Positions 1-35,866 of a DNA stretch of 35,866 nucleotides are shown piece after piece. Under the pieces are notes generated by a model. The model was not told where the DNA came from and did no database searches. It was given only the letters and a program-made list of their open reading frames with translations. Numbering within the stretch: position 1 is the stretch's first letter; each line of letters opens with the position of its first letter. This DNA comes from Geobacteraceae bacterium (GTDB lineage: Bacteria > Desulfobacterota > Desulfuromonadia > Geobacterales > Geobacteraceae), in assembly GCA_017861285.1 (NCBI GenBank), contig JAGFXO010000003.1:1-35866 (forward strand), written 5' to 3'. The translations under genes were made by a program, and so were the position numbers.

Positions 1-85
1 AAAATTCGCCATAAAGAAAAACAGAATAATACTCTGTTTTGATTTCCTTTGGGAAATACAGCGGTTCTGAAGCATAAAAAGAGCG

Positions 86-114
86 GGGGGAGAAAACAAA
101 ACATTTTCTCCCCC
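86..114. repeat. Perfect 11-bp inverted repeat upstream of hsp20
   Basis: Arms GGGGGAGAAAA (86-96) and TTTTCTCCCCC (104-114) pair perfectly around a 7-base loop. A TTGACA follows at once (115-120) and TATACT lies at 145-150, but their 24-base separation is too long for one sigma-70 promoter. The repeat could be an operator for the heat-shock gene. Read on the minus strand it could be a weak terminator, because a T5 run follows the stem after four bases. It is not the CIRCE element. Confidence 0.6.
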
Positions 115-192
115 TTGACATTTGGAAAAGCATGACTAAGTTTTTATACTAGTGGATCTAACAGCAAAATCTACCCTTCGGGAGCACAACGC

Positions 193-636
193 ATGGGAAT
201 CGTAAAATATAATCCTCTCTCAGAATTACGCGCGATGCAGGAACAGATGAACCGTCTGCTGGATCTTGCCTGGAACAGGGAACCCGGGGAAGACCTGCGT
301 GAAGGTGTCTGGCAGCCTCCGGTCGATATTTACGAGGATTCGCAGACGGTGGTAATCAAGGCCGAGCTCCCCGGCATGGATCAGAAGGACATCGAGGTCA
401 GAATCGAGGACAACACCCTGATTTTGCGGGGAGAAAGGAAACACGACCAGGAAGTCCGGAAAGAAAACTATCACCGCATAGAACGTTTCTACGGAAAATT
501 TCAGCGGAGTTTCTCCCTTCCCCACACCATCGATCAGGAGAAGGTCAAGGCCAGCTGCGACAAGGGCGTTATCACCGTAATACTGCCGAAAAAGGAAGAA
601 GCAAAACCGAAACAGATAACGGTGGAAGTGAAGTAA
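193..636 (+). CDS. Hsp20-family small heat-shock protein
   Basis: Small heat-shock chaperone of 147 residues, the usual bacterial length, which would hold unfolding cytoplasmic proteins in a refoldable state. The alpha-crystallin domain covers about residues 38-145. Visible family signatures are PPVDIYED at its start, the KAELPGM strand with LPG, and the late VKASCDKGVITVILPKK block, which contains the A-x-x-x-x-G-V-L-type motif. The tail KQITVEVK is typical of Hsp20. The ATG is preceded by GGGAG about nine bases upstream. It stands alone, facing larE tail to tail. The hairpin just upstream may take part in its control; no sigma-32 site could be made out. Confidence 0.95.
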   Translation: MGIVKYNPLSELRAMQEQMNRLLDLAWNREPGEDLREGVWQPPVDIYEDSQTVVIKAELPGMDQKDIEVRIEDNTLILRGERKHDQEVRKENYHRIERFYGKFQRSFSLPHTIDQEKVKASCDKGVITVILPKKEEAKPKQITVEVK

Positions 637-690
637 AACGTGGAATGGTGGCTGGGGGTCAGGGAGAAGAATATGTTCCCGGTCCGGCTT

Positions 691-1524
691 TTAGTCCCCA
701 ACCCCCGATCCCTGCCCTCTTCCAGCTTCGTTCATGCTTCCCGTTCTGTACCCCTGGAGATCAAGGGCCACATAGGTAAAGCCGGCCGCTTTGAAGAACT
801 CCGTAACCTCCCGGCGAAGGTCTGGTTCGAAAAATCTGCTGATCTCCCCTTCACCAACCTCTATCCGCGCTGTATCATCGTGAAACCTCACGCGGTAATT
901 CCTGAACTTCTTCCCCTTGAGAAACTCTTCGCACAGTTCAACAGTGCGCAGCCTGTCCCTGGTTATCAGAGCACCATAGGGGAAACGACTGGCCAGACAG
1001 GCATAGGGCTGTTTGTCCCACGTTGGCAATGCCAATTCAAGGCTTAAACGGCGGATATCGTCCTTGGACAGCCCGGCCTCCAGCAGAGGGCTTCGTACCA
1101 TCAATTCGGCAATCGCCCTTCGCCCCGGACGATAATCGCCCAGATCATCGGTATTGCTCCCCTCGGCAACGCAGGAACACCCCAACTCTGCAGCCTTATG
1201 CACCAGGACCCGGAACAGTTCCTTCTTGCAGAAATAGCATCGCTCTCTGGGGTTTTCCGCAAACCCGGGTATCTCCAGTTCATGGGACTCTATTGCGAAA
1301 TGCCGTACTCCGATCCGGTGAGCAAGTTCGACGGCCTCCCTGAACTCCGATTCGGGATAGGTGGGTGAGACGGCGGTAACAGCGCATGTCTTGTCTCCAA
1401 GGACGTCGTGCGCTACCTTGAGCAGGATGGTTGAATCCACCCCGCCCGAGAAGGCAATCAGCACTGATCCCATCTCGGCAATGATTTCTTTCAATTTCGC
1501 ATGCTTGTCATGGAGTTCATCCAT
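691..1524 (-). CDS. larE: ATP-dependent sacrificial sulfur transferase LarE
   Basis: 277 residues. LarE adenylates a pyridinium dicarboxylate mononucleotide and transfers sulfur to it while building the nickel-pincer cofactor of lactate racemase-type enzymes. The PP-loop SGGVDST lies at residues 26-32. Other cysteines include the CYFC pair (96-99), and the block PYACLASR places a cysteine at residue 176, the position known as the sacrificial sulfur donor in Lactobacillus LarE. I chose the ATG at 1524, with AGGGG seven bases upstream, over an in-frame TTG at 1545. The last ~15 residues form a Gly-rich tail. The cysK gene lies upstream in the same direction. No larA, larB or larC is present, so the recipient enzyme lies elsewhere. 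It could alternatively serve another sulfur-insertion pathway. Confidence 0.9.
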   Translation of the reverse strand: MDELHDKHAKLKEIIAEMGSVLIAFSGGVDSTILLKVAHDVLGDKTCAVTAVSPTYPESEFREAVELAHRIGVRHFAIESHELEIPGFAENPRERCYFCKKELFRVLVHKAAELGCSCVAEGSNTDDLGDYRPGRRAIAELMVRSPLLEAGLSKDDIRRLSLELALPTWDKQPYACLASRFPYGALITRDRLRTVELCEEFLKGKKFRNYRVRFHDDTARIEVGEGEISRFFEPDLRREVTEFFKAAGFTYVALDLQGYRTGSMNEAGRGQGSGVGD

Positions 1525-1532
1525 TGTTACCC

Positions 1533-1565
1533 CTAAAGAAGACAAGGCCCGTCAGCAAACGGGCC
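1533..1565 (-). terminator. Intrinsic terminator-like hairpin between cysK and larE
   Basis: Read on the minus strand, GGCCCGT and ACGGGCC form a 7-bp GC-rich stem (1546-1565), followed by a T-rich tract with interruptions. It ends cysK transcription or lowers the amount reaching larE, whose ribosome site starts immediately after it. Confidence 0.65.
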
Positions 1566-1593
1566 CTGAAAGAGTGCTTTCCGCATGCACACC

Positions 1594-2517
1594 TCAGTCG
1601 AACACGCCGGTCGACAGGTATCTCTCTCCCGTATCGGGCAGGATAACCACGACATTTTTCCCCTTGCCCAGCTTTTCCGCAACCTTGAGTGCACCGCATA
1701 GCGCCGCCCCGGAAGAGATTCCTGCCAGGAGCCCCTCCTCTTTTGCCAGAACCCGCGTATAGGCGAAGGCATCTTCATTACTGACCGGAATGACTTCATT
1801 GTACACGGATGTGTTCAGGACTTCCGGTATGAACCCGGCCCCAATCCCCTGAATCTTGTGCGGTCCCGGCATTCCACCCGACAGAATCGGTGAATCGGCA
1901 GGTTCGATCGCCACAATATGGATTCCCGGGTTGTACTTCCTGAGTACTTCGCCGGCACCAGTTATAGTTCCGCCGGTACCAACCCCGGCAACGAAACCGT
2001 CAATGGAAAGACCGTTCATGGCAGCGATGATTTCGGGGCCCGTGGTCTTGCGGTGCATTTCCGGATTCGCGGGGTTCCTGAATTGCTGAGGGAGAAGATA
2101 CCCATGGGCAGCCGCAAGTTCTTCAGCTTTCATAACCGCACCACGCATACCCTGGCCGCCCGGGGTCAGGATCAGTTCCGCGCCATAGGCGGCCAGTAGC
2201 CTTCTTCTCTCCACACTCATGGTGTCGGGCATGGTCAGGATCAATTTGTACCCCTTCACGGCGCATACCATCGACAGGCCGATGCCCGTATTCCCGCTGG
2301 TGGGCTCTATGACGGTATCGCCCGGGCGCACACAGCCGTCCATCTCCGCCTTTTCTATCATTGCCAGGCAAATACGGTCCTTCACGCTTCCGCCCGGATT
2401 GAAGGCTTCAACCTTCGCATAAATCGCCGCGGAGTTCTCCTTCTCCAGTTTCTTCAGCCTCACGAGAGGGCTATTTCCTATCTGCTCCAATATTTTTTCA
2501 CTTTTTGCAACGGGCAT
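1594..2517 (-). CDS. cysK: Cysteine synthase (O-acetylserine sulfhydrylase)
   Basis: Pyridoxal-phosphate enzyme of 307 residues that makes L-cysteine from O-acetylserine and sulfide. The lysine of NPGGSVKDR (K46) holds the cofactor. TSGNTG (73-78) binds the substrate carboxylate, and the glycine-rich [10 protein letters not shown] loop binds the phosphate. Length and motif order fit CysK/CysM. The ATG at 2517 is favoured over an upstream in-frame start because AAAGGAGG lies five bases before it. It sits between an Rrf2-family regulator and larE, all on the minus strand, which suggests that cysteine supply is controlled by the adjacent regulator, as with CymR/IscR-type systems. CysK versus CysM cannot be settled from motifs alone. 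Confidence 0.95.
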
Positions 2518-2594
2518 GGATGCCTCCTTTGGCAAACAGCACAGGATCAGCAGCGATTCAACGGGAATATCGCGTCACCCCCTGGGTAGGCAGT

Positions 2595-3062
2595 TCATAT
2601 GTAATACGTAAAGCGGTGATCCTGTTCTCTTTTGACTCCCATAGACTGCCCCCTTTCGCACAGGGTTTTCAGGGTCATCTGGGACAAAAATTCATTAAGC
2701 TTCTGCGTTGCCTCCATCCACACGGTCTGGGTAACACACTCGGAATCGAAGGGACAGGCCTTTTTTTTCGACTTGTTGCCGTTCAGGCAGTCGACGAGAA
2801 ACGTATCTCCCTCCGCAGCCTGCAGGATTTCCCTGACGGTTATCTGTTCCGGCTTTTTCGCAAGAAAGTAGCCCCCCTGCGGGCCTCTCTTGCTTTTCAG
2901 GATCCCCGCCCTCTTGAGGCTCTGGAAAATCTGCTCGAGATAGCGGGGTGAAATATCCTGCCTGCGTGATATGTCCTTGATCTGAACCGGAAGTGTGCCG
3001 GAATTGTACGCCATGTCAAAAAGTGCACGCAAACCATAACGGCTTTTCGTTGAAAGTCTCAT
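2595..3062 (-). CDS. Rrf2-family transcriptional regulator (IscR/CymR-like)
   Basis: 155 residues with the Rrf2 winged-helix start MRLSTKSRYGLRALFDMA and the wing block RGPQGGYFLA (about 59-68). Cysteines at 92, 103 and 109 lie where IscR carries its Fe-S ligands (92, 98 and 104), so a cluster is plausible, although the first spacing is longer than in IscR. Followed by cysK and larE on the same strand, it probably senses sulfur or iron-sulfur status and controls cysteine synthesis. A strong promoter lies directly upstream and is probably autoregulated. The ATG has AGGAG about eight bases before it. Other Rrf2 members (NsrR, RirA) are possible but less consistent with the neighbours. Confidence 0.9.
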   Translation of the reverse strand: MRLSTKSRYGLRALFDMAYNSGTLPVQIKDISRRQDISPRYLEQIFQSLKRAGILKSKRGPQGGYFLAKKPEQITVREILQAAEGDTFLVDCLNGNKSKKKACPFDSECVTQTVWMEATQKLNEFLSQMTLKTLCERGQSMGVKREQDHRFTYYI

Positions 3063-3089
3063 GTTTCCACTCCTTTTATTATTATTAAG

Positions 3090-3117
3090 TTTATAATAAC
3101 TCCATTAATATTGTCAA
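3090..3117 (-). promoter_or_regulatory. Sigma-70 promoter of the rrf2-cysK operon
   Basis: On the minus strand, TTGACA (3112-3117) and TATAAA (3090-3095) are separated by 16 bases. The AT-rich spacer and flanks leave room for an Rrf2-type operator. The ribosome site AGGAG and the ATG follow within 35 bases. Confidence 0.75.
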
Positions 3118-3196
3118 GATCACAAATTTAAAAACATTTGATTGCCCATAATCATACTGATATTTCCATCTCGACTTCACACTCTTGATTCTTCGC

Positions 3197-3456
3197 TGTC
3201 CTTTCGACCGACAGTCATGAGACCACCATAATGAATACCCTTATCCGGGCACGGAGAAGTAAGTGGGGAACCTTGCAGTCTGGTACGGCAGTAAGGAACC
3301 TGCCGGAGGCTCTTTGATGGGGGGAGTTACATTTTAGTGGGAGGCATACCGTCAGCTGGTGATGACAACCATGAGCGGGTTGTGCCGATTAGTGAATCGA
3401 CCAGCTGCTGACAACAGGCGGGTTTGTAGCATTCCGCCATTCACCCGGATGGTGAC
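3197..3456. other. Gene-free region with a train of hairpins; possible structured RNA
   Basis: No coding sequence is apparent between 3063 and 3547. Consecutive stems can be drawn: CTGTC/GACAG, 3197-3213; CGGCAG (3286-3291)/CTGCCG (3300-3305); a three-way junction closed by GTCAGCTGGT (3351-3360) and ACCAGCTG...AC (3400-3412), enclosing ACAACC/GGTTGT (3365-3383) and CGATT-AGTG-AATCG (3386-3399); GGCGG/CCGCC (3417-3438); TCACC/GGTGA (3441-3455). The density of stems points to a folded RNA, or to a relic of one such as an intron or mobile-element end. I do not recognise the class and cannot fix the strand. Confidence 0.45.
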
Positions 3457-3547
3457 CTGGGGGTACACGCCATAAGGGAAGAGGGATGGCGCTTGTTGCG
3501 GCCTGGCAGAAAAAAATACCGGGGCAGGACATTGGCAGCTATCCGGC

Positions 3548-3697
3548 TCAAACTTTCGGCGGCTTCATAAACCGGACCAGGACCAGAATCACTGCCCCGG
3601 CAAGCAATATCCCCGGCAGCAGCATGCGAAAATCGAGGTGCAGGTTCTGCAGCATGCTCCTGAAGGACATTGAAAGCGTTATCGCATACTCAACCAT
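3548..3697 (-). CDS. Small single-span membrane protein (49 aa), unknown
   Basis: A 49-residue reading frame starting MVEYAITLSMSFRSM. About residues 26-42 form one hydrophobic helix (LLPGILLAGAVILVLV), followed by a short basic tail ending KPPKV. Support for it being real: GGGAGG lies six bases before the ATG, and a good promoter lies about 95 bases upstream (TTGAAC/TATATA). I cannot assign a function. It is divergent from the histidine kinase gene. Confidence 0.65.
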   Translation of the reverse strand: MVEYAITLSMSFRSMLQNLHLDFRMLLPGILLAGAVILVLVRFMKPPKV

Positions 3698-3789
3698 TAA
3701 TCCTCCCTCATATCCTTTTTGATAACAATCTACCATAAAAAGAATGCAACGCAAAACCTATATCGAAAAACCTTTTCTTTTGGTGCCGG

Positions 3790-3817
3790 TATATATTATG
3801 TTAGAGTTCTTGTTCAA
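3790..3817 (-). promoter_or_regulatory. Putative promoter of the 49-aa membrane protein
   Basis: On the minus strand, TTGAAC (3812-3817) and TATATA (3790-3795) are 16 bases apart. The predicted untranslated leader is about 90 bases. The opposite strand, towards the kinase, shows no equally good promoter. Confidence 0.55.
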
Positions 3818-4001
3818 TGATTCTCTACCTTTTTGAGACTCATCCGGCAGAACGGCGCAATTTGCCAGCATACCATACAAAAATCCATTGCCGGACAATA
3901 CCGCGACCGTATGCCGGTCCGACATCGATGAAATTTTTTGCGGCACCCCGCAATTCACCTCAGCTCCAATCGAAAACAATACTGCAAAAAAAGCGGAGTA
4001 T

Positions 4002-6212
4002 ATGAACAGACCGTTGTTTACCGAACTTGTCAATATCGAATCCATCCAGAAACTGCTGGAAAGCAATTACAAAGTAACGGGGTCTCTTTCGGCCATTCTG
4101 GACACAGAAGAAAACATTTTGGCCGCGGCCGGCTGGCAGAAAATCTGTACCCGTTTCCATCGCGCCTATCAGGCATCCAGTGCATTATGCCGCGAAAGCG
4201 ACGCTTACATTAAGCAGCACCTGCACGACCAGAACCGGGGATTCCTGGAATACAAGTGCAAGAACGGCTTGCAGGAAGCCGCCCTGCCGATCATGGTCAA
4301 CGGGGAACATCTGGCGACCTTTTTTATGGGGCAATTCTTTTACGATGACGATAAACCGGACGAGGAATTTTTCCGGAGAAGGGGCAGACTGTACGGGTAC
4401 GAGGAAAACGCCTATCTGGATGCTCTCAGACAGGTCCCCGTGCTCACCAGGCAACGGCTTCAGAACATAATGGAATATAACCGTAACCTGTTGGAAATAC
4501 TGGCCGAAATGGGAATGAAAAACCTGCTGCTTGCCCGGGAGGTAACGGATCGGAAAAGAGCCGAGCAGGAAGTTCAGGAGTCAAAGGACTTCCTGAGCAA
4601 GATTATCAACACCATTGCGGATCCGATATTCGCCAAAGACCGCAACCACCGGATAATACTGGCGAATGACGCCGAATGCGACTTGGCCGGCTTCAGGCGG
4701 GAAGAGATAATCGGCAGGACCGACTATGATTTTTTCCCCCGGGAACAGGTTGATGTCTTCTGGGAAAAAGACGAACTGGTTTTCGAAACGGGGCGGGAAA
4801 ATATCAACGAGGAAGAAATAACCGATGCACAGGGCAAAAAGCGGACAATAGTAACCAAGAAAACGCTCTTGAATGACAGTAGCGGTCAATCGTACCTCGT
4901 GGGAATCATCCGCGACATCACCGGCATAAAACAAACGGAAAGGGCTCTGCGCGCACTCAACGAGGACCTGGAAAAAAGGGTTGCCATGCGAACTGCCGAT
5001 CTGGTCGCATCGAATGCCAGTCTTTGCCGGGAGATCGACGAGCGTTGCCGAGCTGAGAAGGACCTTCTGGAAAGCAAGGAGAAATACAAGGCCATACTGG
5101 AGGCCATCGACGGTTACGTTTACATATGTTCACCCGATTTTCGAATCGAATTCATGAACGGAAAGTTCATTGAAAGGACCGGCTACGACGCCACGGGCGA
5201 GCTCTGCTACAAGGTGTTGCACGAACGTGATTCAGTCTGCCCCTGGTGCGTAAACGAGCAGGTATTCCAAGGGAGGACAGTCCGTTGGGAAATTCAGAGC
5301 CCCAAGGATCGGCGCTGGTATTATGTAGTCAATACCCCTATTTACCATACCGACGGGTCAATATCCAAGCAGGCCATGATCCTCGACATAACCGACCGCA
5401 AGTCTGCCGAGGAACAGCTCAAGAAGAAAAAGGAAATGCTCGAGGCTTTGAACTGCACCCTGGAAAAAAGGATCCGGGAGGAAGTTGCGAAGAACCGGGA
5501 AAAGGATTCTCTGCTGATCCAACAGAACCGTCAGGCAGCTTTGGGTGAAACCCTGGAGCATATCGCCCATCAGTGGAAACAGCCGATCAACACTGTTTCA
5601 CTGTTGATCCAGGACCTGGAGGAATCGTACTCGTCAGGAGAGTTGACGGACACGTATTTTCAAGAAACTGTCAATAAAATCATGTCCGTAACCGGCCATA
5701 TGGCCGACACCATCAATGTGATCAGGGATTTCTACAAGCCGGACAGGGAAATGAGTGTATTTCGCATCGGTGATTCGATTCACCGGGTCCTTTCGTTCAT
5801 CGAGCCTGCGTTTCGCTACCTGGGCGTCTTTGTCAGGCTCGATGTTGCCGAAGAATTGTTTGCGGCGGGATACCCAAAGGCCTACGCACAGGTAATCCTC
5901 AACATACTGACGAATTCGCTGGACGCTTTCAGGGAAAACAAGGTTTCTGATCCCGCCATCACCATCAGGGCGTTCGGGGAGGCCGGCAAATCGGTTGTAA
6001 CCATAACGGACAATGCCGGTGGAATCCCCGAATCATTCATTGACAGAATTTTCGATTTATATTTCACAACGAGGGAGTCGAAAGGCGGCAGCGGCATTGG
6101 ACTCTACCTCTCGAAAAATATCATTGAAAAGAAAATGGGGGGCACAATGACCGCCACAAACGTCGATCACGGGGCACAATTCAGAATCGAACTCGCAACG
6201 CCCAGGTCGTAG
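4002..6212 (+). CDS. PocR-PAS-PAS sensor histidine kinase
   Basis: Cytoplasmic-looking sensor kinase of 736 residues with no transmembrane span. Order: PocR ligand-binding domain (about 8-180; VNIESIQKLLESNYKVTG start and ALPIMVNGEHLATFFMGQFF core); PAS (about 195-310); a coiled coil (about 312-365); a second PAS (about 365-475); HisKA with phospho-acceptor H523 in IAHQWKQPIN; HATPase with the N-box ILNILTNSLDAF and G-boxes TDNAGGIP and GGSGIGL. The second PAS has a Cys/His cluster (CYKVLH, then CPWC) that could bind metal or be redox-active. An upstream in-frame ATG exists at 3888, but 4002 has GGAG close by and begins the conserved PocR sequence. PocR domains are thought to bind small organic ligands. 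An unknown gene follows after 28 bases; no response regulator is adjacent. Confidence 0.93.
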   Translation: MNRPLFTELVNIESIQKLLESNYKVTGSLSAILDTEENILAAAGWQKICTRFHRAYQASSALCRESDAYIKQHLHDQNRGFLEYKCKNGLQEAALPIMVNGEHLATFFMGQFFYDDDKPDEEFFRRRGRLYGYEENAYLDALRQVPVLTRQRLQNIMEYNRNLLEILAEMGMKNLLLAREVTDRKRAEQEVQESKDFLSKIINTIADPIFAKDRNHRIILANDAECDLAGFRREEIIGRTDYDFFPREQVDVFWEKDELVFETGRENINEEEITDAQGKKRTIVTKKTLLNDSSGQSYLVGIIRDITGIKQTERALRALNEDLEKRVAMRTADLVASNASLCREIDERCRAEKDLLESKEKYKAILEAIDGYVYICSPDFRIEFMNGKFIERTGYDATGELCYKVLHERDSVCPWCVNEQVFQGRTVRWEIQSPKDRRWYYVVNTPIYHTDGSISKQAMILDITDRKSAEEQLKKKKEMLEALNCTLEKRIREEVAKNREKDSLLIQQNRQAALGETLEHIAHQWKQPINTVSLLIQDLEESYSSGELTDTYFQETVNKIMSVTGHMADTINVIRDFYKPDREMSVFRIGDSIHRVLSFIEPAFRYLGVFVRLDVAEELFAAGYPKAYAQVILNILTNSLDAFRENKVSDPAITIRAFGEAGKSVVTITDNAGGIPESFIDRIFDLYFTTRESKGGSGIGLYLSKNIIEKKMGGTMTATNVDHGAQFRIELATPRS

Positions 6213-6240
6213 CAGTGGCGGCATTTTCACAGGGGGTGTC

Positions 6241-6918
6241 ATGGCGGAAAAAGAGAACAGATCATTGTCGGAACTTTTCATTGAAAAAGCAAATCTGACC
6301 TGTGAAAAGGAATTCGGTCATCTGCTGGAACAGGACAGTGCAGCCAGATACGGTGATGCATATGCAAAATACATCGACTACGCCCTGGTCCGCCTGGAAG
6401 GCATGGTATCATACGCTGAAAACCTTCAAGAAGGGCATGCGGCCGCAATGACCGTTGTCCACATTTTTTCAGGGTGGAGAAACCGGTTGCACGCTGTCAG
6501 GGACTGCAAGGAAAACATGAGGGTTTTCTCCCGTTCTGAAAGGGAAATCGTCAACCTGTTCAGGGAATTCTGCCGCGGATGCGTAGACATGGTAACCAGG
6601 CTGTCCGGGGAGGACGGGGCTTCCAGGGAAACGGTTGCGGAATATGCCCGCAATCGCAAGGGAGCAGTACTGTCGATCCTCGGCGAACTTTTCCCGATGC
6701 CGGAAATATACGAAATCAGCGACCTGTATCCGATTCCCTCAGGAAAGGTGGATACCGAGGGAAAAGCTGCCATCATGGGAGAAAAGCCCGGGAAGATGGT
6801 AAGGATAACCGTGGAACTGAGCGAAAAGGAAGCTCTGGCGTTTGAAACGATCATGATCGCGGAAAAAAAAATCAGGGCGGCACTCGAGGAAGCCGGCTGC
6901 CAGGAATTTCCTGAATGA
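6241..6918 (+). CDS. Hypothetical protein downstream of the PocR kinase
   Basis: 225 residues, mostly charged and helical, with no signal peptide or transmembrane segment. It is not recognised as a named family. One CxxC pair (FCRGCVDM, about residues 118-121) is present, and the last third contains a strand-like segment (MVRITVELSEKEALAF). It begins 28 bases after the kinase stop with GGGGG a few bases before the ATG, so the two are probably co-transcribed, and it may be a partner or output of the kinase. This is inference from position only. Confidence 0.8.
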   Translation: MAEKENRSLSELFIEKANLTCEKEFGHLLEQDSAARYGDAYAKYIDYALVRLEGMVSYAENLQEGHAAAMTVVHIFSGWRNRLHAVRDCKENMRVFSRSEREIVNLFREFCRGCVDMVTRLSGEDGASRETVAEYARNRKGAVLSILGELFPMPEIYEISDLYPIPSGKVDTEGKAAIMGEKPGKMVRITVELSEKEALAFETIMIAEKKIRAALEEAGCQEFPE

Positions 6919-6969
6919 CAGGGGGACAGACGGCTACCTGCCGACGGGCCTTTCGCCATGCAAGTCGGC

Positions 6970-7005
6970 AAAAAAAATCCCCCGTTCCGGAGGGTGAAAC
7001 GGGGG
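6970..7005 (-). terminator. Strong minus-strand terminator without an obvious gene
   Basis: Read on the minus strand, AACGGGGG... is the mirror of CCCCCGTT (arms 6998-7005 and 6979-6986, 10-base loop), followed by a run of T8 (6970-6977). The only minus-strand material upstream is the gene-free stretch 7006-7422, so it may end an unannotated small RNA. The T-run is on the wrong side to serve the plus-strand gene ending at 6918. I see nothing else definite between 6919 and 7422. Confidence 0.7.
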
Positions 7006-7422
7006 CAAGGGAATGATGCTCTGTGCTATGTGAACCGGATAAAGGCCGGAGGAGTGAAAAAATGTTTCGGGTTTGCGTGTATTACCGCAGATCAGTCCTT
7101 CTCAGGTTGCGTTACTTACGCTTCTATCCCGGCAATCGAATTGTACCGTTAGTAATTTTAACGCGTTGATGACGAATGGGTTGACGCGGTCTTTGGAAAA
7201 TTTTTTCGACAACCGGTTACTGCATTGTCAGCAGCAATCAACCGGATGACCATGCAGAACATTTCAGCACGCCAACCCTTCCCAAGATTAACCATCTTGT
7301 GCTACTATCCACCCCCCTAAAAGACATTTCCCGGGGAGAAGTTCATTCTTCACCCTTTTATTCTTTTTTCTCCACTATCAAACCCGGAACACTGATCATT
7401 CAGATTCGAAAAGGTGCATCAT

Positions 7423-9690
7423 ATGACTGTTCAACCGCAAAACTTTCCCCATATTCTCTCCTGGATCGTAGAAGATAGCGGGCTGAAAACATTCCAGGTG
7501 GAAAACACCGTATCCCTCCTCAAGGAAGGCGCGACGGTTCCTTTCATCGCCCGCTACCGGAAAGAGCGCACCGGGGAACTGGACGAGGTGGCAATCCGCG
7601 ACATCGAAGAACGCCTTGCGTATTTTACCGAATTGGAAGACCGCAAGCTGACAGTGCTCAAATCCGTCGAAGAGCAGGGCAAGCTCACTCCCGAACTGAA
7701 GTCACGGATCGATACCACCCGGCAGAAGACCGAACTCGAGGATCTTTACCTTCCCTACAAACCGAAGCGGCGCACCAAGGCCACAATCGCCCGGGAACGG
7801 GGACTGGAGCCACTGGCCGACATCATTGCCTCACTGCAGTTTGTGGAGGGAACACCGGGAGAAGTCGCCATACCCTTCGTGGACGCGGAACGGGAGGTGC
7901 CCGATGCGGCGGCGGCCCTGGAGGGCGCCGGACATATCCTTGCGGAAAGGATTGCCGAAGACGCCGACTTGCGTGCTTTCGTCCGCCGCATGACCGTCGA
8001 AAAGGGTCTCATTTCCTCCCGGGTGGCGTCCGGCAAAAGGGAGACAGTCACCAAGTTCGAGATGTACTATGATTTCCAGGAGCCTCTCAAAGAAGCACCA
8101 TCCCACCGGATGCTCGCCATGCGCCGCGGGGAAAAGGAAGAGGTCCTGTTCCTTGCCATCATCGCCCCGGTGGAGGATATCCTTGCAGGGCTGAAGACCC
8201 GGACCATTACGAAGGAGACTATTTTCGGGACGATGCTGTCAAGCGTAGTCGAGGATTCCTATAAACGGCTCATGGCCCCATCCATCGAGGTGGAACTCCG
8301 GCTCGAATCGAAGCAGCGGGCTGAAGAAGAGGCCATCAGGGTGTTCGCCGAAAACCTGAGGAACCTGCTTCTGGCACCACCGGCGGGGAGCAAGCGGGTC
8401 CTGGGTATTGACCCGGGACTGCGGACCGGCTGCAAACTGGCGGCAGTGGACGGCACCGGCAGGTTTCTTGACCATGCCACCGTCTATCCCCACACCGGAG
8501 AAGAAAAGGCCAAAACAGCGAGGAAAGAATTACTGCGGCTCGTGGAGGTTTACCAAAGCGATATGATTGCCGTCGGCAACGGCACCGCCGGCAGGGAAAC
8601 GGAGAAATTTGTGCGTGATGCGTTGGCGGATTCGGGTAAGAAGCTTCCGGTCGTAATGGTAAGCGAGGCGGGCGCGAGCGTTTACTCCGCATCGGAAATC
8701 GCCCGCGAGGAATTCCCCGACCTCGATCTCACGGTGCGCGGCGCCATATCGATAGCAAGGCGGCTCCAGGATCCGCTTGCCGAACTGGTCAAGATCGATC
8801 CCAAAAGCATCGGCGTGGGGCAGTACCAGCACGACGTAAATCAGGCCTCGTTGAAAAAGGCCCTCGATGCAGTGGTGGAATCATGCGTCAACTATGTGGG
8901 GGTCGACTTGAATACCGCCTCCTGGGCACTGCTGTCCTATGTTTCCGGACTCGGTCCGGCCCTGGCTAAGGCAATCGTTCGCTACCGGGACGAAAACGGC
9001 GGCTTTCCATCCCGTCAGGCGTTACTGCAAGTTCCCCGTTTCGGCTCCAAAGCATTCGAACAGTCAGCCGGCTTTCTCCGCATCAGAGGTGGGGGCAACC
9101 CCCTCGACAACACCGCTGTTCATCCGGAGCGCTATCCTGTCGTGGAAACAATGGCCGCCGACCTCGGCGTCTCGCTGGCGGAGCTGGCCGCCGATCCGGT
9201 GATCGTATCACGCATCGACCTCTCCCGTTACGTAACCGATTCGGTCGGTTTGCCCACCCTGCGGGACATTATCGAGGAACTGAAAAAACCGGGACGCGAC
9301 CCGCGCCGGGAGTTCCAGGCAGCGGCCTTCCGCGATGACGTTTGCGAGATATCGGACCTCAGGGAAGGGATGGTACTGCAGGGTGTGGTGACGAATGTCA
9401 CCGCCTTTGGTGCCTTCGTCGACATCGGCGTGCATCAGGACGGCCTCGTGCATGTAAGCCACCTGGCGGACAGGTTCGTGAAAGACCCGAACGAGGCGGT
9501 CAGTGTCGGACAGATCGTCAGGGTGAAGGTGCTGACTGTTGACGGAGAAAGAAAGAGGATATCCCTCTCGATCCGTGAGGCGGAAGGCGGAATCCCGCAT
9601 CGGCAAAAAAGAGAAACAAAGACGGAACAGCCTGCCGGTATCGATCTGAGCATGCTGGAAAAGGCAGGGTTCAAAGTGCGGAAAAAATAG
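7423..9690 (+). CDS. tex: Tex-family RNA-binding transcription accessory protein
   Basis: 755 residues, the standard size of Tex. The N-terminal helical part carries VPFIARYRKERTGELDE. A YqgF-like RNase H fold starts near residue 326 (LGIDPGLRTGCKLA) and includes GNGTAGRETE. Helix-hairpin-helix motifs follow (VSGLGPALAKAIVRYR), and an S1 RNA-binding domain ends the protein (about 642-715; GMVLQGVVTNVTAFGAFVDIGVHQDGLVH). Tex binds nucleic acids and is tied to transcription and translation fidelity and to toxin expression in some bacteria. I chose ATG 7423, with AAAAGG eight bases upstream, over a GTG at 7414. It is monocistronic and converges on the deaminase gene. Confidence 0.97.
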   Translation: MTVQPQNFPHILSWIVEDSGLKTFQVENTVSLLKEGATVPFIARYRKERTGELDEVAIRDIEERLAYFTELEDRKLTVLKSVEEQGKLTPELKSRIDTTRQKTELEDLYLPYKPKRRTKATIARERGLEPLADIIASLQFVEGTPGEVAIPFVDAEREVPDAAAALEGAGHILAERIAEDADLRAFVRRMTVEKGLISSRVASGKRETVTKFEMYYDFQEPLKEAPSHRMLAMRRGEKEEVLFLAIIAPVEDILAGLKTRTITKETIFGTMLSSVVEDSYKRLMAPSIEVELRLESKQRAEEEAIRVFAENLRNLLLAPPAGSKRVLGIDPGLRTGCKLAAVDGTGRFLDHATVYPHTGEEKAKTARKELLRLVEVYQSDMIAVGNGTAGRETEKFVRDALADSGKKLPVVMVSEAGASVYSASEIAREEFPDLDLTVRGAISIARRLQDPLAELVKIDPKSIGVGQYQHDVNQASLKKALDAVVESCVNYVGVDLNTASWALLSYVSGLGPALAKAIVRYRDENGGFPSRQALLQVPRFGSKAFEQSAGFLRIRGGGNPLDNTAVHPERYPVVETMAADLGVSLAELAADPVIVSRIDLSRYVTDSVGLPTLRDIIEELKKPGRDPRREFQAAAFRDDVCEISDLREGMVLQGVVTNVTAFGAFVDIGVHQDGLVHVSHLADRFVKDPNEAVSVGQIVRVKVLTVDGERKRISLSIREAEGGIPHRQKRETKTEQPAGIDLSMLEKAGFKVRKK

Positions 9691-9712
9691 CAGGGTCAGC
9701 ATGGCCGCACGA

Positions 9713-9730
9713 CTGACAAAGGGTTGTCAG
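9713..9730. repeat. 7-bp inverted repeat between convergent genes
   Basis: CTGACAA (9713-9719) and TTGTCAG (9724-9730) surround a 4-base loop between tex and the deaminase. No T-run follows on either strand, so it is at best a weak or factor-assisted terminator. Confidence 0.4.
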
Positions 9731-9754
9731 GAGGATTTGCCGGAAGCGCCGGAT

Positions 9755-10345
9755 TCACCTGCGCGGGCTATAAATCATGCCCTCGCATTCACGGTAATCC
9801 CTGAGAGATCGAACGGCCTCATCCCTGCAGACATCCCGCACGACCGAAATTCCCCGGCGCTCTAGCGCGTCGACCCATGCAGGGGGTTTTTCCCCTTCAT
9901 CAAACCCGATGCGCTCCACATCCTCTCCCCTCGCACCACATGCAAGCCTGCGTATTCCGGACCACTGCAGTGCCCCGAGACACATGGCGCAGGGCTCCGC
10001 GCTCGCCACCAGTTCACACGGGCCAACCCCCTCCGCACCGAGATCAAAGGTGCCCGCCTTTGCCTGGGCAAGGATCATTGCCACGATTTCCGCATGGAGT
10101 ATCGAGCAGTTTCCTGAAACCACGAGGTTTACCCCGGCCGCCAGCAATGACCGGTCTCTCATGTCGAATATTGCCGCTCCGAACGGTCCGCCGGTCCCAT
10201 TCTCCACATTGAGCCGGGAAAGTTCGATGACGAGACGCATTCTCTCATCGACGGTTGGATATGTGCGTTCTGCTCTTGACAGGAATTTTTCCAGCCAATC
10301 AGGGAGTCTCACTGCAAGCGTCGGGTATGTCATTGCAATTTCCAT
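9755..10345 (-). CDS. Nucleoside/cytidine deaminase-fold protein
   Basis: 196 residues with the zinc site of the cytidine deaminase superfamily: HAE (84-86; H ligand, catalytic E) and EPCAMC (C119 and C122). The glycine-rich GGPFGAAI block near 52-59 matches the guanine/tRNA-adenosine deaminase branch. It lacks the usual TadA length and C-terminal helix, so a free-base or nucleoside deaminase is more likely; the substrate cannot be read. Its ATG at 10345 directly abuts the terC stop codon, implying translational coupling; an alternative start is 10333. It is the last gene of the manganese-riboswitch operon, an unusual place for a deaminase. Confidence 0.88.
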   Translation of the reverse strand: MEIAMTYPTLAVRLPDWLEKFLSRAERTYPTVDERMRLVIELSRLNVENGTGGPFGAAIFDMRDRSLLAAGVNLVVSGNCSILHAEIVAMILAQAKAGTFDLGAEGVGPCELVASAEPCAMCLGALQWSGIRRLACGARGEDVERIGFDEGEKPPAWVDALERRGISVVRDVCRDEAVRSLRDYRECEGMIYSPRR

Positions 10346-11119
10346 TTATTCCATCTTTTCCAGGGCCTTTTCGGCTTCATCCTCGCTGTATGCGTGGCGA
10401 AGGTGGACCGGTTTGACCTCGCGGTGGCGGACCCGGATGTTGAGCATTTCCACGGCAACGGAAAAGAACATGGCAAAGTAGATATATCCCTTGGGGATAT
10501 GCATCTCCAGCCCGTCGCCGATAAGCGCCACCCCGATCAGGATGAGAAAACTCAGCGCCAGAATCTTTATGGTGGGGTGCCGGTCTACAAACGCCGAAAC
10601 CTTGCCCGCAAAGATCATCATGAAGCCGACAGCAATGATGACCGCCGTAATCATGATCCACAATTGCCTCGCCATACCGATCGCGGTAATGATCGAGTCG
10701 AGGGAAAAGACGATATCGAGGAGCATGATCTGCACCATCATGGCTGCAAACGACGTCGCGGTGCGGAGGGAAACATGGCCCTCTTCCCCTTCCAGCTTTT
10801 CATGAATTTCCAGGGTACTTTTCCCGAGCAGAAAGAGCCCGCCTACAATGAGAATGAGATCCCGTCCCGAAATCTCGGTGCCGGGCACGGAAAAGAGGGG
10901 CGTTGTCAAACCCATCAGCCAGGTGAGGGAGAGGAGCAGGGCAATCCGGGAGAACATCGCGAATCCCAGCCCGATAATGCGTGCTTTTGACTGCTGCTCC
11001 GCAGGGAGTTTTCCCGTGAGGATGGAAATAAAGATTATGTTGTCGATTCCCAGCACGATTTCGAGTGCCGTGAGAGTTGCAAGCGCGGCAAGTGATTCGG
11101 GGTTAAGCAGAAATTCCAT
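10346..11119 (-). CDS. TerC-family integral membrane protein (probable metal exporter)
   Basis: 257 residues with about seven hydrophobic helices. TerC hallmarks are the acidic membrane motifs ALEIVLGIDNIIFI (D26) and LLDIVFSLDSIITAIGMA. Family members (Alx in E. coli; YceF and YkoY in Bacillus) are linked to manganese export and to exoenzyme metalation. The ATG has AGGAGG four bases before it. It lies third in an operon that starts with a yybP-ykoY riboswitch, the same regulatory pairing known for TerC genes, which strongly supports a manganese role here. The C-terminal ~25 residues are a hydrophilic tail. Confidence 0.93.
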   Translation of the reverse strand: MEFLLNPESLAALATLTALEIVLGIDNIIFISILTGKLPAEQQSKARIIGLGFAMFSRIALLLSLTWLMGLTTPLFSVPGTEISGRDLILIVGGLFLLGKSTLEIHEKLEGEEGHVSLRTATSFAAMMVQIMLLDIVFSLDSIITAIGMARQLWIMITAVIIAVGFMMIFAGKVSAFVDRHPTIKILALSFLILIGVALIGDGLEMHIPKGYIYFAMFFSVAVEMLNIRVRHREVKPVHLRHAYSEDEAEKALEKME

Positions 11120-11158
11120 GTAGCCTCCTGATTATGAAGTAAGAAAAAAATGGAAATT

Positions 11159-12463
11159 TCAAGTCTTTCTGACAATTCTGACCTTGACGATGGATGTTGC
11201 CTTGACCTGCTCACAGATGATCCAGAAGCCCCTGAAATCTATTCTTTCCCCTTTTTCTGGAAACCTGCCGAGCTCGTCCAGTATCAGGCCCGACAGGGTA
11301 TCGTACATGAGCGGCCTGTCAATTTTCACCTCGAGGAGCTCTTCCAGGTCATTGATGGAAATCAGCGCGTCAACCAGAAGGCTTCCGTCAGCAAGTTTCT
11401 GCACCCGGCGCAGTTCATCCACATCATGCTCATCCTCTATCTCTCCGACCAGTTCCTCCAGCATGTCCTCCGTAGTGACGAGGCCGCTGATGCTTCCGTA
11501 TTCATCGACAACCAGAGCCATATGAACCCTTTTCTGCTGCATCTCTTTCAGCAGATCGCTGGCCTTCTTGTTTTCAGGAACATAAAATGGCGCACGAACG
11601 ATACTGTTGAGATCAAAATCCGGCCTGACTGCAGCACGCCCCAGGATAAAATCCTTGCTGTGGATGAAACCGACAATATTCTCGATATTATCGCGATAAA
11701 CCGGATAGCGGGAATACATATTTTCCCGGATCATCCTGATTATTTCTTCTTTCGGCAGACTAAGATCAAGCGCCACCATCCTGTGCCTGGGAACCATGAT
11801 CTCGCTGACATGGGTGTGGGTGAAATCGAGCATATTTTCAAAAAACTTGCGTTCGATACCGGTAAGAGCCCCGCTTTCACCGCCCTCCTGGACGATGTGA
11901 CGAACCTCTTCCCGTGAGATAAAGTCCTGTCCGGGCTCCACCTTTATGCCGAGGAGAGCCAGAACCGCCTTGTTCGAGATGGTAAGAAACTTGACCGCAA
12001 TACCCCCCGCAACAGCGAAATAATGGATGGGTTTGGCAACTGCCAGGGCCATTCTGTCCGCATACTGCAAGCCGATCGTCTTTGGGGCAAGTTCACCGAG
12101 GATCAGAGAAAAGTAGGAAACGAAGAAGACCATCGCCCCGATGGCAATCGGCTCGGCGCCTTTGCTGATAAACTCTACGGGTACCCCCGCGAGTACCGGT
12201 TCCAGGTATTGCACCGCCGTGGCTCCACCAACTGCCGAAGCCAGCGAACCCACAAGCGTCACCCCTATCTGGACGGTTGCGAGAAACCGGTGGGAATCGG
12301 TCTGGAGCTGGTCCACAATTTTTGCCCGGGGGTCTCCGATGGCAATGAGCCGGGCTATCCTGCCCTTTCGCGCGGAAATGATCGCCAGTTCCGAGCCCGC
12401 AAAAAATCCGTTTGCCAGAATGAGCACAAAAATCAGCAGCAGTTCAAGACCTATCGAGTCCAA
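11159..12463 (-). CDS. CNNM/CorC-HlyC family membrane protein with CBS pair
   Basis: 434 residues in the order CNNM transmembrane domain (DUF21, about 1-190; NGFFAGSELAIISARKGRI near the start), a CBS pair (about 205-335; EIMVPRHRM and VVDEYGSISGLVTTEDMLEELVGEI), and a CorC/HlyC C-terminal domain (about 350-434). The family carries or regulates Mg2+, Co2+ and related divalent cations, with nucleotide sensing by CBS. The start is a TTG with AGGAGG eight bases upstream; the nearer ATG runs into a stop in another frame. It lies 37 bases after UPF0182 and 39 bases before terC, so it belongs to the metal-responsive operon. Confidence 0.93.
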   Translation of the reverse strand: MDSIGLELLLIFVLILANGFFAGSELAIISARKGRIARLIAIGDPRAKIVDQLQTDSHRFLATVQIGVTLVGSLASAVGGATAVQYLEPVLAGVPVEFISKGAEPIAIGAMVFFVSYFSLILGELAPKTIGLQYADRMALAVAKPIHYFAVAGGIAVKFLTISNKAVLALLGIKVEPGQDFISREEVRHIVQEGGESGALTGIERKFFENMLDFTHTHVSEIMVPRHRMVALDLSLPKEEIIRMIRENMYSRYPVYRDNIENIVGFIHSKDFILGRAAVRPDFDLNSIVRAPFYVPENKKASDLLKEMQQKRVHMALVVDEYGSISGLVTTEDMLEELVGEIEDEHDVDELRRVQKLADGSLLVDALISINDLEELLEVKIDRPLMYDTLSGLILDELGRFPEKGERIDFRGFWIICEQVKATSIVKVRIVRKT

Positions 12464-12500
12464 TCAGCCATCCTCCTGTTGCGCAAGATTGCTAAAAAAG

Positions 12501-15182
12501 TCATTGCGCCATCTGCTTCAATATCTGCTGCAGCTTGCGCAGTTCCTCTCCATAGCCTGCCCAGTCTCCCTGCCGCTGCAGTTCCGTCGCCCTTTCGAAT
12601 ATCCTCATTGCCTCCCTGGCAAGCCCCGGTCCCGTTACCGCAGCTTTCCCGTCCGCAGTCACCGGGGTAGAGGGAGCAATTTTTTTACCACCAAAAAGTT
12701 TCTGCAAGGCAAGCTCAAGGTTATCCTCCATGACCACTTCATTGCCGAAAGCGACGATGACCCTGCGCAATTCGGGAAGACCTGCCTTGTCCGCCGCCGC
12801 AAGATAGAGCGGCTGTACGTAGAGGAGAGATTTTTCGATCGGAATCACCAGCATACTGCCCCGTATTACCTCGGAGCCTCGCTGGCTCCATAAAGTCAGC
12901 TGCTGGGAAATATATGAATCCTGGTTAATGCGCGCGTCGATCTGTTTCGGGCCGTATATCAGCCGATCCCTCGGGAAGGTGTAGGCAAGGAGCTTTCCGT
13001 AATTGGGCTCGTCACACCTGGCCGTCAGCCATGCAGCAAGGTTGTCCCTTTTCGCCGGGGTAAAGGGGAGAAGCAGGATGTATTCCTCCTTCTTTTCGCC
13101 CGGGAGTTTCATGATGGTGTAATAGGGCTCCATCATCTTTTCGCCTACAACCGGAACCTCCCACAGGTTTTCCTTGTTGTAGAAGACCTTCGGATCAGTC
13201 ATGTGATAGGCGGCGAACATGGAAGCCTGTATCTGCAGAAATTGGTGCGGATAGCGGATATGCCGCTTCAAACCCTCGGGCAAGGCAGCGATCGGCTTGA
13301 AGAGTTTAGGGAATATCCGGGCATAGGCCTTTATGATCACATCGTCGGGATCGCTGATGTAAAAGTCAAGGGTGCCGTCATACGCATCGACAACCACCTT
13401 CACCGAGTTCCTCATGTAATTGATACCCCTGCTGATCGGTTTCGAGTAGGGAAGCCGGTTTGAAACGGTGTAGGCGTCGATCATCCATTTGAGCCTGCCG
13501 TCATCGGCAACGACCATATAGGGATCCGAGTCATAGGTGAGAAAAGGGGCGACGGTTTTGATCCGTTCGCCGATATTCCGATAGTACAGGACGCGGCTCT
13601 CCCGGGTTATGTCGGAAGAGAGAAGTATTTTTTCCGTTTTGAACCGGATTGCGAACATGGTTTTTCTGAGAAATGAATCGAGGAGAACCCCACCCTCCCC
13701 GGCATACGTAGTGTTGATGTTCCCGGACGCGGTGGGATAGCTGAATTCCGGGACCTTCGTCCTGACGATGACGTATTCGTTGGAAAGCTCGCCGTAATAG
13801 ATCTCCGGTCTGGAGACCTTGATATCCGCCAGGCTGACGGCGGGTATGTCTTTCACGAAAAACTCTGGGAGCCCTTCCTGGCTGATCCTGCTCACCGGCC
13901 CGAAAGTGAGGCCGTTTCCATGGGTGAAGATCAGGCGCTCATTGATCCAGTTCCTGCTGGGCAGATCGCTGTATGAGAGCTCACGCGGTGAAAGCATAAC
14001 TTGCGTGTACTGGCCGTTCACCGTATACCTGTCATTGTCCACATCGAAAAATTTGTAATAGGTCCGTATCTGCTGCAGCTGACTGTAGGTCCTGAGAAGG
14101 GGGGCATGGTCCCAGAGACGGATATTCTTGATGGTGGCCGCATTGTTGGTTATGTCCGTCGCGGCAAGCTTGTAATCCACGTCGAAGGGGATGGCCTCGA
14201 TCCTGTCCAGGTTATACCCCATGCGCGTAAATCTTATATTATGTTCTATGTAGGGCATTTCGAGAGCAAGTTCATTGGGCGCGACCTTGAATTTCTGCAA
14301 AAAAGCGGGATATGCTTTTATGCCGATCCCATACACCAGAAAAACTACCGCGGGAGCCAAGAGAGCCCTGCGCCAGTACCCTTTCCATATGACCGCTGCG
14401 AGGAAAACCGCGGCAGCGGGAGTAAGGATTGCCAGTAAACGATATGCCTGGAGCCGGGCATTTACGTCGGCGTACCCTGCGCCATGTACCGCACCGCCAC
14501 CCGAAAACAGGAGGCGGAACGAGTCCAGGTAGAAACCCGCCGAAACCGCAAGCATGAAAAGCCCTGCCAGGATTGCGGCATGTTTTCTTACTTTTGCGTC
14601 AATGTTCGGTCCCCTCGGCGAAATCGAAATACCGCCCCGCATATAGTACATCGCCAGGATCATTACCATCGTTGCAAACACCAGGAAGCTCAATGAGGAT
14701 TGCAGCATTTCCAGGAGCGGCAGGCTGAACAGGTAGAAACCGAGATCTTTCCCCACTATGGGATCGCTTGTTCCGACGGCAATCCTGTTCTGGAAGAGGA
14801 GGACTTTTTCCCAGTGAACGGAGCCCCACTGTCCGGCAAAGAGAGCAAGGACAGCCGCAGCAAGAATACTGAGCGGTTTCACGAGCAGCGAGGCTTCATT
14901 CATCTTGAACTGATAAATTGTCCGGCCTTCCATGAAAATATTTGCCTGGGGGAATTTTGCCCTGTTCGCAACAACGGTATTGACCAGGACAAAAGCGAGG
15001 GTAAACAGTGCGAAAAGGGCCCCGGCACCGGCCTTGGCAAGCAGGGTTGTCGTGAATACGGACCTGAATCCGGTCTCCACGAAGAACAGCCAGTCCGTAT
15101 ACAGATTGACGAGGGAGAAGATGAACGGAAGAATCATAAAAATAACGAGAAACAGAATAACTACCTTTTTTCGTCTCAACAT
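12501..15182 (-). CDS. UPF0182-family large membrane protein
   Basis: 893 residues. The N-terminal third contains about seven hydrophobic spans (MLRRKKVVILFLVIFMILPF at the start). The remainder is a large extracytoplasmic region with family features such as RNWINERLIFTHGNG and WLTARCDEPNYGKLLAYTFP. It ends in a short Gln/Leu-rich helical tail typical of UPF0182. The function of the family is unknown. The ATG has GGAGG six bases before it. It is the first gene behind a manganese riboswitch and is followed by a CNNM protein and TerC, suggesting a role at the membrane under metal excess. That is inference from the operon. Confidence 0.92.
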   Translation of the reverse strand: MLRRKKVVILFLVIFMILPFIFSLVNLYTDWLFFVETGFRSVFTTTLLAKAGAGALFALFTLAFVLVNTVVANRAKFPQANIFMEGRTIYQFKMNEASLLVKPLSILAAAVLALFAGQWGSVHWEKVLLFQNRIAVGTSDPIVGKDLGFYLFSLPLLEMLQSSLSFLVFATMVMILAMYYMRGGISISPRGPNIDAKVRKHAAILAGLFMLAVSAGFYLDSFRLLFSGGGAVHGAGYADVNARLQAYRLLAILTPAAAVFLAAVIWKGYWRRALLAPAVVFLVYGIGIKAYPAFLQKFKVAPNELALEMPYIEHNIRFTRMGYNLDRIEAIPFDVDYKLAATDITNNAATIKNIRLWDHAPLLRTYSQLQQIRTYYKFFDVDNDRYTVNGQYTQVMLSPRELSYSDLPSRNWINERLIFTHGNGLTFGPVSRISQEGLPEFFVKDIPAVSLADIKVSRPEIYYGELSNEYVIVRTKVPEFSYPTASGNINTTYAGEGGVLLDSFLRKTMFAIRFKTEKILLSSDITRESRVLYYRNIGERIKTVAPFLTYDSDPYMVVADDGRLKWMIDAYTVSNRLPYSKPISRGINYMRNSVKVVVDAYDGTLDFYISDPDDVIIKAYARIFPKLFKPIAALPEGLKRHIRYPHQFLQIQASMFAAYHMTDPKVFYNKENLWEVPVVGEKMMEPYYTIMKLPGEKKEEYILLLPFTPAKRDNLAAWLTARCDEPNYGKLLAYTFPRDRLIYGPKQIDARINQDSYISQQLTLWSQRGSEVIRGSMLVIPIEKSLLYVQPLYLAAADKAGLPELRRVIVAFGNEVVMEDNLELALQKLFGGKKIAPSTPVTADGKAAVTGPGLAREAMRIFERATELQRQGDWAGYGEELRKLQQILKQMAQ

Positions 15183-15250
15183 CGCATTCCTCCAGACTGA
15201 TGCATTTTCGGTGTCCTGATGGACATATGCTTTTCAGCTTACCACACCAG

Positions 15251-15399
15251 GGTATAAAAAAAGACCTTTACCTTTGGCATCAGCACCCAAGATAAAGGTC
15301 TTGCTTGCGAAATCAACGCCCCCTGCCCGGGCTCGAAAGCCGTATTGACGGGCCGGAAGTCAGCCTTTTCTCCGGCTGATAGCTACTCCCCTTTACAGG
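15251..15399 (-). ncRNA. yybP-ykoY (Mn2+) riboswitch with terminator
   Basis: On the minus strand the RNA begins near 15398 and contains the class signature GGGGAGTAGC (15382-15391). It continues with a TCAGCC/GGCTGA hairpin, a CCGTCAATAC segment, a GGCT-TTCG-AGCC stem-loop (15330-15341), and GGGCGTTGATTTC with CAAGACC at its 3' side. TAAAGG (15390-15395) can pair with CCTTTA (15293-15298) as the closing stem. Alternatively AAGACCTTTA (15293-15302) pairs with TAAAGGTCTT (15261-15270), followed by T7, an intrinsic terminator. The two pairings exclude one another, so metal binding should allow read-through. UPF0182 starts about 70 bases downstream. Known riboswitches of this class turn genes on with manganese. 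Confidence 0.87.
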
Positions 15400-15404
15400 C
15401 AGCG

Positions 15405-15434
15405 AGATTACCGTGAACAGGAAAACCTTGTCAA
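15405..15434 (-). promoter_or_regulatory. Promoter of the Mn-riboswitch operon
   Basis: On the minus strand, TTGACA (15429-15434) and TAATCT (15405-15410) are 18 bases apart. The predicted start near 15398 falls just upstream of the riboswitch aptamer. Confidence 0.75.
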
Positions 15435-15464
15435 GCCATTTTTCTTCTCCCGGGACGGGGGAAA

Positions 15465-15947
15465 TCATCGTATTTCCTGGGCGGAACCGGTAAACGAGAT
15501 CCCCTGGCCGGAATAGGTGCCTATCATGAGCGATTCAACGACAGGCGCATTGACCTCCCTGTCCGCCCGCCACCTGACGATGAAACTGGCGCCGAATCCA
15601 CCGCTCGTATCACGTTCCTTGATGAAAAAACTGGAAGATGCGAGAGGTTTCAGGGAAAACGGCTTCTGTACCATTCTTCGTACCAGTTTGCCGTTCGAAT
15701 CATAGTAATCCACCGATACCACGGTGATCGGATTCGACATGTCCGCATTGCGCACGCTCAGTGTTGCCGCCAGATTGAAAGGCGCGGCCCTGTCGCCGAT
15801 ATACACATGTGAATACGTCGGCACGTAGAGGGCCTGCCCCCGGGATAACCGCACCTCCGCAAAACAGCAGTCATATGACAAAACAGGGATTGCAAGGCCG
15901 ATCAGGAGGAGAAACAGCGTGTGTAACATCCGACGGGTTGAGTACAT
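15465..15947 (-). CDS. DUF3124-family secreted protein
   Basis: 160 residues with an N-terminal signal peptide (basic MYSTRRM, then LFLLLIGLAIPVL) and a mature part that matches DUF3124 as I know it (QALYVPTYSHVYIGD, LAATLSVRNAD, VRWRAD). Function unknown; predicted periplasmic. I preferred the ATG at 15947, with AGGGG seven bases before it, over the longer in-frame start at 16001, since the shorter form begins at the signal peptide. It lies about 50 bases after the Kef-type antiporter and is probably co-transcribed with it. Confidence 0.8.
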   Translation of the reverse strand: MYSTRRMLHTLFLLLIGLAIPVLSYDCCFAEVRLSRGQALYVPTYSHVYIGDRAAPFNLAATLSVRNADMSNPITVVSVDYYDSNGKLVRRMVQKPFSLKPLASSSFFIKERDTSGGFGASFIVRWRADREVNAPVVESLMIGTYSGQGISFTGSAQEIR

Positions 15948-15997
15948 GTCATCCCCTTTCTCCGGCAAAGAAGGCTTTCCGCCATCTTCCAGCCGGA

Positions 15998-17995
15998 TCA
16001 TGCAGATTTTTTCCTTTCGGCGGTTCCGAAAAGCCGACCGGCAGCAGCAAGCTGTTCGGGAGTCCCCAGCAGCAGGACAATGTCCCTGGTGTGCATCTCC
16101 CAGACCGGGTCCGGGTTGGTAAAGATCTCTTCGCCCCGTTTGATGGCAAGGACCGTGGCGCCCGATCTGCTTTTCAGAGTCCCTTCCCGCAGGCTTTGTC
16201 CCTCGAGGGGAGCCCCCTGCTGAACCATGAAAGTCCCGATTTCGACCCCGGCAAGGTATCCGCTGATACCGACCGCGGAACTGTGCCGGCGGCTCATGGT
16301 GCGGAACATTTCGTACGAGTCGCTCCTGACTTCGGCAATATATTCCTCGATCCGGTCATGGGGCAGGAGATATCTTCGCAGCACCCGCGAAAGAATCTCG
16401 ATGGACGTTTCGAATTCTTCCGGGATAACCTCATTTGCTCCCAGTTTGTACAAAGGCTCCATTTCCGCAACGTACCGCGTCCTGACGATAACATGAAGCA
16501 TGGGCTGCATCTGCCTCGCCTGGGCGGCGATGCGCCTGCTGGAAGCAGCATCGGATATGGCAACGACCATAATCCGCGCTTTATCGATATTCGCGTGGGA
16601 GAGAATTTGCGGGTTCGAACCATCGCCGAAAATTATGTGGTGGCCCTTTCTCTTCTCAGCACTGACCGTAAACGGGTTGGTTTCTATGACTACATGGCCG
16701 ATCTTCAGGTGCTTGAGCACCCTGGAAAGGTTTCTGCCGTTCAGGCCGTACCCGACAATAATCACATGATCGGCGAGATTCAGCTTTTGTTCTTTTCCCG
16801 CAAGGGCCCCCTTCCCCCTGGTAAAGCGCGCCGGGAGACAGCGGACCAAACGATCGGCAACCGGTGCGGCAATCTTGAGGCATACCGGGGTCAGTGCCAT
16901 GGTTGCCACCGAAGCGGCAAGAAAAATCTGGTACAACTCCTGAGACAGCAATCCCTGTTTCAATCCCTCAAGAGAGAGGACAAAGGAGAATTCACCGATC
17001 TGCGCCAGTGACAGCCCGGTGATTATTGCAATGCGCAGCGGTAAACCCAGGGAAGCGGCCGCTCCGGAAGCGATTATGGCCTTTATGAGAATAATAGAAA
17101 CAACGAGCGAAACGATCAGGACAGGATGGAGCAGGAAGACACCAGGGTCGAGCAGCATGCCGACGGAAATGAAAAACAGGCTCATGAACGCGTCACGAAA
17201 AGGGATGATATCGCCGAGAGCCTGGTGGCTGTATTCCGACTCTGAGATCGCAAGTCCCGCAATGAAAGCACCGAGGGCGAGTGAAAGGCCGACCCGGGAG
17301 GTGATCCAGGCCGTTCCAAGGCCGACAAATATGATCGCCAGGATAAAAAGTTCGCGGCTTCGGGTCTTTACCACCTGCGCGAAGATCCAGGGGACGGCAA
17401 ACCTGGCGCCGTAATGGGCGCAAACCACCACCAACGCGGCCTTTGCGGACACAGCCAGAATCCCCTGCAATCCCTCACCAGATCCGGCAAGAAACGGGAT
17501 GAAAAGCATGAGCGGCACCACGCACAGGTCCTGAAAAATGAGGATACTCAGGGCCATTTTCCCGGATGGTGTGTCAATCTCCCCGGCATCCATCAGCAGT
17601 TTCATGAGGATGGCGGTACTGCTCAGCGCCACAAGGAATCCGAAAAAGGCGGACTGCTGTAAAGTGAATCCCAACCCGACGGAAAGGGCGGCAATGGCCA
17701 GGATCGTCAGACCGAGTTGAAGCCCCCCGCCCCAGAAGACCAGATACTTGATTCGCATCAGTTCCTTAAGGGAAAACTCGATCCCGATGGTGAAAAGGAG
17801 CAGCACCACGCCGATCTCCGCCATCTGCTCCACCTGATGAGTATCACTGATGAACCCCAGGGTATAAGGGCCCGCGATCATGCCGGCAAAAAGAAACCCG
17901 ATGATGGACGGAAACATGAGCCGCCTGAAAATAATCACGGTGGCAACCGCGATACCCAGGAGGATTTCAATTTCCTTCAAAGAATTTAGATCCAT
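15998..17995 (-). CDS. CPA2 cation:proton antiporter with RCK domain (KefB/C-like)
   Basis: 665 residues. The N-terminal Na+/H+-exchanger domain has about 12 spans (residues 1-380; GFLFAGMIAGP near the start and FISVGMLLDP). An RCK/TrkA-N Rossmann domain follows (about 408-525; DHVIIVGYGLNGRNLSRVL, with FGDGSNPQIL), then a TrkA-C domain (about 570-655). The family moves potassium or sodium against protons and is gated by nucleotides or thiols. The start shows only a weak Shine-Dalgarno (GGGTGAT). A promoter lies about 70 bases upstream. DUF3124 follows in the same operon. The ligand and ion specificity cannot be read from the sequence. Confidence 0.93.
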   Translation of the reverse strand: MDLNSLKEIEILLGIAVATVIIFRRLMFPSIIGFLFAGMIAGPYTLGFISDTHQVEQMAEIGVVLLLFTIGIEFSLKELMRIKYLVFWGGGLQLGLTILAIAALSVGLGFTLQQSAFFGFLVALSSTAILMKLLMDAGEIDTPSGKMALSILIFQDLCVVPLMLFIPFLAGSGEGLQGILAVSAKAALVVVCAHYGARFAVPWIFAQVVKTRSRELFILAIIFVGLGTAWITSRVGLSLALGAFIAGLAISESEYSHQALGDIIPFRDAFMSLFFISVGMLLDPGVFLLHPVLIVSLVVSIILIKAIIASGAAASLGLPLRIAIITGLSLAQIGEFSFVLSLEGLKQGLLSQELYQIFLAASVATMALTPVCLKIAAPVADRLVRCLPARFTRGKGALAGKEQKLNLADHVIIVGYGLNGRNLSRVLKHLKIGHVVIETNPFTVSAEKRKGHHIIFGDGSNPQILSHANIDKARIMVVAISDAASSRRIAAQARQMQPMLHVIVRTRYVAEMEPLYKLGANEVIPEEFETSIEILSRVLRRYLLPHDRIEEYIAEVRSDSYEMFRTMSRRHSSAVGISGYLAGVEIGTFMVQQGAPLEGQSLREGTLKSRSGATVLAIKRGEEIFTNPDPVWEMHTRDIVLLLGTPEQLAAAGRLFGTAERKKSA

Positions 17996-18061
17996 ACCAT
18001 ATCACCCTTGAATGTGTCGGCCGTGGCCTCCCGTTACATTACCCTGCTGACCGACCTCATT

Positions 18062-18090
18062 TATATACCATACGCAGCTGCATCATGCAA
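18062..18090 (-). promoter_or_regulatory. Putative promoter of the Kef antiporter operon
   Basis: On the minus strand, TTGCAT (18085-18090) and TATATA (18062-18067) are 17 bases apart. Confidence 0.55.
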
Positions 18091-18201
18091 AAACCAATAG
18101 ATCATCAGACAGGTGCGATCGCAGTTTTTGTCAAACAACCTCGCAGCATGAAAAACGCAGTCCCGTCAGGAAGCTCCTGAGAGACCCCGGCGAGAAAAGA
18201 G

Positions 18202-18231
18202 TTGACAGAATTAATGCAATATTGATAGGTT
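18202..18231 (+). promoter_or_regulatory. Weak candidate promoter of the thiamine operon
   Basis: TTGACA (18202-18207) is clear. The best -10 candidates 16-18 bases downstream (within 18224-18231) match poorly. The position, about 70-100 bases before the riboswitch, is plausible. Confidence 0.35.
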
Positions 18232-18302
18232 ACTAAACAGGGCAAAACCATTTGATTTGACACGAAAAAATCAGCTTTCAGGAATTTAGTTAATTCATCG
18301 CT

Positions 18303-18390
18303 GGGGGAGTTTAGGCTGAGAGTCCGTTCCAGAGAGTGTAACGGGCGACCCTTTGAACCTGATCCGGATAATTCCGGCGGAGGGAAGCGT
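18303..18390 (+). ncRNA. TPP riboswitch (THI element)
   Basis: Contains GGGGAG, then GCTGAGAGT, ACCCTTTGAACCTGATCCGG, and GGAGGGAAGC, the conserved core of the thiamine pyrophosphate aptamer in the right order. It precedes thiS, thiG and thiE. The terminator 25 bases downstream makes this a transcriptional off-switch. Confidence 0.97.
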
Positions 18391-18415
18391 GCTTGTTGGG
18401 GACACCACCTAGAAT

Positions 18416-18439
18416 AAGGCCGCTTCGCGGCCTTTTTTT
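18416..18439 (+). terminator. Riboswitch-controlled terminator
   Basis: AAGGCCGC-TTCG-CGGCCTT stem with a tetraloop, followed by T7. It lies between the TPP aptamer and thiS. Confidence 0.9.
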
Positions 18440-18489
18440 ATAGCCTTTTCCAATCTCTCGAACCAGAGGTACAGGTGCAGGAGTTCGGC

Positions 18490-18687
18490 ATGGAAATTAT
18501 CGTTAATGGGGAAAAGAAGTCCGTCGATCCGATGTCGCTTCTTCATTTTCTGGAATCATTGGGAATCGACCAGCGTCGTGTCGCAGTGGAACTGAACGCG
18601 GAAATACTGCCGAAAACCGAATATGAGAAGACTGCACTCAAAGACGGTGACCGCCTGGAAATCGTGCACTTTGTCGGTGGCGGATAA
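18490..18687 (+). CDS. thiS: Sulfur carrier protein ThiS
   Basis: 65 residues, ubiquitin-like fold, ending in the diglycine tail HFVGGG that becomes the thiocarboxylate for thiazole synthesis. The ATG at 18490 has GGAG seven bases before it; a GTG at 18475 is less likely. First gene behind the TPP riboswitch, followed by thiG. Confidence 0.95.
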   Translation: MEIIVNGEKKSVDPMSLLHFLESLGIDQRRVAVELNAEILPKTEYEKTALKDGDRLEIVHFVGGG

Positions 18688-18786
18688 TTCCGGTATCCGT
18701 TTCCGTTCACAGGGACCGGGAATGGAGAACCCGCACGGGCACGGATCACGGTTGCGGTTCATGTCATAACAAAAAGGAGAAGATTC

Positions 18787-19569
18787 ATGTCTGATGCGAC
18801 GGACAAACTCGTGATAGCAGGTCGCGAATTCACTTCGAGGCTTATGGTCGGCACGGGAAAATACGCCAGTTTTCAACAGATGGTAGAAGCCATCGAGATT
18901 TCGGGGGCGGAGATCATTACCGTGGCTGTGAGGAGGATCAATATTTCCGACAGGAACAAGGAATCCCTTCTCGATTTTATCGACACGGGGAAATATACCC
19001 TGCTGCCCAATACCGCCGGGTGTTATACCGCGGATGATGCCATTCGCACCTGCCGCCTGGCACGTGAAGCCGGCCTTTCCGATTTTGTAAAACTGGAAGT
19101 TCTGGGCGATGAGAAGACCCTCTTCCCCGATAACGAGGAATTGCTCAAGGCTGCCAAGGTCCTTGTCAAGGAAGGTTTTACCGTCCTTCCCTACACGAGC
19201 GACGACCCGATAGTCTGCAAGAAACTCGAAGATATCGGATGTGCCGCCGTCATGCCGCTCGGGGCTCCCATCGGCAGCGGTCTCGGCATACGTAATCCGT
19301 ATAACATCCGCATCATCATGGAGACGGTCAAGGTTCCCGTCATTGTCGACGCCGGCGTCGGCACTGCTTCTGACGCCGCAATTGCCATGGAACTGGGGTG
19401 TGACGGTGTACTCATGAACACGGGAATCGCCGGGGCCCGGGACCCGATAGCCATGGCGGAAGCCATGAAACTTGCGGTCATTGCCGGTCGTCTTGCCTGC
19501 AAGGCCGGCCGGATACCGAAAAAGCTCTATGCAACGGCGTCCAGCCCTCTTGAAGGGGTTATCGAATAG
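18787..19569 (+). CDS. thiG: Thiazole synthase ThiG
   Basis: 260 residues, TIM-barrel. It condenses deoxyxylulose phosphate, ThiS-thiocarboxylate and dehydroglycine into the thiazole moiety. Family blocks are [27 protein letters not shown], the Schiff-base lysine K102 in VKLEVLGD, and [12 protein letters not shown] plus VGTASDAA for phosphate binding. Ninety-nine bases separate it from thiS, with AAAAGGAG before the ATG. No thiH or thiO lies nearby, so the dehydroglycine supplier must be encoded elsewhere. Confidence 0.98.
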
Positions 19570-19574
19570 CTCTG

Positions 19575-20204
19575 ATGATAGATTTCAATCTCTATCTCAT
19601 CACGGACAGGAAACAGGCTCGCGCGTTCAATTTTTTGGAGGCAATTGAAAAAGCGCTCGTGGGAGGGGTCAGAGCCGTACAACTGCGGGAAAAGGACCTT
19701 TCCAGCCGCTCCCTGTACGACACCGCCCTCGCGGTGAGAAGTCTGACATCCCTGTACGGGGCGAAATTGCTTATCAACGACCGGGTGGATATTGCCTTGG
19801 CGGCAGATGCCGACGGGGTGCACCTGGGAGGAGAAAGCATGCCGGTTTCCGCTGCCAGAAAGATACTGGGTAGCGGGAAACTGATCGGCGCTTCCTGCCA
19901 TGACCGTTCAAATGCACTGTCTGCCGAGAAAGAGGGGGCGGATTTCATCACGTTCAGCCCGGTTTATTACACCCCTTCGAAGGCACCGTACGGGGAACCC
20001 GTCGGAATTGCGGCATTGGCGGACGCGGCAAGGCTCCTCCATATACCGGTGTTTGCCCTTGGGGGAATCAAAAGGGAAAATGTCCGGGAAGTAATTGCCG
20101 CCGGGGCACAAGGGATTGCCCTGATATCTGCGGTTATCGCGGCACATGATCCGGCAAGGGAAGCAGCGGAACTCCTGTCGCTTCTCCCTGACCTCAAACA
20201 ATGA
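19575..20204 (+). CDS. thiE: Thiamine-phosphate synthase ThiE
   Basis: 209 residues, TIM-barrel. It joins hydroxymethylpyrimidine pyrophosphate and thiazole phosphate. Motifs visible are LRVQLREKDLS-type VQLREKDL, LLINDRVDIALAADADGVHLG, IGASCHD, and FALGGIKRENV for phosphate binding. It starts five bases after the thiG stop, so translation is probably coupled. Confidence 0.95.
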   Translation: MIDFNLYLITDRKQARAFNFLEAIEKALVGGVRAVQLREKDLSSRSLYDTALAVRSLTSLYGAKLLINDRVDIALAADADGVHLGGESMPVSAARKILGSGKLIGASCHDRSNALSAEKEGADFITFSPVYYTPSKAPYGEPVGIAALADAARLLHIPVFALGGIKRENVREVIAAGAQGIALISAVIAAHDPAREAAELLSLLPDLKQ

Positions 20205-20214
20205 AATAAAAAGT

Positions 20215-21180
20215 ATGCCTGTCGACTATATTCACAAAGATCTGCGCATCCATTCCTATGGCTCCTACCTGCGCCGCCGTTTTCGGTGCCGCGTCAGCAA
20301 GGTAAATGTGGACGGCGGATTCACCTGCCCGAACCGGGATGGCGTCAAAGGGACCGGCGGCTGTATCTACTGCGACAACTCTTCCTTTTCACCAAAGGGA
20401 ACTCAGGAAAAAATACCGGTGGAGACGCAGATGGCGGAGGGTATGGCATATCATCGCAGTCGTCTCGGCAGCGATAAATTCATTATTTATTTTCAGAAAT
20501 TCACCAACACCTATGGCCCCCTGGAAAAAATCAGGGACCTCTGTCAACTTGCCCTGAACCACCCTGACGTGCTCGGCATCTCGGTCGGCACCAGGCCAGA
20601 CTGCCTTTCGGACCAGGCTCTCGATCTCCTGACCGATATGGCCCGCACCCGCTACGTCTGCATCGAACTCGGCCTGCAGTCCGTGGATGACGGGATACTC
20701 CGAAGCATCAACCGCGGACATGATGTCGCCGAGTATGTCGCGGCAGTGGAGAGAATTTCCGGCAGGGGAATCGAGTTGTGCACCCATCTTATTTACGGTT
20801 TTCCCGGAGAGAAAAGGGAAGATTTTCTGAAGGCGGCCGATTTTATCGCCTCACTGCCCGTCGATTCCCTGAAAATCCATCAACTCCACGCAGTACGGGG
20901 AACCAGACTGGCCGAGATGTATCTTCGCGGGGAATTTCTCCCCATTACCCATGCGAACTACGTATCAACCGTATGCGATTTTCTCGAGCGGACCCCGCCA
21001 CGTATCACCATCCAGAGGCTGTACGGCTCGGCCCCCCTGTCGATCCGGATAGCGCCCGCGTGGGGACTGAAGAACAACCAGATGTGGTACTCGGTTATTA
21101 ATGAATTGAAGAGACGCGGTACATGGCAGGGGTATGCGCTGGGGGAAGGCCGGAAGGGAGCCGGGCATTCCGGGCTGTGA
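20215..21180 (+). CDS. TIGR01212/YhcC-family radical SAM protein
   Basis: 321 residues. Cysteines C38, C50 and C53 give the family-specific C-x11-C-x2-C arrangement (CPNRDGVKGTGGCIYC), followed by radical-SAM strands such as VGTRPDCLSD and ELGLQSVDDGIL with NRGHD. The family function is unknown, though it resembles elongator-type Elp3 radical SAM proteins. The ATG at 20215 follows thiE by ten bases with only a weak AAAAG ribosome site. Sharing the TPP-controlled transcript with thiE is inferred from spacing; a thiamine role is not implied. Confidence 0.93.
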   Translation: MPVDYIHKDLRIHSYGSYLRRRFRCRVSKVNVDGGFTCPNRDGVKGTGGCIYCDNSSFSPKGTQEKIPVETQMAEGMAYHRSRLGSDKFIIYFQKFTNTYGPLEKIRDLCQLALNHPDVLGISVGTRPDCLSDQALDLLTDMARTRYVCIELGLQSVDDGILRSINRGHDVAEYVAAVERISGRGIELCTHLIYGFPGEKREDFLKAADFIASLPVDSLKIHQLHAVRGTRLAEMYLRGEFLPITHANYVSTVCDFLERTPPRITIQRLYGSAPLSIRIAPAWGLKNNQMWYSVINELKRRGTWQGYALGEGRKGAGHSGL

Positions 21181-21273
21181 CTCTACAGGTTCATGCTCTC
21201 ATGCATGCATGTGGGGAGGGCGCCCACAGAGCAAGCCCCCCCATCACCCCGGTTTTTATGAACCGTGAAGGCT

Positions 21274-21300
21274 CCGTCTGCCCTCTCCCGCCGCAGACGG
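21274..21300. repeat. 8-bp inverted repeat between convergent genes
   Basis: CCGTCTGC (21274-21281) and GCAGACGG (21293-21300) with an 11-base loop, between the radical SAM gene and rubrerythrin. No T-run follows on either strand, so terminator function is uncertain. Confidence 0.45.
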
Positions 21301-21310
21301 CGGGTGCCTG

Positions 21311-21796
21311 TTAATATTCCTTGAGATTGCTGAATTCGCCCCATGCAAGAAAAGTTTTGGGGGATTCCATAAAATCAAAAATATTTTCCATGATGGTCAG
21401 GTGGCACCGTTCTTCTTCGGCAATCTGCTGAAGCAGTTTTGCCGCATGCTCATTCTTCTCTTTCTTTGCCATATCCTCATACAACTTGATATATTCTTCT
21501 TCCGTTCTTATCGAGTGGCGGTACCCGTCAGGGTCCTTGCGCAGAATGCCGAGGGCATCCTTCCTCTCCATGAGTTTCTTGAAGGAGCTTTTCGCCTTTT
21601 CCAGAACCTTGGAATCGGCTTTGACCGGATCCTCTCCGTCTTTCATCGCCTGAAACAAATCCCGATGGTTCTCTTCCTCTTGCGCAAGCAGCTTGAAGAT
21701 GGTTTTCAGTTCGGGCTCACCGGTCTCCTCCGCCAGCTTCTCATAGAATTTCCTGCCATCCTCTTCCATTTGAATCGCATAATCAAAAACATTCAT
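21311..21796 (-). CDS. Rubrerythrin/ferritin-like protein
   Basis: 161 residues forming a four-helix ferritin-like bundle. Diiron ligand pattern: E in MEEDGRKFYEKLAEE, EEENH, E in RTEEEYIKLYEDMAKKEKNEH, and EEERCH. There is no rubredoxin domain. Such proteins detoxify peroxide or store iron in anaerobes. ATG 21796 has GGAGG four bases before it. An extended -10 lies 50 bases upstream. Confidence 0.9.
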   Translation of the reverse strand: MNVFDYAIQMEEDGRKFYEKLAEETGEPELKTIFKLLAQEEENHRDLFQAMKDGEDPVKADSKVLEKAKSSFKKLMERKDALGILRKDPDGYRHSIRTEEEYIKLYEDMAKKEKNEHAAKLLQQIAEEERCHLTIMENIFDFMESPKTFLAWGEFSNLKEY

Positions 21797-21845
21797 ATAA
21801 CCTCCGTCAGGCACAGAAAGTTTTTATCATTTCTCTTTGCAACAC

Positions 21846-21854
21846 AGTATAGCA
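21846..21854 (-). promoter_or_regulatory. Extended -10 element before the rubrerythrin gene
   Basis: Minus-strand TGCTATACT; no good -35 at 16-18 bases, but TTGAAA occurs 20 bases upstream of the TATACT hexamer. Confidence 0.5.
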
Positions 21855-21903
21855 GAGTTCCGGCGCCATGTTTTCAAGAATGTGAATTCCCCCGGCCCTG
21901 AAC

Positions 21904-22401
21904 CTAGAAGCTGTGAAAGACACCAAGACCGAAATGGAAAACCGGGGTGGTCCGGTACATCTGTTCTGGCTTCCAAAGATAGAGTTCTTTTATGTCGAGC
22001 ACCGGATAGGTATAGTCAATCGTGTCAAGGGGCAGGGTCCTTTTCCCCGTGACCTCCCCGACAATACTGACCATCATACCGGGTTTGAAGATCAGGGGAT
22101 CGAGGAACCCTTTGCCGTAAGCCAGGAACCTGCCGCCGGAAACTGCCGAATCCACCGGCTGGCCTTCCTCCGTAACCGGGAATTCAACCACTTCAAGCTC
22201 GCCGCCCTGTACGGAATTCTTCACCCCGGCAATTGTTCCGCCGATGAGGACATTCCTGCCGACATATTTCACCGGATTGTCCTTGATCATGGCAAAGGAA
22301 AGGCCCGGATCAACAAGCTTCAGGGCCTCCGGGCTGAAAACCCGAGGAACGCAACCCGGTAAAAACAGCAACATGCAAAACAGAAAAATCAAGGGTCTCA
22401 T
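21904..22401 (-). CDS. Slp-family outer-membrane lipoprotein
   Basis: 165 residues with a signal peptide ending in a lipobox (LFLPGC, Cys17), typical of lipoproteins. The mature part resembles the Slp family induced in stationary phase and acid stress (YVGRNVLIGGTIAGVKN, GRFLAYGKGFLDPLIFKPG, TYPVLDIKELYLW). ATG with GGAGG seven bases before it. A TTGACA with only a poor -10 lies upstream. Monocistronic. Confidence 0.88.
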   Translation of the reverse strand: MRPLIFLFCMLLFLPGCVPRVFSPEALKLVDPGLSFAMIKDNPVKYVGRNVLIGGTIAGVKNSVQGGELEVVEFPVTEEGQPVDSAVSGGRFLAYGKGFLDPLIFKPGMMVSIVGEVTGKRTLPLDTIDYTYPVLDIKELYLWKPEQMYRTTPVFHFGLGVFHSF

Positions 22402-22558
22402 TGAACACCTCCGGTGTTTTCTTCTTTCATCTTCCCACTGTTCCGTACCTTGTCAAGGGGCAAGGAAACGCAGAAAGAGTAACCGTCCCGGCTTTTTGGG
22501 GTCGACATCTGTCAGCGGAGCTATTTATATTTATTTAAAATTAAAAAGTTTATTTTTG

Positions 22559-22587
22559 TTGAAATAAATTAAAATATAGAGTATACA
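22559..22587 (+). promoter_or_regulatory. Promoter for an 80-nt transcript
   Basis: TTGAAA (22559-22564) and TATACA (22582-22587) with an ideal 17-base spacer in an AT-rich stretch. Predicted start near 22594. Confidence 0.7.
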
Positions 22588-22592
22588 GAAAC

Positions 22593-22673
22593 AATAACTA
22601 ACCTCCTTGTTATGTGCCCCGAAGAGGCAGTCAACGAATGCTTTTATACGTTGCTGATTTCGGGGTTTTTTTT
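22593..22673 (+). ncRNA. Candidate small RNA or leader with anti-Shine-Dalgarno loop
   Basis: The predicted transcript has a first hairpin ATAAC/GTTAT (22594-22613) whose loop contains ACCTCCTT, the complement of a strong Shine-Dalgarno. It ends in a long terminator: CCCCGAA (22617-22623)/TTCGGGG (22659-22665) with an inner CAG-CAACG/CGTTG-CTG stem, then T8 (22666-22673). No plus-strand gene lies nearby upstream. It is either a trans-acting small RNA or an attenuating leader for the DUF2784 gene starting 125 bases on. I see nothing else in 22402-22797 apart from a TTGACA for slp. Confidence 0.55.
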
Positions 22674-22797
22674 ACCTTCGGCAGAATCGGCCGGTGAGAA
22701 TACTTGTAATGACGGTATAATCATGTAACGCATCATTTTTACGGCTGAAAAAACTTGGATGGAAAGATCTTGATTCCAAGGCCTGCGGGGTTGAGGG

Positions 22798-23151
22798 ATG
22801 TTCTATGGTGTGCTTGCCGATAGCGTAGTAGTGCTGCACTTCCTCTGGATCGCGTTCCTGGTTTTCGGCGCCATTTGGGGAAAGAAAAACCACGTGGTGC
22901 GCATGGTTCACGTTCCGGGGCTCATCTTTGCCTGTTTTCTCGAGATTTTCGGCTGGTACTGCCCGCTCACCTATCTCGAGATCTGGCTCCGGGCGAAACA
23001 GGGGCCGTCCCATGTGTATGCAGGGTCATGTATCGCCCATTACCTGGAAAAAGTTGTCTACATTCAGATTCCCCGCGGGGCACTCGTATTGCTCACCATG
23101 CTCGTTTTACTCTTCAACGCCTTGATATACCTGCGCGGCAGGAAGAATTGA
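22798..23151 (+). CDS. DUF2784-family membrane protein
   Basis: 117 residues with about four hydrophobic helices. It matches DUF2784 by its start (ADSVVVLHFLWIAFLVFGA) and the conserved H-x-PGLIFACFLEIFGWYCPLTYLE block. Function unknown. The initiation site is not strong (GAGGG immediately precedes the ATG). It converges on the small regulator gene, 13 bases apart. Confidence 0.85.
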   Translation: MFYGVLADSVVVLHFLWIAFLVFGAIWGKKNHVVRMVHVPGLIFACFLEIFGWYCPLTYLEIWLRAKQGPSHVYAGSCIAHYLEKVVYIQIPRGALVLLTMLVLLFNALIYLRGRKN

Positions 23152-23164
23152 CCGTGCCCGCTCG

Positions 23165-23488
23165 TTATCCTATGGAGAAACGCGGCTCCTTTACCTTCTC
23201 GCTGAGGCAGACAGGGCATTTCCCCGGCTTTGTCAACCGCTCTCTCTTTGCGAATACGAAACCGCATTTCCCGCACGAAGCGGCATGTACCAGAAATCTT
23301 ACCCCTCCCCTGTGGAGCATGATCCTGATATGTTCGAGATGGCCGGGCACCTCTTTTTCCGATATGCCCGTCTCCATTGATATTTCCTTCGCGGACAGCT
23401 CCCCCTTCCGAAGGAGAGCCACAATCTCATGGCGGATGGTATCCTGCTTTTCTGCGGGGACAAAAGGGTCTCTTGATTTCTTCCTCAT
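23165..23488 (-). CDS. HTH regulator with C-terminal zinc ribbon
   Basis: 107 residues. Residues 13-60 form a winged-helix HTH (RHEIVALLRKGELSAKEISMETGISEKEV, recognition helix after LSAKEI). The C-terminus has a zinc ribbon with CGKC (72-75) and CPVC (91-94). It resembles small archaeal/bacterial regulators with HTH plus ribbon that are encoded next to their targets. ATG 23488 was chosen because sequence upstream in this frame overlaps the neighbouring gene. It lies 26 bases after the small membrane protein and is probably in one operon with it. Confidence 0.8.
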   Translation of the reverse strand: MRKKSRDPFVPAEKQDTIRHEIVALLRKGELSAKEISMETGISEKEVPGHLEHIRIMLHRGGVRFLVHAASCGKCGFVFAKRERLTKPGKCPVCLSEKVKEPRFSIG

Positions 23489-23514
23489 ACATACACCTGG
23501 ATATTGACGGCACC

Positions 23515-23751
23515 CTATCCGCCTGCTTTTTCCGCCTTTTCCGGCACATCCGGATGTTTTATGGGGAATCCTTTGATAAAACCGATGATTATCAGTGCGG
23601 CAGGGACAAGCTGAGCAACAACAATGAGGGCTCCAAACAGAATGAATATCCAGCAGCATCCGCTTTCCAGAATCCCCGAATGCGCGAAGGCGGATGAAGG
23701 GGCCATACCATGCAATACCGCTGCAATTAGAAGACCAGTAATATTTTTCAT
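23515..23751 (-). CDS. Small membrane protein (78 aa), unknown
   Basis: Two hydrophobic segments: an N-terminal signal-like helix (MKNITGLLIAAVLHGMAP, then SSAFAHS) and a second helix (about 33-60; WIFILFGALIVVAQLVPAAL). The tail is charged. ATG 23751 has GGGAGG eight bases upstream; the preceding ATG two codons earlier is too close. It is co-transcribed with the HTH/zinc-ribbon gene, a common arrangement for metal- or stress-responsive pairs. Function not assigned. Confidence 0.75.
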   Translation of the reverse strand: MKNITGLLIAAVLHGMAPSSAFAHSGILESGCCWIFILFGALIVVAQLVPAALIIIGFIKGFPIKHPDVPEKAEKAGG

Positions 23752-23914
23752 ACTCATTACCTCCCAACCCCGGCATGTACCCTCTCCGCTCTCTATACCG
23801 TGGGAAATATATTCACCCGGTAAATCCTTACGCCTAGGAGCCATTGCCCGACCTGCCCCCCATCTCCATACGCTTGGGAGATTTCCTCGTTTTAACAACC
23901 CTCTTGTACGTTTA

Positions 23915-23943
23915 ATTATATCACAGCTGATTACAGCTTTTAA
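23915..23943 (-). promoter_or_regulatory. Promoter with palindromic operator candidate
   Basis: On the minus strand, TATAAT (23915-23920) is a perfect -10 with a poor -35 (TTAAAA, 23938-23943). Between them lies the inverted repeat AGCTG-N4-CAGCT (23925-23938), the right place for a repressor, possibly the regulator encoded in the same operon. The 158-base leader that follows can form ATCTCC/GGAGAT and TACCG/CGGTA hairpins. Confidence 0.6.
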
Positions 23944-24234
23944 AAATTTTACGATTTTTCATATAGTTATCAGTCTACATAATTGTTTTTATATAATTTG
24001 AACGCAAAAATATTTTGAATTCATTACCTTTTCATGGAACACCCCACTTCATTTCTTATCGTTTTCCTTGTCTGTCAGCGGTGGGGGGAAGAGTTACATT
24101 GGCGCGTTGGAGTGCCCAAAAGATTGACGCGGACTCGCGCATGCGGTAATCTTCAAGACTGTAGTGCTGTAATGAGAAAATACTTCCTGCAGCGTGTCAA
24201 ACGTGCAGAGCAAACCGAAAGCAGGCACCATGAT

Positions 24235-27200
24235 ATGAAAAAACTCGGCAAACCAGAGAAATATTTCCCCTATGACATCCAGATAAACAAAAGTGCATGG
24301 AAAGAATTTGCCCTTGATTCCGCGGCAAAAAAGCTGCGCGCCCAGACAAATGTTCCGGATATTGTATTTTACCGCCATGTGGCGAAAAGCCTGAATCAGC
24401 AACCGGAAAGGCGGGGCAAACCTGCAAAGGCAGGAAACATTACCCTCTATGCGCTGTTGACAAGGATTTGCCGTCATCTTCTCAACCGGTATGTGACCGA
24501 CATGTATCCGGAGATTCTCGACAGAATCCTCGACAAAGAAAGCCTGGAATACCTTTCAGGAGACCTGTTTGCCTCACTGAACGGTTTTGTGGAGCATTTC
24601 CCCGGATCGCGGGTTATCGAAAAAAAAGCACCTGCAGCTGACTACATTTCCACAAGCGACCCCGGCGACCGCAGAAAGAAGATGATCATCGGGGAATTTC
24701 TGCTGCACAGGATTTCAACCGAAAATCCGGCACTCACCGAATTTCGGGTACTATTCGACGATAGCCCCCTTCTTGCGGAAACCCCTTTCGGGAAGGTTGT
24801 GGCAACCCTCGACGAGAGGCTGGCAGACGCACCTCCCTTTGAACCGTTTCCTCATCCAATAATGGAGTTATTGCGCTTGCCGATCCGGTTTTCACCTTCT
24901 TCCCTTGCCGGGCAGCTGGAATATATCAGGATCAACTGGGCTGCTCTGCTGCCCGATGAACTCCTTTCGGAAATACTGCTCGGCTTTGCTATCCTTCAGG
25001 AAGAGGAAAGGGAATGGTGGAGCGGCCCCGGCAAACCCCAGGTCATGGAATTTCGCAAGAAAGAGGTGGGTGCAGGTAAAGACCATTTTGACTACCCCGA
25101 ATATGAACGGTTTTCCGCTGACGCAGACTGGATGTCCAATGTGGTCATGATAGCCAAGATGGTTTACGTCTGGCTGGATCAGCTTTCGAAACATTATGGC
25201 CGCGACATTTCCCGCCTGGACCAGATCCCGGACGAAGAGCTCGACCGGTTGGGCCGCTGGGGATTCAACTCCGTCTGGCTGATCGGCGTGTGGGAACGCT
25301 CCCCTGCTTCCGAGAAAATCAAACGGCTCTGCGGAAATCCCGAGGCCGTCTCGTCCGCCTATTCCCTGTACGATTACACGATCGCTTCCGACCTGGGCGG
25401 TCAGCCTGCCCTCGATAACCTGAAAGAGAGGGCATGGCGACGCGGCATACGGCTGGCCAGCGACATGGTTCCCAACCATACCGGCATTTATTCGAAATGG
25501 ACCCGGGAGCATCCCGACTGGTTCGTACAGCTCGATTATCCTCCTTACCCCGCTTACACTTTTACGGGCCCCGATCTCTCCTATTCCCCCGAGGTCGGCC
25601 TGTTCATCGAGGATGGCTACTGGGACCGGCGTGATGCGGCTGTAGTTTTCAAACACGTTGACAACCACTCCGGAAGAGCCCGCTACATCTACCACGGCAA
25701 CGACGGCACCAGCACCCCCTGGAACGACACCGCCCAGCTCAATTATCTCATCCCCGAGGTTCGGGAGGCGGTAATCCGCACCATAATCCATGTGGCACGG
25801 CAGTTTCCCATCATCCGTTTCGATGCCGCCATGACGCTGGCGAAAAAACACTACCAGAGGCTCTGGTATCCCCAGCCCGGTCATGGAAGCGGCGTGCCGT
25901 CCCGCGCCGAACACGGAATGAGCAGGGAGCGGTTCGACGAACTGTTCCCCCATGAATTCTGGCGCGAGGTGGTTGACCGGATGGCGGTGGAAGCCCCCGA
26001 TACGCTACTTCTTGCCGAAGCCTTCTGGCTCATGGAAGGATATTTTGTCAGGACCCTGGGTATGCATCGGGTATACAACAGCGCATTCATGAATATGCTG
26101 AAGATGGAAGAAAACGCCAAATACAGGCAGACCATAAAAAATATCCTGGAATTCAACCCGGAGGTCCTGAAACGATTCGTAAACTTCATGAGCAACCCAG
26201 ATGAAAGGACCGCCATAGACCAGTTCGGCAAGGAGGGGAAATATATCGGTGCGGCCGTACTGCTGGTAACGATGCCGGGTCTTCCCATGTTCGGCCACGG
26301 CCAGATCGAGGGATTTACCGAAAAGTATGGCATGGAATATCGCAGGGCCTACTGGCAGGAAGAGATCGACCGGCATCTGGTGACAATGCATGAACACAGG
26401 ATATTCCCCCTGATGAAAAAGCGCCGGCTGTTCAGCGGTTCCGAGAATTTTGCCCTGTACGACTTTTTCGCAGGCGACCGGGTCGATGAAAACGTCTTTG
26501 CCTACAGCAACCGTGCAGGCGGAGAAAAAGCCCTCATTTTCTATAACAACAAATTTGCTTCGACGGCGGGCTGGATCAGGACCTCTGCGGCAAGCGCCGT
26601 GAAGAGCGATGGGGGAGAAACCGTCCTGATTCGGAAGACCCTGGGGGAAGCCCTTACTTTCAACCACGACGGGCGCTACTATTACGCTTTTCGTGATTAT
26701 GCGTCCGGCCTGGAATATCTCCGCCACGGGGAAGAACTTGTGGAAAAGGGCATGTATGTTGAGCTGGAGGCCTACGAGTACCACGTATTCCTGGACTTTC
26801 GAGAGATCCGGGACGATGATTTCGGCACCTGGGGTCACCTCTGCGGGAGACTGAATGGAAGGCCGGTGGAGAGCCTGGAAGAGGAAGTCAAGCAGATCCG
26901 GTTTGCCGGCATCATCGCTTCTTTTGCCTCATTACTCTGTGCATTGTCCGAACGCCTGGACATACTGTTCAAGCCGGATGCCGTGCCTCACCCCGGGAAA
27001 CTAAAAAGCGAAACCCTGCATACCGAAATTACGACATTCCTTTCGGCAGTAGCGGAGCATACGGGCAGACAGGAGAACATTGAACGGGTTGCGGACAAGA
27101 TAATCACGGAACTTCATGGAGCCGCACGGCTGATGGGAATGCGCAGCCGCAGGAAATCGGAGGCCAGGGCACTGCAATTCCTGCAAGCAGGATTTCAGGA

Positions 27201-27744
27201 CAGGGAATGCGAATTCAACCGGCTTTTCCTTGCAATCTTTATTATTCTGCACAGGATTGCCGAGACAGTGGATTCTGAAAGCGGGGCATTGAGCTCTGCA
27301 CTGCTGATCGATGAATTCGGCCTTGCCGGTACATTGAGGACAACAATGCAGGGATTTTCGGAAACCAGACCTTCTTTCAACTCCCCATGGGATGCCGGGA
27401 CCGAGGTATTACTGATGAGAATTCTCATTGCCCAGCAGTCTTTCTTTGCCGGCCGGGAAGAAACGCACGGATCGGCGCACTTCGGGAAGCTTCTCGAAGA
27501 AGAAAAGACACGTCAATTCCTCCTCGTCCATTGGAGCAACGGGGTGGAGTGGTTCAACAAGGAGCGTTTTGAAGATCTGTCAAGATGGCTCTTCCTGGCA
27601 AATATGATTGACACCGTCGTTGGAGCCGGTGAAGATGAGGAGATTTGCGGCATGGTTGTCAGCCGGTATGAAACAGTCCTGAATCTATTGTCGGCGGTTG
27701 AACGTGCCGGCTATCGGACGGATTCCGTGCCGTCACTGCTATAA
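24235..27744 (+). CDS. Large GH13 (alpha-amylase superfamily) protein
   Basis: About 1169 residues, much larger than ordinary amylases. A ~310-residue N-terminal region of unknown fold precedes the GH13 barrel (about 310-770). GH13 signatures are DMVPNHT (410-416), RFDAA with the nucleophile D530, LLAEAF with the acid/base E595, and MSNPDER with D656. The last is unusual, since most GH13 enzymes have HD here, and Pro replaces the His. A C-terminal ~360-residue helical part is also unknown. The substrate is probably an alpha-glucan such as glycogen. No signal peptide, so cytoplasmic. Start uncertain: ATG 24235 (weak AGGC) chosen; ATGs at 24034 and 24172 are in frame without ribosome sites. A TATAAT lies at 23992. 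Monocistronic. Confidence 0.87.
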   Translation: MKKLGKPEKYFPYDIQINKSAWKEFALDSAAKKLRAQTNVPDIVFYRHVAKSLNQQPERRGKPAKAGNITLYALLTRICRHLLNRYVTDMYPEILDRILDKESLEYLSGDLFASLNGFVEHFPGSRVIEKKAPAADYISTSDPGDRRKKMIIGEFLLHRISTENPALTEFRVLFDDSPLLAETPFGKVVATLDERLADAPPFEPFPHPIMELLRLPIRFSPSSLAGQLEYIRINWAALLPDELLSEILLGFAILQEEEREWWSGPGKPQVMEFRKKEVGAGKDHFDYPEYERFSADADWMSNVVMIAKMVYVWLDQLSKHYGRDISRLDQIPDEELDRLGRWGFNSVWLIGVWERSPASEKIKRLCGNPEAVSSAYSLYDYTIASDLGGQPALDNLKERAWRRGIRLASDMVPNHTGIYSKWTREHPDWFVQLDYPPYPAYTFTGPDLSYSPEVGLFIEDGYWDRRDAAVVFKHVDNHSGRARYIYHGNDGTSTPWNDTAQLNYLIPEVREAVIRTIIHVARQFPIIRFDAAMTLAKKHYQRLWYPQPGHGSGVPSRAEHGMSRERFDELFPHEFWREVVDRMAVEAPDTLLLAEAFWLMEGYFVRTLGMHRVYNSAFMNMLKMEENAKYRQTIKNILEFNPEVLKRFVNFMSNPDERTAIDQFGKEGKYIGAAVLLVTMPGLPMFGHGQIEGFTEKYGMEYRRAYWQEEIDRHLVTMHEHRIFPLMKKRRLFSGSENFALYDFFAGDRVDENVFAYSNRAGGEKALIFYNNKFASTAGWIRTSAASAVKSDGGETVLIRKTLGEALTFNHDGRYYYAFRDYASGLEYLRHGEELVEKGMYVELEAYEYHVFLDFREIRDDDFGTWGHLCGRLNGRPVESLEEEVKQIRFAGIIASFASLLCALSERLDILFKPDAVPHPGKLKSETLHTEITTFLSAVAEHTGRQENIERVADKIITELHGAARLMGMRSRRKSEARALQFLQAGFQDRECEFNRLFLAIFIILHRIAETVDSESGALSSALLIDEFGLAGTLRTTMQGFSETRPSFNSPWDAGTEVLLMRILIAQQSFFAGREETHGSAHFGKLLEEEKTRQFLLVHWSNGVEWFNKERFEDLSRWLFLANMIDTVVGAGEDEEICGMVVSRYETVLNLLSAVERAGYRTDSVPSLL

Positions 27745-27764
27745 TTCCCGTCTCGATAATTTTC

Positions 27765-27791
27765 TTGACACGGGATTTACGGATATATAAT
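27765..27791 (+). promoter_or_regulatory. Promoter of the moaD-hesA pair
   Basis: TTGACA (27765-27770) and TATAAT (27786-27791), both perfect, 15 bases apart, which is short of the optimum. Confidence 0.65.
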
Positions 27792-27796
27792 GTTAC

Positions 27797-27872
27797 TTTT
27801 CGGCCGACAGAGGTGCCACAGCCTGCAAAAAGGGACTAACCGCAATGGCTCGACAAAGATCAGAGACATTTT
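27797..27872 (+). other. Leader upstream of moaD-like gene; possible Moco/Tuco-type RNA
   Basis: Between promoter and gene lie ~120 untranslated bases. The stretch 27802-27862 has conserved-looking features: GAGGTGCCAC, GGGACTAACCGCAA, and short complementary arms GCCA/TGGC. The downstream genes are cofactor-type, as for molybdenum or tungsten cofactor RNAs. I cannot confirm the class by eye. Confidence 0.3.
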
Positions 27873-27912
27873 TCAACATAAGGATTCACAGATTTTTCAA
27901 GGAGGAAAGTGC

Positions 27913-28137
27913 ATGAACGTAACGGTAAAGCTCTTCGCCACGTTCAGAACCGGCAGGTTCAATTCTGAAGTCCGGGAATATCAGCCGGGGACAACGGTGA
28001 AGAAAGTCATCGATGAGTTGAACCTCCCTCTGGATGACATTGGTGCCACCCTTATCAACGGCCGCCATGTGGAAGAGGACATGGAACTGCAGGAAGGCGA
28101 CATGCTTTCCATCTTCCCCCTCGTCGGCGGAGGATAG
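27913..28137 (+). CDS. MoaD/ThiS-family sulfur carrier protein
   Basis: 74 residues, ubiquitin-like, ending PLVGGG with the diglycine tail that is adenylated and thiocarboxylated. Elements such as MNVTVKLFATFRTG and EEDMELQEGDMLSIFPLVGGG place it with MoaD-like carriers. AAGGAGG lies seven bases before the ATG. It abuts a HesA/MoeB-type activating enzyme, the pair usual beside aldehyde ferredoxin oxidoreductase genes, but no such oxidoreductase lies in this window. Confidence 0.92.
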   Translation: MNVTVKLFATFRTGRFNSEVREYQPGTTVKKVIDELNLPLDDIGATLINGRHVEEDMELQEGDMLSIFPLVGGG

Positions 28138-28138
28138 G

Positions 28139-28957
28139 ATGGAGAAGTTACGAGATTTCCTGCGCGCCCTGGCCGATGACGACCTGCTATCGTGGCACCA
28201 CCAGACTTTTGCCGCAAAGTATTTCACCATGTCCCTTGCCCAGGTGGAACGGATCGCGCTGGAAATGGGGCTCCTTCCCGCGCGCTATCAGAGGAACAGA
28301 AAGACCATCTCCGTAAAAGATCAATTGAGTCTTTTTCGCAGCCATGTGGCAGTCATCGGTTGCGGAGGGCTTGGCGGTTATGTGATTGAAGAATTGACCC
28401 GTCTTGGGGTCGGCAGGATAACCGGGATCGACCCGGATATTTTTGAAGAGCACAACCTGAACCGGCAGCTATACTCCACTCCCGAAAATCTGGGCAACCC
28501 GAAAGTCGAGGCGGCAGCGGCTCGCGTGGCGAAAATAAATCCTGCCGTTACATTCGTTCCCGTCAGGGTAGCTTTCAGTAAACTGAATGGATTTGAATTA
28601 CTGCAGGGTGTCGATCTCGTAATCGATGCATTGGACTCTATACCCGTTCGTCTGGAACTTGCCGAAATAAGCGCGGAATTGAACGCCCCCATGGTGCATG
28701 GAGCGATTGGCGGATGGTACGGCCAAGTGGTAACCCAATTCCCCGGTGAAAATACCCTCAGAAAGATATACAACCGTTCGCTCCAAAGCAAGGGTATCGA
28801 AAAAGGTCTCGGAAACCCGTCCTTTACACCGGCTGTCGTGGCAAGCATGCAGGTAGCCGAAGCATGCAAGATTCTGATTGGGCACGGCACTCCGCTGAAC
28901 AACAGGAAGCTGCACATCAATCTCCTTGACATGGAAGTCGAGGAAATCAGATACTGA
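28139..28957 (+). CDS. HesA/MoeB/ThiF-family adenylyltransferase
   Basis: 272 residues. E1-like nucleotide fold: VIGCGGLGGYVIEELTRLGVG (split glycine loop, about 77-95), IDPDIFEEHNLNRQ with the catalytic Asn/Arg, and DALDSIPVRL. It would adenylate the C-terminal glycine of the carrier encoded one base upstream. The CxxC zinc pairs of MoeB and ThiF are not seen. The N-terminal ~65 residues (an extra helical region) are not typical of ThiF. Its ATG overlaps the ribosome site at the end of the carrier gene, indicating coupling. Confidence 0.92.
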   Translation: MEKLRDFLRALADDDLLSWHHQTFAAKYFTMSLAQVERIALEMGLLPARYQRNRKTISVKDQLSLFRSHVAVIGCGGLGGYVIEELTRLGVGRITGIDPDIFEEHNLNRQLYSTPENLGNPKVEAAAARVAKINPAVTFVPVRVAFSKLNGFELLQGVDLVIDALDSIPVRLELAEISAELNAPMVHGAIGGWYGQVVTQFPGENTLRKIYNRSLQSKGIEKGLGNPSFTPAVVASMQVAEACKILIGHGTPLNNRKLHINLLDMEVEEIRY

Positions 28958-29066
28958 GAGGTTCCCCACGAATTTGCTGCGGGGCAACTTTCCGGTAAAC
29001 ACCAATATCATTGAAAATCCCTGAACCGGATCACGGGAGTTTTTCCGGAAAAGGGATAACCCGTCA

Positions 29067-29127
29067 ACCGGAAATTCGCGGCGGCCTCTTATGTCGCCAG
29101 CGGCGGATTTTCCGGTTTTTTGTTTTT
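29067..29127 (+). terminator. Strong hairpin terminator directly before the AEC gene
   Basis: ACCGGAAA (29067-29074) pairs with TTTCCGGT (29109-29116), with an inner GGCGGC/GTCGCC stem, then a T-rich run (TTTTTTGTTTTT). The AEC start codon is only ten bases further on. It ends the hesA transcript or acts as an attenuator for the transporter; a preceding ACGGG/CCCGT stem (29036-29064) could compete. Confidence 0.8.
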
Positions 29128-29137
29128 CACGGGAACC

Positions 29138-30010
29138 ATGGACAAGTTTCTTCTCATCATAATCCCATTCATGTCGGCCATGGCGCTGCGACGGTTGGAC
29201 CTGCTCCGCGCCAGGCATGCAGAAATCATTACCTCATATGTAATAAATTTTTCCCTGCCATGCCTGACCATCATGACAATCAGCACCCTGGACCTGAAAA
29301 ATACGAATTTCGCACCGGTTCTCATGGCATGGGTCGTTATGGCGGCAGGCGCCGGTCTTGCCTACTTTGCGGGGAGAATTCTCAAGCTGACCGGCGGGAA
29401 ACTCCGTTCTTTCGTCCTTGTCGTTACCTTTCCCAATACCTGCTTTCTCGGATATCCCCTGACGTTTGCCCTCTATGGCAGCGCCGGTCTGCCCTTTGCG
29501 GTCATCTACGACCAGATGGGAATGGTCCCCCTGTTCCTCACCCTGGGATTTCTAGTTGCAGGCGGCAAAAAAAGCCTCGGCAGCGCCATGAAATTTCCCC
29601 CTTTCATTGCCATGCTCTTTGCTTTGATCATGAATATGGCCGGATTGACCATCCCGGAAATAATTGCATCAGTGCTGAAAGGAGCGGGGTGGACCACTCT
29701 TCCCCTGACAATTTTTCTCATTGGAATGAAAGTCTCACTCACTGCCGTGCATGACTGCAAAACGGTGGCAACAAGCCTTGTGCTTCGCATGGTTGTCATA
29801 CCCGCGCTTCTCTTTTTTTCGCTGGCCTTACTGGGTTTCAAAGGGCTTCCCTATGAAGTGACGCTATTGGAGAGCGCCATGCCCCCGGCGCTCACCACCA
29901 GTATTCTGGCGTCCAGATACAAGCTGGATGAGGAGTTTGCCGTAGCATCCATCAGTGCGGGAACTATTCTGTGCATGATTGTCTTTGCGATTCTTACCTT
30001 TTTTCGATAA
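29138..30010 (+). CDS. AEC-family (auxin efflux carrier type) transporter
   Basis: 290 residues with about ten hydrophobic helices. Family patterns are NFSLPCLTIMTIS, PNTCFLGYPLTFALYG, and the late ESAMPPALTTSILA. Bacterial members export or import malonate, malate or related organic anions; the substrate here is unknown. ATG 29138 chosen over an upstream TTG. The ribosome site is weak (GGGAA). Its leader is the terminator hairpin just described, which is unusual. Confidence 0.9.
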   Translation: MDKFLLIIIPFMSAMALRRLDLLRARHAEIITSYVINFSLPCLTIMTISTLDLKNTNFAPVLMAWVVMAAGAGLAYFAGRILKLTGGKLRSFVLVVTFPNTCFLGYPLTFALYGSAGLPFAVIYDQMGMVPLFLTLGFLVAGGKKSLGSAMKFPPFIAMLFALIMNMAGLTIPEIIASVLKGAGWTTLPLTIFLIGMKVSLTAVHDCKTVATSLVLRMVVIPALLFFSLALLGFKGLPYEVTLLESAMPPALTTSILASRYKLDEEFAVASISAGTILCMIVFAILTFFR

Positions 30011-30058
30011 ACTGGCTGGCGATCCCCGCGCAAATATCAGCCATGGAGGAGAAAAAAT

Positions 30059-30715
30059 ATGAAGAAAAAGATCGGAGTTGTTTTGTCCGGGTGCGGCGTC
30101 CGGGACGGCAGCGAAATCCATGAAGCAGTGCTTACCCTGCTGGCAATCGACAGGAACGGAGCAGAGGCCGTCTGCATGGCCCCGGATGTTGATTTTGCCG
30201 AAGTGAATCACCTGACCATGGAGGAAACAGGGGGAAAACGCAATGCGCTGGTGGAATCCGCCAGGATTGCCAGGGGCAAAATCAGGAACATCAGGGACGT
30301 GGATCAGGGCGATCTCGATGCTATCATATTCCCCGGCGGTTTTGGCGCCGCGAAAAATCTCTGCGACTTTGCGGAAAAGGGGGCCGGTGCCACGGTTCAG
30401 CCTGAAGTTTTTCGGCTGTTGAGGAGGATGGCCGAGGCCGGAAAACCGATAGGGGCAATTTGCATAGCCCCCGCTCTGGTCGCGGCAACGCTCGGCAAAG
30501 AGTTCGCACCGGAACTCACGATCGGCAATGATGCGGGGACCGCGGCTGAAATCGTAAAGACCGGCAGCAGGCATGTGGAATGCCCTGCCAGCGGAATTAT
30601 CGTTGATGCCCGGCATAAAATCGTCTCCACTCCCGCCTACATGCTTGCGGCCGGAATATCCGAAACGGCCGAGGGGATAGACAAGCTGGTCAGGGAAGTG
30701 ATGAAACTGGTGTGA
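30059..30715 (+). CDS. elbB: ElbB, DJ-1/PfpI-family protein
   Basis: 218 residues. Class I glutamine-amidotransferase-like fold of the DJ-1/PfpI superfamily. Characteristic ElbB blocks are VVLSGCGVRDGSEIHEAV at the start, IIFPGGFGAAKNLCDFA, the nucleophile cysteine in IGAICIAPAL, and GNDAGTAAEIV. E. coli ElbB is a glyoxalase-like protein. GGAGGAG lies before the ATG. It starts 48 bases after the AEC gene and may be co-transcribed. Confidence 0.95.
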   Translation: MKKKIGVVLSGCGVRDGSEIHEAVLTLLAIDRNGAEAVCMAPDVDFAEVNHLTMEETGGKRNALVESARIARGKIRNIRDVDQGDLDAIIFPGGFGAAKNLCDFAEKGAGATVQPEVFRLLRRMAEAGKPIGAICIAPALVAATLGKEFAPELTIGNDAGTAAEIVKTGSRHVECPASGIIVDARHKIVSTPAYMLAAGISETAEGIDKLVREVMKLV

Positions 30716-30783
30716 GAGAACATCGGGTGCCGGCGGTACAAAGGCGAAGAATGTATTTTCCTGTGGACAAGTCGTTTATTCCT

Positions 30784-30811
30784 TTGCAGGAATCTATTTT
30801 CAGGCTACAAT
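30784..30811 (+). promoter_or_regulatory. Promoter of the outer-membrane protein gene
   Basis: TTGCAG (30784-30789) and TACAAT (30806-30811), 16-base spacer; the gene starts about 40 bases downstream. Confidence 0.6.
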
Positions 30812-30852
30812 GAAGCGCATGCCCAAGGTATTCATAATGAAGGAGGAGAACA

Positions 30853-31452
30853 ATGAAAAAGCTTTTTATTCTTGCATGTTCAGTTAGCGTATTGGTTCTT
30901 TTATCGGGCGCAGCTTTTGCCGACAGTATCAAGGGAAGGATTGGGGTAACCGGTCGCCTCGGCTTCCTTATTCCATCGGACAGTGATGTATACGACGCCC
31001 CCTACGAACTAGACACTGATGTCGGATTTATCGGCGGCGGCGGTTTGATCTATGGGATCACCAAGAATTTTGCGGCGGAACTGGACATAACCTATACCGA
31101 GTTTGACGCCGATGCGGGCCCTTACAAGGCAGCGGATTTCGAGACTACGAACATATCACTTGGTGCCCAGTACCGCTTTGTTGACCTGCCGTTACGACAA
31201 CTGGTCCCCTATGTAGGTGCCGGAGTGGACATTCTGGTTAATGATGCAACAAATGCCGAGGTCGACACAACCGCAGGCATCCATGTGAGCGGCGGAGTGG
31301 ATTACTTTGTCCTGAAACAGCTTGCCCTGACCGCGGAAGCCAAGGCGGTGCTGGCTCCCGATGCGGACATAAAGTACCAGGGAGCGCATGTGGGAGACTA
31401 CGACCCTTCCAGCTTTGCCACAACATTCGGAGTCAGGTACTTCTTTAACTGA
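30853..31452 (+). CDS. Outer-membrane beta-barrel protein (OmpW/OmpX-like)
   Basis: 199 residues with a Sec signal peptide (MKKLFILACSVSVLVLLSGAAFA, cleavage after AFA). The mature part alternates hydrophobic and polar residues in eight predicted strands and ends in GVRYFFN, the aromatic C-terminus needed for barrel assembly. Family: small porin-like outer-membrane protein; function unspecified. AAGGAGGAG precedes the ATG. Own promoter and own terminator. Confidence 0.88.
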   Translation: MKKLFILACSVSVLVLLSGAAFADSIKGRIGVTGRLGFLIPSDSDVYDAPYELDTDVGFIGGGGLIYGITKNFAAELDITYTEFDADAGPYKAADFETTNISLGAQYRFVDLPLRQLVPYVGAGVDILVNDATNAEVDTTAGIHVSGGVDYFVLKQLALTAEAKAVLAPDADIKYQGAHVGDYDPSSFATTFGVRYFFN

Positions 31453-31488
31453 AGTGGCAGCACTCTTGAGGATCAAGCAAAAGACTGC

Positions 31489-31507
31489 TCACCAGATCAA
31501 CTGGTGA
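31489..31507 (+). repeat. Hairpin after the outer-membrane protein gene
   Basis: TCACCAG (31489-31495)/CTGGTGA (31501-31507), 5-base loop, without T-run; lies upstream of the main terminator. Confidence 0.5.
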
Positions 31508-31539
31508 CTTGAATTCTGAAAAAAAATCTGATTGATACG

Positions 31540-31575
31540 AATCCCCTCACCATCTCGGGTTGAGGGGATTTTTTA
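31540..31575 (+). terminator. Terminator of the outer-membrane protein gene
   Basis: AATCCCCTCA (31540-31549) and TGAGGGGATT (31561-31570) form a 10-bp stem with T6 following. Confidence 0.92.
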
Positions 31576-31690
31576 CATAAAAATGAATACTTAACTGAAC
31601 GAGCGGGGTCATTTGACCGGCTATGAATTGGGAATACGCTATTTTCCTTGAACAAACAAAAGGATTTTCAGGAGTGCTGTCGAATCAATG

Positions 31691-31722
31691 AAAAAGGGGC
31701 GCAGCTACCGGCCGCGCCCCCC
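31691..31722 (-). terminator. Terminator of the dksA-like gene
   Basis: On the minus strand GGGGCGC (31714-31720) and GCGCCCC (31696-31702) form a stem followed by T5. Confidence 0.88.
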
Positions 31723-31744
31723 GAAATCCGAAATAACACCTCTT

Positions 31745-32164
31745 TCAGACATCCTCTTCTTCTCCAAAAGAAATTTCGTTATAAACGCGTTCCTCTTCAA
31801 AGCGCCTCGTCTGGGCCTGCATTTTCTCTATGTCGGATTTGCACCTGACGCAGTAACGGGCGAAGGGCAGAACCTTCAGGCGCCCCAGAGGGATCTCGTC
31901 GCCGCACTCCTCGCAGACTCCATATTCGCCCTCTTCAAATCGCAAAAGAGCCTCTTCGATATTGCGCAGTTTTTCCCTTTCCCGGTCTCCCAGGAGCAAT
32001 CCCAGTTCCCGGTCACGTTCGCTGGAAGCCTGGTCATAGATATCCCCGCTCGGCTCACCCGTGGGGAGATCGGAAGTCGATTTCAGCGATTTGCTGATCT
32101 CATTGAGGGTTTCCGCTTTCATCTGCAGAAGGATTTTCTTTATCTCGTCCAACCGTTCAACCAT
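31745..32164 (-). CDS. DksA/TraR-family zinc-finger transcription factor
   Basis: 139 residues. Coiled-coil N-terminus with the DksA tip motif DxxDxA (D41, D44, A46) and a C4 zinc finger CEEC (84-87)...CVRC (105-108). This is the arrangement of a functional DksA, which binds RNA polymerase's secondary channel and acts with ppGpp. The acidic tail EEEDV is an extra. It has its own promoter (TTGACA/TATTAT, 16-base spacer) and terminator, so it is monocistronic. Confidence 0.95.
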   Translation of the reverse strand: MVERLDEIKKILLQMKAETLNEISKSLKSTSDLPTGEPSGDIYDQASSERDRELGLLLGDREREKLRNIEEALLRFEEGEYGVCEECGDEIPLGRLKVLPFARYCVRCKSDIEKMQAQTRRFEEERVYNEISFGEEEDV

Positions 32165-32210
32165 TCAGTACACTCCGTATTTTCAATATGTTCCGGTTTT
32201 GAGTTTCGAA

Positions 32211-32238
32211 ATAATATCGTAATTTGCCAGTTTGTCAA
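32211..32238 (-). promoter_or_regulatory. Promoter of the dksA-like gene
   Basis: Minus-strand TTGACA (32233-32238) and TATTAT (32211-32216), 16 bases apart, 47 bases before the start codon. Confidence 0.75.
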
Positions 32239-32262
32239 GAAAAAAGCCGGGAAGCAAATCGA

Positions 32263-33624
32263 TCATGTGCAAGGGTCTGAAACGATTTCTCCGATAAGGT
32301 CGTAGTCGGACGAGTCAGTGATCTTGAGCGTCACAATATCTCCGACCATTGCATTTCCCGCGGTGATGTATACCTGCCCGTCAATGTCCGGTGCCTGTCG
32401 GGACGAGCGTCCTTTCAGCAGCAGATCCGTTTCGTCACTGTACCCTTCAACGATGACCCGTTCAAATCCGTCAATCAGGCGGCGGTTTCTCTTGAATGAA
32501 ACACGTGCCTGGGTTTTCATGATTTTCTTGTATCTGTCCCTTTTTACCCTCTCGGAAACCTGATTGGCCATTTCCGCTGCGGGGGTGCCCTCCTCTTTGG
32601 AATAGCAGAAAACCCCGAGCCTGTCGAACTGGGCCTCTTCGACAAAATGCAGCAGTTTCCTGAAATCTTCATCTGTTTCCCCCGGGAAACCCACGATCAG
32701 GGAGGTCCTCAAGGCCAGTTCAGGCAATTCCTCACGCAGTCTTGCCAGCAGTGCCCGGATCTCCGCCTCACCTCCGCGGCGCCCCATTTTTTCGAGGATA
32801 TGGTCGCTTATGTGCTGCAGGGGGATGTCGAGATATTTGCAGATTTTATCCTCGGTCTTCATGAGCTGAATCAGGCTTTCGGTAATTCCGTCAGGATATG
32901 CATACAGGAGACGTATCCAGGACAAGCCCTCTATCGTGACCAGTTCCCTGATCAGGTCCTCAAGGGTTCCCCCCCCCGGAAGGTCTTTGCCGTAACGGGT
33001 AATGTCCTGGGCAATGACATTGAGTTCCCTGGCTCCTCCGGCTACCAGTTCCCGGGCTTCCTCGAGCAGCCTTTCCATCGGCCTCGATCGGTACGAGCCG
33101 CGCAATGCAGGGATGATACAATAGGAACAGCAGTTGGAGCAGCCTTCGGCAATTTTCAGGTATGCAGTATAGAGAGGGGTGGATTTCAACCTGGGGAAAT
33201 TTTCATCATAGATGAGATTCGGATCTCCAATATATCTCAACTGCCCGGGCATATCCTTTTTTTCCGCGATGATTTCGGCAATCTTCGGGTAATCACCCGT
33301 CCCGACGAAGATATCGACCTCCGGAAGTTCTCTGCATAACTCCTCCTGGTAGCGCTGGGGGAGACAACCGGTAACTATCAGCAGCTTGCAGCGCCCGTCA
33401 TGCTTCCTGTCCGCCAGGTCAAGGATCGCGTCGATGCTTTCCTGCTTCGCCTCCTTAATAAAAGAACAGGTGTTGACAATGATGATGTCCGCTTCTTTTT
33501 CATCGGTTGTTATTTCGTACCCCTCCCGATTGAGGAAGCCAAGCATAACCTCCGCGTCAACAAGGTTTTTCGGACAGCCGAGGCTGACCATGCTGACTTT
33601 TTGCAGTTCATTCGAATCCGTCAC
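32263..33624 (-). CDS. rimO: Ribosomal protein S12 methylthiotransferase RimO
   Basis: 453 residues. The N-terminal methylthiotransferase domain has cluster cysteines in [17 protein letters not shown] and TGCLPQ. The radical SAM domain carries C-x3-C-x2-C in [12 protein letters not shown], followed by [14 protein letters not shown] domain closes the protein ([10 protein letters not shown] to ITDSSDYDL). SLGCPKN is diagnostic of RimO rather than MiaB. The start is GTG with AGGAGG nine bases upstream; the nearby ATG lies in another frame and soon stops. It follows yajQ by 33 bases in a lolA-yajQ-rimO operon. Confidence 0.96.
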
Positions 33625-33657
33625 TACCCATTTCCTCCTTCTTACGTCTCGCGATCA

Positions 33658-34143
33658 CTACTGCCTGAAATTCAGAAACTGCAATTCAACTCCGAGGTCC
33701 TGGCCTTTCAATATCCTGATAACCTCCTGCAGGTCATCGATATTTTTCCCGGTTACCCGCACCTGATCTTCCTGGATCTGACCCTGCACTTTCAGCTTCG
33801 TGGTCTTGATCAGGGAAAGGATTTCCTTTCCCTTTTCCTTCGAAATCCCCTGCTGGATGGTGATGATCTGCCGGACCATTGCCCCCGACGCAGCCTCGGC
33901 CTTGCCATACTGCAACGCCTTCGGGGATATGCCCCTCTTGATGAATTTTGACTGCAGAATATCGATGACTGCCTTCAGCTTGAAATCATCATCGGCGAGC
34001 ACCCTGATGCTTTCCTTTTCCAGTGTGATTTCGCTTTTCGAGTTCTTGAAATCGTAACGCTGGGCAATTTCTTTCGTCGTCTGGTTGACCGCATTATCGA
34101 CCTCCTGCATATCGACTTGTGATACGATATCGAATGACGGCAT
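33658..34143 (-). CDS. YajQ-family nucleotide-binding protein
   Basis: 161 residues. The start [20 protein letters not shown] and internal KFIKRGI and KIKVQGQIQ-type segments ([23 protein letters not shown]) are those of YajQ, some members of which bind cyclic di-GMP. AGGAG precedes the ATG. It lies between lolA (18 bases) and rimO (33 bases). Confidence 0.96.
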
Positions 34144-34161
34144 ATGGTTACTCCTGTGCTT

Positions 34162-34884
34162 TTATCTCTTTATGACCTCTACCCCCTGAGGGATACGGAA
34201 CGTGAACAGGGAATTCCCCAATCCCCGGTTAACCCTGATTTTGCTGAACTCGAGGACGGTCTTGGTGCCGAAAGAATCATGAACAACCGATGAGACGATG
34301 GGAAAGAGGTCGTGCACCCTGCCGTCCTTCATGAATTTTTCAACCGCATCCGCCGACACCGTAACCTGGAGCTTGGCCAGCACCCGGTTTTTCTTTTTCG
34401 GCACCAGCAGAAGGACGAAATCTCCCTTTTTATCCAGTCCGCTGCCGACAAAGCTTGCGGAATAATCCTTGCTGACATTGTCCATCCCGGTCAGGTAATT
34501 GAGGGTGACCCCGTTTTGTCCCTGAAACATACTGGCCATATCGCTCGTCATGACCTGTTTCTGCTCCGGGAGGTAGAACCACACCGTCCTCCCGTTGGAA
34601 ACAATCTGTTGCAGCGGTTTCGCATAATTGAAGCGAAACATTGCTGGAGCACCGGCCGGTTTTTTTATCATGAGCGTACCGTAGCCGCGCTGCTCTTTTT
34701 TAATGGATGCCAGCGCAGTACGCTGGGTGAACTCTGCCTGCACGTCATTGAGAGCCCTGTAGCCCTGCTCGAGCGTGGCGACAACGTCTTTCACTTCGGC
34801 GCCGGCACACCATGCCTGGTTCCCCAGGGCACAGTCGAAAAACAGAACGCCTAAAAAAACAAACAGATATAATAATTTCCTCAT
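34162..34884 (-). CDS. lolA: Outer-membrane lipoprotein carrier LolA
   Basis: 240 residues with a signal peptide (MRKLLYLFVFLGVLFF...AWCA). The mature part has the LolA pattern: LEQGYRALNDVQAEFTQRT, GTLMIKKPAGAPAMFRFNY and GRTVWFYLPEQKQV. LolA shuttles lipoproteins across the periplasm to the outer membrane. ATG 34884 chosen because AGGGGG lies six bases upstream; an earlier in-frame ATG (34905) has no site. First gene of the lolA-yajQ-rimO operon. 34885-35056 contains only weak AT-poor sequence with no clear promoter. Confidence 0.93.
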   Translation of the reverse strand: MRKLLYLFVFLGVLFFDCALGNQAWCAGAEVKDVVATLEQGYRALNDVQAEFTQRTALASIKKEQRGYGTLMIKKPAGAPAMFRFNYAKPLQQIVSNGRTVWFYLPEQKQVMTSDMASMFQGQNGVTLNYLTGMDNVSKDYSASFVGSGLDKKGDFVLLLVPKKKNRVLAKLQVTVSADAVEKFMKDGRVHDLFPIVSSVVHDSFGTKTVLEFSKIRVNRGLGNSLFTFRIPQGVEVIKR

Positions 34885-35056
34885 GGAATCCCCCTGACCG
34901 TTCATCGGTATTTTCCCTCACGGCTGTTGTTTGCTTCGTTTGTGGTGCGTATTTTCTCAGCCAACCGGACAAACCGGCCCAGCCCTGGCATTTTCTATCA
35001 GCAGTCGAAACTTTTTTGTTCGTCGCAGAACTCCACCGGCTACAAAAGTCTCTCCG

Positions 35057-35095
35057 TGTCAAGGACTATCACCGCCTGTCAAGGACTATCACCGC
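35057..35095. repeat. 20-bp tandem duplication at the cheA 3' end
   Basis: TGTCAAGGACTATCACCGC occurs at 35057-35075 and again at 35077-35095, one period of 20 bases. The copy falls across the cheA stop codon. Confidence 0.95.
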
Positions 35096-35866
35096 CCTTC
35101 CGTCTCCCAGTATTGCCCCGCCGGCCGCACCTTTCAGCGAGCCCATGGGTCTTCCCAGCGGTTTCAGGAAAACTTCCCGCTGACCTTCAAAACGGTCGAC
35201 CACCAGCCCTACCTTTTTTCCCCGCAATTCAGTTATTATTGTCGGCACAAAGTCGCCGGAAATGCGGGAGTGAGGAACTCCCAAAAGCCGATTGAGGCTC
35301 AGAACGGATATCACTTCATCGTCAAGGCGCAGAACTCTCCGCTTCCCCTGGCTCGTTATCTGGCTGCGTCTCACATCCAGTACGCGCAGGATCCTTCCAA
35401 TCGGGAAACCTACCGTAATGTCGGAACAGGTGACCAGCAGGACATGGATGATTGAAACCGTCAAGGGTACCGTAATGGCAATCCTGGTACCGCGGCCAAC
35501 TTCCGAATCAATCGAAATCCTTCCGCCAAGAACCTGGACGGAGTTCCTGACAACATCCATTCCGACTCCGCGCCCGGAAATATCCGTAACCCTGTGAGCT
35601 GTGGAAAAGCCGGGAATGCAGGTAAGCATGAATGCCTCCTTGGGAGAAATCACCCTTCCATCCTCCGGTTTTACCAGCTTTCTCTCAATTGCCGATTCGA
35701 TCAGCCGTGCCGGGTCCATGCCTCTGCCGTCATCAGCCACGGTTATTGCAACATGATCCTTTTCCCTGGCAATCTCAAGGGTTATCTTTCCAGAAGGCGG
35801 TTTGCCGGCGGCAAGACGCTCTTCCATTTTTTCCAGGCCATGGTCGACTGCATTTCTCAACAGATG
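35069..35866 (-). CDS. cheA: Chemotaxis histidine kinase CheA, C-terminal part (runs off the window)
   Basis: Partial: the 5' part lies beyond base 35866. What is visible begins in the ATPase domain (N-box LLRNAVDHG, G-boxes DDGRGMD and GRGVGMDVV) and continues with the CheW-like regulatory domain (about from ITVPLTVSIIHVLLV) to the end. CheA phosphorylates CheY/CheB for motility or another output. The end is changed by a 20-bp duplication: it now reads VIVLDRR-stop, while removing one repeat copy gives VIVLDTERLL-stop. The lolA gene follows 184 bases later, not clearly in the same operon. Confidence 0.93.
   Translation of the reverse strand, partial: HLLRNAVDHGLEKMEERLAAGKPPSGKITLEIAREKDHVAITVADDGRGMDPARLIESAIERKLVKPEDGRVISPKEAFMLTCIPGFSTAHRVTDISGRGVGMDVVRNSVQVLGGRISIDSEVGRGTRIAITVPLTVSIIHVLLVTCSDITVGFPIGRILRVLDVRRSQITSQGKRRVLRLDDEVISVLSLNRLLGVPHSRISGDFVPTIITELRGKKVGLVVDRFEGQREVFLKPLGRPMGSLKGAAGGAILGDGRAVIVLDRR

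Follow-up and report, generated by a model that had tools for sequence, protein, structure and literature searches.

A probable manganese riboswitch leader precedes a UPF0182-CNNM-TerC operon

In a 35,866-nucleotide stretch of a Geobacteraceae genome (contig JAGFXO010000003.1; hereafter the window), positions 15395-15254 of the minus strand very probably constitute a yybP-ykoY-class Mn2+ riboswitch that acts by transcription termination and would turn on a manganese-excess operon composed of UPF0182, CNNM, TerC and, by position, a deaminase. A preliminary description of this DNA had proposed a promoter, an aptamer and a terminator followed by four genes on the same strand, and Pfam, motif and fold checks recovered all of these parts on the minus strand. 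The predicted sigma-70-type promoter (15407-15434) consists of TTGACA (15434-15429), a 16-nt spacer and GGTAAT (15412-15407), matches the consensus at 10 of 12 positions and stops 11 nt short of the aptamer. The aptamer (15293-15395) has the yybP-ykoY architecture, with P1.1, L1, P1, P2, P3 carrying L3 (CGUCAAUAC), and P4. It is followed by an intrinsic terminator (15254-15302), whose 5' arm takes in the 3' strand of P1.1. We looked for a promoter-like site between the terminator and UPF0182, where a separate promoter had been named as evidence against riboswitch control, and found none.

All four genes scored above their Pfam cut-offs. UPF0182 (12501-15182; 893 aa) matched PF03699 over its full length (2-770 of 770, 968 bits). 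The second gene (11159-12463; 434 aa, TTG start) encodes a CNNM/CorC-type protein with a CNNM membrane domain, a CBS pair and a CorC_HlyC domain, and the third (10346-11119; 257 aa) encodes a TerC family membrane protein (PF03741, 156 bits) that is intermediate between the YkoY and YjbE subfamilies and under both cut-offs. The fourth (9755-10345; 196 aa) encodes a zinc-dependent nucleoside/cytidine-type deaminase. On re-measurement, the intergenic gaps of 37, 39 and 0 nt were exact, and the four genes are probably co-transcribed. The interval first assigned to the operon, 12501-15434, covers the leader and UPF0182 and falls short of the operon end, as the genes continue to 9755.

Elsewhere in the window, DUF3124 and KefB-type genes lie upstream of the leader (15465-17995, minus strand); in some relatives (L169, L174 and L176) such genes are found downstream of UPF0182 inside the riboswitch operon. 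We also observed a TPP riboswitch (18293-18402, plus strand; 65.5 bits) upstream of a thiazole-synthase-like ORF (18787-19569).

The aptamer and the terminator compete for a shared strand

The isolated 105-nt aptamer was predicted to adopt a four-way junction as its minimum-energy fold (-35.7 kcal/mol). The full leader, the fold of which is more stable than chance (z = -2.9), was predicted to favor the 14-bp terminator hairpin (15302-15261, minus strand), which has a U run after it (-54.9 kcal/mol). The two mutually exclusive pairings noted earlier proved to be real: UAAAGG with CCUUUA forms P1.1, and AAGACCUUUA with UAAAGGUCUU forms the terminator, so that the 3' strand of P1.1 is shared with the expression platform. 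Each of these pairings is possible in 95-100 of 100 element sequences.

A motif search in 50 loci yielded homologous leaders in relatives, and 17 of these were aligned. The alignment supports P1.1, P1, P2, P3 with the L3 internal loop, and P4, with 96% of cells paired, and 16 of 31 pairs covaried with changes on both sides, compared with 2-5 in slid controls. Over 100 elements, covariation was seen at 24 of 31 pairs (8-11 in slid controls), in an alignment fitted to a clade covariance model, R1, that was built and aligned within the same clade, so that this larger alignment leans to R1's own structure. The promoter is conserved as well: a site matching at least 10 of 12 positions occurs in the 100 nt upstream of 76% of 76 homologous elements, compared with 1% of shuffles, and always 7-12 nt before the aptamer.

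The unpaired bases are nearly invariant. L1 GGGAGUA, the L3 adenosine and AGAC are present in all 100 elements, and one flanking base in 99 of 100. The L1 core GGGAGUA faces AGACC, and the same motifs occur in the E. coli mntP and alx leaders. In the solved aptamers, the Mn-sensing adenosine lies in UCA41AUUC (L. lactis) or ACA48UACU (X. oryzae); when this base is mutated, the Mn-specific state is lost (PMC6754395). Judged by motif, aptamer position 50 within CGUCAAUAC (15346, minus strand), an A in 100 of 100 elements, probably corresponds to A41/A48.

The Rfam model misses a clade of yybP-ykoY elements

The preliminary description had anticipated a match of the leader to RF00080, the Rfam model of the yybP-ykoY class, and had counted its absence as a refutation. 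This expectation failed: there was no match at the gathering threshold and none at E≤10. The whole genome gave no RF00080 match at E≤0.001, and in 58 relatives no element reached the cut-off, with weak or chance matches only. RF00080 also gave no match to the leader of E. coli alx, which is known from experiment, and scored E. coli mntP at 41.6 bits, under the 45-bit cut-off; its printed consensus structure is without the P1.1 pairing. The model is therefore insensitive, and the negative result is not discriminating. R1, made from the 17 clade leaders alone, scored the element in the window at 143.5 bits and found E. coli alx at 26.7 bits (E = 9e-4). It also found a relative's element upstream of GDT1 (E = 3.5e-5), which RF00080 itself detects at 33 bits.

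The element shares the four-way junction and the L1/L3 core bases of known RF00080 members (L. lactis yybP, X. oryzae, E. coli mntP and alx), in which a P1.1 switch helix likewise shares a strand with an intrinsic terminator and TerC, GDT1 and P-ATPase genes are the targets. It differs from them in its Geobacterales-type sequence, which RF00080 does not score, and in its first gene, which is UPF0182 here and most commonly HtpX in relatives. Taken together, the architecture, the invariance of the ligand-site bases and the content of the regulon strongly support the predicted yybP-ykoY assignment, which holds despite the negative RF00080 result.

The elements precede a manganese-type regulon in Geobacterales

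We detected the R1 element in 42 of 48 family genomes, 118 of 141 order genomes and 29 of 297 genomes of a phylum sample; the records of the named relatives are labeled Geobacter, Trichlorobacter, Geobacteraceae and Desulfuromonadales. For a gene count we used 117 elements, picked mainly by R1 score, and sampled one over-represented genus more sparsely. The genes behind them were counted anew with translated searches, as longest-ORF calling had masked HtpX-TerC in one locus (L132) behind opposite-strand shadow ORFs. The first recognized same-strand gene was HtpX at 61 elements, TerC (two subfamilies) at 23, a ribbon-helix-helix (RHH) gene at 10, a P-type ATPase at 8 and UPF0182 at 3. Within 7.5 kb downstream, TerC, GDT1 or a Ca/Mn-type P-ATPase was encoded on the same strand at 87 of the 117 elements, and UPF0182 was found at 40. 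Altogether, 107 elements precede at least one of UPF0182, TerC, GDT1, HtpX, P-ATPase and pyrophosphatase. Family calls within this regulon included HtpX, MneA-type GDT1, Alx-type TerC, a manganese-dependent inorganic diphosphatase and a PMR1/SERCA-like P-ATPase. The genome studied here carries a second Mn-type element on another contig (C36; L128:400-545, plus strand), which precedes a 904-aa PMR1/SERCA-like P-type ATPase gene.

A typical relative has the order element-HtpX-RHH-TerC-P143-UPF0182-GDT1-TerC. In many relatives, the gene that separates TerC from UPF0182 is P143 (L086:4905-5333, plus strand), which encodes a 143-aa protein with no Pfam or NCBIfam match and was counted at 22 of the 117 elements. 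At six loci (L205, L207, L209, L217, L140 and L131), the element is followed by RHH and Tim44-like genes, and no known Mn exporter is encoded less than 7.5 kb away; these genes are candidate new members of the manganese regulon. One locus (L138:10605-10751, minus strand) has the element before BacA (undecaprenyl-diphosphate phosphatase), an unusual target for an Mn riboswitch. Another (L136) has two Mn-type elements in one orientation (9001-9145 and 9982-10126, minus strand), about 840 nt apart, and some genomes (G029, G104 and G132) contain five or six elements.

CNNM is a conserved neighbor and the deaminase is not

The suggestion that CNNM takes part in the metal response gained indirect support. 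In 31 of 47 family genomes, CNNM lies convergent to the element, within 7 kb downstream, and this conserved neighborhood independently supports a functional tie to Mn loci. Among the 47 genomes, only the one studied here has CNNM co-directional inside the operon. Recombination among CNNM, TerC and CorC domains is also seen in cation-stress proteins of Salmonella (PMC12421838).

The deaminase is present in 12 of 48 family genomes. At its loci in nine relatives, no TerC, element or other listed gene adjoined it, and it is therefore best treated as an incidental, private neighbor, not as a conserved operon member. An assignment as the tRNA deaminase TadA was rejected (27.7 bits against an NCBIfam equivalog cut-off of 150), and the protein is classed only as a deaminase-fold protein (PF00383) of cytidine/deoxycytidylate type.

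UPF0182 is linked to the element within one lineage

A survey with R1 supported the earlier suggestion that UPF0182 belongs to the manganese response. Among 82 full-length UPF0182 genes in the order, 48 lie downstream of a same-strand element, 47 of these within 4 kb, and no gene has an element placed or oriented otherwise within 13 kb. If a genome of 3-4 Mb carries about two elements, then by a rough estimate chance alone would account for fewer than one such linkage. The element stands immediately before UPF0182 in the window (68 nt apart) and in two other genomes, G132 (94 nt) and G011 (267 nt). The remaining 34 genes have no listed element nearby, some being cut by contig ends. UPF0182 is also encoded in 28% of the phylum sample, as well as in C. 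glutamicum and Synechococcus. Members of the order excepted, neither the motif nor an Mn-type gene adjoined UPF0182 at the 30 top-ranking loci taken from the phylum sample or at four further distant loci with names. Thus, the link between UPF0182 and the element is real but lineage-bound, and because UPF0182 has no visible link at the loci checked outside the order or in 34 of 82 cases within it, it is not an obligate Mn-regulon gene.

These absences also fit the explanation that UPF0182 is a passenger, carried in the manganese operon by lineage descent and serving, for example, general envelope biogenesis without a metal function. We consider this a serious possibility. Against it, the linkage is kept in 48 genomes of three families and is always co-oriented, and it stays even as the gene order shifts, with UPF0182 directly after the switch, after TerC or after HtpX-RHH-TerC-P143.

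We utilized AlphaFold2 to predict the structure of UPF0182. An alignment of 46 sequences gave a model with a pLDDT of 86.8, whereas 23 sequences gave a poor one. Seven helices, predicted to span the membrane, make up the N-terminal portion of the structure, and the large C-terminal part is folded. The cytoplasmic loops contain 4, 4, 5 and 3 lysine and arginine residues, a positive-inside pattern that would place the C-terminal part of about 570 aa outside the cytoplasm. A sequence search of solved structures returned chance matches only, and Foldseek and VIA-align searches with the model found no convincing relative, which is not proof of a new fold.

The TerC proteins of B. subtilis supply exported proteins with metal, and HtpX and Sec components are recovered together with them on purification (PMC10550928). 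HtpX also belongs to the present operons in relatives. The occurrence of HtpX, TerC and UPF0182 in one Mn-switched operon in these relatives suggests that UPF0182 may act in the same envelope-side module. We tentatively propose, as a rather speculative reading, that UPF0182 is an unrecognized manganese-handling part of the envelope that forms an Mn-induced module with TerC and HtpX, in which its part of about 570 aa would pass exported Mn2+ to extracytoplasmic proteins or quality-control them.

Proposed mechanism and signal

The arrangement of P1.1 and the terminator is that of the P1.1 switch known from L. lactis (PMC11087558), and read-through in the presence of Mn2+ is expected by analogy with how the riboswitches of L. 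lactis and X. oryzae work. Without Mn2+, AAGACCUUUA would pair downstream and the terminator would form. Mn2+, together with Mg2+, would dock L1 on L3 and stabilize P1.1. Because a single strand cannot serve P1.1 and the terminator at once, this should block termination and allow RNA polymerase to read into UPF0182-CNNM-TerC(-deaminase). TerC, and probably CNNM, would then move metal out, and UPF0182, with its seven helices and large extracytoplasmic part, may work in the envelope beside them, if it has a role in manganese excess.

Related arrangements are known. B. subtilis MeeY (YkoY) is likewise a TerC protein under an Mn-type riboswitch (PMC10550928), but UPF0182 and CNNM are absent from the text of that paper, and the TerC studied here scores under both subfamily cut-offs, YkoY and YjbE. 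In Vibrio, mneA and terC encode a GDT1/UPF0016-type and a TerC-type exporter behind the same riboswitch class; they differ from the present operon in lying at separate loci, and the accessible portion of that report (PMC13274385) does not name UPF0182 as a target.

Mn2+ is the probable ligand. It is improbable that the aptamer here answers mainly another divalent ion, or pH as in E. coli alx, with Mn2+ a secondary signal. Such a reading would accommodate the failure of RF00080 on the element, the stabilization of the X. oryzae aptamer by Cd2+ as well (PMC6754395) and the elements before HtpX, BacA and RHH-Tim44 genes, which have no known Mn role. However, the element retains the mapped core bases of the solved structures, and MneA-type GDT1, Alx-type TerC, PMR1-like P-ATPase and Mn-dependent pyrophosphatase make the regulon Mn-typical. 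That the leader is a mere terminator attenuator or chance hairpin without a ligand, as the missing RF00080 match and the stable fold of the terminator alone might suggest, is already contradicted, with a negligible chance of being right, by the covariation of the four-way junction, the invariance of the unpaired loops and the competition of aptamer and terminator for a strand, none of which it would lead one to expect.

Implications

The riboswitch belongs to a known class; the putative link of UPF0182, and of HtpX and CNNM, to manganese appears to be new. UPF0182 is mentioned in nine open-access papers, and our search of the open-access literature found no paper joining UPF0182 with yybP-ykoY or COG1615 with manganese, a search that did not extend to the original 2015 riboswitch papers, which might list UPF0182. 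A large clade of Mn riboswitches, found in 118 of the 141 genomes from one order, has gone unreported by the standard Rfam model. Since RF00080 in Rfam 15 misses alx and scores mntP below threshold, censuses of the class that rely on it will undercount. HtpX, CNNM and Tim44-like genes emerge as candidate members of the manganese response in these bacteria. Finally, an Mn riboswitch before UPF0182 provides a first direct functional hypothesis for a widespread membrane family that has had no assigned function.

Follow-up and report, generated by a model that had tools for sequence, protein, structure and literature searches.

The window (the whole stretch of 35,866 nt that was analysed) carries on its plus strand a short intergenic element which may be a lineage-specific, free-standing, terminated transcript, and which is a candidate anti-Shine-Dalgarno small RNA. 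The probability of this reading is put at about 0.4. From the sequence we infer that RNA polymerase would start in or just after an AT-rich stretch, between approximately positions 22538 and 22594, and that transcription would end at a terminator at 22673. The product would be non-coding and between about 78 and 134 nt long. A mostly unpaired ACCUCCUU could then pair with GGAGG ribosome-binding sites in mRNAs and block their translation. Such an action would resemble that of the anti-Shine-Dalgarno loops of the alpha-r14 (NfeR1) sRNAs, and perhaps that of the terminator loop of the atoC RNA in the same genome.

A base-pairing small RNA had been proposed at this locus in the initial annotation. 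The orphan terminator, the AT-rich start region and the accessible anti-Shine-Dalgarno 8-mer agree with that proposal, and because of these three features a small RNA fits better than a gene leader. On the other hand, the element is unconserved, its predicted pairing is unselective, and the promoter and hairpin are poorer than had been stated. By itself the element would be one more lineage-specific candidate anti-Shine-Dalgarno sRNA.

Terminator, AT-rich stretch and promoter-like sites

The element is located between two divergent genes, an Slp family outer-membrane lipoprotein gene (positions 21904–22401, minus strand; PF03843, 1.4e-36) and a DUF2784 gene (positions 22798–23151, plus strand; PF10861, 1.6e-21). 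Read along the plus strand, the intergenic region has an AT-rich stretch, the box TATAGAGTATACAGAA, ATAACTAACCTCCTTGTTAT and a long hairpin with a run of eight T residues. The hairpin is an intrinsic terminator (positions 22616–22673), with a long interrupted stem at 22616–22666 and the T run at 22666–22673. It stands alone between the two genes and points at the DUF2784 gene, whose start codon is approximately 125 nt further on.

The terminator is as strong as originally described. Its 85-nt fold has a delta G of -24.8 kcal/mol with a z-score of -3.33, and none of 200 shuffled sequences folds equally well. It ranks 47th among 2519 crude terminator-like sites in a sample of the same genome that consists of 120 stretches plus the window (1,309,561 bases, about half the genome). 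A screen for orphan sites with a crude gene caller found 615 terminator-like sites that pass -15 kcal/mol in this sample, 366 of them inside genes. The window terminator is one of 25 divergent-intergenic sites that have no same-strand gene before them. Two of the 25 belong to known RNA elements, a TPP riboswitch (terminator at 18433) and an atoC RNA on contig C37, and several others resemble missed genes. The TPP riboswitch (RF00059, 65.5 bits) is at positions 18293–18402 of the window, plus strand, and its terminator is followed by a small open reading frame and thiG.

The AT-rich stretch (positions 22519–22585, no strand assigned) may be an UP element or a divergent promoter region. At its extreme 55 of 60 nt are A or T, a value reached at only two places in the 1.31 Mb sample, this one included. 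The other is in a divergent intergenic region of contig C61 (positions 1632–1790), with a bidirectional terminator about 150 nt on. An isolated terminated transcript is plausible at the window locus because the orphan terminator is strong, the start region is AT-rich and the same screen recovers known RNAs.

The element has its own terminator, and its candidate promoters are only 9/12 or 10/12 matches to consensus. The site first described as an ideal promoter, TTGAAA-17-TATACA (positions 22559–22587, plus strand), is less than that: it matches at 9 of 12 positions, its -10 box lacks the final T, and its score is reached once per 624 positions under a simple matrix. Sites on either side of it score higher under the same matrix. 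One is TCGACA-18-TATATT (positions 22502–22531, plus strand, 10/12), which would launch an RNA of about 134 nt. The other is GTGAGA-16-TATAAT (positions 22694–22721, plus strand, 10/12), which is 3' of the terminator and is a candidate promoter of the DUF2784 gene. The proposed transcript size of about 80 nt is reproduced if the start is at 22594 (about 78 nt), but a start at 22538 would give about 134 nt. A plus-strand open reading frame of 38 aa spans the terminator; neither it nor any of three further small frames has a Pfam match up to E 1, and the 38-aa frame has no relative among 37 other genomes.

The anti-Shine-Dalgarno motif and its predicted pairing

The 8-mer ACCTCCTT is at positions 22601–22608 on the plus strand and is the sole copy in the window on either strand. 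A single copy is unsurprising, as chance would supply about one copy of any 8-mer in 72 kb of strand. The genome sample has 53 copies in 2.62 Mb of strand, approximately one per 49 kb; 11 are in same-strand genes, 19 in opposite-strand genes and 8 at ribosome sites of opposite-strand genes, with 15 elsewhere. Three classes of orphan terminator, 145 sites in all, were scanned for the 8-mer within 110 nt upstream, and the window terminator alone has it. The shorter CCTCC is not enriched before the divergent orphan terminators, where its frequency (4 of 25) is about what the overall frequency predicts.

The motif is in the loop of a weak hairpin, ATAAC-TAACCTCCTT-GTTAT (positions 22594–22613, plus strand). 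This hairpin, which had been thought to display the motif, is marginal: its delta G is -1.3 to -1.7 kcal/mol and 8–19% of 1000 shuffled sequences fold equally well, which is not significant. The motif is nevertheless predicted to be mostly unpaired, with a probability of 0.63–1.0 for assumed 5' ends at 22538, 22588, 22590 and 22594. With an assumed 5' end at 22596, the first two bases have a probability of 0.2 of being unpaired.

Pairing of the 5' region (positions 22594–22616) was modeled against 939 start regions, 249 of which have GGAGG. A delta G of -12 kcal/mol or better is found for 313 of the 939, compared with 137.5 on average and 308 at most in a shuffled-seed control (n = 30). The neighbouring genes are not favoured in the ranking of the 939, with Slp 262nd and DUF2784 504th. 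With regard to the earlier suggestion that the RNA could mask the GGAGG sites of several targets, the motif is predicted to pair with ribosome sites generally, and this pairing is unselective and points to no specific target.

Conservation and alternative explanations

Conservation of the loop in relatives, which had been proposed as a check, is absent in the DNA, covariance model, 20-mer and contig pattern searches. A DNA search of 58 genomes, including the source genome, shows only short chance pieces of the element elsewhere. A covariance model, which is weak in that it was built from a single sequence entered as two identical rows, finds only the element itself among 141 genomes of the order, apart from one match (genome G127) at E 0.15. 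Among 395 genomes sampled from the phylum it finds the element itself and one match (genome G517) at E 0.01. Both matches were rejected as unrelated terminators that follow a gene.

Pattern searches gave a similar result. The first gapped pattern allowed a gap of 55 and left out the element's own copy, which needs 57. Its 21 rows were rejected, as they resemble unrelated terminators, coding sequence or the ribosome sites of genes on the opposite strand. Another gapped pattern gave 14 stretches from unrelated taxa in a wider genome contig collection, where about 14 are expected by a hand estimate that assumes uniform composition. A 20-mer search with three mismatches over the 141 genomes gave 32 places including the own copy, against 25 for the reversed control by the author's count; only the own locus among 30 loci examined has a stable terminator after the 20-mer. 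The element is without a match in plasmids and phages, and a protein scan with DUF2784 over the wider genome contig collection found nothing. The only other genome of the genus in the comparison lacks matches to Slp, to DUF2784 and to the rubrerythrin encoded nearby, under the thresholds applied. The initial annotation took a sequence unconserved apart from the terminator as evidence against a small RNA. By these sequence comparisons, which used a weak single-sequence model and few close relatives, the element is largely in that state.

This lack of conservation in every search is also what would be found for an incidental, non-functional short transcript, in which an anti-Shine-Dalgarno 8-mer happens to lie between an AT-rich promoter and a terminator whose role is to keep the divergent promoters insulated. 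There are 25 orphan divergent terminators in about half the genome, and by the author's estimate the likelihood that chance alone puts the 8-mer into any of about 25 such elements is in the region of one percent, for a motif picked after looking. Nevertheless, both the terminator and the AT-rich stretch rank near the extreme end of the genome sample, and lineage-specific sRNAs are common. An incidental transcript is considered rather unlikely.

The second alternative, suggested from the outset, is that the element is a leader or attenuator of DUF2784, in which a signal would be needed for transcription from the AT-rich stretch to pass the terminator. The terminator does face the gene, ending some 125 nt before its start codon, and a competing CCUC:GAGG pairing is the best fold of a partial transcript to 22660. 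This competing fold has a delta G of -13.1 kcal/mol, however, compared with -24.8 kcal/mol for the terminator, and the promoter-like site at 22694–22721, between the terminator and the gene, can serve DUF2784. In relatives, the 15 DUF2784 loci examined (14 genomes) all lack such an element upstream. Rfam has no riboswitch or leader that matches here at gathering score, and up to E 5 there are only weak, chance-level rows. Attenuation is a weaker explanation than a small RNA and is improbable.

Quite improbable as well is the reading in which the plus-strand motif is meaningless and mirrors a minus-strand ribosome site in the Slp leader (positions 22550–22608), where AAGGAGG (22608–22602) is well spaced, at 7 nt, from a TTG that opens a 14-codon frame (22594–22550), since although 8 of the 53 sampled copies of ACCTCCTT are clear opposite-strand Shine-Dalgarno sites and 19 more are inside opposite-strand genes, the peptide would have only 14 residues and a TTG start, the minus strand has only weak promoter-like sites upstream of this frame, and the T run of the terminator is on the plus strand only.

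The atoC RNA and other anti-Shine-Dalgarno RNAs

The candidate small RNA has a possible link to the atoC RNA. The orphan element on contig C37 is an atoC RNA (RF01733, 85.1 bits; positions 15354–15445, plus strand), and it shares TATA[G/T]AGTATACAGAA with the window element (15 of 16 nt; positions 22575–22590, plus strand, in the window), on the same strand and 80–86 nt before the T run. There are exactly two copies of AGTATACAGAA in the genome sample; a third, on contig C149, was dropped as it has no terminator nearby. The match to C37 is the best local alignment of the window start region among the 24 other divergent orphans, and is equalled by 39 of 1000 dinucleotide shuffles when all 24 comparisons are allowed for. 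The start box is absent from the other 29 atoC loci compared, so that it is shared within this genome and not family-wide. As a resemblance in sequence, the shared box is suggestive only.

The window element is not itself an atoC RNA. The atoC model gives no row at window positions 22400–22850 up to E 5, and ACCTCCTT precedes the terminator stem and is not in the terminator loop. The only rows in the source genome are C37 and contig C52. The latter is a second, diverged atoC-like RNA (positions 5932–6039, minus strand) that scores 32.9 bits, below the cut-off, and has a clean terminator with the loop TTAACCCTCCTT.

RF01733 is found in 130 of the 141 genomes of the order and is over the cut-off in 124. 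The 30 best-scoring loci among these matches were examined. In all 30 the terminator loop contains CCCTCCT and a T run comes after it, and 21 have a promoter of 9/12 or better within 70 nt upstream. An upstream opposite-strand gene is common to 21 of the 30 (the one member read is a transglutaminase-like protein) and a downstream same-strand gene to 20 (the one member read is an iron-hydrogenase-like protein). Clustering leaves 10 without the downstream gene, some perhaps from contig ends or crude choice of open reading frame. The C37 copy keeps the upstream gene, and the usual downstream gene is missing within about 1.1 kb.

The atoC RNA is labelled cis-regulatory, in delta-Proteobacteria, in Table 1 of PMC2864571, and Rfam also labels it cis-reg. 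Beyond that paper, the literature search returned only an algorithm paper (PMC3765529) and nothing on the function of the atoC RNA. Because the CCCTCCT loop is present in 30 of 30 loci and the downstream gene is missing beside the copy in this genome, the atoC RNA looks like a free-standing anti-Shine-Dalgarno sRNA, a reading that appears to fit better than the cis-regulatory label. If it is a trans-acting sRNA, then what is at present classed as a cis element is a conserved global translational regulator of a whole bacterial order. The window element thereby leads to a larger point, namely that RF01733 is present in nearly every genome of the order, with an anti-Shine-Dalgarno loop that is invariant in the 30 loci examined, and that the copy in this genome persists where the usual downstream gene is missing. 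A broader proposal, which is speculative and improbable, is that the lineage uses a set of anti-Shine-Dalgarno sRNAs headed by a trans-acting atoC RNA, with the window element as a recent, differently built member that is confined to one genome and has copied an atoC-type start region.

Two other groups of anti-Shine-Dalgarno sRNAs can be compared with the window element. The NfeR1/alpha-r14 sRNAs of rhizobia likewise have the motif in unpaired hairpin regions, and occlusion of ribosome sites would be expected of both. NfeR1, which has been tested experimentally, bears three copies of an identical CCUCCUCCC motif and is conserved across many related rhizobia (PMC10746234), whereas the window element is a candidate predicted from sequence, with one motif and no relatives. 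The csRNAs of the CiaRH regulon in Streptococcus are also small, hairpin-rich RNAs with an unpaired anti-Shine-Dalgarno stretch. They have in addition an anti-start-codon sequence, a position between two stem-loops and control by CiaR (PMC3091779); these traits are established for the csRNAs only, and the taxa are unrelated.

The third comparison is with the atoC RNA. Both RNAs are small, end in a terminator, expose a CCUCC motif in a hairpin loop and are present in the same genome, where the C37 copy matches the start box of the window element at 15 of 16 nt. They differ in architecture: in the atoC RNA a conserved TTGCGA hairpin comes first and CCCUCCU is in the loop of the terminator, whereas the window element has ACCUCCUU in a weak hairpin before the terminator. 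They differ also in distribution. Of the 141 genomes of the order, 124 have an atoC RNA over the cut-off, and the window element is found in its own genome only. The window element may work like the atoC RNA.
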